Shown here in pieces: positions 1 to 64,000 of a stretch of 64,000 bases of DNA. The position numbers and the translations under genes were made by a program. The notes beneath the pieces are model-generated. The model was given only the letters and a program-made list of their open reading frames with translations. It made no database searches and was not told the DNA's origin. The stretch comes from Candidatus Cloacimonadota bacterium (GTDB taxonomy: Bacteria > Cloacimonadota > Cloacimonadia > Cloacimonadales > TCS61). The number at the start of each line of letters is the position of its first letter. The stretch's first letter is position 1. The stretch spans positions 226,035 to 290,034 of the forward strand of contig JASUTE010000001.1 in assembly GCA_030445745.1 (NCBI GenBank). Direction: 5' to 3'.

Positions 1-1
1 T

Positions 2-982
2 GGTGTTTGGATATTTGCCGAACAAAAACACGGCGAATTGCAACCAGTTGTAGCTGAACTGATGGGAAAAGGACGCCAGTTGGCCGATACCAAGGAAACT
101 CAGCTAACTGCAGTACTATTTGGCTATCAAATAGAAAATCTGGCACCACAGCTAATAGCTTTGGGTGCCGATAAAGTTATCGTTGTCGACCAACCAGAAC
201 TGGAAAATTTCCTGGATATTCCCTACACGGACGCTTTTGTGGCGATTGCCGAAAAATACAAGCCAGAGATCATTCTTAGCGGAGCTACCGTTACCGGCCG
301 CTCTTTTATTCCTCGTGTAGCTACCAAATTACACACCGGCCTTACTGCCGATTGCACAGGTTTGGAAATCGATGCTGAAACTGGTAATTTGAAACAAACC
401 CGCCCCGCTTTTGGTGGCAACATTATGGCTACCATCGTTACTCCAGACCACCTACCCCAAATGGCTACTGTACGCCATAAAGTTATGGATCCCGCTGTGC
501 CCGATAACTCCAGAACTGGCGAAATTATTCAAGAAAATGTGGATCTTTCCAAGGCAACCAACTTTGCAGAATTCCTGGGTTATGAAGCTGATGAAACCCA
601 AACTGTGAATCTTACCGAAGCTAACTTTGTTATCTCGGGCGGACGTGGCCTGAAAAAAGCTGAGAATTTCTCGCTTTTAAAAGAGTTAGCAGAATATTTG
701 GATGCTGCTATTGGTGCTTCGCGTGCAGCTGTAGATGCCGAATGGATCACATACCCGCATCAGGTGGGGCAAACTGGGAAAACCATTAAACCCACGGTTT
801 ACATTGCTGTTGGTATTTCCGGCGCTATCCAGCACCTGGCTGGTATGCAGTCTGCGGACTATATCATCGCCATAAACAAAGACCCCGATGCGCCAATTTT
901 CAAGGTTGCCGATCTAGGTTTAGTGGGCGATCTGTTTGAAGTTATTCCAGAGGTTTTGAAAAAATTTAAAACAAATTCCTAA
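2..982 (+). CDS. etfA: Electron transfer flavoprotein subunit alpha, 5' truncated by the window edge
   Basis: Frame stays open to the window start (GVWIFAEQKHGELQPVVAEL); C-terminal FAD-domain motifs VSGGRGLKKAENF, SRAAVDAEWI, QVGQTGKTIKPTVYIAVGISGAIQHLAGM. The listed TTG at 38 is internal. Confidence 0.95.
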   Translation, partial: GVWIFAEQKHGELQPVVAELMGKGRQLADTKETQLTAVLFGYQIENLAPQLIALGADKVIVVDQPELENFLDIPYTDAFVAIAEKYKPEIILSGATVTGRSFIPRVATKLHTGLTADCTGLEIDAETGNLKQTRPAFGGNIMATIVTPDHLPQMATVRHKVMDPAVPDNSRTGEIIQENVDLSKATNFAEFLGYEADETQTVNLTEANFVISGGRGLKKAENFSLLKELAEYLDAAIGASRAAVDAEWITYPHQVGQTGKTIKPTVYIAVGISGAIQHLAGMQSADYIIAINKDPDAPIFKVADLGLVGDLFEVIPEVLKKFKTNS

Positions 983-1002
983 ACACTTCAAAAGAGGGAT
1001 GA

Positions 1003-1842
1003 ATGCAGACTAAAACTGATATCACCGTGTTTTCTTCCGATAAAATAAAAAAGAAAGCAGGGGCAGATTTAAAAAGCCAATTTCTAAAAAATGATTTGGA
1101 AATTACAGATTCAGTTAGTTATTCCCCAATCATAAACAGCTACGACTACTTGATAGGAAGCTGGGTGCCGCGTTCTGGCAACAACCCACCTTTCCAAACC
1201 ACCGATATCTGGGTAGAAGAGATGAAAACCTCTGCTTCTTATTTGGCACGTAACAAAATTTGGAAATATAACAGTAGCTGGGATCTTACTAAAGGTAGAG
1301 CAAACCCACTTTCCAATTTAGGTGTCTACAAAAATATTTTCTGGGACTCCGTGGCGGTGCAGGACCAAGAACCGAAGCAAAATCAGGAGTATTATCAGAG
1401 TTTTCCCATTAAAATTATAGCAAAATACCCGCAGTGCCACTCGCTTTCTCTGGGAAACTGGTGGGGCGGCAAAACTGCCAAAGAGATTTACAAGATGTGT
1501 ACCGAAAATGCTGCTAAAGCATTGTTCTTACCACCTACTTTTGGCAAACTAACCAACAATGCACCGCATCTACTGGCTACCCGCCAACTGTATTCCGATC
1601 CATTTGTGAATTTAACTAAGATAGAACAAAACGACATAAAATTATTAGTATATAATGGCAAGCCAATCTTTGGCGATGTCAACTTGCTTAAATCCTATCA
1701 AATTCGAAAAGCAAACTACTATTTCTTTTCAGTTGATAATCAGGAAAAATGTGTATACGACCATCCGGAAAAAACAACAGATAAAATAGACGAAATTCTG
1801 GGTTATCAAAAAGATTTCCCCTATTTAACCTACCATGCTTAA
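1003..1842 (+). CDS. Amidohydrolase-superfamily-like protein, apparently catalytically defective and internally shortened
   Basis: N-terminal INSYDYLIGSW resembles the amidohydrolase NxHDHL motif with HxH replaced by YxY; C-terminal MCTENAAKAL...LLVYNGKPIFGD is amidohydrolase-like; middle of the barrel missing; overlaps queE start. Confidence 0.55.
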   Translation: MQTKTDITVFSSDKIKKKAGADLKSQFLKNDLEITDSVSYSPIINSYDYLIGSWVPRSGNNPPFQTTDIWVEEMKTSASYLARNKIWKYNSSWDLTKGRANPLSNLGVYKNIFWDSVAVQDQEPKQNQEYYQSFPIKIIAKYPQCHSLSLGNWWGGKTAKEIYKMCTENAAKALFLPPTFGKLTNNAPHLLATRQLYSDPFVNLTKIEQNDIKLLVYNGKPIFGDVNLLKSYQIRKANYYFFSVDNQEKCVYDHPEKTTDKIDEILGYQKDFPYLTYHA

Positions 1843-2476
1843 ACTAGCCGAAATATTTTACAGTCTACAAGGCGAATCCACTTTTGTTGGTCTGCCCTGT
1901 ATATTTATACGCTTAGCCGGTTGCAACCTGCGCTGCAGCTATTGTGATACTAAATATGCCTATTTGGTAAAATTTCAAATGAACAATGATGAGATCTTAC
2001 AAAAAGTACAGCAATACGAACCAGTGAAATTGGTAGAAATAACCGGTGGTGAGCCACTGGTACAGGTGGAAGTTTACCATCTAATTCAAAAATTACATTC
2101 CCAAAATTATAAAATTCTGTTGGAAACGAACGGTACACTGCTGCTAAAGCAAGTTCCCGATTACGTTCACAAAATAGTGGATATAAAATGTCCCGGCAGC
2201 GGTGAAGCAGGTAGTTTCAAAGAGGAGAATCTGCAATTTTTGCGAAAGAATAGAGATGAGATCAAGTTCGTGCTTTCTGGCAGAGACGATTACGAATTTG
2301 CCCGCCGCAAAATTTCCGAATACAATTTAAGGGGTTACAAAATCCTGTTTTCAACAGTATTTGGCAAGTTGCAGCCAGCTAGATTGGCTAAGTGGATCAT
2401 AGAAGATAAACTACCAGTGCGCCTGCAGCTACAACTGCATAAATATATATGGTCTCCAGATAAAAAAGGCGTTTAA
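1835..2476 (+). CDS. queE: 7-carboxy-7-deazaguanine synthase QueE-like radical SAM
   Basis: FYSLQGEST..G.PCIFIRLAGCNLRCSYCDTKYA, VEITGGEPL, LETNGT. Confidence 0.92.
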   Translation: MLKLAEIFYSLQGESTFVGLPCIFIRLAGCNLRCSYCDTKYAYLVKFQMNNDEILQKVQQYEPVKLVEITGGEPLVQVEVYHLIQKLHSQNYKILLETNGTLLLKQVPDYVHKIVDIKCPGSGEAGSFKEENLQFLRKNRDEIKFVLSGRDDYEFARRKISEYNLRGYKILFSTVFGKLQPARLAKWIIEDKLPVRLQLQLHKYIWSPDKKGV

Positions 2477-3093
2477 CCTAGCTTCAGCTTCCCAACTTTT
2501 TCCAATTCCTGCAAATAATTTCGTAATGGTTTCTGCAAATGCTCTTCTACCTGTACCACCAGTTGCACCTCAGCACCATATTGAATGTCTATAATCTGTC
2601 CCAGCTGCTCTTTGATGTTATATTTCAGCGGTTCGATAAAATCGTAGGTGGTGGTAACCTTGAACTCTACAGTTTTTACTATTTTTTTTAGCGGTTTTTG
2701 CTGAATAGCCGCTTCGGTAGTTTGGCCATAGGCTTCTATTAACCCGCGAATGCCGAGCTTAACTCCGCCAAAATAGCGCGTAACCACAGCAGCGATATTG
2801 GTCATATCGTACTTTTTTAAAGCGTTTAATATGGGTTTGCCAGCTGTACCGGAAGGCTCACTAGCATCGGAGCTGTGGTAGGTTTGCCCATTATCGCCCA
2901 CAATATAAGCCCAACAGTTATGGGTAGCATTTTTATGTTCTTCCGAAATCTGGGAAATAAACTGTTTAGCCGCTTCTATAGTTTCCACATAAGCTAAATG
3001 TGCGATAAATTCCGAGCGCTTTATCTTGCAACTGTATTCACGTTTTTGGGCGATAGAATAGAAATAGTTCAAACTATGTCTCTTAATACTCAA
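2473..3093 (-). CDS. YigZ/IMPACT family protein
   Basis: KRSEFIAHL, HNCWAYIVGD, DASEPSGTAGKPIL, VVTRYFGGVKLGIRGLIEAY. Confidence 0.93.
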   Translation of the reverse strand: MSIKRHSLNYFYSIAQKREYSCKIKRSEFIAHLAYVETIEAAKQFISQISEEHKNATHNCWAYIVGDNGQTYHSSDASEPSGTAGKPILNALKKYDMTNIAAVVTRYFGGVKLGIRGLIEAYGQTTEAAIQQKPLKKIVKTVEFKVTTTYDFIEPLKYNIKEQLGQIIDIQYGAEVQLVVQVEEHLQKPLRNYLQELEKVGKLKLG

Positions 3094-6000
3094 AAAGTTC
3101 CTGCAGCTGATCAGGTGTCATCTTTTTGATAACATTTTGTCCCTGCTCGATCAGGTTTTCGAATAGTTCACGTTTTTTTTGCTGTAAATCCAATATTTTT
3201 TCTTCTATTGTACCCTGGGTTATCATTTTATACACCATCACCTTTTTAGTTTGCCCAATACGATGGGCCCGGTCTATTGCCTGGTTTTCGCCCATGGGAT
3301 TCCACCAAGGGTCGGTTATCAGCACTGTATCAGCCGCAGTTAAATTCAACCCGTATCCACCCGTTTTCAGGCTAATTAAGAATGCTCGTATTTTGTTACT
3401 GTTGTTAAAGTTATCTATCCGTTTCTGGCGATGTTTAGTAGAGCCATCCATGTATTCGAAAGGAATATCCAGCTCTGTCATCATCTCTTTCAGCACCTTT
3501 AACATCTGGACAAATTGGCTGAAAATAAGCAGTTTACGCCCACTTTCTTTAGCTTCCAGAATTATCTCGCGCATCAGCTCCATTTTACCAGAAAGTTCAC
3601 TATCGGTTTTAGCAGTTTTGTCGTAAAGATAGGGATGATCACAAATTTGACGCAACTTGGTAAGAGCTGCCAGTACGTGCATATAGGTCATGTCACCTGG
3701 AAATTTTTGAAACCCTTTTTTCACTTTATCCAAAACTTGCAGATACATTTTTTCCTGAACTTGTGTAAGTTTGGAATAAGCAATCTGGATCTGTTTATCG
3801 GGCAACTCGATAAGCACATCTTGTTTCTTTCTTCTCAGAATAAAAGGCGAAATCATCTGGCTTAGGCGTTGTTGTGCTTTTTTATCTTGTTCATTGAACT
3901 CGGACTTGAACTTCCTATGTGGTGGCAGATAGCCTGGTAGTAAAAAGTCGAAAATAGACCATAATTCCGAGGCATTGTTCTCGATTGGAGTACCAGAAAG
4001 CACCAGTTTATGCCTGGTTTTCAACTTTTTCACAGCTTTGGAACGTAGCGCTGCTGCATTTTTAATATGTTGGGCTTCATCCAGAATTATATAATCGAAT
4101 TCTATTTCCGCCAGTTTTTTAATATCGTTTTGAATGATAGAGTAGGAAGCTAGCAACACATTCACGTTTAAATTATCCAGATAGCTGCGTCTTATCTTCT
4201 GGTTGCCTTCGTAGATAAGATAGCTGAGGCTGGGATTGAACTTTTTGATCTCTGCTGCCCAGTTATATAACAAAGTTTTGGGACAGATAACAATATTGCG
4301 CGAGGTGGAAGGTAGGTCGGAGAGAACTGAAATTGCCTGGATAGTTTTACCTAAGCCCATATCATCGGCCAGAATTCCGTTCAACCCATAATACTCCAGC
4401 ATTTTTAGCCACTGGTATCCATTTTTTTGGTAACTACGCATCACTGGGCGCAAAACCGAAGGAACTTCGGTGGGTTCTGGCAGTTTCCGATTTATGATAT
4501 TGGTAAACATATCTTCCAAAAACTGCTCTCCTTCTATCCTAATTCCCTTTTTAATTGAACTTAGCTGGTAAACATAGGGTAGATTGTAAATAGAGAGTTT
4601 GTAAGAATCCGATTTTTCTTTTTTACTCCTCTTCAATAGGTTTTCTATCTCATAGAAGGAATCTTTATTTTCAAAGTAGAGCAGGCGTCCATCTTCCAAC
4701 TTCAGAAATTTCTCTTTGGTATTAAAAAACTGTTTCAATTCATCGTGAGAAAAAGTGATATCTTTGTATTTATATTGAACTTGGTACTCGAACCAGTTGA
4801 TATTTTCAGAACTTTGAGTTTTTATTATCGGTTTTAAATTAACTTTATATACAAATTCTTGTTTCAGTTCATCGGAAAGCACAATATTCCAACTAGGAAG
4901 TGCATTTTCGAAAATTGTTTTCTTCAGAGCGGCTATGTTATCTTCTCCCTGGAACAATAGCTGAGAATTTTCTTCAATACGGTTAGTTTCAGCTTCCGGT
5001 AGTTTTTCCAAAAATTCATAGATTTGATATTTTATTTGTGGCGGAATATAGAACCAGGTAATTTGACTATTTTGGTCAAACCTCACCAATTCTGCCGGAA
5101 AGCGTACTACCGACATGGGAATGAGTACATTATTGCCATAGTCTAACAGCCCATTCATTATTATTTTTTCACCTTCTTTGAACAGCCTAAAAGTTATGAT
5201 TGGTGTATTGTGATATATTTCGGGGATTTGGATATCTTCGGCAAAATCGATGTAACATTTCATAAGCCCTAGCTGACGTGCAACCACAGAAGCCACATAA
5301 ACCAGATCTTCCTTTTTTAAAATATAACCTTCATCGAATATTTGTTCCGCTACCTCTTTTGTAAAAGGCAGATTTATATTGTAAACTTGATTTTTATTGA
5401 AAATATAGGTGGTTTTTCCTACAAACACAGCTGAGATCTTTTCAGAAGGAGAAGCTTTGAATATAAATTCGTCTTCCTTATATCTGTTTACCTGGAAATT
5501 TAGATGATATTCCTGTTCGGAAAACTCAAGTTTATCTCCAGTCTCTTTTATAAATAGTTTATGCTGTAAGGTTTTCATGATAGGGAAAAACTGCACAAAA
5601 TCCTTTTTATAAATAGTGAAAAAAGTTCCTTTGCGACTAAAAGAACATTTCTGTTGTTGCAGAAGTTTCAGAAATTCTATCTCCGATTCGGATAGCGCCG
5701 AGCTTTGTTTAGCTGCTTTTTCCAAAAGGGGAACATCTTCTTCTTTTACTTCACGGTTAGCAGCCAACAACGATATAATGCGAACCAGCATAGGTTTATA
5801 GGTAGGAAAATGGAAGCGTATTTTATCGGTTTTCCGATTAAAAATATCACTAATTTCTATAATCGCATTCAACACCACCCGCTGCCAGTATTCGTTATAG
5901 CTTAGCATCTTGGTTTGGTAAGTTTGTACTACATTTTTTTCCAAAATATCGGTAGAAAGATTATAATAAGCATAATTCAATATGGAAAGATAGTGTGAGC

Positions 6001-6244
6001 AGACCTCAACATCACAGAGACTGCACTTATGTGCGATAATTTTATGCTGTCTTTTGTCGTAGGTAATTTCTAAATCAGCTGGGAATTTCCGCCGATTTTG
6101 TGATTCGAAGCGGAAAACTGCATTCCCGGTTTCATCCAGAAATTTTTTATAGCTCACATCGTTCTTTTGCAGTGGTGTTATAGTGCTTTTAAAATACCAA
6201 GAATTTGAGTGCTCGTGATATTCCTTACCAAAAAGTCTGGCCAT
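3083..6244 (-). CDS. SNF2-family DEAD/DEAH helicase with N-terminal SWIM-like zinc motif
   Basis: GILADDMGLGKTIQAI, ILDEAQHIKN, LSGTPIENN, LKTGGYGLNLTAADTVLITDPWWNP, AIDRAHRIGQ; N-terminal CSLCDVEVCSH. Confidence 0.94.
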   Translation of the reverse strand: MARLFGKEYHEHSNSWYFKSTITPLQKNDVSYKKFLDETGNAVFRFESQNRRKFPADLEITYDKRQHKIIAHKCSLCDVEVCSHYLSILNYAYYNLSTDILEKNVVQTYQTKMLSYNEYWQRVVLNAIIEISDIFNRKTDKIRFHFPTYKPMLVRIISLLAANREVKEEDVPLLEKAAKQSSALSESEIEFLKLLQQQKCSFSRKGTFFTIYKKDFVQFFPIMKTLQHKLFIKETGDKLEFSEQEYHLNFQVNRYKEDEFIFKASPSEKISAVFVGKTTYIFNKNQVYNINLPFTKEVAEQIFDEGYILKKEDLVYVASVVARQLGLMKCYIDFAEDIQIPEIYHNTPIITFRLFKEGEKIIMNGLLDYGNNVLIPMSVVRFPAELVRFDQNSQITWFYIPPQIKYQIYEFLEKLPEAETNRIEENSQLLFQGEDNIAALKKTIFENALPSWNIVLSDELKQEFVYKVNLKPIIKTQSSENINWFEYQVQYKYKDITFSHDELKQFFNTKEKFLKLEDGRLLYFENKDSFYEIENLLKRSKKEKSDSYKLSIYNLPYVYQLSSIKKGIRIEGEQFLEDMFTNIINRKLPEPTEVPSVLRPVMRSYQKNGYQWLKMLEYYGLNGILADDMGLGKTIQAISVLSDLPSTSRNIVICPKTLLYNWAAEIKKFNPSLSYLIYEGNQKIRRSYLDNLNVNVLLASYSIIQNDIKKLAEIEFDYIILDEAQHIKNAAALRSKAVKKLKTRHKLVLSGTPIENNASELWSIFDFLLPGYLPPHRKFKSEFNEQDKKAQQRLSQMISPFILRRKKQDVLIELPDKQIQIAYSKLTQVQEKMYLQVLDKVKKGFQKFPGDMTYMHVLAALTKLRQICDHPYLYDKTAKTDSELSGKMELMREIILEAKESGRKLLIFSQFVQMLKVLKEMMTELDIPFEYMDGSTKHRQKRIDNFNNSNKIRAFLISLKTGGYGLNLTAADTVLITDPWWNPMGENQAIDRAHRIGQTKKVMVYKMITQGTIEEKILDLQQKKRELFENLIEQGQNVIKKMTPDQLQELFEY

Positions 6245-6317
6245 AATTGCTCCTCAAAATAAAATAATTTGAAATATTATTACACTCTGTTTGTAGTCAA
6301 GTGTTAAAAAAATGGAA

Positions 6318-6347
6318 AAGGCGATAGTTATTTCCAACTACCGCCTT
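6318..6347 (-). terminator. Rho-independent terminator for the 6371-6691 minus-strand gene
   Basis: Inverted repeat AAGGCGaTAGTT/AACTAcCGCCTT, 6-nt loop, T-rich downstream on the minus strand. Confidence 0.7.
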
Positions 6348-6370
6348 TAATTTTATTTTCAGTTTAGTGG

Positions 6371-6691
6371 TTACTCTATAGAATAAAGCTTGATATCAAC
6401 ACAATTTTCTGGAAGAGCCGGATAGAAATCTTCGATATAGTCGCGGATAGTGCTTTCCAGATCTTTATTTTTTTCTATAACCTGTTTGGGAAAACCAACT
6501 GAAATATGAGCTTGTTTCCAAGTTACATTTGTATTTACCTTGGGTTTTTCTCCCACAACATTTTCTAAATATTGTGGCAGAGTTTTAGATATCTCTATTG
6601 CCGATTTAATTCTTTCGAATATCTTAAAACCGGAATAGGCTATTGTACCGAAAATAGCAAACTTGAATATTTTTTTACAGAATTTTTTCAT
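6371..6691 (-). CDS. Hypothetical small protein
   Basis: Intact ORF with N-terminal hydrophobic segment and RBS-like GGGGAGG upstream; no family recognised. Confidence 0.6.
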   Translation of the reverse strand: MKKFCKKIFKFAIFGTIAYSGFKIFERIKSAIEISKTLPQYLENVVGEKPKVNTNVTWKQAHISVGFPKQVIEKNKDLESTIRDYIEDFYPALPENCVDIKLYSIE

Positions 6692-6746
6692 TTTTCCTCC
6701 CCTTTAAGCTGAATTTTCTTGAGGGATTTTCTCTAAGAAATTAAAA

Positions 6747-7706
6747 TTATTTCATTAGAATCATTTTTTTAGTAGACGTGTACTTTCCAGCTTGCATTTT
6801 ATAGAAATAAACGCCACTTGCAACGTTGCTTCCATTTTGGTTGGTACCATTCCAAATTACCTGATGTTCACCAGCAGAGAAATTACTATTTGCAAGAGTT
6901 TTAACTTTTTTACCCTGAGTATTGAAAATATCTATCTTCACATTCTGTGGTTGTTGCAGATTAAAGAAGATAGCTGTTTCTGGATTAAATGGGTTAGGAT
7001 AGTTTCCTACTAAAGTAGCAGCTACAGGAACCGTTTCGGGACTGTTATCAGATTCAGTAGACATATCTTCTGGTGTACGTGGGTTCAAGCCGTATTCATC
7101 CCAACTGTAGTCCACCATACCGATCAAAGTTCCCCAAAATTGACCAACTTCAATAACAATTGGAGGGTCTACAGAATCCAGATAGAAGAAACCGTCATCT
7201 ATCTGGCAGGGAACTGTAGTTGTATCTACAACGTACCATTCACCATACTCACTGGGGGCAGAGGAAACATAAACATCATTAAGTTGCACCAAAACACTTT
7301 CATATTCTTCGGAAGAGGAAAGTTCTTGAGTGGTTATTACGGTTGGTTCTGGAAGTGGATTACCGGTACTAAGCACCTCTACATTGGTGGCATCAACTAA
7401 TTCGGTAAAACTGTAATATTCATCTACAGTAGCAGTAATTTCTATTTCATCACCAAGTTGTAAATCAGAAGTCCCTGTTGCATAGCAGTAAATTCCACTA
7501 AATTCGCCACCAGCTGGCATCGAGATAAATACATTATCATCGTAACCTTTGAAACCAACTGCAGTCACAATACCGGTTGTAGTTACTTCCTGCCCAACAT
7601 AGGGTGAATCTCCACTAGGATCTTCGGGATACTGGATGTCGTAAATAGTTACCGCACTAAGCGCACTAAAAACAACTACTAATAAAATAATTAAAGTTCT
7701 TCTCAT
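6747..7706 (-). CDS. Secreted protein: signal peptide, OB-fold-like domain, C-terminal T9SS/FlgD-like sorting domain
   Basis: GNYPNPFNPETAIFFNL...GEHQVIWNGTNQNGSNVASGVYFYKMQAG...KKMILMK. The listed start (7718) lies on the GGAGGT RBS; likely ATG is at 7706. Confidence 0.88.
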   Translation of the reverse strand: MRRTLIILLVVVFSALSAVTIYDIQYPEDPSGDSPYVGQEVTTTGIVTAVGFKGYDDNVFISMPAGGEFSGIYCYATGTSDLQLGDEIEITATVDEYYSFTELVDATNVEVLSTGNPLPEPTVITTQELSSSEEYESVLVQLNDVYVSSAPSEYGEWYVVDTTTVPCQIDDGFFYLDSVDPPIVIEVGQFWGTLIGMVDYSWDEYGLNPRTPEDMSTESDNSPETVPVAATLVGNYPNPFNPETAIFFNLQQPQNVKIDIFNTQGKKVKTLANSNFSAGEHQVIWNGTNQNGSNVASGVYFYKMQAGKYTSTKKMILMK

Positions 7707-7881
7707 ATTTACCTCCATTTTTTCTTTAATTTTGCATTTTGCATTTTGTAAGTCAAGAACTTTTCTAAATTTTACTATTAATTTGTTAATTTTTTATAAG
7801 GATAGACAAATAACTTTATAGTTGACACCAGCTTGGAAAAATAAATTTTGAAAATCTGAGAAAACTGGAAAGGAATATATA

Positions 7882-9315
7882 ATGCAAAATGAAATAAGAG
7901 TCAGATTTGCCCCCAGTCCTACCGGTTATTTACATGTAGGCGGGCTTAGAACAGCTTTATACAATTTCCTCTATGCTCGCAAAACCGGTGGAAAATTTCT
8001 ACTTAGAATCGAAGATACCGATCGCAATCGCTATGTGGAAGGAGCAATAGAAAATCTGATTTCTGCCTTGCAGCTATGCGGAATAGATTATGATGAGGGT
8101 CCCGAAAAAGAAGGGGAAGTGGGTCCCTATTTGCAATCAGCTAGAACCGAAATTTATCAAAAATACATAAAAATTTTATTGGAAAAGGACGCTGCTTATC
8201 ACTGTTTTTGCAGCTCAGAAGATCTGGATAAAATGCGTCAGCAGCAAAAAGAGCAGGGACTCGATCCTCGCTACGACGGCCGCTGCCGCAAATTAAGCCA
8301 GCAAGAAGTTGAAAAGCGTATCGCTGCTGGTGAAAGCTATGTTATTCGTGAAAAAACACCTGAAACCGGTGAAATTACTTTCTACGATATAGTGCGCGAT
8401 AAAGTTACTATACCTTGGGAAACAGTAGACGATCAGATCTTGATGAAATCGGATGGTTTTCCCACCTATCACCTGGCCAATGTTATCGATGATCATCTGA
8501 TGAAGATAACACATGTAATTCGTGGTGAAGAGTGGCTTTCCAGTGTTCCTAAACATCTGTTTTTATACCAAGCACTAAGTTGGAAACCGCCGAAGTTAGC
8601 TCACCTGCCCCTGCTTCTGAATGAAGATAAAAGTAAGCTTAGCAAGCGTCAAAACGATGTGGCAGTAGAAGATTACCTGCAAAAAGGTTACCTGCCAGAA
8701 GCTCTCATCAATTTTATTGCCCTATTAGGATGGCACCCTGCCAAAGATAAGGAAATCTACTCTTTGGAAGAGTTGAAAAAAGAGTTTTCCTTGAAAAGAA
8801 TTAGTAAAGCAGGAGCAGTTTTCAATGTGGAAAAATTGGATTGGATGAACGGACAATATCTGCGAAATTTAAGTTTAGACAGAATAGCAGAAGCTGCTAA
8901 ACCTTTCTTTGCAGAAGCTGGGCTAGATACTTCCAATACGGAGAAATATAAAAAAGTGATCGATTTGGTAAGAGGCCGCGTGCATACATTGCAACAAATA
9001 CCAAATGCAGCCATTGTGTTTTACCAACAGCCTCAGCTCGATGCTGCTAAACAGGAAGTGGCAGATAAAGAAAGCTCGCAACAAGTTTATAAATTTTGGC
9101 TTGAGAAACTTCCTAATTTGGATATCGATAGCAGCAAACAGATAAATACAGCTATAAAGGAAATCAGCCAAGAAACAGGAGTGAAAGGGAAAAATTTATA
9201 TATGCCGCTTAGAGTAGCACTTTACGGAGATTTTCATGGTCCAGAAATTCCTGAATTGATCCAAATTCTGGGAAAAGATGAAACTTTAGCTAGAGTTGAA
9301 AAGTTATTGAAGTAA
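7882..9315 (+). CDS. gltX: Glutamate--tRNA ligase
   Basis: RFAPSPTGYLHVGGLRTALYN, LLNEDKSKLSKR (KMSKS equivalent). Confidence 0.97.
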   Translation: MQNEIRVRFAPSPTGYLHVGGLRTALYNFLYARKTGGKFLLRIEDTDRNRYVEGAIENLISALQLCGIDYDEGPEKEGEVGPYLQSARTEIYQKYIKILLEKDAAYHCFCSSEDLDKMRQQQKEQGLDPRYDGRCRKLSQQEVEKRIAAGESYVIREKTPETGEITFYDIVRDKVTIPWETVDDQILMKSDGFPTYHLANVIDDHLMKITHVIRGEEWLSSVPKHLFLYQALSWKPPKLAHLPLLLNEDKSKLSKRQNDVAVEDYLQKGYLPEALINFIALLGWHPAKDKEIYSLEELKKEFSLKRISKAGAVFNVEKLDWMNGQYLRNLSLDRIAEAAKPFFAEAGLDTSNTEKYKKVIDLVRGRVHTLQQIPNAAIVFYQQPQLDAAKQEVADKESSQQVYKFWLEKLPNLDIDSSKQINTAIKEISQETGVKGKNLYMPLRVALYGDFHGPEIPELIQILGKDETLARVEKLLK

Positions 9316-9324
9316 GAGGTAAAG

Positions 9325-11019
9325 ATGACAGAAACTAAAAATTTTATTGAACAAATAATAGACGAAGACCTGAAAACTGGTAAATATGGGGGCAGAGTGC
9401 ACACTCGCTTCCCACCCGAACCAAATGGTTATCTGCACATTGGTCATGCTAAATCGATCTGCCTGAATTTCGGATTAGCAGAAAAATACAATGGAGTATG
9501 CAATTTACGTTTCGACGATACCAATCCTATCAAAGAAGATACTTCCTATACAAAAGCTATTCAGGAAGATATTAAATGGCTGGGATACGATTGGGCAGAC
9601 AGGCTCTATTATGCTTCCGATTATTTTGAACAGATGTATGAATATGCTGTACAATTAGTGCAAGCGGGCAAAGCTTATGTTTGTAGTTTAAGCGAAAAGG
9701 AGATTCGCGAATACCGTGGAACAGTTAAAGAACCCGGCAAACCCAGCCCTTACCGTAACCGCAGTGTGGAAGAAAACTTGGAACTTTTGGAAAAGATGAA
9801 AAATGGTGAATTTGAAGACGGCCAGCATACTTTACGCGCCAAAATAGATATGGCCAGTGCTAATATGAAAATGCGCGATCCGCTTATCTATCGCATCAGA
9901 AACGCCAAGCATCATCGTACTGGCGATAAATGGCATATCTATCCTATGTATGATTTTGCCCACTGTTTGGAAGATTCTATCGAAAATATAACTCATTCTT
10001 TGTGCTCGATAGAATTCGAGAATAATCGTCCACTCTACGATTGGTTTTTAGATCAATTAAGTATTTACCATCCACAACAAATAGAATTTGCTCGCCTGAA
10101 CATGACCTATACAGTTATGAGTAAACGCAAACTTCTGAAATTGATAGAGGAAGGATATGTTTCCGGCTGGGATGATCCCAGACTTCCCACAATACGTGGT
10201 TTACGCCGCCGCGGTTATACACCAAGCTCTATTCGTGAATTTTCCAATATTATTGGTGTAGCCAAAAGTGATAGCACGGTAGATTATGCACTTCTGGAGC
10301 ATGTTATTCGCAAAGAACTGAACAAAACTGCTATGCGCGTGATGGGAGTGCTGAAGCCGCTAAAAGTGATAATTGATAACTATCCTGAAGGTGAAGAGGA
10401 GTATTTGGAAGCAGTAAATAATCCAGAAGATCCTGAATATGGAACACGGCAAGTGCCTTTTTCTAAGGAATTATATATCGAACAAGATGATTTTATGGAA
10501 GATCCGCCTCCAAAATTCTATCGCCTTGCCCCTGGCTGCGAGGTAAGATTGCGCTATGCTTATTTCCTAAAATGTAACTCGGTAGAAAAAGATGAAGATG
10601 GTAAGATAACAGCTCTGCACTGTACCTACGACCCAGCTACCAAGGGCGGTTCAGCTCCAGATGGCCGCAAGGTGAAGGCTACCTTACATTGGGTTTCCGC
10701 TAAACACGCTATTGATGCTGAAGTAAGGCTGTACGACAATCTTTTCACTAAAGAAAACCCCGAAAATTCTAAAGATGGCCGTAGTTTTGAGCATTTTATC
10801 AATGAAAATTCTCTACAAATTCTAAAAAACTGTAAATTAGAACCATCTTTACAAGAAGTGAAACCAGAAACCAGGGTTCAATTCGAAAGATTGGGCTATT
10901 TCTGTGCCGACAGGTTCGATCATAGCTCCAATAATTTGGTTTTCAATCGGATAGTGACTCTGCGTGACACCTGGAAAAAGATACAGAAACGTCTGGCTAA
11001 GCAAAATAAGAAGAAATAA
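9325..11019 (+). CDS. glnS: Glutamine--tRNA ligase
   Basis: [51 protein letters not shown]. Confidence 0.97.
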
Positions 11020-11020
11020 G

Positions 11021-12133
11021 ATGTTCAGGAAGATAAAAGGGCAAGATAAGGCAATTTCGATATTGAAGCAAGCGGTTGAGGAAGACAAAATTGCTCAAGC
11101 TTATCTGTTCTATGGTCCTAAAGGAGTAGGCAAATTTACTACAGCACTCTATTTTGCTATGGCTATAAATTGCTTTGCCGAAGATGATATGAAACCTTGC
11201 GGTAAGTGTAGTTCCTGCCAAAAATTCCTGAAATTAAGTCACCCAGATTTAACCTATGTTTTCCCATCTCCTTTTAGGAAAGATGATATAGATACAAATG
11301 GTAATTTGAAATCGGATAAGAACGACGAAATATATAAAGAATTCCTAAAAAACAAGATTGAAACTCCCTGGAAAAATTTTTACTTTTCCAGTAATATCGA
11401 AATTCGTATACCGTTTATACGGGTTTTAATCCATCATTTAAGTCTTACCGCTAATGAAGCCAGAAAGAAAGTGGTGATAGTGGAAGATGCCGATATGATG
11501 AACACTAACACAGCCAATGCTTTTTTAAAAACCCTGGAAGAACCACCGGTTGATGCGGTGATAATTTTAACTACCAGCAAGCCCAATTCGCTTTTGCCTA
11601 CGGTTTTATCTCGCTGCCAAAAAATTCCCTTCTATAGCGTACCCCGCCATCTAATAGAGCAAGAACTTAAAGAATCACGTTTTTTGGATGATGTACAGGC
11701 CAAGATGTACGCCCGTATTAGTAACGGTAACATGGAAAAAGCTTTGCAGCTGGCAGAAGAGGGCAACCTGGAAACGCGTACAGCTACAATTGATTTTTTG
11801 AAAATAGTGTTACAGCAGAATGACTATGAATTCCTGCAGTTCATGAGCAAATACCGTACTTCCAAAAATCAGGCTGAGCTGGCTAACCTTATTTCCTATC
11901 TAATAATTTGGCTTAGCGACATTTCCTATTTTAAATATAACCCCGAAAATATGGTGAATTTAGATTATGATAAGTTGGTGGAACAGCTATACTTGAGCAA
12001 CCAGAATGTGGATATCTATGTTCCTAAACTGATAGAATTTTTGGAAAAAATGCTGCGGAAATTGGATGGTCATGTTAATCCACAGCTTATTATCACCGAG
12101 ATCTATAATCGATTTTGTCGGACATTCCAATGA
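11021..12133 (+). CDS. holB: DNA polymerase III delta' subunit (clamp loader)
   Basis: QAYLFYGPKGVGKFTTA, CGKCSSCQKF, NAFLKTLEEPP; ATG at 11021 fits better than the listed 10964. Confidence 0.88.
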   Translation: MFRKIKGQDKAISILKQAVEEDKIAQAYLFYGPKGVGKFTTALYFAMAINCFAEDDMKPCGKCSSCQKFLKLSHPDLTYVFPSPFRKDDIDTNGNLKSDKNDEIYKEFLKNKIETPWKNFYFSSNIEIRIPFIRVLIHHLSLTANEARKKVVIVEDADMMNTNTANAFLKTLEEPPVDAVIILTTSKPNSLLPTVLSRCQKIPFYSVPRHLIEQELKESRFLDDVQAKMYARISNGNMEKALQLAEEGNLETRTATIDFLKIVLQQNDYEFLQFMSKYRTSKNQAELANLISYLIIWLSDISYFKYNPENMVNLDYDKLVEQLYLSNQNVDIYVPKLIEFLEKMLRKLDGHVNPQLIITEIYNRFCRTFQ

Positions 12134-12819
12134 AAAATAAGCAAAAGATATTTATCGTAGATGATGAGCCCGATATTTTGGAATTGGTAGCAATAAATTT
12201 AGAAAAAGCCGGCTTCCTAACTTCCAAATACGAAGAAGCGCAACCGATGCTAGATTCTTTGCCAAAGGAGCTTCCCGATTTAATAATTTTGGATTTGATG
12301 CTACCAGATGCTGATGGTTTTGACGTTTGTAAGCAGTTACGAGCAAATTCCCAATATAAAGATATTCCTATAATTATGCTAACCGCCAAAAGTGAAGAGA
12401 TGGATAGAGTTTTGGGACTGGAGTTTGGCGCTGACGATTATGTGGTGAAACCATTCTCACCGCGCGAGCTGGTAGCCAGGGTGAAAGCTATTTTGCGCCG
12501 GGGTACAAGCACTGCTACCGAACAATCTATCATCGAGATAGGAGATAGTTTGAGCATAGATACACAAAAATATGAAGTAAAAGTGCAAAATACCACAGTA
12601 AATCTAACTTCTACGGAATTTAAGCTGTTATATCTTTTAGCTAAGCGTCCCGGCTGGGTTTATTCTCGTAATCAGATATTAGATTACCTGTGGGGTAACG
12701 ATAAAATAGTGATAGATAGAACCATAGACGTACACATAAGAAATTTGCGCGATAAGCTTGGCATAGCTGGGAAGATGATTAAAAATGTGAGAGGAGTAGG
12801 TTATAAACTGGAGCAATAA
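12130..12819 (+). CDS. phoB: PhoB/OmpR-family response regulator
   Basis: IFIVDDEPDILELV, LILDLMLPDADGFDV, winged-helix C-terminus; ATGA overlap with holB; upstream of pst genes. Confidence 0.9.
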   Translation: MKNKQKIFIVDDEPDILELVAINLEKAGFLTSKYEEAQPMLDSLPKELPDLIILDLMLPDADGFDVCKQLRANSQYKDIPIIMLTAKSEEMDRVLGLEFGADDYVVKPFSPRELVARVKAILRRGTSTATEQSIIEIGDSLSIDTQKYEVKVQNTTVNLTSTEFKLLYLLAKRPGWVYSRNQILDYLWGNDKIVIDRTIDVHIRNLRDKLGIAGKMIKNVRGVGYKLEQ

Positions 12820-12907
12820 TCTCCGAGCTAAACTGTTTAAACATTTTGCTTGGTTCATAATTATTTTAGTTGCGGTTTTATATGGTGTTAACTATCATAA
12901 CTACAAT

Positions 12908-14131
12908 TTGAATAGCATATTGTTAACAATTGCAATAGTTTTAGTAGCTTTAGTAATTGCCTATTTTTTTGCACGTAAGATTACCGATCCCTTGCAAAAT
13001 ATTTTTACCAACATAAACAAGATCGCCGATAAAAAATATGCACTTAGCCCTTCAACTTTGCCTATTTTCAATGAAATAATGCGAGATCTACATGCTATTG
13101 CTGCCAGATTGGAAAGAAACCAACAGAAAATTTCCAAACATCGCCAAGGATTTTACACACTGCTGTCTTCTATCCAGGAATCTATTTGGATAATGAATAC
13201 CAAAGGCATTATAACTGTTGCCAATGAAAGTTTCGAGAACTTAGTGGGTAATAGCAATCTGAAAGATTCCTATTTTTGGAATGTTATTCGCTACAAAATT
13301 TTGTACGATTTTATCGATGATATCTTCCACGAGCCCAAAACTACCAGCAGAGAAATAACTATTGAAAATAGGTACTATATTTGCAGCGCTTCCTATACAG
13401 CCCAAACTAAAGAAACTATATTTTTGATGTATGATATTACTGAAATACGCAGCCTGGAAACAATGAAAAAAGATCTGGTACTTAATGTTTCCCATGAATT
13501 GCGTACTCCACTTACATCCATCAAAGGATTTTTGGAAACTATTGAACCCAAAGCAGCTAATCAGAAATATATTGATGTGATAAAACGCAACACTGAACGT
13601 TTAATTCGCATTGTGCAAGATCTACTGAATCTTTCCAAGCTGGAACAAATGGGTGATTTGGAAATTGAAAAAATTAACATTGCGGAGTTTGTTGATAATT
13701 TGAAGAAAATTTTTGAACTAACTTTAAAGGAAAGTGAAAATGAATTAGTTGTTGAGTGGCCAGCAGAACTTAAATTTTTGGAAGCTGATTACTTTAAATT
13801 GGAACAAGTTTTTATTAATTTATTGGATAATGCCATAAAATATACCAAAGGTGGTAAAATAAAGATTCGGTTTTCCCAATTAGAGCAGCATATTTTAATC
13901 GAGATAGAAGATAATGGCAGAGGAATTGCACCTGAGCATTTACCGCGTTTATTCGAAAGATTTTACGTGGTAGATAAATCTAGAACACGCAAATTAAGTA
14001 GTACTGGTTTAGGGCTTTCCATCGTGAAGCATATAGTAAATCTGCATGCTGGTAATATTGAAGTAAAAAGTAAATTAGGAGTAGGAACGAAGTTTAGTAT
14101 AACTTTACCAAAGCATTATGAAAAAAAATGA
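12908..14131 (+). CDS. phoR: PhoR-like sensor histidine kinase (5' end uncertain)
   Basis: HAMP-like and PAS regions, NVSHELRTPLTSIKGFLE, DNAIKYT, DNGRGIAPEHLPRLFERFY, GLGLSIVKHIV. Frame is open upstream to about 12800 without a standard start. Confidence 0.88.
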   Translation: MNSILLTIAIVLVALVIAYFFARKITDPLQNIFTNINKIADKKYALSPSTLPIFNEIMRDLHAIAARLERNQQKISKHRQGFYTLLSSIQESIWIMNTKGIITVANESFENLVGNSNLKDSYFWNVIRYKILYDFIDDIFHEPKTTSREITIENRYYICSASYTAQTKETIFLMYDITEIRSLETMKKDLVLNVSHELRTPLTSIKGFLETIEPKAANQKYIDVIKRNTERLIRIVQDLLNLSKLEQMGDLEIEKINIAEFVDNLKKIFELTLKESENELVVEWPAELKFLEADYFKLEQVFINLLDNAIKYTKGGKIKIRFSQLEQHILIEIEDNGRGIAPEHLPRLFERFYVVDKSRTRKLSSTGLGLSIVKHIVNLHAGNIEVKSKLGVGTKFSITLPKHYEKK

Positions 14132-14621
14132 AGATATTTTTGAAAAATATAAAGGTTTAGTAGTAGACATAGCCAATAAATATAAACATCTGGGTCTTCC
14201 TATAGAAGATCTCATCCAGGAAGGTATGTTAGGTCTTTTACAGGCTCAGCAGAAATTTAAAGAAGAAAAAGGCGCTAAGTTTTCCACCTATGCCACCTAC
14301 TGGATAAAAAAATACATTTTAGCTGCTATAGAAAAAGAAAAAAAAGGCTCTTTGAACTCAATAAAATTGGTTGATGAAACGGTAAAAGATGAAAAACAAC
14401 AAGCTAAATTTGATTCTGATATAAAAGTTAGTAAATTCCTAAAATTAACCGATGATATTCCTGTAGATGAACAAAAAGTGCTTAGAATGCTTTATGAAGA
14501 GCAATATACTTTAAAAGAGATAGCCGAAGAACTAAATATAAGCCGGGAACGTACCCGCCAACTTAAAGAAAAGGCACTAAGAAGACTAAGATCTAAAACA
14601 AAAAATCAAGAAAATTCATAG
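14118..14621 (+). CDS. Small sigma-70-family RNA polymerase sigma factor
   Basis: Region 2: DLIQEGMLGLLQAQQKF...FSTYATYWIKKYI; region 4: YTLKEIAEELNISRERTRQLKEKALRRLR. Confidence 0.92.
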   Translation: MKKNEDIFEKYKGLVVDIANKYKHLGLPIEDLIQEGMLGLLQAQQKFKEEKGAKFSTYATYWIKKYILAAIEKEKKGSLNSIKLVDETVKDEKQQAKFDSDIKVSKFLKLTDDIPVDEQKVLRMLYEEQYTLKEIAEELNISRERTRQLKEKALRRLRSKTKNQENS

Positions 14622-14666
14622 ATATTTTAAGCGCTATTTCTCTATTTTTCATATTATTACACCATC

Positions 14667-14720
14667 TTAACACTTTCTTAACAATAACTTTATAATCACT
14701 TAACTCTCCTACCGTAAAAT
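14667..14720 (+). promoter_or_regulatory. PHO-box-like promoter: four 11-bp-spaced TTAACA repeats plus -10-like TAAAAT
   Basis: TTAACA (14667), TTAACA (14678), TTTATA (14689), TTAACT (14700), then TAAAAT at 14715-14720; upstream of porin and pstS. Confidence 0.75.
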
Positions 14721-14752
14721 TTGGGCGAATAAGCTTTGAATAGGAGGAAAAA

Positions 14753-15778
14753 GTGAAAAGAAGTTTTTTAATTGTTATATTGGTTATGATTGTTATAACA
14801 TCAACCAATATTAAAGCAGAAACAAAACTTAATATGGAACTTTGGAACCGTTGGACTTACCAGCAAGTAGACGGTGATGTAACTAAAAACGAAATGGCTG
14901 TTAAAAGAGGTTATTTCCGTTTAGAACCACAACTTACCAGTAATGTAAAAGGACGTTTTAATGTAGATTTCTTTAGTAATGATGGTAGCCCGGATGGGGC
15001 AGGCTTGAAACTGAAATATGCTTACTTAGATTTTAACAATCTACTTCCAATTAATGATGCCACACTTACCGTTGGTCTTATGAAAACCTATTTTGGAACA
15101 ATTTACGACTGGAGTTATCCTACTATCGATAAAGATCCTTCCGATAAGTACAATTTCGTTAGCTCTACCGATTATGGTATGGGTGTAAGCGGCTACCTTC
15201 CCCAAGGCTATGGTTCCTATGCAGTAGCCGTTTACAATGGTGAAGGCTACAAAAAAACCGGTGGCGACATTAACACTGATATGAACTATTTGGCTAACCT
15301 GCGCGTATCTCCTATCACAGGCCTTACAGTAGGTGGTTCTTATATGTTCAAAAGTAAAAACGATTCTGATGCAAGCGACCGTGAAGAATACAACATGATA
15401 GCCGGAATGGGTAAATTCGCTTTTGGCGCAGCTTCGATTACAGCTCAGTACCTTACTAAAACTACTTCTTATCCAAACGACAACAGCTTGGACGATGTTT
15501 CTGACAGTGTAATTAGTTTAATGCCTATGTACAAACTTAACAATAAATTTGAACTGGTAGCACGGTATGACATCTACGATCCAAACACAGACGTTGACGA
15601 TGATGGTTATAACACTGCTATTGGTGGAGTTAACTATTATTTGGCACGCGATTCAAAAAATAGTCCTAAACTAATGCTGCAAGCCAACTACCAGCTGAAA
15701 TCTTATGAAGATGATAATTCTGATGATGAAAGCACTTTGATGGTGCAACTACGCTGGATCTTCTCTGAAGAGATCTAA
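14753..15778 (+). CDS. Outer-membrane porin, phosphate-selective OprP/OprO-like
   Basis: Signal peptide, RRGYFRLEPQLTSNVKGRFNVDF-type porin repeats, C-terminal beta strand; directly upstream of pstS. Confidence 0.75.
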   Translation: MKRSFLIVILVMIVITSTNIKAETKLNMELWNRWTYQQVDGDVTKNEMAVKRGYFRLEPQLTSNVKGRFNVDFFSNDGSPDGAGLKLKYAYLDFNNLLPINDATLTVGLMKTYFGTIYDWSYPTIDKDPSDKYNFVSSTDYGMGVSGYLPQGYGSYAVAVYNGEGYKKTGGDINTDMNYLANLRVSPITGLTVGGSYMFKSKNDSDASDREEYNMIAGMGKFAFGAASITAQYLTKTTSYPNDNSLDDVSDSVISLMPMYKLNNKFELVARYDIYDPNTDVDDDGYNTAIGGVNYYLARDSKNSPKLMLQANYQLKSYEDDNSDDESTLMVQLRWIFSEEI

Positions 15779-15798
15779 GAGAAAAGTAAAAGGAGATA

Positions 15799-16614
15799 AT
15801 GATGAAATTTAAAATTTTAGCTATTTTAACCGTATTGGCAGTGTTAGCAGTTCCTGCTTTCGCCCAAGATAATCGTCTTACCGTTGCTGGTTCCACTACT
15901 GTACTTCCAATTGCTCAGGCAGCAGCCGAAGCTTATATGGACATGCATCCAGAGATTAACATCTCTGTTCGTGGTGGTGGCTCTAGTGTAGGCATAGCTT
16001 CTATTATAGCAGGTACAGCCGATATTGGTAATGCTTCTAGGCACGCTAAAACCAAAGAACTGGCAACCGCTCGTGAAAATGGTATTAATCTTTATGAAAA
16101 TGTAGTAGCAAACGATGGTATTGCTGTTGTGGTGAATCCTTCTAACTCTATAAATGGCCTTACAACTGCTCAACTCAAATCTATCTACGCTGGTGAAGTA
16201 CAGAATTGGAAAGAATTAGGCGGTCCCAATAAGCCTATCGTGATTATTTCTCGTGACACCTCTTCCGGAACTTTTGAAGTTTTCAACAATTTGGTAATGT
16301 CAGATTCGCCGGTAGCAGCTGGCGCTTTGAAATTAGCTTCCAATAATGCCGTAGCTACCACAGTTTCCAACACTCCTGGGGCTATTGGTTATGTAGGCTT
16401 AGGTTATCTTAACGCCAGTATAAAAGCAATTACTATAGATAATGTAATGCCCACCAAGAAAACTATCCAAAATAAGGAATATCCCATTGCTAGGACTTTG
16501 CATATGTACACAAACGGCAAACCAACCGGGTTAGCTAAAAAATTCATCGATTTCATAGTTTCAGCTAAAGGACAAGAAATAGTTGAAGGACAGGGATTCG
16601 TTAGCATAAATTAG
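15799..16614 (+). CDS. pstS: Phosphate ABC transporter substrate-binding protein
   Basis: LTVAGSTTVLPIAQAAAEAYM, RGGGSSVGIASIIAGTADIGNASR, RDTSSGTFEVF, PGAIGYVGLGYL. Confidence 0.94.
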   Translation: MMKFKILAILTVLAVLAVPAFAQDNRLTVAGSTTVLPIAQAAAEAYMDMHPEINISVRGGGSSVGIASIIAGTADIGNASRHAKTKELATARENGINLYENVVANDGIAVVVNPSNSINGLTTAQLKSIYAGEVQNWKELGGPNKPIVIISRDTSSGTFEVFNNLVMSDSPVAAGALKLASNNAVATTVSNTPGAIGYVGLGYLNASIKAITIDNVMPTKKTIQNKEYPIARTLHMYTNGKPTGLAKKFIDFIVSAKGQEIVEGQGFVSIN

Positions 16615-16632
16615 AAGTGTAATCCTCCCCCA

Positions 16633-16666
16633 GGTCATTGGGAGATTTCTCCCAATGACCTTTTTT
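16633..16666 (+). terminator. Rho-independent terminator/attenuator between pstS and pstC
   Basis: Perfect 12-bp stem GGTCATTGGGAG-ATTT-CTCCCAATGACC followed by T6. Confidence 0.92.
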
Positions 16667-16689
16667 AAGAAATTAAGGTAGGAATTAAT

Positions 16690-17553
16690 ATGGATTTCAA
16701 AGAGAAAATTTTCCAATCGATTACCTACATCGCCTCGATCTGTACAATAGTATTTCTATTTGGAATAATACTGAGTCTGTTTTTTGAAGGATTACCAGTG
16801 CTAAATTTCACTTCAATAAAGGACTTTTTATTCAGCAAAGATTGGTATCCTACCATGTTCCCACCCAAATTTGGAATTTTATCACTTATCGCAGGTTCAT
16901 TTGTAGTAACTTTAGGTGCTTTGGTTATCTCCATTCCCTTAGGATTAGGAGCCGCCATCTATATTTCTGAAATTGCCAATAAAAGAGTAAAAGAGATTTT
17001 AAAACCGCTAATCGAACTTTTAGCAGGTATCCCTTCAGTAGTTTACGGGTTGTTTGGGATGGCTTTTTTATCTCCCTTCCTCATCAAAGTTTTTCAAGTA
17101 CCTATCGGGTTAAATGCTTTTAATGCTTCTATAATTTTAGGAATAATGGTAGTTCCCATAATTTCTAGTATGTCGGAAGATGCCTTGAGCACAGTTCCCA
17201 ACAGTTTAAGAGAAGCTTCTTTAGCCTTAGGTGCCAATAAATGGGAAACAATAATGAAAGTAGTGTTACCAGCAGCCAAATCGGGAGTTATCAGTAGTAT
17301 AATTCTTGGTTTTGGTCGTGCTATCGGCGAAACAATGGTAGTGCTAATGGTGGCTGGTGGGGCTGCCCAAATTCCAGATAGTATCTTCGACCCGGTGCGA
17401 CCAATGCCAGCAACAGTGGCAGCAGAGATGGGTGAAACAGCCATTGGAACTCCTCATTTCCATGCTTTGTTTGGTATCGCTATCATCCTCTTTATTATAA
17501 CTTTCATCTCCATTCTGATAATTGAATTCGTAGTTATGAGGAGGAAGAAATGA
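16690..17553 (+). CDS. pstC: Phosphate ABC transporter permease PstC
   Basis: ELLAGIPSVVYGLFGMAFL, SLREASLALGANKWETIMKVVLPAAKSGV, GRAIGETMVVLMVAGG. Confidence 0.95.
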   Translation: MDFKEKIFQSITYIASICTIVFLFGIILSLFFEGLPVLNFTSIKDFLFSKDWYPTMFPPKFGILSLIAGSFVVTLGALVISIPLGLGAAIYISEIANKRVKEILKPLIELLAGIPSVVYGLFGMAFLSPFLIKVFQVPIGLNAFNASIILGIMVVPIISSMSEDALSTVPNSLREASLALGANKWETIMKVVLPAAKSGVISSIILGFGRAIGETMVVLMVAGGAAQIPDSIFDPVRPMPATVAAEMGETAIGTPHFHALFGIAIILFIITFISILIIEFVVMRRKK

Positions 17554-18407
17554 CTAATATTCGTAAATTAAAATCGTCCATAGGCATAAATCTTCTCAGA
17601 TTATTCATTCTGTTAACCGTCTTTTTCCTTTTTTTATTTTTATATGTTATTTTTGCCAAAGGTGGCAGCGTGGTTAGCTGGGAGTTTCTAACCGAATCGC
17701 CCAAGCGCTTTATGACAGAAGGCGGCATTTACCCTGCTATAGTAGGAACATTTTGGCTTACTGTACTTTCTATAGGATTTGCTTTACCTTTAGGAATTTT
17801 TACAGCTATATTTATGACCAGCTATGCCAAGCCTTACTGGCTGGTACGCATAGTTCGTGTTGCCATAAACACTTTAGCTGGGGTGCCATCGATAATTTAC
17901 GGGCTATTTGGCCTTACTGTATTTGTTCGGTTATTTAATTTCGGTGTTTCCCTACTTTCTGGCGCCCTAACTCTGGGAGTTTTAGCACTTCCAGTAATAA
18001 TAAATGCTAGCGAAGAAGCTATTCGTAGTGTTCCGGGAGATTTCAGAGATGCTTCTTTGGCTTTAGGGGCAACCAAACGTCAGACTATTTTAAGGGTAAT
18101 TTTGCCAACAGCTCTTCCCAACATACTTACCGGCGCAATTATTAGTATAGGAAGAGTGGCAGGCGAAACAGCTCCGATAATGTTCACAGCGGCAACCTTC
18201 TACACACGTTTGCTGCCAAAATCGGCAATGGATGAAGTGATGGCTCTGCCGTATCACATCTATGCCCTTATGACAGAAGGCGCTCATCCGGCAAAACAGG
18301 TTCCTATGGCCTATGGAACAGCAGTTGTTCTTTTGGCACTAGTTCTGTTGGTAAGTACTGTGGCAATTGTAATAAGATATAGAATAAGGAAGAAAAGAAA
18401 ATGGTAA
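17550..18407 (+). CDS. pstA: Phosphate ABC transporter permease PstA
   Basis: [61 protein letters not shown]. Confidence 0.95.
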
Positions 18408-19171
18408 ATAAAACACAAAAAACAGCACATATCTCTACCGAAAACTTGAATTTATGGTTCGATGACAACCATGTACTTAAAGATATAAATATTCCAATCT
18501 ATGATAAAAAAGTTACAGCTATGATAGGTCCTTCTGGCTGCGGAAAATCTACTATGCTACGTTGTTTCAATCGTATGAACGATCTTATTCCGGGCTGTAA
18601 AATAAAAGGGAAAGTAAATCTTTACGACCAGAATATTTATGATAGCAAAGTGGATGTAACCGATGTTCGCACCAAAGTTGGCATGGTATTTCAAAGACCA
18701 AACCCCTTTCCGAAATCAATTTATAAGAATGTAGCTTACGGTTTAAAAGTACGGGGCGAGAAAAAAGCCAAAATAGATGAATTAGTGGAAAAGAGCTTGA
18801 AAGATGCCTGGCTTTGGGATGAGGTAAAAGACAGATTACATGAATCTGCTTTCTCACTATCAGGCGGACAGCAACAGCGCTTATGCATAGCCCGCGCTTT
18901 GGCTAACAACCCCGAGATCCTTCTTCTGGATGAGCCAACCTCGGCTTTGGATCCGCAATCTACCGCTAAAATTGAAGAGCTGTGTTTGGAACTAAAGAAC
19001 AAGGTAACGATTCTAATTGTTACCCACAATATAGCTCAGGCCGGTAGAATTTCCGATTACACAGCTTTTATATTTTTAGGTGAGCTGGTAGAATTTGCCC
19101 CAACCAAAGAGATGTTCACTGTTCCTAAAGACAGTAGAACCGAACAATATTTAAGTGGAGCTTTCGGTTAA
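18401..19171 (+). CDS. pstB: Phosphate ABC transporter ATP-binding protein
   Basis: [55 protein letters not shown]. Confidence 0.97.
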
Positions 19172-19187
19172 TAACTAAGGCAGGAAA

Positions 19188-19841
19188 ATGCTAAAAGAAG
19201 AATTGAATAATTTAAAAAAACAGCTTATTGAAGAATCTATGCTTGTGGAAGAAAACTTGGATCATAGCTTCAAAGGTTTTTTGGCACATAATGTGCAAAA
19301 CTTGGACAGAGTTTTCACAATAGAAAATAAGATAGATAAGTTGAACATGAAAATTGAAGAAAACTGTACCAGTTTAATAGCACTGAAAAGACCTGGAACC
19401 AAGAACTTGCGTACCATAATTGCAGTAATGAAAATAAATAACGTGATAGAAAGAATGGGAGATTTGACAGTGAATATTGTGAAAAGCTACAAATTCTTAC
19501 TCGACCATCCCTATCATCGTCCACTTATAGAATTGGCAAGTTTGGCAAAAGAATCTAAGAACATGCTGAAAAACAGCATAACCTCATTCATAGAAGAAAA
19601 CGAGGATTTGGCTTTAAATGTATGTAAACAAGATCACAAGATAGATTTGATCCACAAAAAATTCTTCAAAATTCTTATCAGCGAATCTGACTTGAATATA
19701 GCAATAGCTTTTCACTTGAATCGTATTTCCAAAAACTATGAACGTATTTCTGACTTGACGACTAACATTGCTGAATGTTCTATTTACATGATAAGAGGTC
19801 ATTTAGTAAAGCACTCTGCCTTAGAAACAGGCATTGGCTAA
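19188..19841 (+). CDS. phoU: PhoU-family protein (copy 1)
   Basis: IALKRPGTKNLRTIIAVMKINNVIERMGDLTVNI, NYERISDLTTNIAE. Confidence 0.92.
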   Translation: MLKEELNNLKKQLIEESMLVEENLDHSFKGFLAHNVQNLDRVFTIENKIDKLNMKIEENCTSLIALKRPGTKNLRTIIAVMKINNVIERMGDLTVNIVKSYKFLLDHPYHRPLIELASLAKESKNMLKNSITSFIEENEDLALNVCKQDHKIDLIHKKFFKILISESDLNIAIAFHLNRISKNYERISDLTTNIAECSIYMIRGHLVKHSALETGIG

Positions 19842-19854
19842 ACCAGGAGGTAGT

Positions 19855-20844
19855 ATGAAAAAGTATCTTTTACTGTTAGCAGCAGCGCTTGTTATATTTG
19901 CCTGTAACAATCGGAACAAGCAAGAAATCTACGGTTTGGGTGCCACCTTCCCGGCTCCACTATACCAAAAAATGTTCAGTGAATATGAAAAACAAACAGA
20001 AGTAAACATAACTTACTCTGCTGTTGGTTCTGGCGCTGGGATCCTGCAATTGCAAAAAGGGCTTATTGATTTTGCAGCATCCGACATAATTCCCAAAGAT
20101 AATGAATTCAAACAAGATATCGTGATGATTCCAACCTGTTTGGGTGCTGTGGCAGTTGCCTATAATCTTCCTGCTAATCCATCACTGCGGCTTACTCCCC
20201 AGCTGGTAGCAAAGATATTTTTGGGAAAAATAACCACCTGGAACGACCCTCAGCTAAAAAAGATTAATCCAAATATTATCTTACCCAATCATCGTATTAT
20301 AGTAAATCATCGTTCCGACCGCAGTGGTACCAGCGAAATCTTCCATAATTTTTTGAATAAAACCAGTAAATTATGGCAAGCAGAACAATCAGAAAATTTC
20401 GTAGATAAATTCATAGGCTTGAAAGCAACCAGCAACACTGCTGTAGCCGAAAACATTAAACAAACACCCTATTCTATCGGATATCTTAGCTCGGCCTACC
20501 TGAGCACACATAAACTTTCTGCTGCTGCCATCAAAAATGCTTCTGGCGACTTTGTAAAACCAACCCCAAGCTCTATAACTAAAGCAGCAGAAAACATAAC
20601 CGCTTCTGAAATAACCAGCTATATCACTAATTCCAAACAAGGTTACCCAATAAGTAGTTTTACCTGGCTGCTTGTTCCCAGTAATCTACATAAATATCGC
20701 CCGCAAAAAGCTTCTCAGATGATTAACCTATTCCATTGGATGATAACAGAAGGTCAGAGCTATGCTAAGCAATTGCAATATGCACCGCTTCCCCAGCAAA
20801 TAATTCCTGAACTGAAAAAAAAGTTAAATAAAATAGGAGAATAA
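19855..20844 (+). CDS. pstS: Second phosphate-binding PstS-like lipoprotein
   Basis: Lipobox VIFAC; GLGATFPAPLYQKMFSEYEKQTEVNITYSAVGSGAGILQL, DRSGTSEIFHNFL; ATG at 19855 preceded by AGGAGG. Confidence 0.9.
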   Translation: MKKYLLLLAAALVIFACNNRNKQEIYGLGATFPAPLYQKMFSEYEKQTEVNITYSAVGSGAGILQLQKGLIDFAASDIIPKDNEFKQDIVMIPTCLGAVAVAYNLPANPSLRLTPQLVAKIFLGKITTWNDPQLKKINPNIILPNHRIIVNHRSDRSGTSEIFHNFLNKTSKLWQAEQSENFVDKFIGLKATSNTAVAENIKQTPYSIGYLSSAYLSTHKLSAAAIKNASGDFVKPTPSSITKAAENITASEITSYITNSKQGYPISSFTWLLVPSNLHKYRPQKASQMINLFHWMITEGQSYAKQLQYAPLPQQIIPELKKKLNKIGE

Positions 20845-20848
20845 AGAA

Positions 20849-21502
20849 ATGTTAACCAGCAAAATAGCCGGACTGAAAAAATCTATTATAGAAGAAGCAG
20901 ATCTTGTGATAAATATGATGGATATTTGTATTCAAGGTTTGTTGGAACGAGATAAAACTAAGTTAGAAGAAATTGTGGAGCTAGAAGAGCAGGTAAACAA
21001 CAAAGAAATTGAGCTCGATGAAGCCTGTACAACCCTTATAGCACTTAATCAACCGGAAGCAAAAAATCTGCGTACAATTCTTATGATACTGAAAATGAAC
21101 AATGATTTGGAAAGAATGGGTGATTTGGTGACCAATATGTCTAAATGTGCTTCCTACCTGGTACGCAAGCCTTCTATTACAAAATTGGTAGCCTTGCCCA
21201 AAATGGCTGAAGCTGCCAGCAAAATGGTGAAATCTTCCATCCAGGCTTTTATAGATGAAAACGCTGAAGAAGCTAAACATGTTTGTGAAGCAGATGATGA
21301 AGTAGATGACTTGAAAGAACATATCTACCGCACATTAGTAACCTACATGATAGAAGACCCTACCACCATAAAACGAGCTATCTGCTTCAACAACATTGCC
21401 TCTTATTTGGAACGGATCGCCGACCTTTCTACCAATATCGCCGAAGAAACCATCTTTGTTGCCAAAGGCAAGATAGTGAAACATGGTCCCGAGGAAGAAT
21501 AG
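20849..21502 (+). CDS. phoU: PhoU-family protein (copy 2)
   Basis: IALNQPEAKNLRTILMILKMNNDLERMGDLVTNM, YLERIADLSTNIAEE. Confidence 0.92.
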   Translation: MLTSKIAGLKKSIIEEADLVINMMDICIQGLLERDKTKLEEIVELEEQVNNKEIELDEACTTLIALNQPEAKNLRTILMILKMNNDLERMGDLVTNMSKCASYLVRKPSITKLVALPKMAEAASKMVKSSIQAFIDENAEEAKHVCEADDEVDDLKEHIYRTLVTYMIEDPTTIKRAICFNNIASYLERIADLSTNIAEETIFVAKGKIVKHGPEEE

Positions 21503-22104
21503 ATAGCGTAACCTGCTAAACAACCCGATGGAGGGTAACTCATTGTTGTCTTCCATTTTAAATCCTTCATATTTCATAACTCATTGTTATTTAATGAGTT
21601 AATTTTACAAAAATCATCTTGGCTACTTCCTAACCAACAAATTATTGTCTTAATGTCTTTAGGGATAATAAATTAAAAGAAGCCAAACTGAATTATAAAA
21701 ATGTTGTCCTGCAAAATGAGTTACCTTCGATTTTAGGTGGCCAAAGCACAAACATTTTTGCAAGCTCAAAATCTCTGAAAAAAGGATGCACAAGAAATTC
21801 CAAGTTAGAAAACCTTTTCCTAGGGGAGGTTCAACAGAATTCACCTCCATTCCAAAAACTCTATCCCAAAAGGCGAGTTGGGTAAAGAATAAATGCTTTC
21901 CTGCAACATCTCGGTTGGGAAAATCCAAAGTAATACTCGCTGAAAGCTATCGAGAATATTCTCGGACTTTCTCTGCTAGAAAATCAATTAATTTTATTTA
22001 CCTCAGGCTATATGCGGGTTTATTTTAATCCCGCTATTTAAAATTTTACTCTGTTTTTTGCCAATTATGCAGAATTCATTTTAAAATCATAGGACTCTAT
22101 TGTT

Positions 22105-23256
22105 TTATTCTAAAGCTTTTCTCACATTTTTCAATTCTCTTCTAATAGAAATATTCTGTGGACAATGAGTCTCACATTCTCCACATTCTATACAGTTGGC
22201 AGCCTTAGCCTTATCTAATAAAAACTTCTTATATTGTGTTTTGGCTTGCTCTATATCATTAAATAAATAACCATTATTATAAATAGCAAAGTTTTGTGGT
22301 ATATCAACTCCTACCGGGCAGGGCATACAGTACTTGCATGCTGTACAATTAATTTTCGTTTTATTTTTAAATACTTTTTTAGCATAATTAACTAATTCAA
22401 TTTCTTGTTCAGTTAACGAATTAGCCTCTCCCTTTTGGGCAGTTTTAATATTGTCTTTCACCTGCTCCATGGTGGTCATTCCACTCAAAACTACTGAAAC
22501 TTCTGGATGGTTCATTACCCATCTGAGTGCCCACTGGGCTGGTGTTCTTTTTATTGGCGCTTCCTCCCATTTATTCAAAATTTCCTCTGGTACTTTTCCT
22601 GCTAATCTACCACCTTTTAGTGGCTCCATGATCACAATCCCCAGCCCTTTATCTGCAGCATATTTTAAACCTTCTTTACCAGCTTGATAATTTTCATCTA
22701 AATAGTTATATTGAATTTGACAAAATGACCAGTCATAAAAATCTACAATTTCTTTAAAGGTCTTGGGACCATCATGAAAAGAAAATCCAGCGTATTTTAT
22801 CCGACCATCTTTTATAGCTTGATCTAAAAATTCATCTACACCGCATTTTTTTAAATTTTCCCAGACACCTTTATTTAGTGAATGGAGTAAATAAAAATCT
22901 ATTTTATCTGTTTCCAGGCGTTCAAGTTGTTCTGCCAATAATCTATCCATATCTTCTCTACTTTGGACTAACCAAGTGGGAAGCTTTGTTGCTAAATTCA
23001 CTTTTTCGCGATATCCATCCTTTAACGCTCTTGCTACAAAAGGCTCGCCTTCTCCTGGTTTATCAAATCCTGTACCATGATAAGGATATGCTGTGTCAAC
23101 ATAATTTACTCCATTATCAATTGCATATCTCAGCATATTTGTTGCTTTTTCCTCATCAATATTATTTTGTTCACCATTAATAACGGGTAATCTCATACAA
23201 CCAAATCCTAAAACAGAAACCTTTTCATTTGTTTTTCCCATTTTTCTGTATAACAT
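22105..23256 (-). CDS. Aldo/keto reductase with C-terminal 4Fe-4S domain
   Basis: LGFGCMRLP, NYVDTAYPYH, DFYLLHSL; C-terminal CTACKYCMPCPVGVDIP and CIECGECETHCPQ. Confidence 0.94.
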   Translation of the reverse strand: MLYRKMGKTNEKVSVLGFGCMRLPVINGEQNNIDEEKATNMLRYAIDNGVNYVDTAYPYHGTGFDKPGEGEPFVARALKDGYREKVNLATKLPTWLVQSREDMDRLLAEQLERLETDKIDFYLLHSLNKGVWENLKKCGVDEFLDQAIKDGRIKYAGFSFHDGPKTFKEIVDFYDWSFCQIQYNYLDENYQAGKEGLKYAADKGLGIVIMEPLKGGRLAGKVPEEILNKWEEAPIKRTPAQWALRWVMNHPEVSVVLSGMTTMEQVKDNIKTAQKGEANSLTEQEIELVNYAKKVFKNKTKINCTACKYCMPCPVGVDIPQNFAIYNNGYLFNDIEQAKTQYKKFLLDKAKAANCIECGECETHCPQNISIRRELKNVRKALE

Positions 23257-23267
23257 CTTTTCATCTC

Positions 23268-23696
23268 CTATATATTTTTTAGCTCTTTTATTTTTTCTTT
23301 CAGTTGATAATAAGCAACTTCAGCATCTTCAATATCGATAACTGTCTCTTCTAAGGGACACATACCATCACCTGTAAGGTTTGTTATGATTTCCACCTTT
23401 TTACCATAATCGACCAGATGATTTTGTTCTTTCAAATAATTTAAAGCCACTTCACTTATAACTTCACCATATACTTTTTCTACTCCAGCAAGAGTTATAA
23501 TTACTGCAGCGGCTTTTCCAACAACCTTATCAATAACAAAAGCATTTTTCAAAACTTCTGGTTCATTTTCATAAAAGGAAATTAATGGTGAAATACCCTT
23601 CCCTTTAACTGCTCGAATAATTTCATCATTTTTTATAATTATACAATCTGCTTCTCCGGCTTTAATAAATCTTTTTGCTTTTTCTAACACCTGCAT
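23268..23696 (-). CDS. DUF1893-family protein
   Basis: IIIKNDEIIRAVKGKGISPLISFYE...VVGKAAAVIITLAGVEKVYGEVIS...CPLEE. Confidence 0.8.
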   Translation of the reverse strand: MQVLEKAKRFIKAGEADCIIIKNDEIIRAVKGKGISPLISFYENEPEVLKNAFVIDKVVGKAAAVIITLAGVEKVYGEVISEVALNYLKEQNHLVDYGKKVEIITNLTGDGMCPLEETVIDIEDAEVAYYQLKEKIKELKNI

Positions 23697-23764
23697 TTTA
23701 ATTCAACTCCAATTTATAGTTTGAATATTTTTTTACAGAATATACTATTACAGGAATTAAAATT

Positions 23765-24100
23765 AATTAATAATTATTCCCGGTATTCCCGTAATAAAAG
23801 CTCCTGTTACCGACTCGCCTGTAAGTTAACATAATTTAAAAATAAAATTGGGAAAAACAAATCATATATTATCAGTCCCCAGACCATAGCAATTATAAGT
23901 GTTGGATAAATTGCTAATTTGAATTTATGATAAAGCAGTCCACTTACCAAACCATACATAAGCAGCTTTCCCATCCATCAAAGGCAAAACTGGGAAATTT
24001 GGGGCATCCCTATTAAAACACTGGACAGTGCAGGATTTATAAATCCAATTAAAAGAAATTGTTTAATTTCACTGTTTCCACGCTTTTAATCTCCATTTTA
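23765..24100 (-). pseudogene. Degenerate membrane protein, probably an ECF transporter S component remnant
   Basis: Frames with stops: LIGFINPALSSVLIGMPQIS, MYGLVSGLLYHKFKLAIYPTLIIAMVWGLIIYDLFF, TGAFITGIPGIII. Confidence 0.5.
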
Positions 24101-24151
24101 ATTTTTATTAAGTTTACTTTAAATAGTTATTTATGAACTTATGGAAGCTAC

Positions 24152-25321
24152 TTATTTATAAGCCTTTTGATAAATTTCTACAGTGTCTTCTAAACTTAAT
24201 TCGCTTCTATCGCACTGGAAAAGAGCTCCCATGGTTTCTCTTGCATTTTTAGCCATTGCCTCAAACTCATCTTCTTTAATTCCATAATCAGACATCTTAA
24301 GCTCTGCTACCCCGCATTTCTGCTGTAGTTCTTCGAGAGCTGTAAGAAAATCTTCTGCTTTTTCGGCATCATCTTTTCCCAGAGCTTTTGCCAGTTCAAT
24401 AAATCTCTCTTCAGCAACTCCTCGCTCTATCATTTTGCCAAAATATGCCCTGCTGAGCATAATTAAACCCGAACCATGAGGAAGTTCCTGATGAAAAGCG
24501 GACATTGCGTGTTCTAAAGAGTGCTGACTTGTTAATGCACCTAATTCCATTACTAAACCGGATAAAGTGTTGGCAAAGGCCACTTTTTCTCTTGCCTCCA
24601 GATCATCTCCATTTTCTACAGCTTTTGGTAGTCCTTCAGCTATATTTTTAACAGCGGTAATTGCATACATATCACTCATTTTATTGGTAAATTTAGACAG
24701 ATATCCTTCTATACTGTGAAATAGGGCATCAAAACCCTGAAATGCAGTATATTTTGGCGGGACTGTGGTCATTAGTTCTGGATCAACAACTGCTATTTTA
24801 GGCAGAAGATCGGGATGTACAAATCCAATTTTCTCATTAGTTTCTGAATTAGTAATTACAGTTCCTCTATCAACTTCGGATCCTGTTCCAGCTGTAGTTG
24901 TAATTGCAACTACAGGGAGTGGAGTATTTTTAACTTCTTTACCTTTACCAGTTCCACCGGGAATATAATCCCAGTAATCACCTTCATTAACAGCCATCAG
25001 TGCAATTGATTTGGCGGCGTCCATACTGCTTCCTCCACCAAGTGCCACTACAAAATCACAATTATTGTCTGCGGCCATTCTGGCACCTGCCATAACTGTT
25101 GATTTTAAGGGATTTGATTCTATCTGATCAAATAAAACAGTTTCTGCTCCAGCTTTTTTAAGCTGTTCTTCTGTTTTTTCTAAATAACCGTATTTTTTGG
25201 CAGAAGTTCCATTTGAGATAACAATTAAAGCTTTCTTTCCGGGTAATTTTTCTTGATGCAGATTATTCAGCTGTCCAGATCCAAATAACAATTTTGTTGC
25301 TATATCCATTCTAAAACTCAT
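24152..25321 (-). CDS. Iron-containing alcohol dehydrogenase
   Basis: FVVALGGGSSMDAAKSIAL, TTTAGTGSEVDRGTVI, GFDALFHSIEGYLS, HSLEHAMSAFHQELPHGSGL. Confidence 0.95.
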   Translation of the reverse strand: MSFRMDIATKLLFGSGQLNNLHQEKLPGKKALIVISNGTSAKKYGYLEKTEEQLKKAGAETVLFDQIESNPLKSTVMAGARMAADNNCDFVVALGGGSSMDAAKSIALMAVNEGDYWDYIPGGTGKGKEVKNTPLPVVAITTTAGTGSEVDRGTVITNSETNEKIGFVHPDLLPKIAVVDPELMTTVPPKYTAFQGFDALFHSIEGYLSKFTNKMSDMYAITAVKNIAEGLPKAVENGDDLEAREKVAFANTLSGLVMELGALTSQHSLEHAMSAFHQELPHGSGLIMLSRAYFGKMIERGVAEERFIELAKALGKDDAEKAEDFLTALEELQQKCGVAELKMSDYGIKEDEFEAMAKNARETMGALFQCDRSELSLEDTVEIYQKAYK

Positions 25322-25498
25322 TATTATAACCTCCGAAATTTAATTTTTTTTATTTATTCTCTTGATTTAACCCTAAGTCAAGTTTTTTTTTGAAAATAAT
25401 TGTAGATAAATATATTTAAGCTGCTAGCATAAAAATTTCTGCAACCAGATTGGCTGAATTGTTTGCAGCACCTATATTATCAAGTGAAGACATTGCTA

Positions 25499-25940
25499 TT
25501 ATTTCAACTTATTATATTCTTCATCAGTTACAGGTTCACATCACTCATTACTTGTATTTTCGCTCGGCACACTAAAAACAAGATGGCTAAACCAGGAGTC
25601 TGCCTTTGTCCCGTGCCAGTGTTTTACTCTGCTAAGTATCGTGATTACCAATTGCCGGCTCAAGACTTACCAGCTCTTTTTCCTCTTCTTAATACCAGGC
25701 ATTGCCGGTTTTACAGATTAAAACCTGCTCTCCGCCTTTTATTCCGTGATGAATATGCCAGTGGTTTCTACATCCTGGTTCAAAAGTAAGATTTGCTATA
25801 AAAGCTGGATCTTCACCATATTTTGTAAGCAGATTTAAAAAAGATTCCCCAATAAAGTACTCAGCAAACATTTTAATTTCCCGTTCTTTCCCAAAAGTGT
25901 TTTCTTTATTAAATTCTTCTTTATTAATCTTATTAATTAT
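25499..25940 (-). pseudogene. Cupin-domain protein, frameshifted and stop-containing
   Basis: Intact part FIANLTFEPGCRNHWHIHHGIKGGEQVLICKTGNAWY; continues in another frame as VKHWHGTKADSWFSHLVFSVPSENTSNE*CEPVTDEEYNKL*. Confidence 0.82.
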
Positions 25941-26035
25941 TAATCCTCCCTACTTTAGACTTCTGTCAATCTATTTCAGGACGGGGCGGATAAGGAAATT
26001 TGCTTTTTGGGTAACCGAGGCTCGTTTTGAGTTGA

Positions 26036-27370
26036 TTATTTTGGGATGATAGTTAATCTAGAACAATTCGTAATCTGCGTCCAATTATCTTTTTCTTGCA
26101 AATCAAATGGGAAAATAAGCAACTCTAGGTCATCGCAAAATTTGTAAAGGATAGCTTTAGAAAAATTTTCCGATTTAGGATAAATTAAAATAATTTTTTG
26201 AATATTTTTTTTGTAATTATTTGGGTGTTTCCCATAAGCAAACATTTGATATAAATCAACTTGGGATAACTTATGATCTTCATCCAGAATTTTCCATTTC
26301 GTATCAGCAATAATAGTGATATTTTTATTTGTAAAAACAATATCTGGCTTCATTTCATATTTTTTATTTCCATTTTCATCTTGTAACAGATAACCAATTC
26401 TATCTTGCGTCTTAATGTTACTATCTGAATTCTTTCTTAATTGATGTGCCACGTAATCCTCAAAAATTTTTTCCATAGGAAAGAGCAAGGCAAAGGCTAA
26501 ATCGTTTCCCTTGTAATTATTGAATGTCTTATATTTCAGAAATATCTGGCACCAAACCAATAATTTATCGTAATGCAGCGTTAAACGATTAGATTTACAT
26601 TTTATAAAATCTAAATCAATATTTTTTGAAGCTGTTACACTATCGAATATAAATAAAAATTTGCGGATTCTTTGCTGAGTAGAATTTATTTTTGCCTTAC
26701 GTTGTACTAATAACAAAGTCGATTTTATTAGCTTATTTTCAGGACGATTTACATTAAATTCATCGTGATTTACAAAAAATCTCTCCTTATGTACCAGATT
26801 ATAGCGAATATTTTGGTTAAAATCTAATTTCCCTTTAAAAGTATATAGATCCTCTGATTTAGTAATATAAGATTTTCTTAAACCTTGCTTTACTAAAATG
26901 TTTAACTCATCCAAGAACATATTAATAAAAATATCTAAAAGTGGCATGCTGGTTAAATCTAGATTAGCAAAATTGGAAACTTTGAAGTTGCTATTTTTAA
27001 GGGTTTTGAGCATTTTCAGAAATATCTTCTTAGTTTGTGTTATGGCTTCCTCATTTCCACCGTTAGCATTAACTCCGTGGATTTTGGGCAGAATCTCGAT
27101 GGTGATTCCCTTTTTTGTTTGGATAACTCCCACATAGTTTTTTGCTTTTAATGTCTTACCTATTCCTGGTTTATATGAAGGGACTAAAAAGGAAGCTACC
27201 ACATCTTCTGTTTCAGAAGAATTTTTAAGTACAAAGTTCTCAATTTCGGCAAAAACTTTAGGTGCAACTGCTATATTATTGCTTTCATCCTGCTTAGCTC
27301 TATCTACATCTTTTTCTGCATAGATGTAGCTGTGTTCTATTAAGGTAAAACTCTTATTCTTTGTTTTCAT
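26036..27370 (-). CDS. mcrC: McrC-like subunit of 5-methylcytosine-dependent restriction system
   Basis: [56 protein letters not shown]. Confidence 0.9.
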
Positions 27371-28964
27371 TGTTTGATTTTAAGGCTTGCTTATCATAGA
27401 TTTTAATAAAAGTCTCGGCTTCGAAGTCTTTATTTATTGAATAGTTAGACGAATTTTCATAATCATTATGATCAAAACCAATTATATCAATTTCTGTATT
27501 TTCTTTATCATTAATAAATTTACAATTTTTATACTCATCAAGATATTTTTTGCATTGCTCAGGATGATCTCCCAGAACAATCTGGATCTTTTCCCAATCA
27601 TCATAGAAGTATTCCTGTAATAAAGGAATTATCTTGTTTCGGAAGATATGGCAAAGTTCTTCGAATTGATCTTTTTTGTCTTTCAATTTCATGAAAAAGG
27701 AATGGCCTATGGTGTGGTCGCGATCGTAGAGGAATTCAATTCTCTCATTAATTTTTGTTAACATATCTTTTATTTTGATATCTTTTATTGCAAACTCTAC
27801 CAAATCGGGTCTCGGCATCATTTCTTCAAACTGGAATCTTCTGCGCAGAGCAGTATCAATTAAAGCAATGCTTCTATCGGCTGTGTTCATAGTGCCAATG
27901 ATGTATAGATTTTGCGGTACACCAAAAGTTTCTTTGGAATATGGCAAAGTTACCGTTAATTCTTCATCTGCACCCAATCTTTTATCCGGTTCTATTAGTG
28001 TGATTAATTCACCAAAAATTTTGGAAATATTACCACGATTTATTTCATCAATAATGAGGACAAATGGTTTTGCAGTTTTAAAGTACTCATTTTTTTCTTC
28101 TTTTGCAAGTTTACAAAATTCTGCTAAATTTGTTACTTTAGAGTCTTTTATAGATTTGAGGCACACTGATTTAAAAATTCCATCTTCAATTTTGTATTGT
28201 AATTCTTCTTTTTTTTGTTCTTTAGAGGAAACTTCATTAGAGAAGACAGGTTTAATTCCTTCCACAAATTCTTCATAGCCATAAGATTGGTGGAAGGTTA
28301 CGAAATTAATTTGCTTTTCCTTATCCTTAAAATAATCGAAAGCCTCTTTTAATTTCTCTCGTTTTTGCTTATCTATATTATCTTTTTTTAGAATTTCTTG
28401 AATTTCGCTTACTTTTAAATCAGTATCACCAATTTCATCTTCATGATGGGATTTAAGAATAATCTCGAGAGCTTTGTTTACCGTTTTGTAAGTTTTACCA
28501 GTTCCAGGAGGGCCATAAAGGATGCGGTTGAGAGGAGGCTTCCCTTTTTGTTTGTTATCAGTTTTGTTATGCTTTTTATTTTTACTGTCTTTCTTTCTTA
28601 GTTTTTTAAATTCATTAATTTTGCTTAACATTTTCTTAAATTCGTTTTCATCATATAATAGTTGCTTTTTTAATCCGCTGATCTCTATCTCATCTACGAT
28701 TTTTTTAAAATCACCATTTAGTATTTTTTTTATTCCTTCTTCTAAAGATTCATAATCATAAAATTTTCGGAATCTTTTATTATCTGTACCATGCCTCTCT
28801 ATACCATCTATCTTTTTTATTATTGAATTATAAAAGTTTATTAACTCTTTACTTTCTTCACCTCTAAATACAATTATTAAAGATAGGGTAGTTTTTTTAT
28901 TTTTATAGTGTTTTAATTCAATGTTTATTTGTTTAGTTTTATTTTTTGTGTCCCCTCTTTTCAC
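27354..28964 (-). CDS. mcrB: McrB-like AAA+ GTPase (N-terminus disrupted, see findings)
   Basis: [86 protein letters not shown]. Confidence 0.93.
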
Positions 28965-29466
28965 TAATCCTATTGATACATATTTATTAGTTCCATGAAA
29001 CCAAAAACCTTTCTCAAGCCTATGACTGTTGTTTTCTTGTCTTAGTGAAAATGTGAAATCTTTGTTTACTTTCTTAATTTAATAAAATATCTATAATCTG
29101 GTCATGCAAAGCAGCAATATTTTTTTCTTCCATCTTTCCCCCTAATTTCTCCCTTTTTTATTTTATTAAAACTTTTTCTATAATCTCGATCGTTTTATCA
29201 ATGAATTTATGTCTTATACTCATAACGCCTATTCTACCTATTTTAGCAAATAACTAAAAAAAAATGAGCTTTATTTCAATTTTAATTTTTTCTATTTTAA
29301 AATATACACTTGATAAATTTAAATTAGTCTTTGTCAATTGTTTTATTTTTTTATCATTTTTTTGCTTTCGATATTTTTATTATTATCTTTGTATTCTTTC
29401 TGCTTTTTCGTTTCTTTATTTAGAATGTGTCATTTTCTATTATATTTGTCCTTTAATTTCTGATTT

Positions 29467-29781
29467 CTATTTCCCAAATCCAACTATTTTGGTCTTATTC
29501 TTGAATTTACTGTTTGTTTCCAGCTCGCAGTATTTAATCAAATCTGCTTGGGTTAATTTTTGCAGTTTGCCATATCTGTTAGTAGCTTCTGTATAAGCGT
29601 TTTTTACAATTATTTTTATCTGCCCACCAGTTAATTGGTATGTTGGGGCTAACATATTAATTTTTATGGAATTAACACCGGGAATCGATGCCGGTAACTG
29701 TAATTTCCAAAGCTGTTTACGCTGTTGCTGGGCAGACTTCGGGTAATCTTGATTGGCAGATACAAGCTTGCCTAATTCCAT
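29467..29781 (-). pseudogene. C-terminal remnant of an AAA-family ATPase
   Basis: RKQLWKLQLPASIPGVNSIKINMLAPTYQLTGGQIKIIVKNAYTEATNRYGKLQKLTQADLIKYCELET resembles the AAA lid region; no Walker motifs nearby. Confidence 0.6.
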
Positions 29782-30065
29782 TAAATAGAAGTAAGGTAAT
29801 TTTTTTATAAATCTCCTTTATTTTCGATAAGATAATAAGCATACCTAAAAAAGTAAAAAATATTTGGGACAACAAGCTTATGGTTATTCGATAAAAAATA
29901 ATCGATATAAAAGTGTAAATAACGCCTATTTTCACTTATAGATTGAGTTAAAACTTCTTTAGCTTTGCTTTTTTGCTTGACCATAACAGTTTGAAAAAAG
30001 ATTTTGCACAAAAAATACTGAAAATTAGCGGCTCAGAATAAAGAAGTAAAATACAGAGGGAGTTT

Positions 30066-30413
30066 ATGAAGTTAAAAGAAATTTTAGAAGCTTTAGAGGC
30101 AGAGCTTCTTACCAAGGATGCGGATTTGGATACAGAAGTAAGTTGCGCCTTTGGTTCCGACCTTATTAGTGATATTTTACACTGTACAAAAGAGAAGACT
30201 TTATTGCTTACCGGGCTTACCAATCCCCAAGTTATCCGTCTTTCCGATATGATCGATTTGTATGGAATTGTATTTGTACGCGGCAAAAAACCGTCACCAG
30301 AAATTGTGAAAATGGCAGAAGAGAGACAACTTCCCTTGATTTCCACACAATACACGCTTTACAAAACCAGCGGAATCCTTTTTAATAAAGGGCTTAGGAG
30401 CTGTAAAATATAA
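30066..30413 (+). CDS. DRTGG-domain-like protein (hydrogenase-cluster type)
   Basis: VSCAFGSDLISDILHCTKEKTLLLTGLTNPQVIRLSDM...ISTQYTLYKTSGIL; paralogous to 32194-32535. Confidence 0.75.
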   Translation: MKLKEILEALEAELLTKDADLDTEVSCAFGSDLISDILHCTKEKTLLLTGLTNPQVIRLSDMIDLYGIVFVRGKKPSPEIVKMAEERQLPLISTQYTLYKTSGILFNKGLRSCKI

Positions 30414-30904
30414 TGCCTGAGTATTGGTATATAAAACCTGGTTACGAGGAACGCACCCGAAAATTTCTGGAAAATAAACCACAACCAGAAGTAAGTTCCG
30501 ATTTTGAAATTAAAGAACATGATTTTGTGAATGCAGGTATGGCCTCGGGTGAGATAAAACTCTCTTTAAAGCGGTTGGGAGTGAAATCGGAAATCCTACG
30601 GCGAGTTGCAATAGCTGCCTATGAGGCAGAAATAAATATTGCAGCGCATTCCAAAGGCGGCAAGATAACAGCGGATATCTTTCCCGAGCTCATCCATATA
30701 AAACTGCAGGATAATGGTCCTGGCCTAGAAGATATAGAGCAGTGTATGCAGCCAGGTTTTTCTACCGCCAATGAATTGGTGCGAGAAATGGGTTTTGGCG
30801 CTGGCCTGGGTCTTCCTAATATAAAAAAAAACACTGATGTAATGCACATCGAATCGGAATATGGGAAGACGACATTTTTAGAAATTATAATATATTTCGA
30901 GTGA
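30413..30904 (+). CDS. Anti-sigma/HATPase-type ATP-binding protein
   Basis: AAYEAEINIAAHSKGG, IKLQDNGPGLEDIEQCMQPGFSTANELVREMGFGAGLGLPNIKKN. Confidence 0.85.
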   Translation: MPEYWYIKPGYEERTRKFLENKPQPEVSSDFEIKEHDFVNAGMASGEIKLSLKRLGVKSEILRRVAIAAYEAEINIAAHSKGGKITADIFPELIHIKLQDNGPGLEDIEQCMQPGFSTANELVREMGFGAGLGLPNIKKNTDVMHIESEYGKTTFLEIIIYFE

Positions 30905-30908
30905 GACT

Positions 30909-32183
30909 ATGAAACAAAAAAAAGAGTATTTTCATGCGATAAAATTAGTGGAAGAAAACTGCACGGGATGTACCAAATGTGTACGTGTGTGTCCTACCGA
31001 GGCTTTGCGCGTACGTAATGGTAAGGTACAGCTCGATTCCACACGCTGTGTTGACTGTGGCAAATGTGTCCAGGCTTGTCCCTTCGATGCTATACAAACT
31101 TATGCCGATGATCTTAACATTATCGATAAATTTAAATACAAAGTGGCAGTTATTTCTACTTCCTTTGCTGGTCAATTTTCGGAATCTATAGGTTACGCAA
31201 ATGCCAAAAAAGCGCTTTTACATATGGGTTTCGATGAGGTGGCTGAAGAATCGATGGTAACTGAACTTATGAGTAGCATTATTCGTGACTATATTCGTAA
31301 AAATTCGCAGATAAGACCGATAATTTCCAGCAACTGCCCAGCGATAGTGCGGCTTATCCAAGTTCGGTTCAATTCACTGCTTCCCAATATTTTGCGCATA
31401 GAAGCACCTATGAGTGTTCTGGCATTGTATTATAGGAACAAGATAGCCAGGCAGAAAAATATTTCAGAAGAGGATATTGGAGTTTTCCTGATTGTTCCCT
31501 GTATATCGCAAGTTACAGCCGTACATCAACCCGAAGGAGCTTATAAAAATGTGCATGACGGTGCAATTTCTATCAGCGAAGTTTACAAGGAAGTAATTAG
31601 TAACATCAAGGAAGTTCAAAAAGATGAAACACCTATAGAGACTTATCCCAAAGGATTGAGCTGGGCTATTTCGGGTATGGAAGCCGAAGAGGTAAACGAT
31701 GGGACACTGCGAACCCTGGCCGTTAGTGGCATTCACAATGTTATTAAGATCTTGCATAAAATAGAAGATCAGCAGCTGGAAACCTACGATTTTGTGGTTC
31801 TACACAGCTGTACAAATGGCTGTGTGGGTGGAGTTTTGAATGTGGAAAACCCCTTTGTGGCTACAAGTCGTATTCGTAATTATTTACGTACAGCTGAGCA
31901 TAAAAACTTTGCTGATGATTATTTTTACGAAATGTATCAAAATAATATGTTCGATGTTTTACCTTTAGAATCACGTTCGATAATGAGTTTGGACAGTAAC
32001 ATAAAAGATGCATTAGAAAAAATGAAAAAAATCAGAGAGATCACCAAAATATTACCGGGGCTAGATTGCTCAGCTTGCGGTTCTCCTACCTGCAGAGCTT
32101 TAGCAGAGGATATCGTGGTTGGGAAAGCCGAGTTAGATGATTGTATGGTGAGATTAAAAAAGATGCGTAAACAAAAAAAGTAG
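30909..32183 (+). CDS. Sensory-type [FeFe]-hydrogenase-like protein with 2x[4Fe-4S] N-terminus and CxxCxxxxC C-terminal domain
   Basis: CTGCTKCVRVCP, CVDCGKCVQACP, ISSNCPAIVRLIQ (L1), VPCISQVTA (L2), HSCTNGCVGG (L3), CSACGSPTCRALAED. Confidence 0.85.
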   Translation: MKQKKEYFHAIKLVEENCTGCTKCVRVCPTEALRVRNGKVQLDSTRCVDCGKCVQACPFDAIQTYADDLNIIDKFKYKVAVISTSFAGQFSESIGYANAKKALLHMGFDEVAEESMVTELMSSIIRDYIRKNSQIRPIISSNCPAIVRLIQVRFNSLLPNILRIEAPMSVLALYYRNKIARQKNISEEDIGVFLIVPCISQVTAVHQPEGAYKNVHDGAISISEVYKEVISNIKEVQKDETPIETYPKGLSWAISGMEAEEVNDGTLRTLAVSGIHNVIKILHKIEDQQLETYDFVVLHSCTNGCVGGVLNVENPFVATSRIRNYLRTAEHKNFADDYFYEMYQNNMFDVLPLESRSIMSLDSNIKDALEKMKKIREITKILPGLDCSACGSPTCRALAEDIVVGKAELDDCMVRLKKMRKQKK

Positions 32184-32193
32184 AAGGATTGCT

Positions 32194-32535
32194 ATGATTT
32201 TATTAAAAGATTTTTTGGAAAAGATCGATGGCAAAGTTTTAACTACTGAAGTCGATATTTCTCAAACAGAGATCAAAGATGGCTATGTTTCCGATTTGTT
32301 AAGTGATGTGATGGGAAATGCAGAAGAAGGCCAGGTTTGGATAACCATTATGCGCCATTTGAATGTAGTAGCAGTAGCCTCTTTAGCCAATCTATCAGCA
32401 GTGGTTTTTGCCAAAAGCTACCAACCTGAAGATGCTGTAATAAAAAAGGCGAATCAAGAAGGAATTTGCCTTATTTCTACTCCACTTCCCACTTTTCAGG
32501 TAGCAGGCATTTTGTATGAAATGTTAAAGAAATGA
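32194..32535 (+). CDS. DRTGG-domain-like protein
   Basis: GYVSDLLSDVMGNAEEGQVWITIMRHLNVVAVASLANLSAVVFAKS. Confidence 0.75.
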   Translation: MILLKDFLEKIDGKVLTTEVDISQTEIKDGYVSDLLSDVMGNAEEGQVWITIMRHLNVVAVASLANLSAVVFAKSYQPEDAVIKKANQEGICLISTPLPTFQVAGILYEMLKK

Positions 32536-32548
32536 GCGGGTAGATGTC

Positions 32549-33292
32549 TTGAAGTGGTATCGTGCTGACCTACATATTCACTCGGTGTTATCGCCGTGTG
32601 GAGGGCTGGAGATGTCGCCTAGTAGTGTGATGCAGACTGCCAAAAACAAAGGTCTGGATTTAATAGCTATCACCGACCATAATTCCATGGCTAATTGTGG
32701 TGTGTATGCCAAAGCAGCCAGGGATTATAAACTTGATTTTTGGTATGGCGTGGAGGTGCAAACAGCAGAAGAAATTCACGTGCTAGCACTATTCGATGAT
32801 CCTGAGCCAGCTTTGGAATTTGATAAAGAACTTTATAATTCTTTGCTTCCCATAGAAAATGATCCCGAATTTTTCGGTGATCAGGTAGTTATAGATAGCA
32901 AAGCAAATATAGTTCGATTTGAAAAGAGGGCTTTGATAAATTCCTCTATCTGGACATTTGATGAAGCTATCAAAAAAATTCAGTCTGTAGGAGGTTTTGC
33001 GTTCCCAGCCCATGTGGATGCACAAACTTACAGTGTTATTGCTCAGTTGGGATTTATTCCTACCAATATTTCCCTACCTGCAGTAGGAATTTCCGCCAAA
33101 GCCAAACCTCAGATGGTTCGACAAAATTTCCCTCAGTTAAAAAATTATAATCTTATCCAAAATTCAGATGCCCATTATCTAAAAGATATTGGTAGTGGCT
33201 ACACAGATTTTTATCTGGAAAAACCGACTGTTGCCGAATTGAAGATGGCTTGCAAAAATGAAAAAGGAAGAAAAATAAAAAATAAAAATTAG
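32549..33292 (+). CDS. PHP-domain phosphoesterase
   Basis: ADLHIHSVLSPCGGLEMSP, DLIAITDHNSM, PAHVDA, NSDAHYLKDIG; TTG start. Confidence 0.9.
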   Translation: MKWYRADLHIHSVLSPCGGLEMSPSSVMQTAKNKGLDLIAITDHNSMANCGVYAKAARDYKLDFWYGVEVQTAEEIHVLALFDDPEPALEFDKELYNSLLPIENDPEFFGDQVVIDSKANIVRFEKRALINSSIWTFDEAIKKIQSVGGFAFPAHVDAQTYSVIAQLGFIPTNISLPAVGISAKAKPQMVRQNFPQLKNYNLIQNSDAHYLKDIGSGYTDFYLEKPTVAELKMACKNEKGRKIKNKN

Positions 33293-33300
33293 GAGGACAA

Positions 33301-33786
33301 ATGCCTCAAGTTTCAAAAAAAGAGAGTTTGTTGTATAAGCAATTAGAGAAGGTAATCGAAAGTAAGAGCGATTTACGTAATCCACTTATAGAAGTGTTGC
33401 GCGAAGCACAGGAAATTTTTGGTTATCTGCCCATGGAAGTGCAGACATTCATTGCTGAAAAAATGAATTTACCTATAGCTCATATTTATGGCGTGGTCAC
33501 TTTCTATAATTTCTTTTCCATGACACCACGCGGAAAGAATATTGTAAATGTGTGTACAGGCACGGCTTGCTACGTGAAGGGAGCTCCTCGTCTTATTCAA
33601 ATGCTGGAAGAAGAACTGGATATAAAAATGGGTGAAACCACCAAAGATGAGCTATTCACACTAACCTCTGTACGATGCGTGGGAGCTTGTTCGCTAGCAC
33701 CAGTTTTTGTAATTGGCGAAGAAACTTATGGCCGAGTCGATAATCGCGATAAATTAAAAGAAATACTCCATCAATATCGTAGCTAA
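33301..33786 (+). CDS. NuoE/HydC-type [2Fe-2S] subunit
   Basis: IYGVVTFYNFF, VCTGTACYVKGAPRL, TSVRCVGACSLAPVFVI. Confidence 0.95.
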   Translation: MPQVSKKESLLYKQLEKVIESKSDLRNPLIEVLREAQEIFGYLPMEVQTFIAEKMNLPIAHIYGVVTFYNFFSMTPRGKNIVNVCTGTACYVKGAPRLIQMLEEELDIKMGETTKDELFTLTSVRCVGACSLAPVFVIGEETYGRVDNRDKLKEILHQYRS

Positions 33787-33789
33787 ACA

Positions 33790-34362
33790 ATGCAGGATAT
33801 ATCTTTACATCTTCTGGATATTATCGAAAATTCTATCCGCGCCCAAGCTAAGCTTATCAAAATAGAGATCTTGGTTCAGGTTATGAAAAATAAATTGGTC
33901 ATAACTATAGAAGATGATGGTGTAGGAATGGACGCAGAGACCATGCAAAAAGCGCAAGATCCTTTTTACACAACTAAAGAGCAACGTGAAAAAAAAGTTG
34001 GATTGGGAATACCTCTTTTCAAACAAAACGCCGAAATGTGCGGTGGTGGGTTTTGGATGAAAAGCAAACCAGGGCATGGCACCAAGATAATTGCAGAATT
34101 TCGTTACGATCATGTGGACAGAATGCCGCTGGGAAATCTTACTGATACTATTTTGGGGGCTGTAATTGGCCATCCGGAAGTGGATTTTGTATTAAAACTG
34201 CATCGCCACATGGTAAGCGGCCAGCAACTGGATTTTGAATTTGATACCAGGCCGGTGAAAAGAGAGCTGGAGGGAATTCCCTTGAATTATCCGGAAGTTT
34301 ACACATTATTACAAAATGAAATTAAAGAAGGAATAATAAAAACAAAAATGGAGGAAATCTGA
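33790..34362 (+). CDS. HATPase-type ATP-binding protein
   Basis: LLDIIENSIRAQAKLIKI, DDGVGMDAETM, KVGLGIPLFKQNAEMCGGGFWMKSKPGHGT. Confidence 0.88.
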   Translation: MQDISLHLLDIIENSIRAQAKLIKIEILVQVMKNKLVITIEDDGVGMDAETMQKAQDPFYTTKEQREKKVGLGIPLFKQNAEMCGGGFWMKSKPGHGTKIIAEFRYDHVDRMPLGNLTDTILGAVIGHPEVDFVLKLHRHMVSGQQLDFEFDTRPVKRELEGIPLNYPEVYTLLQNEIKEGIIKTKMEEI

Positions 34363-34733
34363 TGAAGACTCTCGAAGAATTAAGAAAAATTCGGGAAAAA
34401 GCACAGAAACAGATGAAATTACGAGATAGCCAGCATAGAATCAAAATTGTGGTTGGCATGGGCACTTCTGGTATCGCTATGGGTGCTAGGGAAGTGATGA
34501 AGGCGATATTGGATGAAGTAGCTAAACGAAATCTGGATGATGTTCTGGTAACTCAAACAGGAGAAAAAGGTTTATCTTCAATGGAACCTGTGGTAGATGT
34601 TATCGAAAAAGATAAACAAACCATTACTTATGGTAATGTAACCCCGGGAAAAGCTAGAAAAATTGTTGCCGAACATATAGTTAATGGTAAAGTACTTACC
34701 GATTATGTGGTAGCTACACAGTCGCAGAAATAG
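34362..34733 (+). CDS. Thioredoxin-like ferredoxin-fold protein lacking all cysteines
   Basis: VVGMGTSGIAMGAREVMKAIL and TQTGEKGLSSMEPVVDV align to the (2Fe-2S) motifs but every Cys is replaced. Confidence 0.8.
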   Translation: MKTLEELRKIREKAQKQMKLRDSQHRIKIVVGMGTSGIAMGAREVMKAILDEVAKRNLDDVLVTQTGEKGLSSMEPVVDVIEKDKQTITYGNVTPGKARKIVAEHIVNGKVLTDYVVATQSQK

Positions 34734-34742
34734 GGGGAGTAG

Positions 34743-36590
34743 ATGTCTAGAAAAAGAACAGATGTTTTGCTTTGTTGCGGTTCTGGTTGTGTTTCTGCCG
34801 GAGCTCTGAAAATAAAGAAAAAACTAGTTGAAACCTTACAGGAAAACAATCTTTCTGAAGAAGTTAATATAATTGAAACTGGTTGTATGGGACCATGTGA
34901 TTTTGGGCCGGTAATGATGGTGTATCCTGAAGGTGTTTTTTATAAAAAGGTTACAGAAGAAGATGTAGAAGAACTAGTTCAGGAACACTTTTTAAAAGGA
35001 CGGCCATTAAAACGCCTTATGCTGCAGGATAAAGAAAAAGTGTTGGCAACCCCCAAGGATATTCCTTTTTATAAGAAGCAGGTAAAAGTTACTTTAGCCA
35101 ACTGTGGTTACATCGATCCCGAAAAAATTGAAGAATACATTGCCGTAGATGGTTATGAAGCTTTTGTGAAAGCTTTAACAGAGATGAAACCTCAGGAAGT
35201 GATCGAAGTAGTGAAAAAATCTGGCTTGCGCGGCCGGGGTGGCGGTGGTTTCCCAACTGGCCTGAAATGGCAATTTACCAAAGATGCTGCTGGTTTACCT
35301 AAATATGTTATTTGCAATGCTGACGAAGGTGACCCCGGTGCTTTTATGGATCGTTCTTTGTTGGAAGGCGACCCACACCGAGTTTTGGAAGGCATGATGT
35401 TAGCTGCTTATGCCACTGGCGCTTCCAAAGGCTATTTCTACATTCGTGCCGAATATCCGCTGGCAATTAAACGTGTGAAAAATGCGATTAAGCAAGCGCG
35501 CGAATATGGCTTGATCGGTGAAAATATTTTTGATACAGACTTCAGCTTTGATGCCGAGGTAAGAACTGGTGCAGGTGCTTTCGTTTGCGGTGAAGAAACA
35601 GCGCTTATAGCTTCTATTCAGGGAATGCGCGGCCAGCCAGTTCCCAAACCACCATATCCAGCAGCTTCTGGTGTTTGGGGCAAACCTACTGTGGTGAATA
35701 ATGTGGAAACATTGGGTAACCTGCCCACTATTTTCCTAAAAGGAGCCGCTTGGTTTGCTAGCATGGGCAGCGAAACCAGTAAAGGAACTAAAGTTTTTGC
35801 GCTTACCGGAGACGTGAAAAATACTGGCTTGGTAGAAGTTCCCATGGGAATTTCTTTAAAAGAGCTTATCTACGAAGTAGGTGGCGGTATTCCGGAAGGC
35901 AAAAAGTTCAAAGCTGTTCAGCTGGGTGGGCCTTCAGGCGGTTGCCTCACTATCGATCACCTAAATACTTCCATCGATTATGAATCGTTAAAGGAAGCTG
36001 GCGCTATGGTAGGTTCTGGCGGCGTAATTGTGATGGACGACTCCAACTGTATGGTAAATGTAGCTAAATTTTTCTTAGAATTTTCCTTGGAAGAATCCTG
36101 TGGAAAATGTACACCTTGCCGAGTAGGTTTGAAACAAATGCACAAAATTTTGGAGAAAATCACTTCTGGTCAGGGTCAAAAAGGTGATATTGAGGAATTG
36201 ATACACCTTGGAAATAGCATCAAAGAGCTTTCTCTATGTGGTTTGGGACAAACAGCACCCAATCCAGTACTTAGCACCATTCGCTACTTCCGCGAAGAAT
36301 ACGAAGCTCATATCAATCAGAAGAGCTGTCCTGCTAAAGTATGTACAGATTTAATGCACTTCCAAATAGATAAGGAGAAATGTATTGGTTGTGGGCTTTG
36401 CGCTCGTAAATGTCCTGTAGATTGTATAATTGGCAGTCGAGAAGACAAATACGAGATAACACAAATAGATTGCGTGAAGTGTGGTAGCTGCTTCGAAGTG
36501 TGCCCTGTTAACGCTATCAGCAAGTTACCTGGTATGCACGAAGATGTGCAAAACCACACTAAAGAAGCTAAAGAAAATATATATGCATAA
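34743..36590 (+). CDS. NuoF/HydB-type NADH-binding subunit with N-terminal [2Fe-2S] and C-terminal 2x[4Fe-4S]
   Basis: GLRGRGGGGFPTGLKW, CNADEGDPGAFMDR, GAGAFVCGEETALIASIQG, ESCGKCTPCRVG, CIGCGLCARKCP, CVKCGSCFEVCP. Confidence 0.95.
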   Translation: MSRKRTDVLLCCGSGCVSAGALKIKKKLVETLQENNLSEEVNIIETGCMGPCDFGPVMMVYPEGVFYKKVTEEDVEELVQEHFLKGRPLKRLMLQDKEKVLATPKDIPFYKKQVKVTLANCGYIDPEKIEEYIAVDGYEAFVKALTEMKPQEVIEVVKKSGLRGRGGGGFPTGLKWQFTKDAAGLPKYVICNADEGDPGAFMDRSLLEGDPHRVLEGMMLAAYATGASKGYFYIRAEYPLAIKRVKNAIKQAREYGLIGENIFDTDFSFDAEVRTGAGAFVCGEETALIASIQGMRGQPVPKPPYPAASGVWGKPTVVNNVETLGNLPTIFLKGAAWFASMGSETSKGTKVFALTGDVKNTGLVEVPMGISLKELIYEVGGGIPEGKKFKAVQLGGPSGGCLTIDHLNTSIDYESLKEAGAMVGSGGVIVMDDSNCMVNVAKFFLEFSLEESCGKCTPCRVGLKQMHKILEKITSGQGQKGDIEELIHLGNSIKELSLCGLGQTAPNPVLSTIRYFREEYEAHINQKSCPAKVCTDLMHFQIDKEKCIGCGLCARKCPVDCIIGSREDKYEITQIDCVKCGSCFEVCPVNAISKLPGMHEDVQNHTKEAKENIYA

Positions 36591-36599
36591 CTTAGAATA

Positions 36600-36627
36600 G
36601 GGGAGCCTTTGGTTCCCCTGTTTTTTT
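36600..36627 (+). terminator. Rho-independent terminator after the NuoF/HydB gene
   Basis: GGGGAGCC-TTT-GGTTCCCC (one G-U) followed by TGTTTTTTT. Confidence 0.88.
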
Positions 36628-36728
36628 ATTTACTATCACCAAGATGGTTTAGTTTTTCTTTTGCGTTAATTTTTTTGGAAAGGGATTTTATAAAGGGAAA
36701 GCCATACCAAGCTTCTCCCTGTTAAAAT

Positions 36729-37021
36729 GTTTTAGAAGTAGCCCTCAAACAAATTTAGATTCCACATTCATATTACCATGCCAAAACTGGTCAGGCAGGC
36801 AGCTGCCGAGCTTGTGTGATGGAATTGGAAGACATAGCCGGTTTAAAAAACTCTTGTACAATAGAATTTCAAGCAGATATAAAAGTGAATTTCCATACTG
36901 CAAAAATTAAGGAATCTCAGAGAGTTATTGCAATCTAGCACTTTCTTCAGGGCAGCACGACTGCCTTTCCTTACAGCAAATTTTTAACGATTTGGCAAAA
37001 CAAGAACAAAAAACATCGTAA
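36729..37021 (+). pseudogene. N-terminal remnant of a HydA/NuoG/FdhA-type iron-sulfur subunit
   Basis: VLEVALKQI*IPHSYYHAKTGQAGSCRACVMELEDIAGLKNSCTIEFQADIKVNFHTAKIKESQRVI, frameshift, NLALSSGQHDCLSLQQ. Confidence 0.8.
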
Positions 37022-37043
37022 TTTGCTGGAAGAGTTAAAAAAT

Positions 37044-37253
37044 ATGAAAACTACTGAGGCGCTGGCTTTGGCTATAAAAAAAGAACAATAAGCTGTAGAA
37101 TTTTTTCGCCATCTAGCAGAATCGGCTGAAGATGAGCAGATAAAAAAATTATGTTTGAGAATGGCAGTTATGGCGCTAACTCATAAGCAAAAATTGGAAA
37201 ACGCTCTACCGATATTGCTTATATCGAATCATTTTAAATTAATAAAGCAATAA
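37044..37253 (+). pseudogene. Rubrerythrin/ferritin-like domain with in-frame TAA
   Basis: MKTTEALALAIKKEQ*AVEFFRHLAESAEDEQIKKLCLRMAVMALTHKQKLENAL; TAA at 37089-37091. Confidence 0.75.
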
Positions 37254-37315
37254 TTTTTTATTCCTTTTTCATTGACTGATATTTGCTTAAAATACATTTT
37301 CTCTTTTAAATCAAC

Positions 37316-37410
37316 AGCGAGGATGGGTCTGGTGGCTCAGCTGGTCTGCAAAGCCAGTAGCGGGCGGATAAAACCGTCTGTGGCAGGTTCGATTCCTGCC
37401 CTCGCGGCCA
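37316..37410 (+). tRNA. selC: Selenocysteine-tRNA-like gene with GCA (Cys) anticodon
   Basis: D arm TGGGTC-TGGT-GGCTCA (6 bp, 4-nt loop); anticodon arm CTGGT-CTGCAAA-GCCAG; variable arm GCGGGCGG-ATAAAA-CCGTCTGT (8 bp); T arm GCAGG-TTCGATT-CCTGC; acceptor GCGAGG/CCTCGC; discriminator G and encoded CCA; selA, selB, selD in the window. Confidence 0.82.
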
Positions 37411-37435
37411 CTTTTGGGGGTAGTAAGGGAAATTG

Positions 37436-39412
37436 ATGGAAAAATTATTTAATGACCCGATCAAGAAGAAGATTTTAATATTGGTAATAATTTTATTCTT
37501 TGCAACTGTGGGAATTATTGCCACCAGATATATCTTCGCAAGTGTGGCTTATGATTACGATTATGATATCGGGATTCAAATTTCGTGCCGAAATGCTGGT
37601 CAGATAATTTTTCGCAGAGTTGCCAATATAAAGAAAGATTTTAAGATTATGCTAAAGAGTGATACACAAGCTGAATTAGCAAAGTTACAGACAAGTATAA
37701 AAGAACAATTCCAGGGAATAGACAAATTGTTACGAATAATGGAATCTGGGGGTGAGTATGAAGATCGGATTTTCGCCAATGAAGGGATCCAAGAATTTTC
37801 CCAAAAAATGTATTTTCGCCAGGAGGTAGCAGAACATTTTCAGGATTTAGCACCAGATTTGGCTACCAAGATAGAGCAGATAAGAAAAATTGTTGAGGAG
37901 GCAGAAAATCAATTAGATGACAGTAAAAACGAAAGCTTATCTGTAGCTTCCGATTATGACAAATATCTGACTCAGTTTGAAGAAAAATTCACCGAAATTT
38001 TAGAGATAAATAAAGCTATTTTCACTATTACTGACTACAAAATTAAGGAGATAGAAAAAAACAAAAAGGATGCTATTCATCAGTTACGAATAATTCGCTA
38101 TGTAATGGTATTTATAATTGGTATAGTAGCGCTTGTGTTATTTATTCGCACCTTCAAGCAGATCTCTCTTATTATTGAAGATAGAAAAAAAACAGGTAAG
38201 GAATTAGCCAAATTGAATAAATCGCTGATTCAGGAGCTGGAAATTGCCGAAAATGTGCAATCTTATTTGCTTCCTAACTGGCTGATGTTGGAGCATAACA
38301 TAATTTTTTCTTCTACCTATACCCCTTCCAAAAAAGTCGGTGGTGACCTGTTCGATATGATCCCAGTTTCCGATAACGAATATGTGGTTTATGTGGGTGA
38401 TATCTCGGGGCATGGAGTGCAAGCAGCTCTTATAATGACTGCAGTAAAATCGACAATTAATATGATAATAGAAAACGAAAAAAACAATATTAAACCATAT
38501 TTCATAGTGAATAGATTGAATAAGATCTTAATCCGCGAGCTTTTCCCAGATAACTACATGACACTGTTGCTCTGCTATGTGGATTTTAACAATAATGAGA
38601 TCCGCTATTTCAATGCTGGACATCCACCAATTATTCAGCTTGATACAAGCACAAACAAAGCGTATAAATTGGATGATAAAGGATCAATTCCAATCGGATG
38701 GCGGGTCGAACATGAATACAGTAAAGCTGAAGAGAATGTTATACCTTTCGAAAAAGATAAAATATATTTCTTATACACCGATGGAATTTTTGAATGTGAA
38801 AATCCCCAGGGAGAGCAGTTAGGAATAGAAGGATTGGCTAACTTTATCACCGAAAACATCGATACCGACAATACAATTATTATTACTCACAAGATTAAAA
38901 AGAGATTAAAGGAATTAGAGTACGATATCACACCAGACGATTTCACCCTAATTGCCTTCCAAAAAAGAGAGCAAAACGAGGAAGAGGATAAGAGTAGTTT
39001 GTTTTTGATGCGCTCTTTGCTAATAAACACGCGCGATATTGGCCAGCAGTGTGAACAATTTATAGAAAAAAAGACAGGAAGACATAATTTAGCTGCCAGA
39101 ACCGAATTGGTAGTGAATGAATTTCTTAATAACATCATTGTTCACGGTTTGCGTAACAAATCGGATACCATAATTTTACTCCAACTGGAGATAAAAGAGG
39201 AAAATGTAGTGTTAACTTTTTGGGATAAAGGCTTAAAATGGAAACTTCCCAGTCGCCAGGAAAGTGACTTCTATTTTGCCAAAAAAAATGATATGGATAC
39301 TTCAGGCAGAGGTGTTCCTATTATCTATTCTTTGGCTACCAACATCATTAGAACTCGCTATGATGAGATCAATGAAACTAAAATTGAAATACCTATAAAC
39401 AAAGATATTTAG
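37436..39412 (+). CDS. Membrane SpoIIE/RsbU-type PP2C phosphatase fused to C-terminal HATPase
   Basis: VGGDLFDMIPVSDNEYVVYVGDISGHGVQAALIMTAVKS, FNAGHPP, YTDGIFE; C-terminal ELVVNEFLNNIIVHG. Confidence 0.92.
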   Translation: MEKLFNDPIKKKILILVIILFFATVGIIATRYIFASVAYDYDYDIGIQISCRNAGQIIFRRVANIKKDFKIMLKSDTQAELAKLQTSIKEQFQGIDKLLRIMESGGEYEDRIFANEGIQEFSQKMYFRQEVAEHFQDLAPDLATKIEQIRKIVEEAENQLDDSKNESLSVASDYDKYLTQFEEKFTEILEINKAIFTITDYKIKEIEKNKKDAIHQLRIIRYVMVFIIGIVALVLFIRTFKQISLIIEDRKKTGKELAKLNKSLIQELEIAENVQSYLLPNWLMLEHNIIFSSTYTPSKKVGGDLFDMIPVSDNEYVVYVGDISGHGVQAALIMTAVKSTINMIIENEKNNIKPYFIVNRLNKILIRELFPDNYMTLLLCYVDFNNNEIRYFNAGHPPIIQLDTSTNKAYKLDDKGSIPIGWRVEHEYSKAEENVIPFEKDKIYFLYTDGIFECENPQGEQLGIEGLANFITENIDTDNTIIITHKIKKRLKELEYDITPDDFTLIAFQKREQNEEEDKSSLFLMRSLLINTRDIGQQCEQFIEKKTGRHNLAARTELVVNEFLNNIIVHGLRNKSDTIILLQLEIKEENVVLTFWDKGLKWKLPSRQESDFYFAKKNDMDTSGRGVPIIYSLATNIIRTRYDEINETKIEIPINKDI

Positions 39413-39425
39413 AATTGGAGCTGTG

Positions 39426-40820
39426 ATGAATAAAGCAGAGTTCAAAAAAATTCCTAAGGTAGATATTTTACAGAATAAACTTAAAAACATTGCTGCAAAA
39501 GTAGGTTGGAATTTAACCAACCAACTTATAAATAAAGAGTTACAAGATATTAGGAAACAAGTAGCAGCTGGTTCTAAAGCAGTTGCTGAAGATGAAATAG
39601 TGCAGTCAATAACAAAAAAAGCAGAAAAGCTCTATCATCCCTCACTGAAAAAAGTTATTAATGCTACTGGAATAATTTTGCATACAAACTTAGGCCGTGC
39701 CCCTTTGGGCAAGAAACTATTAAAAGAAATGCAACCACTACTTAGGGGTTATTCCAACCTTGAATTTGATTTGGAAAAAAATGAACGGGGAGAGCGTAAT
39801 TCGCATGTAGCTGATATCCTTAAATTTATCACCGGTGCAGAAGCAGCTTTGGTTGTGAACAACAATGCTGCTGCCGTTATGTTTTGTCTGCAAAAATTTG
39901 CGAAAAATAAACAGGTGATAATCTCTCGCGGGGAGCTGGTGGAGATCGGTGGTTCCTTCCGAATACCGGAAATAATGAGAGCTAGCGGAGCCCAAATGGT
40001 GGAAGTAGGTACTACTAACCGCACCCGCCTGCAAGATTACGAAGCAGCGATAACTGCAGATAGCAAAGTTATCTTCAAAGCTCATAAATCTAACTATTAC
40101 ATTCAAGGATTCACAGAAGAAGCAGAAATAAGTGAATTGGCTGAGTTAGCTAAGCAATATGGACTTATTTTTATATACGATATTGGTTCCGGGTTATTGC
40201 GTAAACCACAAAATTTGCCTTTAGAAAAAGAACCAGATGTAAGATCAGCTATTCAAAGTGGGGCTGATCTGGTGACTTTTAGTGGAGATAAACTTCTGGG
40301 TGGTCCACAAGCCGGCATAATTGTTGGCAGATACAGATTAGTTAGTAAACTAGCCAAAGCACCTATGATGCGAGCTTTGCGGGTTGGCAAAATTACATTA
40401 GCAGCTTTAAGTTTAGTAAGCAGAGCTTACTTGCAAGATGAACAGTTGATTCACAAAATACCAATTTTCCAAATGTTGAATACAACAGAGGAAAAATTGC
40501 TTGATAAAGCCGAACACTTAGCTGAATTACTGAAAGAGAGACAGATAAAATACGAAATTGTGGATACTCTCTCGCAAGTTGGCGGAGGAACTTTGCCAGC
40601 TTTGCAGCTTAAAAGCAAAGCAATAAAAATATTGCCGCTCAGCAAAGATAGAAAATTTGCCCAAAAGATTCATACCAAATTGCTACAGCAAAACATTCCC
40701 ATTTTAGCGATTTTACGTGGGGGAGATTTGCTGCTGGATGTAAGAACTATTTTCCCCGAAGATTATTCTTTAATTGCTGAAAGTATTAAAAAAGTTATGG
40801 TTAATTATGCAAGAGAATGA
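39426..40820 (+). CDS. selA: L-seryl-tRNA(Sec) selenium transferase
   Basis: VINATGIILHTNLGRAPL, VVNNNAAAVMFCL, SRGELVEIGGSFRIPEIM, SNYYIQGFTEE, FSGDKLLGGPQAGIIVG. Confidence 0.97.
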   Translation: MNKAEFKKIPKVDILQNKLKNIAAKVGWNLTNQLINKELQDIRKQVAAGSKAVAEDEIVQSITKKAEKLYHPSLKKVINATGIILHTNLGRAPLGKKLLKEMQPLLRGYSNLEFDLEKNERGERNSHVADILKFITGAEAALVVNNNAAAVMFCLQKFAKNKQVIISRGELVEIGGSFRIPEIMRASGAQMVEVGTTNRTRLQDYEAAITADSKVIFKAHKSNYYIQGFTEEAEISELAELAKQYGLIFIYDIGSGLLRKPQNLPLEKEPDVRSAIQSGADLVTFSGDKLLGGPQAGIIVGRYRLVSKLAKAPMMRALRVGKITLAALSLVSRAYLQDEQLIHKIPIFQMLNTTEEKLLDKAEHLAELLKERQIKYEIVDTLSQVGGGTLPALQLKSKAIKILPLSKDRKFAQKIHTKLLQQNIPILAILRGGDLLLDVRTIFPEDYSLIAESIKKVMVNYARE

Positions 40821-43800
40821 ACTGAAATCTAAAGCTTTACAAGTAAACTTAGCTGAAACCCGTAAAAAAAAGATCGTTATACCAAAAAAGCACTTGTGGT
40901 TTATTGCACTCTCGCAAGATTATTTTGGCATAAACAAACGTGCCCGTGAGTTCATGAATGAATATCATCATCCCTACCCTAATTACAAAGTTATTTCCGA
41001 TTTGCTAAAAAAGATATGTTTGGAAGATTTTTGGTTTTATAGCCAACTCGATAATTCACAAAAAGCGATAGATGAGTTATTGGAAATACTTAACCAGCTA
41101 TTGCAAAAGGTTGATGCTGAATATAACAATATTTTACATACTTTTTTGAAATTAATGACCCAAATAAACAATCAACAAAATCTGCAAAGAGGATTGGAGA
41201 TTTTACAGCAAAATTATTCCGAAAAATATCTACCTAATTCGGCATATTTTCGTAACTACCTTTCCAAATTGGAAGCTAACGCTGCCTTCCAAAAGCAGGC
41301 TATCGCCCTAACCCAAAAAATAATTCAAGCTATGCTGATTTTTTGGCAGAAAAATAGTAAAATAGAAAGATGGTATCAAAAAAACAGAAAATTATTCAGC
41401 AAAGACTACTCGGAAGTGGTCGAAAAGATAGGCGAAAAGTTTTTTCAGGAAAAACTTGCAGATCTCCGTAAAGCTTCTACCTGGGAGCAACTAAAACAGA
41501 TCCCACTTTACAACGATGTAGCCAACCTTTTTCGTCAGTTGACCAATGAATTTTCCCACTCTATCGAAAAAATCTATTTTCTTTTTTATCTGCTGCATCT
41601 ACCGGGAATGAAAAAATTGAATAATCACCTGCTTTGGGATATGAACCGGCTTTTAGCTATTGTAAAAAATGAGTTGAATCATGATGAAATGTTGAAGTTT
41701 TTGCATAATATCTTCAATTTATTCGCAGAATTCAAGCAGGAATATACAGGCACTGTACTTGACTGTGTTTCCACCTTGGGCAAAGAGATTATCTCCTTGG
41801 AAGAGAAGGAATTAATAGACTATTTTGTAGAAAAATTAATCGATATGGGATTTGTGGATCCTGGTAAGGTAGGCATTACTGAAGATTGGCAGTTGGAAGT
41901 AGATCCTAACCATATCAAAAATATTCGTGTCTGGATGGAACTGATAGAGTTAGAACCATACAAATTGCAAAAACTACTATCAGCTCTTATTATAAATTTG
42001 CGCATTGGCGGAATTTTCATCTCCGATACCGACCTTTTCCAAAGAGATATTACAAAATTGTTGAATTCGAGGATGGCACCCCTTTTCAAGCAAGTAAAGC
42101 AGTTGTGCCGCCTGTTTCCGGTCTATTATCATGAAATAGGTGCAGAGGGAGAATTACGCGAGCTTTCTACCAAAATCGATGAACTGAATTTCCGACAAGA
42201 CAGGTTAATTCATTTCTTTCGCAAAAATGTACATACCGAAAGCAATAATACTCATGTGATTTTAGCTAGAAAAATTTTAGAATTTTGGGTAAATGGCCAA
42301 CCAGAAATTCTGCAGGATTTAATTCCCGAAAATGTGATGGAAAAAATCGATGTGAAAGCAGATTATTTTGTGCGTATTCACAATTTGATGCAAAAAATAA
42401 CTGAGTTAGTTTCTTTAGAAAAACTGGTAGAACTACCTTCAGAACAAATTCAAAGCTATTTTGACCGTATTGAAGCACCTGTAAAAACCAAAGAGAAATT
42501 AACTGCTATGATTCGTTTGTATCAGCTACTGAGAGAGAAATACTCTTTCGAGACTACCGATATTTCAGCACTTTTATTACGCTACCGCTTTTTTAGAAAA
42601 ACCGATATTAACCGCTTAAATAAAGCTATTCAGAAAAAGAAACACAAAACAGCTTTAAGAATCGTCTTTAAATTTATGCAGCATTTAAAATCGATAATAT
42701 TAGACAGCAAGAAAACAGAAGGCTGGGAAAATATCTACTACAAACGCCATATTGCTGCTGGCATTCCTTCGATGTACGGAAATTATCATGAACCTAAATT
42801 CGAAGCCTTGGGAGTAACCTTCAGGTTGGAAAAAATTGCTGCTAAACTTATTCAGCAAATAATAGAAAATATAAATATGAATTACATTACAGCTAAGTCA
42901 CTGCGGCGTATCCACGAGGTTTTAAAAATTTTTCAGCAAGGCTTGGGGCTCGAAGGCATCTACAATCAAGGATTTAACTCTAATCTGCAAATGTTTGAAT
43001 ACAGTCTCACTTCAGCTAGTTTTTCTTTAGATCAATACGTAAATATTTTTCAATTTATGGCTGAAGATGTGAAAGAGATTATCAACGAATATTTTTTGCG
43101 TATTTACGATCAACCCTTGAAGAAAATTGTTCCTCAAATTATTAAAAAACAAAAAAAATGTAAGATTTGCAATGAGAATAAATTAAACCAAGTTGTGCAT
43201 AAGATTTCTGAAAAGTACTATCGCGAAATCCTTAGTTCAGCTTTTCTGGTACAAACTTTAGATAATTTTATTTTTGAAATTTTGAACACTCTTCGGCGAA
43301 TGTTAGACAACTTCAGCATACAGCATTTGCAAAATGTTATGACTCATGATCCTGACCTTATTATCAGTCCTTTTTACCGAGAAACAGTAGAGATGGATAA
43401 TCCAATTTTTATTGGTGCTAAGGCTTATTTTTTAAAGAAGCTCTATCTTTATAGTTTTCCTATTCCGCCAGGGTTTGTGCTTACTACTGAGCTTTTCCGT
43501 CACAAAGATGTTGTTTTAAACCACGATTTGATGAACACAGAGATCGATGAGATGATAAAAAAACATTTACACGATTTAGAAAAAATAAGCGGTTGCAAGT
43601 TCGGTGATACCCAAAACCCACTGCTACTCTCTGTACGCTCGGGAACAGCTATTTCCATGCCTGGTGCAATGAATACTTTTTTAAATGTAGGCATGAACGA
43701 TGAAATTGTAGAAGCCCTGAGCCAGCAACCAGGATTTGCTTGGACAGCTTGGGATTGTTATCGCCGTTTTTTACAAAGCTGGGCAATGTCTTATGGAATT

Positions 43801-44880
43801 GAGCGTGATGTTTTCGACAAAATCATCATTGAATTTAAAGAAAAATATGGTATAGAGCAAAAGATAGATTTCAAGGCGCTACAGATGAAAGAGATTGCGC
43901 TAGCTTATAAGCAGGTTTTACAAAAAAATAATATCCAATTTGAAACGGACCCTTTCCAACAATTAAAACAAGCTGTATTAATGGTATTCGATTCTTGGGA
44001 TTCCGACCGAGCTAAAGTTTACCGAGAACATTTGCAAATTGCAGATGAGTGGGGAACAGCTGTAATAATTCAGAAAATGGTTCTAGGCAATATATCCGAT
44101 AAATCGGGCTCGGGAGTGCTATTTACTCACAATCCCTATACAGAAAAAACCGGTATAAACCTGTATGGAGATTACACCGTTTGTAGTCAAGGAGAGGATA
44201 TAGTAGCTGGATTGGTGCATGTACTGCCTGTTTCGCAAACACAGCGTTCCTTCCAAAAAAATTCACATTCCTTACAGCAAAAACATCCCCAGATTTATAA
44301 AAAATTGGAACAAATAGCCAGTGATCTCATAAACGAGTACGGATTCAGTCACCAAGAAATTGAATTTACTTTTGAATCGGATGATCCGCAAGACCTCTAT
44401 ATTCTGCAAATTCGTGATCAGAACATAAAATTAGCGCAAGAACGAATAACTTTTGCTACTTCCAGTAAAGAAATGCATCTTGTGGGAAGGGGAATCGGCA
44501 TAGGTGGAGGCGCTTTAAACGGTCTTTTGGCAGTAGATATGCAGGATATGAAACAATTGAGGCAAAAATACCCCCAGAAAAACATCATTTTGGTGCGCCC
44601 AGATACGGTACCCGATGATATCGATATGGTTTTTGAATGTGATGGTTTATTCACGGGTAGAGGAGGCGCTACTTCTCATGCTGCTGTTACTGCTGTAAGG
44701 CTGGGAAAAGTGTGTATTGTGAACTGTAAGGAACTTGTTGTAGATGAAAAAAGTAAAACCTGTACTATAAATGGTGAGAAATTCAAGGCCGGTGATGAAA
44801 TTGCTATTGACGGCCATTTTGGCAGTATATATAGAGGTAACTATGCTACCCAGGTAGAAAAAATAGATTACAACGGGTAA
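40807..44880 (+). CDS. Large PEP/pyruvate-dikinase-related protein: ATP-grasp plus phosphohistidine domain, no C-terminal PEP barrel
   Basis: LLLSVRSGTAISMPGAMNTFLNVG, SGSGVLFTHNPYTEKTGINLYGDY, GRGGATSHAAVTAVRLGKVCIVNC; ends shortly after the His domain. Confidence 0.85.
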   Translation: MQENELKSKALQVNLAETRKKKIVIPKKHLWFIALSQDYFGINKRAREFMNEYHHPYPNYKVISDLLKKICLEDFWFYSQLDNSQKAIDELLEILNQLLQKVDAEYNNILHTFLKLMTQINNQQNLQRGLEILQQNYSEKYLPNSAYFRNYLSKLEANAAFQKQAIALTQKIIQAMLIFWQKNSKIERWYQKNRKLFSKDYSEVVEKIGEKFFQEKLADLRKASTWEQLKQIPLYNDVANLFRQLTNEFSHSIEKIYFLFYLLHLPGMKKLNNHLLWDMNRLLAIVKNELNHDEMLKFLHNIFNLFAEFKQEYTGTVLDCVSTLGKEIISLEEKELIDYFVEKLIDMGFVDPGKVGITEDWQLEVDPNHIKNIRVWMELIELEPYKLQKLLSALIINLRIGGIFISDTDLFQRDITKLLNSRMAPLFKQVKQLCRLFPVYYHEIGAEGELRELSTKIDELNFRQDRLIHFFRKNVHTESNNTHVILARKILEFWVNGQPEILQDLIPENVMEKIDVKADYFVRIHNLMQKITELVSLEKLVELPSEQIQSYFDRIEAPVKTKEKLTAMIRLYQLLREKYSFETTDISALLLRYRFFRKTDINRLNKAIQKKKHKTALRIVFKFMQHLKSIILDSKKTEGWENIYYKRHIAAGIPSMYGNYHEPKFEALGVTFRLEKIAAKLIQQIIENINMNYITAKSLRRIHEVLKIFQQGLGLEGIYNQGFNSNLQMFEYSLTSASFSLDQYVNIFQFMAEDVKEIINEYFLRIYDQPLKKIVPQIIKKQKKCKICNENKLNQVVHKISEKYYREILSSAFLVQTLDNFIFEILNTLRRMLDNFSIQHLQNVMTHDPDLIISPFYRETVEMDNPIFIGAKAYFLKKLYLYSFPIPPGFVLTTELFRHKDVVLNHDLMNTEIDEMIKKHLHDLEKISGCKFGDTQNPLLLSVRSGTAISMPGAMNTFLNVGMNDEIVEALSQQPGFAWTAWDCYRRFLQSWAMSYGIERDVFDKIIIEFKEKYGIEQKIDFKALQMKEIALAYKQVLQKNNIQFETDPFQQLKQAVLMVFDSWDSDRAKVYREHLQIADEWGTAVIIQKMVLGNISDKSGSGVLFTHNPYTEKTGINLYGDYTVCSQGEDIVAGLVHVLPVSQTQRSFQKNSHSLQQKHPQIYKKLEQIASDLINEYGFSHQEIEFTFESDDPQDLYILQIRDQNIKLAQERITFATSSKEMHLVGRGIGIGGGALNGLLAVDMQDMKQLRQKYPQKNIILVRPDTVPDDIDMVFECDGLFTGRGGATSHAAVTAVRLGKVCIVNCKELVVDEKSKTCTINGEKFKAGDEIAIDGHFGSIYRGNYATQVEKIDYNG

Positions 44881-44927
44881 ACAATAAATCCGGAATTATT
44901 ATAAAAAAATATAAAAGGAGTAGAAAG

Positions 44928-46172
44928 ATGGATTTCACAGGTAAAAAAATGTTAGGAATAAATGGCTTGGGCAGGATTGGTAAGCTTACCCTTTGGAACC
45001 AATTAGCATTGAAACATTTTGATGGCTTTGTGGTAAATGTTGGTCGTGAAGTAGGTAAAGATTTTTCAGCAGTTATTCAGGCTATTGCTACCGATTCTAC
45101 CTATGGAAAGCTGGGAAAATTCCTTTATGGCATGTACCCAGAAAAATTTAAACTTAAAGTATTAAACGAACAGGAGCGATTGCTTGAATTAGATGGAATG
45201 CCAGTAAAAATACTGCAAAAAGCGAGGAATCCCAGAGAGATCGCTTGGTCGGAAAATGGGGTAAGATTAGTAATAGACTGTACAGGTAAGTTTCGTGATC
45301 CGGTAGTAGCTGCAGAGGAGCCGCGGGGAAGTATTCGTGGACACTTGAATGCAGGAGCGGAAAAAGTTTTAGTTAGTGCTCCATTCAAAATTAAAGATCC
45401 TACTAAAACCACCCCTGAAGATAGTACAATGCTGGTTTATGGGGTAAATCACCTAAACTATGACCCCGAAAAACATCATATTATTTCTGCTGCTAGCTGT
45501 ACCACCACAGGTTTAGCACATATGATGAAACCACTTTTGGAAGATGAAAGAACTGCTGATATTCTTACTGCTTCCATGTCTACCATTCATGCTGCCACAG
45601 GTTCCCAAAGTATTTTGGATTCAATGCCTAAAGCAGGTTCAAAAGATCTAAGGAAGAATAGGTCTGTTTTAAACAATATCATTCTCACCTCTACCGGAGC
45701 AGCTAAAGCACTCGAAAAAATTATTCCTCAAATTCAGGAGATCGGCTTTATGGCAGATTCGGTGCGAATTCCTACAAATACAGTTTCTCTTATCACCCTA
45801 AATATCACCTTTCATACAGAAATAGACGACAAAGGGAATCCTTATATTAATCGCAAATATATTAACGATATTTATAAAAAGGCAGCTGCAGGGCCGCAAA
45901 AAGATCTTTTAATTTTTAGCGAAGAACAAAATGTATCCGCAGATTTAATCGGCTATAAAGCTGCAGCAGTTATCGAAGGACACGAAACACACACCAGAAC
46001 GGGCTTTATGCATATTACACCTAAAACTTTACAGAGTTGTGGCATCGATAAAGATAAAAATCTTAGAATTCCGGTAACCCATGCGAAAATATTTGGCTGG
46101 TACGACAACGAATTCGGCAGCTATGTAAACAGCCTTTCCCGTTTGGCTATCTACGTAGATGAGCAAATGTAA
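44928..46172 (+). CDS. gap: Glyceraldehyde-3-phosphate dehydrogenase family protein
   Basis: [63 protein letters not shown]. Confidence 0.9.
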
Positions 46173-46181
46173 GGAAGATTT

Positions 46182-48134
46182 ATGAAGCATCTTATTATGG
46201 GCACAGCAGGGCACATTGACCATGGTAAAACAACGCTCATAAAAGCTATCACTGGCTTTGATTGCGATACCCACAAAGAGGAAAAACTGCGGGGAATTAC
46301 CATAAATCTGGGCTTTACCCATCTGGATCTTCCCACTGGCGAGAGCTTGGGAATTGTAGATGTACCCGGTCACGCCGATTTTGTGAATACAATGGTAGCT
46401 GGCGCCAGCGGCATCGATTTTGTATTGTTGGTGGTAGCTGCCGATGCTGGTGTGATGCCGCAAACGATGGAACATCTACAAATTATGGATATCTTGGGTA
46501 TAAAGCAAGGAATAATCGTACTCACCAAGATAGATTTAGTGGATAAGGTGCTTTTGGAAATGGCCAGGGAAGAAGTACGCGAAAGTGTGGAAGGTACTTT
46601 TTTGGAAGATGCCGAGATTATACCCGTTTCTGCCCAGACAGGTGAGGGCTTAGAAATTTTGGTGCAAAAATTAGCAAAAATGGAAGCAGAACTCCCGCAA
46701 CGCGAAGCTGGCGAAGTTTTTCGCATGTTTATCGATAGAATTTTCACTGTACCAGGCTTTGGTACTGTGGTAAACGGCTCCGCCCTGAGTGGTGCTATTC
46801 ACAAAAATGAAAAAGTCTATTTATTACCTCCAGCCAAAAGTTTGCGCATAAGAAGGATAGAGCGTCATGGTCAGGAGGTGGAAGAAGTTAGTTCCGGCGA
46901 TCGCGTGTCTTTAAATTTAACCGGCTTAGACAGAGCGGAATTTGAGCGAGGTATGTTGATTAGCGACCGTGTGTTGCAAAGTACCACCATGATAGATGCC
47001 AAACTAAAATTATTCCAACATAATCGTCCTTTCGCAATCTGGACGCAGGTGATTTTTTTATTAGGAACCTATCTCAGCCAAGCACGTGTACACCTTATCG
47101 ATAGTAACCATTTGGAAGCAGGGGATAGTGCTATTGTACAAATACATTTGGAAAAGCCTCTTATAGCCCAATTTGGTGATAATTTCGTTATTCGCAGCTC
47201 TTCCAGCGATATCACTTTGGGGGGAGGTGAAATTATTGATGTACATCCACTACATCACAGAAGGCGGCCAGAAAAATTAATAAAATCGCTGCACCAGGTT
47301 GTAGAGGGCGATCTCCCTGATCTGATTGCAGCAGAAATTCGTAAGCGGATTGTGCCGGTTTCCCACGATTATATGGCTGCTATTTTGAATATTTCTCCAC
47401 AAAAAGTTTTAGAAGTAGTAGCTAAAGAGTTACCTGGCGATATAATTGCGTTACCTTCCCAAGATACTGTTTATCTTATGAAACATAAAGATCGTGAAAA
47501 ATGGGAAGGTAGAATATTGCGCCATCTGAAGACTTACCATAAGCGCAACCCGATGGATGAAAAAGGTCGTACTTTCGAGGAACTGATGGGACTTTTTGGG
47601 GTTAATCGCAGTTCTACCACTGAAACCATACTACGCTTACTTTTGGATGAACTTACCAGACAAAAAAAGCTGAAAAGAGTGGAACATACCTGGGCACTGG
47701 CAGAACATAAAGTCGTGCTTACATCCCAAGAAAAAGAACAGGTAAATTTTGTAGAAAATTATTTGAAAAATTGTGGTGTACATGTACCGCTGCTTTCCAA
47801 ACTTATTTCACTGGCAAATAAAAAACAGATTGGCGAAAATAAATTGAAACAGATTCTGCGATTACTAGTGAATAAAGGCTTGGCATACAATATCGATGGG
47901 AACTTCTTGCATGCTGATTTGGTAGATGAATTCAGACAGAAATTGCTAGAATATTTAGTAGAGCATAAGGAAGGCTGCACCGTGGCAGATTTCAGAGATC
48001 TAATCGGCGGAAATCGCAAAATATGTCTGTTATTACTGAATTTATTCGACAGTGAAGGAATTACTGTACGCAAGGGTGATTATCGCCATATAACCGAAAA
48101 GGGTCGCAAAAAATTAGCTGAATTACAAGGTTAG
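46182..48134 (+). CDS. selB: Selenocysteine-specific translation elongation factor
   Basis: [55 protein letters not shown]-terminal winged-helix region. Confidence 0.96.
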
Positions 48135-48722
48135 AACCTTATCGGGACCGGTAAGATTTTCAGCAATTTCATACATATTGGAAACAGAACCTACAGCCAG
48201 TTTATCTTTTAAGCCAAAATAATCTAAGCAGGTGCCACATACCAAAATTTGCAGATCTTTTTGCAAGGTTTGCAAATTCGCCAGTGCTTCCGAACCTTGC
48301 ACAGCCAGCTTCACGCCAGAATTCATTAAAATTAACTTTTTAGGTTTGCATTGCAATTGGGTTAAAGTATATAAAAAAGATTTCATCAGCAAAGCTCCCA
48401 ATTCCTGGCTACCTTTTCCTAAAATATTGGAAGATATAAAGATTATTTTCGCATCTGGACAACTAATTTTCGGTTTATTTTTCTCTATTTTTTCCACTAC
48501 TTTGGAGTCAGTTTTTATTATCACATGATAGTTTCCAGCTTTTTGAAGTATTTCGGTAACAGTGTTTCCCATATTTTCAGCAAATCGCTGGACGTTTTGG
48601 CTGGCAGGTTTGTTATCTACAATTACTTCTAATTCACTAAATTTGCCTTCTTCTAATGCATTTTTGGTTCTAATTACAGGTTGCGGACAAGCTAAGCCGC
48701 GCCCATCAACTATTTTCTTCAT
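48123..48722 (-). CDS. yedF: Selenium-metabolism protein YedF (TusA/SirA plus DsrE-like)
   Basis: VDGRGLACPQPVIRTKNAL; C-terminal LILMNSGVKLAVQGSEALANLQTL. Confidence 0.9.
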   Translation of the reverse strand: MKKIVDGRGLACPQPVIRTKNALEEGKFSELEVIVDNKPASQNVQRFAENMGNTVTEILQKAGNYHVIIKTDSKVVEKIEKNKPKISCPDAKIIFISSNILGKGSQELGALLMKSFLYTLTQLQCKPKKLILMNSGVKLAVQGSEALANLQTLQKDLQILVCGTCLDYFGLKDKLAVGSVSNMYEIAENLTGPDKVLTL

Positions 48723-48957
48723 AATTAATATTTCCTTCCATATCTTTTTTGACAATGTATATTTTAGCGTATTGCAATTGTTGTTTAGATAAATTTTCCT
48801 TTAGTTCGGGTAGATCCCATTTTTTTGTTAACAGCGAAAATCCGCATTCAGAGCTAATTTGGCGTGGTGTTGGAATAATTTCTACAAATCTATGCAAGCG
48901 TGTGTTCGCTTTTATCGCCTGGTGCGAGCTGGCAAAGGTTATTACATATTCTGTCAT
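48706..48957 (-). CDS. DUF3343-family protein
   Basis: VITFASSHQAIKANTRL...IIPTPRQISSECGFSL; ATGA overlap with selD. Confidence 0.78.
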   Translation of the reverse strand: MTEYVITFASSHQAIKANTRLHRFVEIIPTPRQISSECGFSLLTKKWDLPELKENLSKQQLQYAKIYIVKKDMEGNINYEENS

Positions 48958-49985
48958 AATCTTACCTCTATTTTTTCTGCCTTGGAAGTTGTTTTGCCTA
49001 TCTTTTGGGCTGTTATGTTGCACTTATGCATAGCCTTGACAATTTTTGTGCTTTCTTGTTTAGGAACAACTAAAAGCAGGCCTCCAGAAGTTTGCGGATC
49101 GAAAAGGATATCTAGTTTTTCTGGTGGAATTTTGCTATTTTCTACCAGCATTTTTTGTCTGAATTCTTTGTTTCTGTAAGTACCGGCAGGAACCATTGCT
49201 AATTTAGCATAATCGGTAACCTCGGGCAGCAATTCTATCTTATCGTAATAAATTTCGACGCCAAAGTTGCTCTTCACTATCATCTCGGCAATATGTCCCA
49301 ATAAACCAAAGCCGGTAATATCGGTACAAGCAACCACGTTGAAATCATTAGCAATTTCTGCAGCATATTTATTCAGCTGCTTCATGGAGTGAGAAGAGGC
49401 TTTGATAGCTTTTGGGGAAGCTAAACCACCACGCAGAGCAGTATTGATAATGCCAGTGCCGATAGGTTTGGTTAAAATGAGATCGCAATTTGCTTGCAGT
49501 GTATTGTTTAGCAATATTTTGCTGGGTTCAGCCTGGCCAGTTACTGCTAAGCCGAATTTTAACTCATCATCTTCCACACTATGACCGCCCAGCAGAGCGC
49601 ATTCTGCTTCTTGCAGTTTGTCTAAACTTCCTCTCATAATATTTCTAAGCACATCAATATCCATTTTTTTCTGAGGAAAATTTACAATACTAAGTGCAGA
49701 AATTGGTTTTGCGCCCATCGCATAAATATCCGATAGTGCATTTGCAGTTGCGATTTGACCAAACTCAAAGGGATCGTCTACTATTGGTGGGAAAAAATCT
49801 ACAGATTGTATTAAGGCAGTATTTTCATTTATTTTATAAACACCAGCATCTTCGGCATGATGATAGTCTATTAATAAATTTGGATATTTGGGTTGGCTAA
49901 GCCCACATAAAGCCTGGTCTAAGACACACGGTCCTAGCTTTGCTCCACACCCACTGAAGCGAGTGTATTTGGTTAGATCAATCAT
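48954..49985 (-). CDS. selD: Selenide, water dikinase; residue 13 (UGU) is a candidate Sec site
   Basis: SGCGAKLGPCVL, HHAEDAGVY, VDFFPPIVDDPFEFGQIATANALSDIYAMGAKPISAL, TDITGFGLLGH. Confidence 0.96.
   Translation of the reverse strand: MIDLTKYTRFSGCGAKLGPCVLDQALCGLSQPKYPNLLIDYHHAEDAGVYKINENTALIQSVDFFPPIVDDPFEFGQIATANALSDIYAMGAKPISALSIVNFPQKKMDIDVLRNIMRGSLDKLQEAECALLGGHSVEDDELKFGLAVTGQAEPSKILLNNTLQANCDLILTKPIGTGIINTALRGGLASPKAIKASSHSMKQLNKYAAEIANDFNVVACTDITGFGLLGHIAEMIVKSNFGVEIYYDKIELLPEVTDYAKLAMVPAGTYRNKEFRQKMLVENSKIPPEKLDILFDPQTSGGLLLVVPKQESTKIVKAMHKCNITAQKIGKTTSKAEKIEVRL
49919..49937 (-). promoter_or_regulatory. Candidate bacterial SECIS hairpin in selD
   Basis: mRNA: UGU-GGAGCAAAG-CUAGGAC-CGUGU-GUCUUAG; 7-bp stem with one G-U, loop 16 nt after the codon. 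Confidence 0.6.
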
Positions 49986-51132
49986 ATGCTCGGTTCCTTA
50001 TAATCTTTTTCAATATTCTTATTGCTTCATCTATTTGCCACTGGCTGGTAAAATAACCCGGACTGAATCTCACAGTTCCGCCCCTGGCAAAAGTTCCTAT
50101 AGTTTTATGTGCTGCTGGCGCACAATGTAATCCCATGCGCGTAGCAATCTCGTATTTGTCAAGTTGAGTAGTAAGATAGCTAAGTGAAATATTAGGTGAA
50201 AACACTGAGAGGATACCAATTTGCTTCTGCAGATCAGCGGGTGATACAAGCACCAGTTCATCTATTGTTTTTAATTGTTCTACAAAATAAGCAGTAATAT
50301 CTTCTTTTTGCTTTTTTATTTTGTTCACAGATGTTGTTAACAGAAAATCTAAAGCGGCATTAAGCCCTGCTAAAGAAGCCACATTTTGGGTGCCACTTTC
50401 GAACTTATCTGGTCGAAAATCAGGTTGTATTTCGAGTTCTGAACGACTACCAGTACCGCCGAACATAAGTGGAGAAAGCTGAATTTTAGGATCACAGTAA
50501 AAACCACCAGTGCCGGTAGGTCCTAATAAGCCCTTATGTCCTGGAAAACAGATAATATCTATGTTTGTGGCAATTTTCTCCAGAGGATAAGTACCGAACA
50601 CCTGAGCTGCATCTAAACAAAAAATCACCTTGTGTTTTTTAGCTACTGCAGCCATTTCTCTGATAGGGAAAATAGACCCAATTACATTGGAAGCAGCTGT
50701 ACTTACCAATAATTTTGGTTTTTTTTGTATTTTCTGCAGAAAATCGTTCCAAATAGGAAAACCATGTTTATCGCATTTAAATTGCGATATTTTTATATTC
50801 CTGGTTTTTTCTAAATGACGCAAAGGACGCATAACCGCATTATGCTCCATACTGGAAGTTAGCACACTGTCACCTTCTGTTAAAATTCCTAGAATAACTG
50901 TATTCAATGCCTGGGTTGCGTTAAGTGTGAAACTAATATTTTCACTGTCTTCTTTTCCAAGTAATTTAACCAGTTTTTCACGTGTTTCGAATAATATAGC
51001 GCTAGCTTTCACAGCAGAGCTATGAGACGAGCGACCGGCATTTGCACCTATTTTGTCTAAAAAATTAAAAACTGCTTGGGCTACTCCAGGAGCTTTGGGA
51101 AAAGAAGTAGCTGCATTATCTAAATAAATCAT
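49978..51132 (-). CDS. Class V aminotransferase (cysteine desulfurase/SufS-like)
   Basis: YLDNAATSFPKAPGV, NATQALN, CLDAAQVFGTYPL, PGHKGLLGPTGTGGFY, GLHCAPAAHKTIGT. Confidence 0.93.
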   Translation of the reverse strand: MIYLDNAATSFPKAPGVAQAVFNFLDKIGANAGRSSHSSAVKASAILFETREKLVKLLGKEDSENISFTLNATQALNTVILGILTEGDSVLTSSMEHNAVMRPLRHLEKTRNIKISQFKCDKHGFPIWNDFLQKIQKKPKLLVSTAASNVIGSIFPIREMAAVAKKHKVIFCLDAAQVFGTYPLEKIATNIDIICFPGHKGLLGPTGTGGFYCDPKIQLSPLMFGGTGSRSELEIQPDFRPDKFESGTQNVASLAGLNAALDFLLTTSVNKIKKQKEDITAYFVEQLKTIDELVLVSPADLQKQIGILSVFSPNISLSYLTTQLDKYEIATRMGLHCAPAAHKTIGTFARGGTVRFSPGYFTSQWQIDEAIRILKKIIRNRAYD

Positions 51133-51322
51133 TTTTCTTACCTTTTTTTCTTAATAAAAACGAGGGTAAAAATGTCAACTTTTTGCTGAAAATAATTGCT
51201 AATAATAGAACTATGCAGCACAAGCATCTTTATTTGATATAAGTGGCCAAAATTTGTATCACCACAAAAAATATTTGACATAAAATATCGGAACGGCAAT
51301 TTAAAGACCAAATGGGGGTAGT

Positions 51323-52123
51323 ATGGCAGGTTTCAATTCACCAAGCAGTATTGCTGAAACCGTGATAAACAAGGTTGGGGTTACTAAGTGCAAAATCGGT
51401 TTTTGGAAGTTGGTAATCTTAGGTATTTTAGCTGGTGCTTTTATTGCTTTTGGTGCTCAGTTAGCCACCCGAGTAGGTGCACTCGTATCAGATCCCGGAA
51501 TATCTATTTTAATTTTTGGGAGTGTGTTTAGTGTTGGCCTCATGCTAGTGGTTATAGCTGGAGCGGAGCTTTTTACTGGTAACAATCTTATGTTCATGTC
51601 TGTTTTAGCTGGTAAAGTCAAATATTCACAAATGTTGCAGAAATGGTTGATAGTTTTCATATCCAATTTTATAGGATCAATGCTTCTAGTTTGGTTTATG
51701 TACAGCTCAGGGCTTGTATCGGGTGATATAGCAGCTGAAGCTATTTCTATAGCACAATCTAAGGTAAGTTTATCTTTCTGGCCAGCTTTTGTGCGTGGTA
51801 TAATGTGTAATTGGCTGGTATGTTTAGCTGTATGGTTGGCTTTAGCTTCCCATGATGTTACAGGAAAATTATTTGGGATATTTTTTCCGATTATGGCTTT
51901 TGCAGCATCAGGGTTTGAACATAGTGTAGCAAATATGTATTTCATTCCTATAGGTATGTATCTGCAAGATCCCATGGAAGCAGTTATGTTAGGAGAAACA
52001 CTTATTACTTGGAAGGGATTTTTCATTAATCTGATTCCCGTTACTTTAGGTAACATAGTAGGTGGTGCTGGTTTCGTAGCTACGCTTTATTGGTTAGTAT
52101 ACTATAAACTTAAAACCAAATAA
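51323..52123 (+). CDS. focA: Formate/nitrite transporter family protein
   Basis: AGAFIAFGAQLAT, GAELFTGNNLMFMS, GIMCNWLVCLAVWLA, GFEHSVANMYFIPIGM, NIVGGAGFVATLYW. Confidence 0.93.
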   Translation: MAGFNSPSSIAETVINKVGVTKCKIGFWKLVILGILAGAFIAFGAQLATRVGALVSDPGISILIFGSVFSVGLMLVVIAGAELFTGNNLMFMSVLAGKVKYSQMLQKWLIVFISNFIGSMLLVWFMYSSGLVSGDIAAEAISIAQSKVSLSFWPAFVRGIMCNWLVCLAVWLALASHDVTGKLFGIFFPIMAFAASGFEHSVANMYFIPIGMYLQDPMEAVMLGETLITWKGFFINLIPVTLGNIVGGAGFVATLYWLVYYKLKTK

Positions 52124-52149
52124 TTCTATTTAGCCCAGTCAAAAGGCGG

Positions 52150-52350
52150 GTGTTTTTGAGGAATATTTTGCAAAATATCTCTGCATATATCTTAGCTGAT
52201 GGTGAAAATAGTCGCATAGGGAGGGGAAAAGGCCTATTGCAAATAAATAATTTCACTATTTTGGGAAACACGATCTTGCTTTTACAAAAGAACTTTCCAC
52301 AAGTTAAAATTGCATCAACCAAGCAGCTGATAATATTTTGTTTAAATTGA
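52150..52350 (+). pseudogene. N-terminal remnant of MobA-like molybdenum cofactor nucleotidyltransferase
   Basis: ISAYILADGENSRIGRGKGLLQINNFTILGNTILLLQKNFPQVKIAS matches the LAGGxSxRMGxxKxLL pattern; only 66 aa. Confidence 0.65.
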
Positions 52351-52382
52351 CAAACCACCAGCTATTTTTGTTTTGTCAAATT

Positions 52383-53315
52383 ATGAAAACAAGATTAGAA
52401 GAACGGATATACACATATTCTAATTATTTAAAACAAAAATTTGGACGCAAGATATTCCGGGTTGGATTGAGCACAGGTATTCCTTGCCCTCATCGAGTAA
52501 AAACAGGTGGTTGTGTTTTTTGCAATCCGCATACCTTTACCGGCGATTATGTTAGGAAAGAACTATCCATTCAGCGACAGCTGCAGGAGGCTGTTCCAAA
52601 AATAAAAGCAAATTGTGGCGATGTAGGTCTGTTGGCCTATTTTCAAGATGAAACTTCCACCGCTGGCAAGATCACAGAATTACAGAAAAAATTCAACTCT
52701 GCGTTAAATTATCCGGAAGTGTATGGATTGGTTCTCTCCACCCGCCCTGATTTTATCAATGTAGAAACAGTAGAGATGTTAAAACAAATCAGTAAACCTG
52801 TTACTGTGGAAATTGGTCTCCAATCAATCCACGATTCCAGTCTGGAATTTTTAAATCGCGGCCATTCCTATAAACAGGTAGATGAAGCTATTAATTTATG
52901 TGGAAATTACGGTTTGGAAGTGGGGGTTCATTTGATTTTGGGTATTCCCGGCGAAAGTTTCCAAGAAATGAAAGCAACCGTGCAATATGTGAGTCAGAAT
53001 GATAACATTAAGCAAGTTAAATTCCATAATTTGGTAGTGTTCAAAAATACTAAGTTGGCTCAGATGATTAAGGCAAAAGAGATAATAAGTATTGACAGCT
53101 ATATCGATATTCTGACTAATTTACTGGCGTATTTAAAAGGAAATAAGGTTGTAACTCGCTTATTCACTTCCAATATTACTGGCAGTGAGCTAGCAGTGGG
53201 TAATTTGACTGGTAATAAAACCAAATGGATGAACCAGTTAAGAAAAACTATGATAGCACGTGATATAGTGCAGGGTAGCAAAACAGATTTAACCTATGAA
53301 GGGAGGCAGGTATGA
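52383..53315 (+). CDS. TIGR01212/YhcC-like radical SAM protein
   Basis: VGLSTGIPCPHRVKTGGCVFCNP, YFQDETSTAG, STRPDFI, VEIGLQSIHDSSLEFLNRGH, HLILGIPGE. Confidence 0.92.
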   Translation: MKTRLEERIYTYSNYLKQKFGRKIFRVGLSTGIPCPHRVKTGGCVFCNPHTFTGDYVRKELSIQRQLQEAVPKIKANCGDVGLLAYFQDETSTAGKITELQKKFNSALNYPEVYGLVLSTRPDFINVETVEMLKQISKPVTVEIGLQSIHDSSLEFLNRGHSYKQVDEAINLCGNYGLEVGVHLILGIPGESFQEMKATVQYVSQNDNIKQVKFHNLVVFKNTKLAQMIKAKEIISIDSYIDILTNLLAYLKGNKVVTRLFTSNITGSELAVGNLTGNKTKWMNQLRKTMIARDIVQGSKTDLTYEGRQV

Positions 53316-54565
53316 TCAATGCTCATAAATTAATTAAAGAGCTTGGCTTTGAGAGATTGGCTGGCAGTAGAGCAGAAGCCCGCGCAGCTGAGATTTTAAC
53401 TAAATATTTTAAAGAAATGGGATTGGGACCAAAATTAGAAAGCTTCGAGTTAACCAGTTTTGACACTGGTGTAGCAAACGTAATTTGCAAAGGAAAGTCA
53501 TTTCCTGCGCATCCCTTTGGTTTGAACAAAAATGCTGAAGTAGCAGGAGAATTGGTATATTTAGATAATCCAGAGGTCATCAATTACAATTTAGGTGCCT
53601 ATAAAGATAAGCTCATTATATCCTCTCGTTATAGCCGTCAACTTGCCTTAGATGCACAAAGAGCGGGGATAGCAGGTTTTATTCGTATAGGAAGTCCACA
53701 GCGTGAAGCTCCCAGCTCTTCTCATCGCCAAAAGAATTTCAAAGATGGCTACATAGATTCTGTAACTGTTAAATACAAAGATGGTGAAAAACTGATAAAA
53801 TTAGCTGGCAATCGCGCTAAACTTACAATTAAACAAAAGGTCAAACAAGCAACAGCGCATAACATTGTGTGTGATATCAAAGGTAAAGGTTATGATGATA
53901 ACTTGATAGTAGTGGGAGCTCATTACGACAGTGTAGCACGTTCTCCTGCTGCATCCGATAATGGTGGCGGAACAGCTACAGTTATAAAAGCAGCAGAATA
54001 TTTCAGTAACCACATTCCTCAGCGTGATTTACGCTTTGTGCTATTCTCTGGTGAAGAGTTAGGACTATTAGGTAGTCAGGCTTTTGTAGAAAAACATAAA
54101 CAAGAATTAAACAAGCGATGCCAAATAATGGTAAACGTAGATGTAGCAGGTGATGTGGTTGGTTTCGATGTGGCCAGGGTAATTGGGACAAAGGAGCTCA
54201 TGGGATATTTTGAGGGACTTAGCAAAGAGATTGGCCTAGCATTTTACTCTGATCTGGATATTTACAGTAGCGACAGCATGCCATTTGCCAAGTATGAAAT
54301 TCCTTCGGTAAATATTTTGCGCTATGGCGGTAAGGGTTCCTACTTTATTCATACACCGCAAGATTCTCCTCGACAAATTACCCAAAAAGGTTTGGAAAGC
54401 ACAATAACGGCTACAATAAATTTCTTGAAACACATTTTGAACGCTGAGATCTTTCCTATAAAGAAAGAAATTGATACTTCTCTGCGCGAGAAAATAGAAA
54501 AATATCTTTGGAATTTGAATTTTGAAGAACCGAAACTGGATTGGAAACCTAAATATAAGAGATGA
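53312..54565 (+). CDS. M28-family zinc aminopeptidase
   Basis: VVGAHYDSVARSPAASDNGGGTATVIKAA, FSGEELGLLGSQAFVEKH, IHTPQDSP. Confidence 0.92.
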   Translation: MINAHKLIKELGFERLAGSRAEARAAEILTKYFKEMGLGPKLESFELTSFDTGVANVICKGKSFPAHPFGLNKNAEVAGELVYLDNPEVINYNLGAYKDKLIISSRYSRQLALDAQRAGIAGFIRIGSPQREAPSSSHRQKNFKDGYIDSVTVKYKDGEKLIKLAGNRAKLTIKQKVKQATAHNIVCDIKGKGYDDNLIVVGAHYDSVARSPAASDNGGGTATVIKAAEYFSNHIPQRDLRFVLFSGEELGLLGSQAFVEKHKQELNKRCQIMVNVDVAGDVVGFDVARVIGTKELMGYFEGLSKEIGLAFYSDLDIYSSDSMPFAKYEIPSVNILRYGGKGSYFIHTPQDSPRQITQKGLESTITATINFLKHILNAEIFPIKKEIDTSLREKIEKYLWNLNFEEPKLDWKPKYKR

Positions 54566-57500
54566 ATTTATTTGAAAAAAGAATAAAACAACTTCAGAGA
54601 AAACAGAATATTGTTAATTTGCTCTACTTTTTGTTGTTGGCTGTAACTGTATTTCTGTTAATTTGGAATATTTTTGCAGCAATTTTTCTGGGATATGGCC
54701 AAAATTTAGCTGTAATGTTCCTGTTCTCGTTAAGTCTGAAGATATTTTTAGCCCTGACTATTTTGTATTTAGCGCTAAAAGCGAGTCGCAGTTTATTTTC
54801 CTCTAAACAAGCAGCTACTTATTTAGACCAATACAACCAAGATGAGTACGATACCTATTTAAATGCTTTGGAATTGGCTTCTCAACCAGATATAGATAAA
54901 GATATTTGGCAGCGAATTGCTCAGAAAGCGGATACAAAGGCAGAAAAGCAAGAGGTGAAAACCAATAACCAGCAACTGAAACAAATATTAATGCCAGCTA
55001 CAGCTATTATAATCATTTCTGTAGCAGCTTTTCTTATTTTTCCCAGTGGCTACCAAAAAGCTTGGAATTTTTTCCAATTACAGAAAATACCCGAAAAACA
55101 GCATAAACAATTTGTTGAATTAATTCCAGGCGATATACAGTTAACTCGCAATGAAGATTTGGAAATAAAAGTTATAAAACCGGAAAATACTCAGCATCAG
55201 CTTTTTTTGCGGTATCATGAAAAATGGCGCAATTACCAAATGCCAGAATTTAGCTATAAATTAAACAATGTGGAGCGTTCTTTCGATTATTTTGTAAAAA
55301 CACCTTATGCAATTTCCGATACTTTCCGAGTGGAAGTGTTCGAATTACCTATGATAAAAGAATTGAAAATAAAATATGAATATCCCAGCTATACAAATCT
55401 ACCTGATAGTTATGAAACTACAGCGCATGGCAGAATAGAAGCACTGGCTAATAGCCAAGTGAAAATTGAGATCAAATCCAATAATCCACTTAAGTCTGCA
55501 GAAGCAATTTTTTCTTTCGGGAAGGTTTTGCCTATGCAAAGATTGGGGAAACAAAGCTTTAGCTGTGAATTTGAACTAACTGAAAGTGGATCTTATCATA
55601 TAAATCTGGTAGATATTTTAGGAAATAAGTCGCGTCCAATCGAGCGACAGATAAAGGTTGTGGCAGATGAATACCCCGAAATAGAAATAACAAAACCCGG
55701 CCAAGATACTTTATTAACCCAGAATATGCTGCTACCGCTTAGAATTTTAGCTTCCGATGATTTTGGTCTGCAAAATTTGCAACTGATTTACCAGATCAAT
55801 TCCGAACTAGCTGATACTGTGCAAATTCAAAACACTATTAGGAATAGAGATATTTCTATAGATCACGTTTTCGATTTGAAAGAGCAGTATCTTATTCCAG
55901 GTGATAGAGTTACATATTGGGCTACTGTGCAAGATAACAGTCCTCGGCATAAACAGTCGACATCTGAGGCCTATGTGGCAAAATTTCCCTCTATTGAACA
56001 GATATATCGCGAAATTGAAACTGAAGAAAGGCAAAAGCAAGAGAGTTTGAACAAGGTGCTACAAGAGAGTGAAAAATTAAATCGTGAGATGGAAACAAAA
56101 CGCTTGGATATAATGAAAAAAGAAGATTATGATTGGCAAGATAAAAAAGATTTACAGCAAATTTTGCAGAAACAAGAGGCTTTAAATTCCAAGATAGAGA
56201 AGATTGCCCAAGACTACAAAAAATTAACTGAAAAATTCGAACAGAATAATGCACTTTCGCAGGAAACATTGGATAAGATGCGTAAAATTCAGGAAATAAT
56301 GGAAGAAATAGCGAATGAAGACTTAAAAAAAGCTATGGAGAAAATGCAAGAAGCCATGCAAAAGATGGATCCTGAATCTATGAAAAAAGCGATGGAAGAT
56401 TTCAAATTCTCCATGGAAGATTTTTCCAAAAAATTGGAACAAACTTTGAATCTACTGGAAAATATAAAGAAGGAACAGGCGTTACAAAAAGCTTTGGAGA
56501 TTTCTGAAGAAGCCAGTAAAATGCAGAAAGAGCTGAACAATAAAACAGCTAATAACGAGCTTTCACCTTCACAGCAGGCAAAACAACAACAAGAGATTGC
56601 CAAGAAAATGGAAAAATTACAGAATCAACTGGCTACAACAGATTCTATGCTGACTACTCCTACAGATGATGAGATTAAGAAAATGATGGAAGAGTTGAAA
56701 AAACAGATGCAGTCTGATAGTTTAGCTCAAAAAATGCAGGAGATGAGCCAATCTTTACAGCAAAATAAACCGCCAATGCAACAGATGCAGCAAGCTCAAC
56801 AAAAGATGCAAGCATATAGCCAGCAACTGGGGAAAATGAAAAATTCCATGTCTTCGGGGATGATGAATATGAATATTGATGCGGTGCAAGATGCTATTAC
56901 CAATCTTATTTTCATATCGCATCTACATGAACGTTCAGCTGCCAAATTTAGCCAAGATCCTTTTGCAATTTTGCCAGCCCAAATAGCGAATTTCGAAAGT
57001 ATAAATCGGACATTACAAGAGTTGTACCAAACGCCGATGATAATTCTTGTTTTGGGTGCTAAATTTATCTATGATGCCAATCTTACCCAAACTGCTTACC
57101 GCGAGATGTTTGCCTATATTAATGATGCCCAAAAAAGTAGAGTAGATTCTTACTTGGAAGATATCCAGAAGGGATTGAATACTATGATTTACGATTTAAT
57201 GATGGCACGCGATAATATGAATAGCAGTGGCGGTGGTGGTGGAATGCAGCAGTTGATGCAGGCTATGCAGCAAATGGGAGAACAACAAATGGCAATGAAT
57301 ATGCTCACTCAGCAGCTTTTACAGCAACTGGGACAAGAAGGTAGAATTAGCAATGAAACTAGACAGCAAATGCAGCGCTTGGCACGAGACGAGAAACGGT
57401 TAGCAGAGAATTTAAAGCGAGTACTTCAGAATAATCCTGAAGCTCAAAAACAGACAAATTCCTTGAATAAAATTATAGAAGATTTAGAAGAAATTTCACG

Positions 57501-57783
57501 CCGCTTGCAATACAACCGTTTGGATAAGTCTGTAGTAGAAAAACAGGAACGGATTTTATCGCGTTTATTAGATGCCCAAAAATCTATTCATAAGCGCGAT
57601 TATAGCAAAAAACGTCAAGGGAAACAGAGCGAAGTGGAAGACTGGAAATTGCCCGAAGATGTGCAATTACAGTTTGAAAAATTAAAACAAAAAGCACTTT
57701 TACAAGAGAATTATGAAAATTATCCTTTACAATATCAAAAAATAATACGTGAATATCTAAAAAGATTGAATGAGGCTGAATAA
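54562..57783 (+). CDS. Large DUF4175-like membrane protein with Met/Gln-rich coiled-coil region
   Basis: N-terminal TM segments, Ig-like middle, long M/Q/K-rich helical region. Confidence 0.65.
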   Translation: MNLFEKRIKQLQRKQNIVNLLYFLLLAVTVFLLIWNIFAAIFLGYGQNLAVMFLFSLSLKIFLALTILYLALKASRSLFSSKQAATYLDQYNQDEYDTYLNALELASQPDIDKDIWQRIAQKADTKAEKQEVKTNNQQLKQILMPATAIIIISVAAFLIFPSGYQKAWNFFQLQKIPEKQHKQFVELIPGDIQLTRNEDLEIKVIKPENTQHQLFLRYHEKWRNYQMPEFSYKLNNVERSFDYFVKTPYAISDTFRVEVFELPMIKELKIKYEYPSYTNLPDSYETTAHGRIEALANSQVKIEIKSNNPLKSAEAIFSFGKVLPMQRLGKQSFSCEFELTESGSYHINLVDILGNKSRPIERQIKVVADEYPEIEITKPGQDTLLTQNMLLPLRILASDDFGLQNLQLIYQINSELADTVQIQNTIRNRDISIDHVFDLKEQYLIPGDRVTYWATVQDNSPRHKQSTSEAYVAKFPSIEQIYREIETEERQKQESLNKVLQESEKLNREMETKRLDIMKKEDYDWQDKKDLQQILQKQEALNSKIEKIAQDYKKLTEKFEQNNALSQETLDKMRKIQEIMEEIANEDLKKAMEKMQEAMQKMDPESMKKAMEDFKFSMEDFSKKLEQTLNLLENIKKEQALQKALEISEEASKMQKELNNKTANNELSPSQQAKQQQEIAKKMEKLQNQLATTDSMLTTPTDDEIKKMMEELKKQMQSDSLAQKMQEMSQSLQQNKPPMQQMQQAQQKMQAYSQQLGKMKNSMSSGMMNMNIDAVQDAITNLIFISHLHERSAAKFSQDPFAILPAQIANFESINRTLQELYQTPMIILVLGAKFIYDANLTQTAYREMFAYINDAQKSRVDSYLEDIQKGLNTMIYDLMMARDNMNSSGGGGGMQQLMQAMQQMGEQQMAMNMLTQQLLQQLGQEGRISNETRQQMQRLARDEKRLAENLKRVLQNNPEAQKQTNSLNKIIEDLEEISRRLQYNRLDKSVVEKQERILSRLLDAQKSIHKRDYSKKRQGKQSEVEDWKLPEDVQLQFEKLKQKALLQENYENYPLQYQKIIREYLKRLNEAE

Positions 57784-59507
57784 TGTGCAAAAGAATTTCT
57801 CTAATTATTATTTTACTAAGCTTTTTCTCTTTGATTTTAACGGCGTCAGAAGAGTTAGATCGAAGAACAACTTTATTAAACCAAGCCAATCATTTCACCA
57901 TTCGCCGTAATTACGAAAAAGCCAATTCAATCTACAAAAAGTTACTGCAAGAAAATCCAGATGATTACATTGTTGCTGAGAAACTGATACAAAACTACTT
58001 TAAAACGTCACAAATAGAAGCTGCTGAAGAGCTGATAGAAAAATATAGTAAGAAATTTCCCGAATTAACTCTGCTACGGCTTAATACTGTTCTTCTAATA
58101 AATCTGGGTAAAACTGAAGAAGCATATTCTGAAATTGAAAACTATTTTAATACAACCCCAAAGAATTTAAATCGATATCGAGAGTTTTCTCTGCTATTCC
58201 AAACCAATAAACAATATAAGTATGCTATTAAGTTACTTTTGGAAGCTAGAGAGATAGCACAGGATGAATTTCTGAACGCTCGCCTATTAGCTAATAATTA
58301 CCAGTATTTGGGAGAGTATGAAAAAGCAATTACAGAGTATATTCGCTATTTGCGAAAAAATAAATCTTATCGCTTTTATGTTTATAATCGTATAAAAGAT
58401 ATGCTAAAGCAAGATCCAGTTTTAGTGGAAGTTTTGCAAACAGAATATGAAAGATGGGATAACCAACAGGTGAGTGAACTCTATGCTAAAAGTTTAACTT
58501 ATGTAGGAAAATATGAAATGGCTTTACAGATTTATAGTAAATTAGATGCAAAACTACTTAGGGATTTTGCTGAATCACAGTATAAACTTGGCAACTACAC
58601 GATTGCCAAAAAAGCTTTACAACAATATATTCAGCGCGAAGTTTCTGCTATCGCCATTGCCGAAGCACAACTTACTCTAGCAGATATCTACATAACTAAT
58701 AATGAATTTGAAGCGGCGCAAGAAATTCTATGGCAAGTCTACCAGAACAAAGAGTTACAAAACAGGCGCAATTTCTATCGTTCTCATGCCAATATGAACT
58801 GTCGGGTTAAATTAGCAGAACTGGCTATGAAGCAGGGGAAAGACGCTGAGTTAATAGTGCAATATTACCAAGAAGCGCGTAAATTTGCTATGAATTCCAG
58901 CGAGAAACAACTATTAGATTTGAAAATAATTGATTATTTAACCATGCAGGGTGATTTCGAGGCAGCTTCCCAAAAATTGCAAAAAATAAAAGGAAATACA
59001 GAAATAGGTACCCAAGTAGATAAATTGGCAGATTACTATACCTTTTTATTAGCTTTCATTCAGCAAAAGGAATCTGCTGATAGTCTACTTACCGAGGTAA
59101 TGATAAATATCCCGCAAAATAAACAAATTAATAATATTTTGCTGCTTAAAGAAATTGTTAAAGATATGTCTGTTGAATCAAAAAGTAAGGTATTAACAGC
59201 TTTTCGTAAGAAAAACATCTATCAGTACAGTTCTGCGATGACTATATTAGATAGTTTAAGTACTAATATACAAGAGCAGGGACAAGTAAAAATTTTACAA
59301 GGTATGTGGGCATTAGAAAATAACGATCCGCAAGCTCAAAAATATTTCGAGTTCGACTTTCAAAAACCAATTCTAAAAGAGATAGCTGCATATTTCGAAG
59401 CAATGTTGGAAAAAGATGGTCAAATTAAATCACTTATGGCTTCTGAATTTTTGAAAAATAACCCTAATGCAGTGTTTGCTCCACAATTTCGGGAATTTGT
59501 CCAATGA
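57783..59507 (+). CDS. TPR-repeat secreted/periplasmic protein
   Basis: Signal peptide; TPR-like repeats (KANSIYKKLLQENPDDYIVAEKL, YEKAITEYIRYL). Confidence 0.78.
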   Translation: MCKRISLIIILLSFFSLILTASEELDRRTTLLNQANHFTIRRNYEKANSIYKKLLQENPDDYIVAEKLIQNYFKTSQIEAAEELIEKYSKKFPELTLLRLNTVLLINLGKTEEAYSEIENYFNTTPKNLNRYREFSLLFQTNKQYKYAIKLLLEAREIAQDEFLNARLLANNYQYLGEYEKAITEYIRYLRKNKSYRFYVYNRIKDMLKQDPVLVEVLQTEYERWDNQQVSELYAKSLTYVGKYEMALQIYSKLDAKLLRDFAESQYKLGNYTIAKKALQQYIQREVSAIAIAEAQLTLADIYITNNEFEAAQEILWQVYQNKELQNRRNFYRSHANMNCRVKLAELAMKQGKDAELIVQYYQEARKFAMNSSEKQLLDLKIIDYLTMQGDFEAASQKLQKIKGNTEIGTQVDKLADYYTFLLAFIQQKESADSLLTEVMINIPQNKQINNILLLKEIVKDMSVESKSKVLTAFRKKNIYQYSSAMTILDSLSTNIQEQGQVKILQGMWALENNDPQAQKYFEFDFQKPILKEIAAYFEAMLEKDGQIKSLMASEFLKNNPNAVFAPQFREFVQ

Positions 59508-59755
59508 GCTTTAGTAAATTCTTAATATATCTGCTGTTAGCTTTTTTGGCAATTAGATTTTCTGCATATATTTTTTCTTTTGCGATAAAATTCTGGTACA
59601 TCAGTATTCCTGTAATAATTTATCTGCTGATAAGAAGTAGGAAGAAAAGTTTGAAAAAAAAGAATGACAATGACATTATTGATGCAGATTTCACGGTGAT
59701 AGAAGATGACGAAGATGACGAAGAAGACAAAGAAGACAAAGAAGACAAAGATTGA
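59504..59755 (+). CDS. Small membrane protein with acidic repeat tail
   Basis: Two hydrophobic stretches then DDEDDEEDKEDKEDKD; start overlaps upstream stop. Confidence 0.6.
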   Translation: MSFSKFLIYLLLAFLAIRFSAYIFSFAIKFWYISIPVIIYLLIRSRKKSLKKKNDNDIIDADFTVIEDDEDDEEDKEDKEDKD

Positions 59756-60644
59756 ACTAAATAAACACAACCACGCTTTGCTAAATAATTTCTGCTTTCA
59801 TCTGCAAGTAGAAAAAGGCTTAAGCGAAAATACAATTACCAGCTATCGTTTCGATGTAACTCAATTTTTAGAATATTACTTAAAAGATGCAGAAACAGCT
59901 ACTGAAAAAGATATTATAAACTTTTTAGTAGATCTACAGCAGATGCATCAAACCCACAAAAGCCTAGCGCGCAAACGTAGTTCCTTGAAAATTTTCTACG
60001 ATTTTTTGAAAGATGATGCTATACCAATCAGAGTAGATTTTTCTAAAATTCCTACTATAAAATACGATCAAACTATACCAGATATTCTCTCGGTGCGGCA
60101 AATGAAAAGACTTTTAGCCAGTATAGATACATCTTCCAATTTAGGATTACGGAACAAGGCTATGTTAGAGCTGATGTACGCCTGTGGCTTACGCGTTTCA
60201 GAGGTCATTGGGCTATCTATCCACGATATTTTTTGGCAGGAGGAGGTGGTTAGAGTATTTGGGAAAGGTAAAAAAGTTCGTATGGTGCCAGTAGCGAAAA
60301 CAGCTTTACGCTGTTTGAAAGATTATATAAATAATTCTCGCCGTCAGTTACGCCAGGAAAAACAAACGGATATTCTTTTTCTAAACCGATTGGGTAATAA
60401 ACTTACCCGAATGGGTATTTGGAAAATTATAGATAAGATAGCTAAAAATAGTGGTATCGATAAAGATATTTCACCCCATACTTTTAGGCATTGCTTTGCT
60501 ACTCATCTTTTAGAAGCAGGTGCCAATTTACGCATGGTGCAAATGCTTCTGGGTCATGCCAGCATAAATACTACACAAGTTTATACCAATATTGACAGTA
60601 CATACATTTCCACACAACACAGAAAGTATCATCCTCGTTATTGA
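59706..60644 (+). CDS. xerD: XerD-like tyrosine recombinase (start uncertain)
   Basis: VEKGLSENTITSYRFDV, MYACGLRVSEVIGL, GKGKKVRMVPV, SPHTFRHCFATHLLEAGANLRMVQMLLGHASINTTQVYTN. Confidence 0.93.
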   Translation: MTKMTKKTKKTKKTKIELNKHNHALLNNFCFHLQVEKGLSENTITSYRFDVTQFLEYYLKDAETATEKDIINFLVDLQQMHQTHKSLARKRSSLKIFYDFLKDDAIPIRVDFSKIPTIKYDQTIPDILSVRQMKRLLASIDTSSNLGLRNKAMLELMYACGLRVSEVIGLSIHDIFWQEEVVRVFGKGKKVRMVPVAKTALRCLKDYINNSRRQLRQEKQTDILFLNRLGNKLTRMGIWKIIDKIAKNSGIDKDISPHTFRHCFATHLLEAGANLRMVQMLLGHASINTTQVYTNIDSTYISTQHRKYHPRY

Positions 60645-60750
60645 AACTTGTTGACTGAGAGCAGGTTATTCCGATATAAATTTATAGAATTGTTGACAAT
60701 AAAAAAAAAATAATAAAAATGGTAATACAATAAAAATGGAGGTACAAAAA

Positions 60751-61731
60751 ATGTATAAAAAAATAATAGTGCTATTAGTTGGATTGCTGTTAGTAAGTGC
60801 TTTATTTGCTGAAAAATCGTTGGAAAGAATAGCAAATGAAACTGCTGCTAAAGCTGATTCTCTATATGAAGCAGGACAATATGTGAAAGCTGGCCAAACC
60901 TATGAAGAAGCAGTTACTAAATTGGAACAAGCCGTACAAGAGATGGGCATACCGATGGATAACCAGAAACGGGGGTTGTGGTATAGAAATGCTTATGCTT
61001 CTTATGCTAAGGGCCAGGACATGGAAAATGCTGCCCGAGTTTTAGGCGAGAGGATTAAATTGGATCCAGATAATTATAACTTGGTAGAAGTTCGTGCTTA
61101 CATCTACAAAAAATATTTAGATAATATTCCCAAAGCAATAGAAATATTAGAAGAATACAATCAACGTCGGCGGACCTTTGAGGTTGAGGAAAAAATTGCC
61201 AATTACTACATCGATGCAAACGATTTGGAAAATGCTCTGAAGTGGTATCAGAAAGCTTATGAGCTGAAAAAAGACTCTCAAGTTATCAAAAATATTGCCA
61301 CTATTTATGTAAAATTGGGAAATAACCAAAAAGCAATTCAAGCTTACGAAGATTTCTTGGAAACTAATCCAAGTGAAACTGTTTTAGCTAAAACCTATAA
61401 AAATATGGGTGCTTTGTATGATGACATTAAAGAATCGGAGCAAGCAAATAAATATTACGAAAAATCACTGGAATTGCAATATAACAGAAATATTGCTTTA
61501 TTACTGCTTTCTAAATATTACGATGATCAACAGTACCAAAAGGCAAGAGAAAAAGCTGAGTTGCTTCTTAGCAAAAATGCTGCCGATAACGATGCCTTGT
61601 ATTACAGAGCTATGATTAATTACGATATCGGAAGCAAACAGCAAGCTAAAGCGGATTTCGAAAAGATTAAAAGTAATCCCAAATATAGTCAAATAGCAAA
61701 AGGTTACATTGATAGCATAGAATCTGAGTAA
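60751..61731 (+). CDS. TPR-repeat protein
   Basis: Signal peptide; ALKWYQKAYELKKDSQVIKNIATIYVKLGNNQKAIQAYEDFLETNP; listed 60736 start lies on the GGAGGT RBS. Confidence 0.8.
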   Translation: MYKKIIVLLVGLLLVSALFAEKSLERIANETAAKADSLYEAGQYVKAGQTYEEAVTKLEQAVQEMGIPMDNQKRGLWYRNAYASYAKGQDMENAARVLGERIKLDPDNYNLVEVRAYIYKKYLDNIPKAIEILEEYNQRRRTFEVEEKIANYYIDANDLENALKWYQKAYELKKDSQVIKNIATIYVKLGNNQKAIQAYEDFLETNPSETVLAKTYKNMGALYDDIKESEQANKYYEKSLELQYNRNIALLLLSKYYDDQQYQKAREKAELLLSKNAADNDALYYRAMINYDIGSKQQAKADFEKIKSNPKYSQIAKGYIDSIESE

Positions 61732-61746
61732 TAAAAAGAGGTAAAA

Positions 61747-62505
61747 ATGCGCGATATCATCATTGCCGGTAATTGGAAGATGAATAAAACTTTCCAGGAA
61801 GCAGAAGACTTCCTGGTCGATATATTTGAATATTTACACAATAAGGAACTGGAAAAAACAACATCCATTATCTGTCCTCCTTTTCCTTATTTGGAAATGG
61901 CTACCGATTTAGCTGCGGAAAGTAATCTTTCTATCGGAGCTCAGAACGTTAGCGAACACGAGTCTGGAGCCTATACCGGCGAAATATCTGCTGCTATGCT
62001 ACATTCAATGGATGTGGATCACTGTATAGTCGGACATTCTGAAAGACGAAAATATTTTGGAGAAACAGACGAAACGATAAACAAAAAGATTAAAATGTTG
62101 CAGAATTACAGAATTATTCCCATAGTTTGCATAGGTGAAAGCTTGCAGCAAAGGGAAGCCGGCGAAGCTGAAGAAGTGATTGAAACACAGTTGCTTGCTA
62201 CATTACAAGATGTGCAAATAAGCAACAATTTGGCAATAGCTTATGAACCTATCTGGGCGATTGGAACCGGGGAAACAGCTACTCCACAACAAGCACAAAA
62301 AATTCATTCTTTCATTCGAAAGTGGATTCAGGAAAATTACAATAAAGAGATTGCAAATTCTGTCCCAATTCTATACGGAGGCAGTGTAAAACCAGAGAAT
62401 ATCAGCGATCTTTTAGCAGAAGAAGATATCGATGGTGGTCTTATCGGTGGTGCTTCTTTGGATAGCAACAAATTCAAAAAGATGATCGATATTGCCGAAA
62501 AATAA
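61747..62505 (+). CDS. tpiA: Triosephosphate isomerase
   Basis: AGNWKMNKT, GAYTGEISA, VGHSERRKYFGE, AYEPIWAIGTGETATP, ILYGGSVKPEN. Confidence 0.97.
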   Translation: MRDIIIAGNWKMNKTFQEAEDFLVDIFEYLHNKELEKTTSIICPPFPYLEMATDLAAESNLSIGAQNVSEHESGAYTGEISAAMLHSMDVDHCIVGHSERRKYFGETDETINKKIKMLQNYRIIPIVCIGESLQQREAGEAEEVIETQLLATLQDVQISNNLAIAYEPIWAIGTGETATPQQAQKIHSFIRKWIQENYNKEIANSVPILYGGSVKPENISDLLAEEDIDGGLIGGASLDSNKFKKMIDIAEK

Positions 62506-62525
62506 ATAGATTTTGAATAAGAAAA

Positions 62526-62559
62526 AGAACTTGCTGAGATCTCAGCAAGTTCTTTTTTT
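62526..62559 (+). terminator. Rho-independent terminator between tpiA and serS
   Basis: AGAACTTGCTGAGATCTCAGCAAGTTCT palindrome followed by T7; inverted repeat extends to 36 bp with flanking A/T. Confidence 0.88.
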
Positions 62560-62572
62560 AAAAAGAGGGAAA

Positions 62573-63820
62573 ATGTTAGATATTAAATTTATTAGGGAAA
62601 ATGCTGAAGTAGTTAAAACTGCTGTAAAAAATAAGAACGATAATGCTGATATTAACCTAATTCTGGAATTAGATGAAAAAAAACGTACAACTCAATATGA
62701 ATATGATACTCTGCGGGCTGAACAAAAGAAGATTTCTAAGCAAATTCCGATCTTAAAAAAAGAAAAAAAAGATGTATCTGATATACTAAAGCAAATGAAA
62801 GATGCTGCTCAAAAATTAAAAGAACTCTCTTCCCAAACCTCCGCAATAGAGAATCAATTGCATCAAGAACTACTAAGAGTACCAAATATTCCTGCCGAAA
62901 ATGTCCCTGTAGGTAAAGATGAAAGCAGTAATAGATTTGTGCGGGAATGGGGTGAAAAAAGAAAATTTGATTTTGAACCAAAAGATCACTTGGCTGTGGC
63001 AGAAAAGATGCAATATCTTGATTTTAAAAGATCCAGTAAACTTTCAGGAAGTGGATTTGCAGCTTATGTTGGCGCTGGTGCTAGGCTGGAACGTGCCTTA
63101 ATAAATTTTATGTTGGATTTTCATTTAAAAAACCACGATTACAAAGAGCTATCTTTGCCGTTTATTGTTAACAGACAGGCTATGGTGGGAACAGGGCAAT
63201 TGCCTAAATTAGAAGATGACATGTATCATATCAATGAAGATGATATGTTTCTTATTCCTACTGCTGAAGTACCGGTTACAAACTATTTTGCCGACGAGAT
63301 TCTTTCCTATAAAGATATTCCGAAAAAATTTGTTGCCTATAGCCCTTGTTTTCGTCGCGAAGCTGGTTCTTATGGTAAGGATACTAAGGGTTTGCAAAGA
63401 TTGCATCAATTTAATAAAGTTGAGATGGTTCGTTTGGTTCATCCCAAAGATTCTTATGCAGTTTTGGAAGAAATGGTGCAGGACGCTGAGCACATTGTGC
63501 AGGCACTGGGTTTACATTATCGCGTGGTAGAGCTAGCTACAGGAGATCTTAGCTTTGCCTCTGCAAAAACTTATGATATCGAAGTTTGGGCGCCCGGTTC
63601 TCAAAAATATTTGGAAATATCATCTATCAGTAATTTCGAGGATTTTCAAGCTCGCAGAGCTTCTTTGCGATTCAGGGATGAAGATGAAAAAGTGAAATAT
63701 TTGCACACACTTAATGGTTCTGGCGTGGCTACTCCCCGAACCTATATCGCTCTCTTGGAAACTTATCAGTTGAAAGATGGTAGGATAGAATTACCTGAAA
63801 TTTTACAGCCATATTTATAA
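62573..63820 (+). CDS. serS: Serine--tRNA ligase
   Basis: MLDIKFIRENAEVV, TAEVPVTNYFADEIL, FRREAGSYGKDTKGLQRLHQFNKVEMV, NGSGVATPRTYIALLE. Confidence 0.97.
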   Translation: MLDIKFIRENAEVVKTAVKNKNDNADINLILELDEKKRTTQYEYDTLRAEQKKISKQIPILKKEKKDVSDILKQMKDAAQKLKELSSQTSAIENQLHQELLRVPNIPAENVPVGKDESSNRFVREWGEKRKFDFEPKDHLAVAEKMQYLDFKRSSKLSGSGFAAYVGAGARLERALINFMLDFHLKNHDYKELSLPFIVNRQAMVGTGQLPKLEDDMYHINEDDMFLIPTAEVPVTNYFADEILSYKDIPKKFVAYSPCFRREAGSYGKDTKGLQRLHQFNKVEMVRLVHPKDSYAVLEEMVQDAEHIVQALGLHYRVVELATGDLSFASAKTYDIEVWAPGSQKYLEISSISNFEDFQARRASLRFRDEDEKVKYLHTLNGSGVATPRTYIALLETYQLKDGRIELPEILQPYL

Positions 63821-64000
63821 TTTCTCTTGTTACTTCATATATTCTATCCCCAAGCCCCGAGAAAATATGATTTATATTTCAGGAGATGTATCTTATTATA
63901 CTTAGGTAAAGTAAGGTAATTTGGTGTCTTGAATAAGAGGGGGGAGAGATAAAAAAAGTAAGAATTCATTTGACATAAAAAGGTATAAAAACAAATTTGC

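Follow-up and report, generated by a model that had tools for sequence, protein, structure and literature searches.

The window, a 64,000-nucleotide stretch of a Candidatus Cloacimonadota genome, carries on its forward strand a 95-nt gene for a selenocysteine tRNA (tRNA-Sec) with the anticodon GCA (37316-37410, including the encoded CCA at 37408-37410). The Rfam model RF01852 (tRNA-Sec) matches positions 37315-37407 at 55.7 bits (E=1.5e-8), above its gathering score of 47. ARAGORN labels the same gene tRNA-Cys(gca), a warning for annotation that such a tRNA is called tRNA-Cys. The acceptor stem (37316-37322/37400-37406) is accompanied by a 6-bp D stem (37324-37329/37334-37339) closing the 4-nt loop TGGT, an anticodon stem (37340-37345/37353-37358) whose loop CTGCAAA places GCA at 37348-37350, a long variable arm with an 8-bp stem containing three G-U pairs, a 5-bp T stem without a bulge, and the discriminator G73 (37407). 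A preliminary description of this DNA had proposed this anatomy, its coordinates and the anticodon, and our reading of the sequence and the RF01852 score bear it out. The gene shares with bacterial tRNA-Sec the 6-bp D stem with its 4-nt loop, the long variable arm and G73, and differs from it in having GCA in place of UCA and an acceptor-T branch of 7+5 (12 bp) in place of 8+5 (13 bp).

The same description had pointed to the 12-bp branch and an A-G first acceptor pair as possible signs of a decaying gene; both are present, but they are general among relatives and do not indicate decay. The alignment set the window copy beside 33 tRNA-Sec genes from relatives, 30 within its family and three from other families. 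The 7+5 branch is common to all 33 relatives, as are the 95-nt length and the GCCA 3' end, and position 1/72 is A-G in 26 of the 30 family relatives and A-A in the other 4. Thus the A1/G72 mismatch and the 7+5 branch are best taken as features of the lineage and not as quirks of the window copy. The comparison shows the structure to be kept: 31 of 32 pairs are formed, and six pairs have changed on both sides relative to the family consensus, among them the third acceptor pair, A-U to C-G in the window genome only. At unpaired positions only two bases differ from the consensus: position 34, where U has become G, and a base in the variable loop. We reject decay in view of the compensatory pair changes and of the mismatch and branch seen in relatives, and the tRNA with G34 is under structural selection. 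A Cloacimonetes type of tRNA-Sec with a 7+5 branch and one linker nucleotide missing is attributed to Mukai et al. 2016 by PMC5330540. The window gene resembles it in the branch, the one-nucleotide linker, G73 and the long variable arm and differs in its GCA anticodon, the 30 family members being read as UCA by ARAGORN.

The genome comprises 2,039,315 bases (2.04 Mb) in 38 contigs and is 99.3% complete. ARAGORN, applied to the whole of it in stretches, found 43 tRNAs, none of them with a UCA anticodon, and the window gene is the only match in the genome over the tRNA-Sec cut-off. A second tRNA-Sec with UCA, which the preliminary description held would undo its proposal, was searched for genome-wide and not found. 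The search also located a normal tRNA-Cys(GCA) at C33:192977-193050 (ARAGORN).

As had been claimed, selA, selB and selD all lie in the window, and each is intact by NCBIfam equivalog models scoring above their cut-offs. The forward-strand selA (39423-40820), for L-seryl-tRNA(Sec) selenium transferase, reaches 544 bits with TIGR00474 (cut-off 268) and 1.5e-132 with Pfam SelA. The forward-strand selB (46182-48134), for the selenocysteine (Sec)-specific elongation factor, reaches 359 bits with TIGR00475 (cut-off 242), and its product has a C-terminal winged helix (SelB-wing_3, residues 591-636). In known SelB proteins this winged helix binds the SECIS hairpin. On the reverse strand, selD (48954-49985; TIGR00476, 365 bits, cut-off 125) encodes a selenophosphate synthetase of the Sec type (G-[C/U]-G-A-K), a predicted selenoprotein. 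It is clustered (48123-51132, reverse strand) with a gene for a yedF-like selenium-metabolism sulfurtransferase (48123-48755; TIGR03527, 205 bits, cut-off 110) and an adjoining gene for a cysteine desulfurase/selenocysteine-lyase-like protein (49978-51132; TIGR01977, 405 bits, over the cut-off). The latter protein scores 330 bits with the SclA model, under that model's cut-off of 525. From sequence, its role is probably selenium supply, and the cluster as a whole is a probable selenium-supply operon.

Codons and hairpins at predicted selenocysteine sites

In relatives, the one in-frame TGA of selD encodes the catalytic residue and has a hairpin downstream of it; the closest relative (G019) also has TGA as its catalytic codon. 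The window selD has TGT at this place (codon 13, 49947-49949, reverse strand), a predicted Sec site that is matched to the relatives' TGA in 22 of 22 alignments and is followed by the GAK of Sec-type SelD. Nine nucleotides past the TGT lies a putative SECIS hairpin (CTAGGAC-CGTGT-GTCTTAG, 49919-49937, reverse strand; 7 bp, -7.1 kcal/mol). Its location is that of the hairpin in TGA-type selD genes, and its loop is CGUGU, where relatives have GG(N) loops. UGC and UGU also encode cysteine, and plain cysteine proteins would give equally open frames.

A strict scan for GGUC-loop hairpins over all 635,739 codons of the genome found 18, two of them after cysteine codons against 0.17 expected. Both follow a UGC codon in two adjacent genes for secreted proteins on contig C13 (Omp28a and Omp28b). 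A looser, bulge-tolerant genome-wide scan showed no enrichment of cysteine codons (5 against 2.9 expected). When one of the C13 genes was searched against the 40 genomes of the family, 30 had homologs, and almost every homolog contained a single TGA. In these Omp28-like genes the TGA stands at exactly the position of the TGC in the window genome, within a U-x-x-C site, and the same hairpin, with a GGUCU or GGUCG loop, occupies the homologous place. The TGC was aligned to TGA in 29 of 31 comparisons for Omp28a and 25 of 30 for Omp28b. The best match of the N-terminal domains of both switched genes is NCBIfam NF045500 (Omp28-related selenoprotein; 4.9e-19), which is met by N-terminal pieces only, at 68.9 and 27 bits against a cut-off of 200; we claim a relationship to these proteins and not membership, the window genome differing in having UGC at the Sec codon.

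The hairpins are stronger than the protein sequence demands. Equally stable hairpins arose in 0.1% of synonymous recodings for SelD (0.001) and in 1.8% each for Omp28a (P=0.018) and Omp28b (P=0.018), which combine to about 4e-5. Against dinucleotide shuffles the energies are not exceptional (z from -0.3 to -0.9; -0.27 for selD), and we therefore place the weight on position, loop, homology and a control genome rather than on energy. In that control (G006, a UCA genome) a true cysteine homolog has lost the hairpin, whereas the hairpins of the window genome are retained at about 50% protein divergence.

More broadly, when the proteins of the genome were compared by tblastn with 710 kb of DNA from relatives, 90 well-flanked in-frame TGA codons were found, of which 78 aligned to TGC or TGT, a fraction that is not an unbiased genome sample, many loci having been chosen for containing these genes; the unbiased part is the G019 DNA, about 327 kb.

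A third Omp28-like paralog on the same contig (C13:37369-38697), with a weak PF11551 match, has a GGUCU hairpin with a bulged U, 24 nt from its first cysteine codon and 15 nt from its second (TGT), and is a possible Sec protein. Other SECIS-like cysteine sites (C35 of a DUF523 protein, C3 of an RseC-like protein and others) lack the GGUC loop and were taken as chance. G019 has a gene for an AhpC-type peroxiredoxin that contains UGA and a hairpin with a GGTC loop (contig C14, about 19268, reverse strand), for which the window genome offers only distant cysteine peroxiredoxins. One of these, o1205, aligns to it without a matching hairpin and was rejected as a Sec site. Formate dehydrogenase (FDH) was likewise dropped as a switched selenoprotein, the genome having no PF00384 match at E<=1e-10. 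A formate/nitrite transporter gene (51323-52123, forward strand) nevertheless lies beside the selD cluster; in G019 a similar transporter gene is directly 3' of a UGA-containing FDH gene. The relatives' FDH and Sec-peroxiredoxin not being found here, few Sec proteins appear to remain.

Anticodons and codons across the phylum

A tRNA-Sec is present in 35 of the 40 family genomes and the UCA pattern of it in 34; all 30 of the relatives' loci that were fetched read UCA by ARAGORN. A pattern for the tRNA-Sec core, run over 125 genomes of the phylum, matched with GCA in four, each from a different family, and with UCA in 47 others. The three further GCA tRNAs (in G094, G096 and G102) score 57-62 bits as tRNA-Sec. 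An assembly or sequencing error at G37348, a concern raised in the preliminary description, would need just one base to turn UCA into GCA; given three other genomes with the same anticodon, matching codons in three genes of this genome and no UCA copy in it, such an error is barely conceivable.

The anticodon and the codon go together in the Omp28-like genes. TGA is found in 52 of 55 such genes from UCA genomes vs 0 of 9 from GCA genomes (Fisher 8e-9, uncorrected for relatedness). A search of the 125 genomes for TGY followed by the SECIS loop (CGGKC) returned seven exact matches, all in Omp28-like genes and all in genomes that have the GCA tRNA (G096 and the window genome itself, G000) or match neither tRNA pattern (G097, G101 and G105); the UCA pattern was matched in none of the genomes carrying them. 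The TGA versions, which fit this pattern with one mismatch, turned up in no GCA genome. The matches without either tRNA pattern lie at G097:C38:7055, G101:C215:5431 and G105:C142:3580, and judging by these genes the three genomes are probably further users of cysteine codons for Sec, their tRNA having diverged or being missing. SelD homologs found in G094, G096 and G102 contain no TGA. Only the G094 homolog is clearly a standalone SelD, the G096 frame having the length of fused cysteine-type proteins and that of G102 also being long, so the latter two say little on the codon switch; the SelD and Omp28 DNA of all three genomes is known through pattern matches only.

Probable reading of the cysteine codons

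We consider it highly probable that Sec is inserted under SECIS direction at UGC and UGU by SelB, using the organism's only tRNA-Sec, with a product that is probably a mixture of Sec and cysteine because the ordinary tRNA-Cys also fits these codons. This agrees with the sense-codon Sec system put forward in the preliminary description, which TGY at homologous Sec sites and the kept SECIS elements support. The sequence itself shows the tRNA, the lack of a UCA tRNA, the switched codons, the hairpins and the intact sel genes; charging, delivery by SelB, insertion and the inserted fraction we infer. The tRNA-Sec(GCA) would be serylated by SerRS, and SelA would convert the seryl-tRNA to Sec-tRNA using selenophosphate from SelD. 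SelB would then carry it to UGC and UGU codons that precede a SECIS hairpin, GCA being able to read both through G34-C and G34-U pairing. Sec would thus enter SelD (at UGU) and at least two secreted Omp28-like proteins of thioredoxin type (at UGC), while the remaining cysteine codons would be read by ordinary tRNA-Cys with EF-Tu, and the Sec/cysteine mixture would depend on selenium supply.

How much Sec is made is a matter of degree. It is an even bet that recoding is leaky, with the normal tRNA-Cys(GCA) competing for the same codons and supplying mostly cysteine, and with Sec as a minority, selenium-dependent upgrade and not a fixed meaning; cross-incorporation of cysteine and Sec is known (PMC8762117). 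This is a quantitative version of the preferred explanation, with which its confidence overlaps. A plain replacement, in which Sec in the proteins has reverted to cysteine and a Sec trait on its way out has left the tRNA, SelA, SelB and the hairpins as relics, would draw on the chemical workability of cysteine at both positions, on the FDH not found here and on the merely distant cysteine homologs of the G019 Sec-AhpC. We regard it as improbable in view of the intact sel machinery, the tRNA pairs maintained through two-sided changes, the hairpins kept at a divergence of about 50% and lost in the true cysteine homolog, and the same pairing of tRNA and codon in other genera. The tRNA could also be of the selC* type; CysRS would then charge it with cysteine, and delivery by SelB would lead to insertion of cysteine rather than Sec. 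GCA is an identity element for CysRS, and there are selC* tRNA-Cys species that have this anticodon and are delivered by SelB (PMC7609411; PMC11415595). Those tRNAs share with the window gene a tRNA-Sec-like body and the anticodon, but have U73 and an 8/4 branch with a bulged A (PMC7609411), unlike the G73 (37407), 7+5 branch and 5-bp T stem found here. The 6-bp D stem and 4-nt loop of a SelA substrate are kept, selA and selD are intact, and cysteine borne by SelB to cysteine codons would be no gain; we judge this reading very unlikely.

As the preliminary description noted, tRNA-Sec species with sense anticodons, including ones for cysteine codons, have been reported (PMC10778597, PMC11415595 and PMC8124441, citing Mukai et al. 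2016). The features of that kind of recoding are found here: a variant anticodon in a genome without a UCA tRNA-Sec, matching codons at homologous Sec sites (TGT in SelD, TGC in two Omp28-like genes), a SECIS hairpin 3' of the codon, and intact selA, selB and selD. Sec at cysteine codons is a rare, already reported change of the genetic code; the window system belongs to that kind, and the GCA tRNA-Sec of this lineage may already be listed in the 2016 survey. The closest parallel is Aeromonas salmonicida, in which Sec is placed at cysteine codons via tRNA-Sec(GCA) (Mukai et al. 2016 as cited in PMC10778597 and PMC11415595). Alike are the anticodon, the SECIS direction and a 12-bp branch, recognised by the Aeromonas SelA. 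Unlike are the lineage, the switching here of SelD and secreted Omp28-like proteins, the use of both UGC and UGU, and a trait common to several genera. Geodermatophilus and Blastococcus, where tRNA-Sec(CUA) makes UAG the Sec codon (PMC5330540), likewise have selenoprotein genes carrying the codon that matches the altered tRNA, but theirs is a stop codon whereas here sense codons are shared with a competing tRNA-Cys. One can ask whether a sense codon with two competing tRNAs can have two meanings, set only by a downstream hairpin. Genome annotation hides such selenoproteins, their Sec sites being annotated as plain cysteine. Related genomes with UGA-Sec and with cysteine-codon Sec provide a natural comparison for gene-by-gene reassignment of the Sec codon.

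Origin of the GCA locus

In the variable arm, all four GCA tRNAs agree in states that UCA tRNAs seldom or never show, such as G-C at pair 51-60 (numbered along the aligned gene). An intact rubrerythrin gene lies just upstream of the GCA tRNA-Sec in G096 and G102, and a rubrerythrin gene adjoins none of 30 UCA loci. The common variable-arm states and the rubrerythrin neighbour suggest one origin of the GCA locus. Tentatively, and with somewhat less than even confidence, we propose that the cysteine-codon Sec code had a single origin within this order, at a tRNA-Sec(GCA)/rubrerythrin locus, and now extends over several families through inheritance or through a transfer that brought the locus into this genome, the selenoprotein genes of the recipient then moving from UGA to UGC or UGU. 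If true, this would give a selenium-dependent cysteine-to-Sec upgrade without truncation of the protein when selenium is scarce. The window itself retains a remnant of this neighbour: just upstream of the tRNA, a rubrerythrin-like gene (about 37020-37253, forward strand) is broken, with TAA in its reading frame.

Follow-up and report, generated by a model that had tools for sequence, protein, structure and literature searches.

Can a codon that belongs to cysteine specify selenocysteine (Sec) in a bacterial SelD? The question is raised by a 64,000-nt stretch of DNA (the window, from the genome, here labelled G000, of an uncultured bacterium; coordinates given without a contig are positions in the window), in which a Cys codon of selD is followed by a SECIS-like hairpin and which also encodes a tRNA-Sec with a GCA anticodon:

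48954-49985, minus strand: selD, selenide water dikinase (TIGR00476, 364.9 bits, cut-off 125; E. coli SelD structure 3u0o, E = 5e-74)
49947-49949, minus strand: codon 13 of selD, UGU, the proposed Sec codon (direct reading, and UGA or UGC at the equivalent codon in relatives)
49938-49946, minus strand: 9-nt spacer GGAGCAAAG (direct reading)
49919-49937, minus strand: SECIS-like hairpin CUAGGAC-CGUGU-GUCUUAG (direct reading, relatives, recoding test and slid-pairing comparison)
37315-37407, plus strand: tRNA-Sec, anticodon GCA (Rfam RF01852, 55.7 bits, gathering threshold 47; ARAGORN anticodon gca)

The SelD reading frame comprises 343 aa, with the N-terminus MIDLTKYTRFSGCGAKLGPCVLDQAL, and meets both requirements for the assignment, a score above the curated TIGR00476 cut-off and the presence of the catalytic Cys/Sec residue. 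A sequence-only reading of this DNA had described the UGU codon, the 9-nt spacer, the 7-bp stem and the CGUGU loop, all correctly to the base: CUAGGAC (49937-49931), loop CGUGU (49930-49926) and GUCUUAG (49925-49919) form seven pairs, one of them G-U. Its placement of codon 13 at the Cys/Sec position of SelD agrees with a phmmer alignment to 3u0o, where C13 falls on the catalytic Cys17 of the E. coli protein. Bacterial SECIS elements are hairpins closely 3' of the Sec codon, with an apical loop 16-37 nt away (PMC10778597); here the loop starts at the 17th nt past the UGU codon, with 16 nt between the two, and its second base is G, so the proposed fit to this rule holds for both the loop distance and the early G.

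Judged from the sequence of the window alone, the hairpin is weak evidence, barely beyond chance. It ranks 270th by energy among the 5802 in-frame Cys codons of the genome, and the 40-nt fold after codon 13 has z = -0.91, for which reasons energy alone is rejected as proof of Sec. Set against synonymous recodings, which preserve the protein, the hairpin gives z = -3.71 (p = 0.017). SelD could also be a plain Cys protein, with ordinary tRNA-Cys reading UGU13 and the hairpin either a relic of an ancestral gene with UGA-Sec or a product of chance; the unimpressive energy rank favours this, as do the many SelDs that are functional with Cys at this position and the fact that UGU and UGC are ordinary Cys codons. 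What makes the hairpin convincing is that both the codon position and the hairpin are conserved in relatives.

The genomes compared are draft assemblies. The alignment of relatives that had been named as a check on the proposal yields what was hoped for from it: the six best-matching SelD homologues (G046, G017, G056, G050, G049 and G040) each contain one in-frame UGA, at exactly codon 13, followed by a hairpin in the same position or close to it, and all six genomes have tRNA-Sec(UCA). A second expectation, that the stem be conserved among relatives sharing the GCA tRNA, is borne out only in part. SelD in two such genomes (G042 and G052) has UGC followed by the same 7-bp stem, with loop CGUGC or CGUGU; G045 and G053 have a different hairpin after the equivalent UGC; and SelD of G047 and G057 has none and is therefore presumably a plain Cys protein. 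That SelD lacks a hairpin in the GCA genomes of family f9 counts in favour of Cys in the window's SelD as well. For SelD of the window's type, the recoding test gives z = -3.64 in G042 and -4.04 in G052, alongside the value reported above for G000; Cys-type SelDs of genomes without the GCA tRNA lack such a hairpin (mean z -0.59, Fisher p 0.45). Over the nine homologues 84% of the pair cells are paired, compared with 22-59% when the pairing partner is slid. Covariation in this mixed nine-sequence alignment does not rise above that of shuffled alignments, 138 of 500 of which reach it.

The SelDs of G053 (L077) and G045 (L090) are of the GCACK Cys type, with a strong hairpin, GCCUUC-CGUGYU-GGAGGC, after the UGC. 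This hairpin is absent from the GCACK-type SelD of most other genomes, and the acquisition of a SECIS, without any change of codon, may here have turned a Cys SelD into a selenoprotein.

A family of secreted Omp28-like proteins provides a larger sample. The 2.04-Mb bacterial genome G000 was joined from stretches and its Cys codons with SECIS-like hairpins were listed; they include those of two adjacent genes (L353, L354 for the pair):

G000 contig C13, 38710-39981: secreted Omp28-like, thioredoxin-like gene with a CxxC motif, UGC at the first C and a hairpin with loop GGUCG
G000 contig C13, 40018-42261: secreted Omp28-like, thioredoxin-like gene with a CxxC motif, UGC at the first C and a hairpin with loop GGUCU

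Both are likely selenoproteins of G000. The second encodes a product with a secretion tail of type 9. It matches NF045500, the Omp28-related selenoprotein model, at 1.3e-17 and has its CxxC motif at the model's UxxC position, but at 64.3 bits it falls below the cut-off of 200, and its codon is UGC instead of UGA. Among its homologues, almost every one from a tRNA-Sec(UCA) genome carries a single UGA, at the Sec codon; those in GCA-only genomes have no UGA, and UGC or UGU at the Sec codon; and Cys stands there in those of family f10, for which no tRNA-Sec scored high enough to be recognised with confidence. The recoding test gives a mean z of -3.42 (Fisher p 4e-12) for 14 UGY sites of GCA-type genomes, -3.20 (Fisher p 2e-19) for 25 UGA sites of UCA genomes and -0.03 (p 0.85) for 12 Cys sites of other genomes. 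The UGY sites include G059, which was classed with the GCA-type genomes because of its kinship and the codons it uses, the tRNA not having been found in this incomplete genome; scores are weak for some homologues from G047 and G042. Pairing in the UGY set reaches 91.7% of the pair cells, and covariation amounts to 0.366 against 0.159 in shuffled alignments, with none of 500 shuffles reaching the observed value. The UGA set has 81.4% of its pair cells paired and the Cys set 44%, the latter with no excess of covariation. Selection on the SECIS structure is thus observed both in the synonymous recoding test and in the covariation of the Omp28-like UGY set. The conserved loop uses the Arg codon CGG, whose share in G000 is 6.9%, and G-U occurs in the loops of those UGY hairpins that were recognised in GCA genomes.

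The formate dehydrogenase FdhA provides a further case. Its Sec site (ARL-C-HSS) is UGC or UGU in eight tRNA-Sec(GCA) genomes, G046 among them, followed by the stem GUGGCC-GGUCU-GGCUGC, and in G017, which has tRNA-Sec(UCA), it is UGA followed by GUGGCC-GGUCU-GGCCGC. The loop GGUCU is also that of an E. coli SECIS (PMC3834832). FdhA is absent as a Sec client from G000 itself, where the only PF00384 match is a 1139-aa frame of another type.

Genomes with only a GCA tRNA-Sec therefore have UGU or UGC, and no in-frame UGA, at the Sec site of SelD, FdhA and the Omp28-like proteins, most of these sites being followed by a SECIS-type hairpin, which is missing from Cys homologues elsewhere, and all three families satisfy the requirement of a Cys codon at Sec sites that have UGA in relatives. 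As far as comparison of codons and hairpins can establish it, FdhA and the Omp28-like family repeat the UGA-to-UGY pattern of SelD independently, and taken together nine related genomes show the same switch, in three protein families. Because of phylogenetic clustering, the counts in the codon table are not independent events. The following points weigh against a SelD with nothing but Cys at codon 13. Leftover hairpins should decay, and they are indeed absent from Cys homologues in genomes without tRNA-Sec(GCA), whereas in GCA genomes they persist with compensatory changes in several families. Moreover, selA, selB and the GCA tRNA-Sec have been retained, and in G000 this machinery would otherwise be without clients, since the families checked yielded no UGA Sec site. 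We regard a plain Cys SelD as improbable, and consider with high confidence, on comparative grounds and without protein-level evidence, that SelD of G000 is a selenoprotein whose Sec is written by the Cys codon UGU.

The remaining genes relevant to Sec in the window are:

39423-40820, plus strand: selA, L-seryl-tRNA(Sec) selenium transferase (TIGR00474, 544 bits, cut-off 268)
46182-48134, plus strand: selB, Sec-specific elongation factor with C-terminal winged helix (TIGR00475, 359 bits, cut-off 242; PF09107 SelB-wing_3)
48123-48755, minus strand: yedF-like selenium metabolism protein (TIGR03527, 204.6 bits, cut-off 110; start probably an internal ATG)
48706-49023, minus strand: Se/S carrier-like protein of DUF3343 type (PF11823, 2e-16; start probably an internal ATG)
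49978-51132, minus strand: cysteine desulfurase/selenocysteine lyase-like protein (TIGR01977 above cut-off; SclA model matched, below cut-off)

The tRNA, located near selA and selB, had been put forward as a tRNA-Sec, and this is upheld by the RF01852 match, the gca anticodon, the G73 discriminator (37407) and a tRNA-Sec body with a long variable arm; CCA is encoded at 37408-37410. It is the only tRNA of Sec type among the 43 tRNAs of G000, which has a separate, ordinary tRNA-Cys(GCA) with U73 on contig C33, and its anticodon differs from that of the relatives' UCA tRNA-Sec by a single U34-to-G change. By these features it is a true tRNA-Sec with an altered anticodon and not a tRNA-Cys look-alike. 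The alternative of a selC*-type tRNA-Cys, one that receives Cys from CysRS and that SelB takes to a hairpin directing Cys, can draw on GCA being a CysRS identity element and on the existence of such tRNAs (PMC7609411, PMC11415595), but scarcely deserves credence and was rejected, because selC* tRNAs, alike in their Sec-tRNA-like body and GCA anticodon, carry U73 (PMC7609411) where G73 is found here as in the relatives' UCA tRNA-Sec, and SelB-directed Cys at a Cys codon would have no evident purpose.

The desulfurase/lyase-like protein is a likely Se donor to SelD. The gene order desulfurase-SelD-carrier-YedF is common to several relatives with UGA-SelD, the DUF3343-type gene occupying the same place beside it. 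Sec in the DUF3343 or YedF neighbours themselves was considered and rejected, relatives having Cys and no UGA at those sites. Adjoining the selenium genes, even though G000 showed no formate dehydrogenase, is a formate/nitrite transporter (51323-52123, plus strand), whose homologue in G017 (74% identical) lies beside UGA-FdhA. Between a NuoF-like gene and the tRNA, 36900-37255 on the plus strand reads as a ferritin/rubrerythrin-type protein with in-frame TAG and TAA stops, and is probably a pseudogene.

The sequences themselves show the tRNA, SelA and SelB, the codon with its conserved hairpin, and the switch away from the UGA that relatives have; charging, delivery and the actual insertion and efficiency of Sec are inferred. 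Insertion of Sec at the selD UGU codon by SelB and tRNA-Sec(GCA), the central claim of the sequence-only reading, is supported by comparison, and is very probable because the tRNA-Sec anticodon is now of Cys type while the insertion hairpin has been kept. In the mechanism that we propose, SerRS would charge tRNA-Sec(GCA) with serine, SelA would convert the Ser-tRNA to Sec-tRNA using selenophosphate, and SelB would bring Sec-tRNA(GCA) to the ribosome. The hairpin after codon 13 would hold SelB, allowing Sec-tRNA(GCA) to outcompete Cys-tRNA(Cys)/EF-Tu at that codon only, and other UGU and UGC codons would stay Cys. Since ordinary tRNA-Cys reads UGU as well, the SelD product may be mixed or mostly Cys; a Sec/Cys mixture, mostly Cys under low selenium, is likely. 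Insertion of Cys when selenium is scarce would yield full-length Cys-SelD instead of a truncated protein.

Sec recoding at Cys codons by anticodon-variant tRNA-Sec in bacteria was reportedly described by Mukai et al. in 2016, with Aeromonas salmonicida as precedent. Reports of a tRNA-Sec with a Cys anticodon and Sec at UGU/UGC (PMC10778597, PMC11415595, PMC8124441) are alike in both respects to what we infer here, and differ in the bacteria and in the client genes, here SelD and the Omp28-like proteins. For A. salmonicida the anticodon is given as ACA (PMC5756416) or GCA (PMC11415595); in G000 it is GCA. According to PMC5330540, Mukai 2016 describes a 'Cloacimonetes type' of tRNA-Sec with a 7+5 acceptor/T branch; this description fits the tRNAs found here, and part of our observations may already have been reported there. 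That the window comes from Cloacimonadota is an unproven inference drawn from its type of tRNA. Our literature search found no paper joining Cloacimonadota and selenoproteins, and the overlap with Mukai 2016 remains uncertain. The standard bacterial UGA-Sec SelD shares protein, residue and SECIS position with that of G000, but there UGA competes with release factor 2, whereas in G000 UGU competes with tRNA-Cys. If the Sec reading is correct, annotation gives plain Cys where the cell makes Sec, and searches that rely on UGA miss selenoproteins encoded by a sense codon. Since the outcome of an unsuccessful insertion would be a complete protein with Cys and not a truncated one, selenium supply could decide which of the two residues a single gene produces. 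The clade would then provide a natural experiment in codon reassignment, its genomes being UGA-only, UGY-only or apparently mixed.

The apparently mixed case is G046, which has tRNA-Sec(UCA) and one SelB on contig C92, tRNA-Sec(GCA) on C116, and a second SelB beside SelA on C82. Its SelD and Omp28-like genes have UGA, and its FdhA has UGC with a SECIS hairpin. The six contigs concerned (C92, C116, C82, C101, C30 and C27; L283, L284, L260, L117, L048 and L411) have tetranucleotide signatures that correlate with one another at 0.80-0.92, and with other genomes compared at no more than 0.78, a result that speaks against contamination without ruling it out. Whether two Sec systems operate in one cell, with a stop codon and a Cys codon both read as Sec and possibly two SelB-SECIS pairs, is in our judgement evenly poised. 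If they do, G046 could plausibly represent an intermediate stage of the window's codon switch. Bacteria that place Sec at Cys codons are known already; this apparent dual use of UGA and UGC is potentially novel.

In a pattern search of 125 genomes of the phylum, tRNA-Sec(GCA) was recovered from nine (G000, G042, G044, G045, G046, G047, G052, G053 and G057), with no other member of G000's own family, f1, among them. In the SelB tree G000 groups with G042, G044 and G045 (support 92/92) and not with f1, and G047 and G057 are placed elsewhere, beside a UCA genome, a position that requires at least two anticodon changes. The placement of G000 suggests either horizontal acquisition of the Sec system or a complex history of the group.

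A broad pattern scan for GCA Sec-like tRNAs returned listed matches that mix true and chance ones. The only one of those listed that is labelled Cloacimonadota, L206, was not confirmed by ARAGORN and has no close genes in common with G000. Also among the matches listed are long-arm GCA tRNAs with G73 (L139, L194, L234 and L247, including Rubrivivax and another Burkholderiales record), which look like further independent tRNA-Sec(GCA). Other long-arm GCA tRNAs among them end in TCCA, that is, with U73 (L157, L181 from Desulfacinum, L143, L146 and others), as expected for selC*-type tRNA-Cys.
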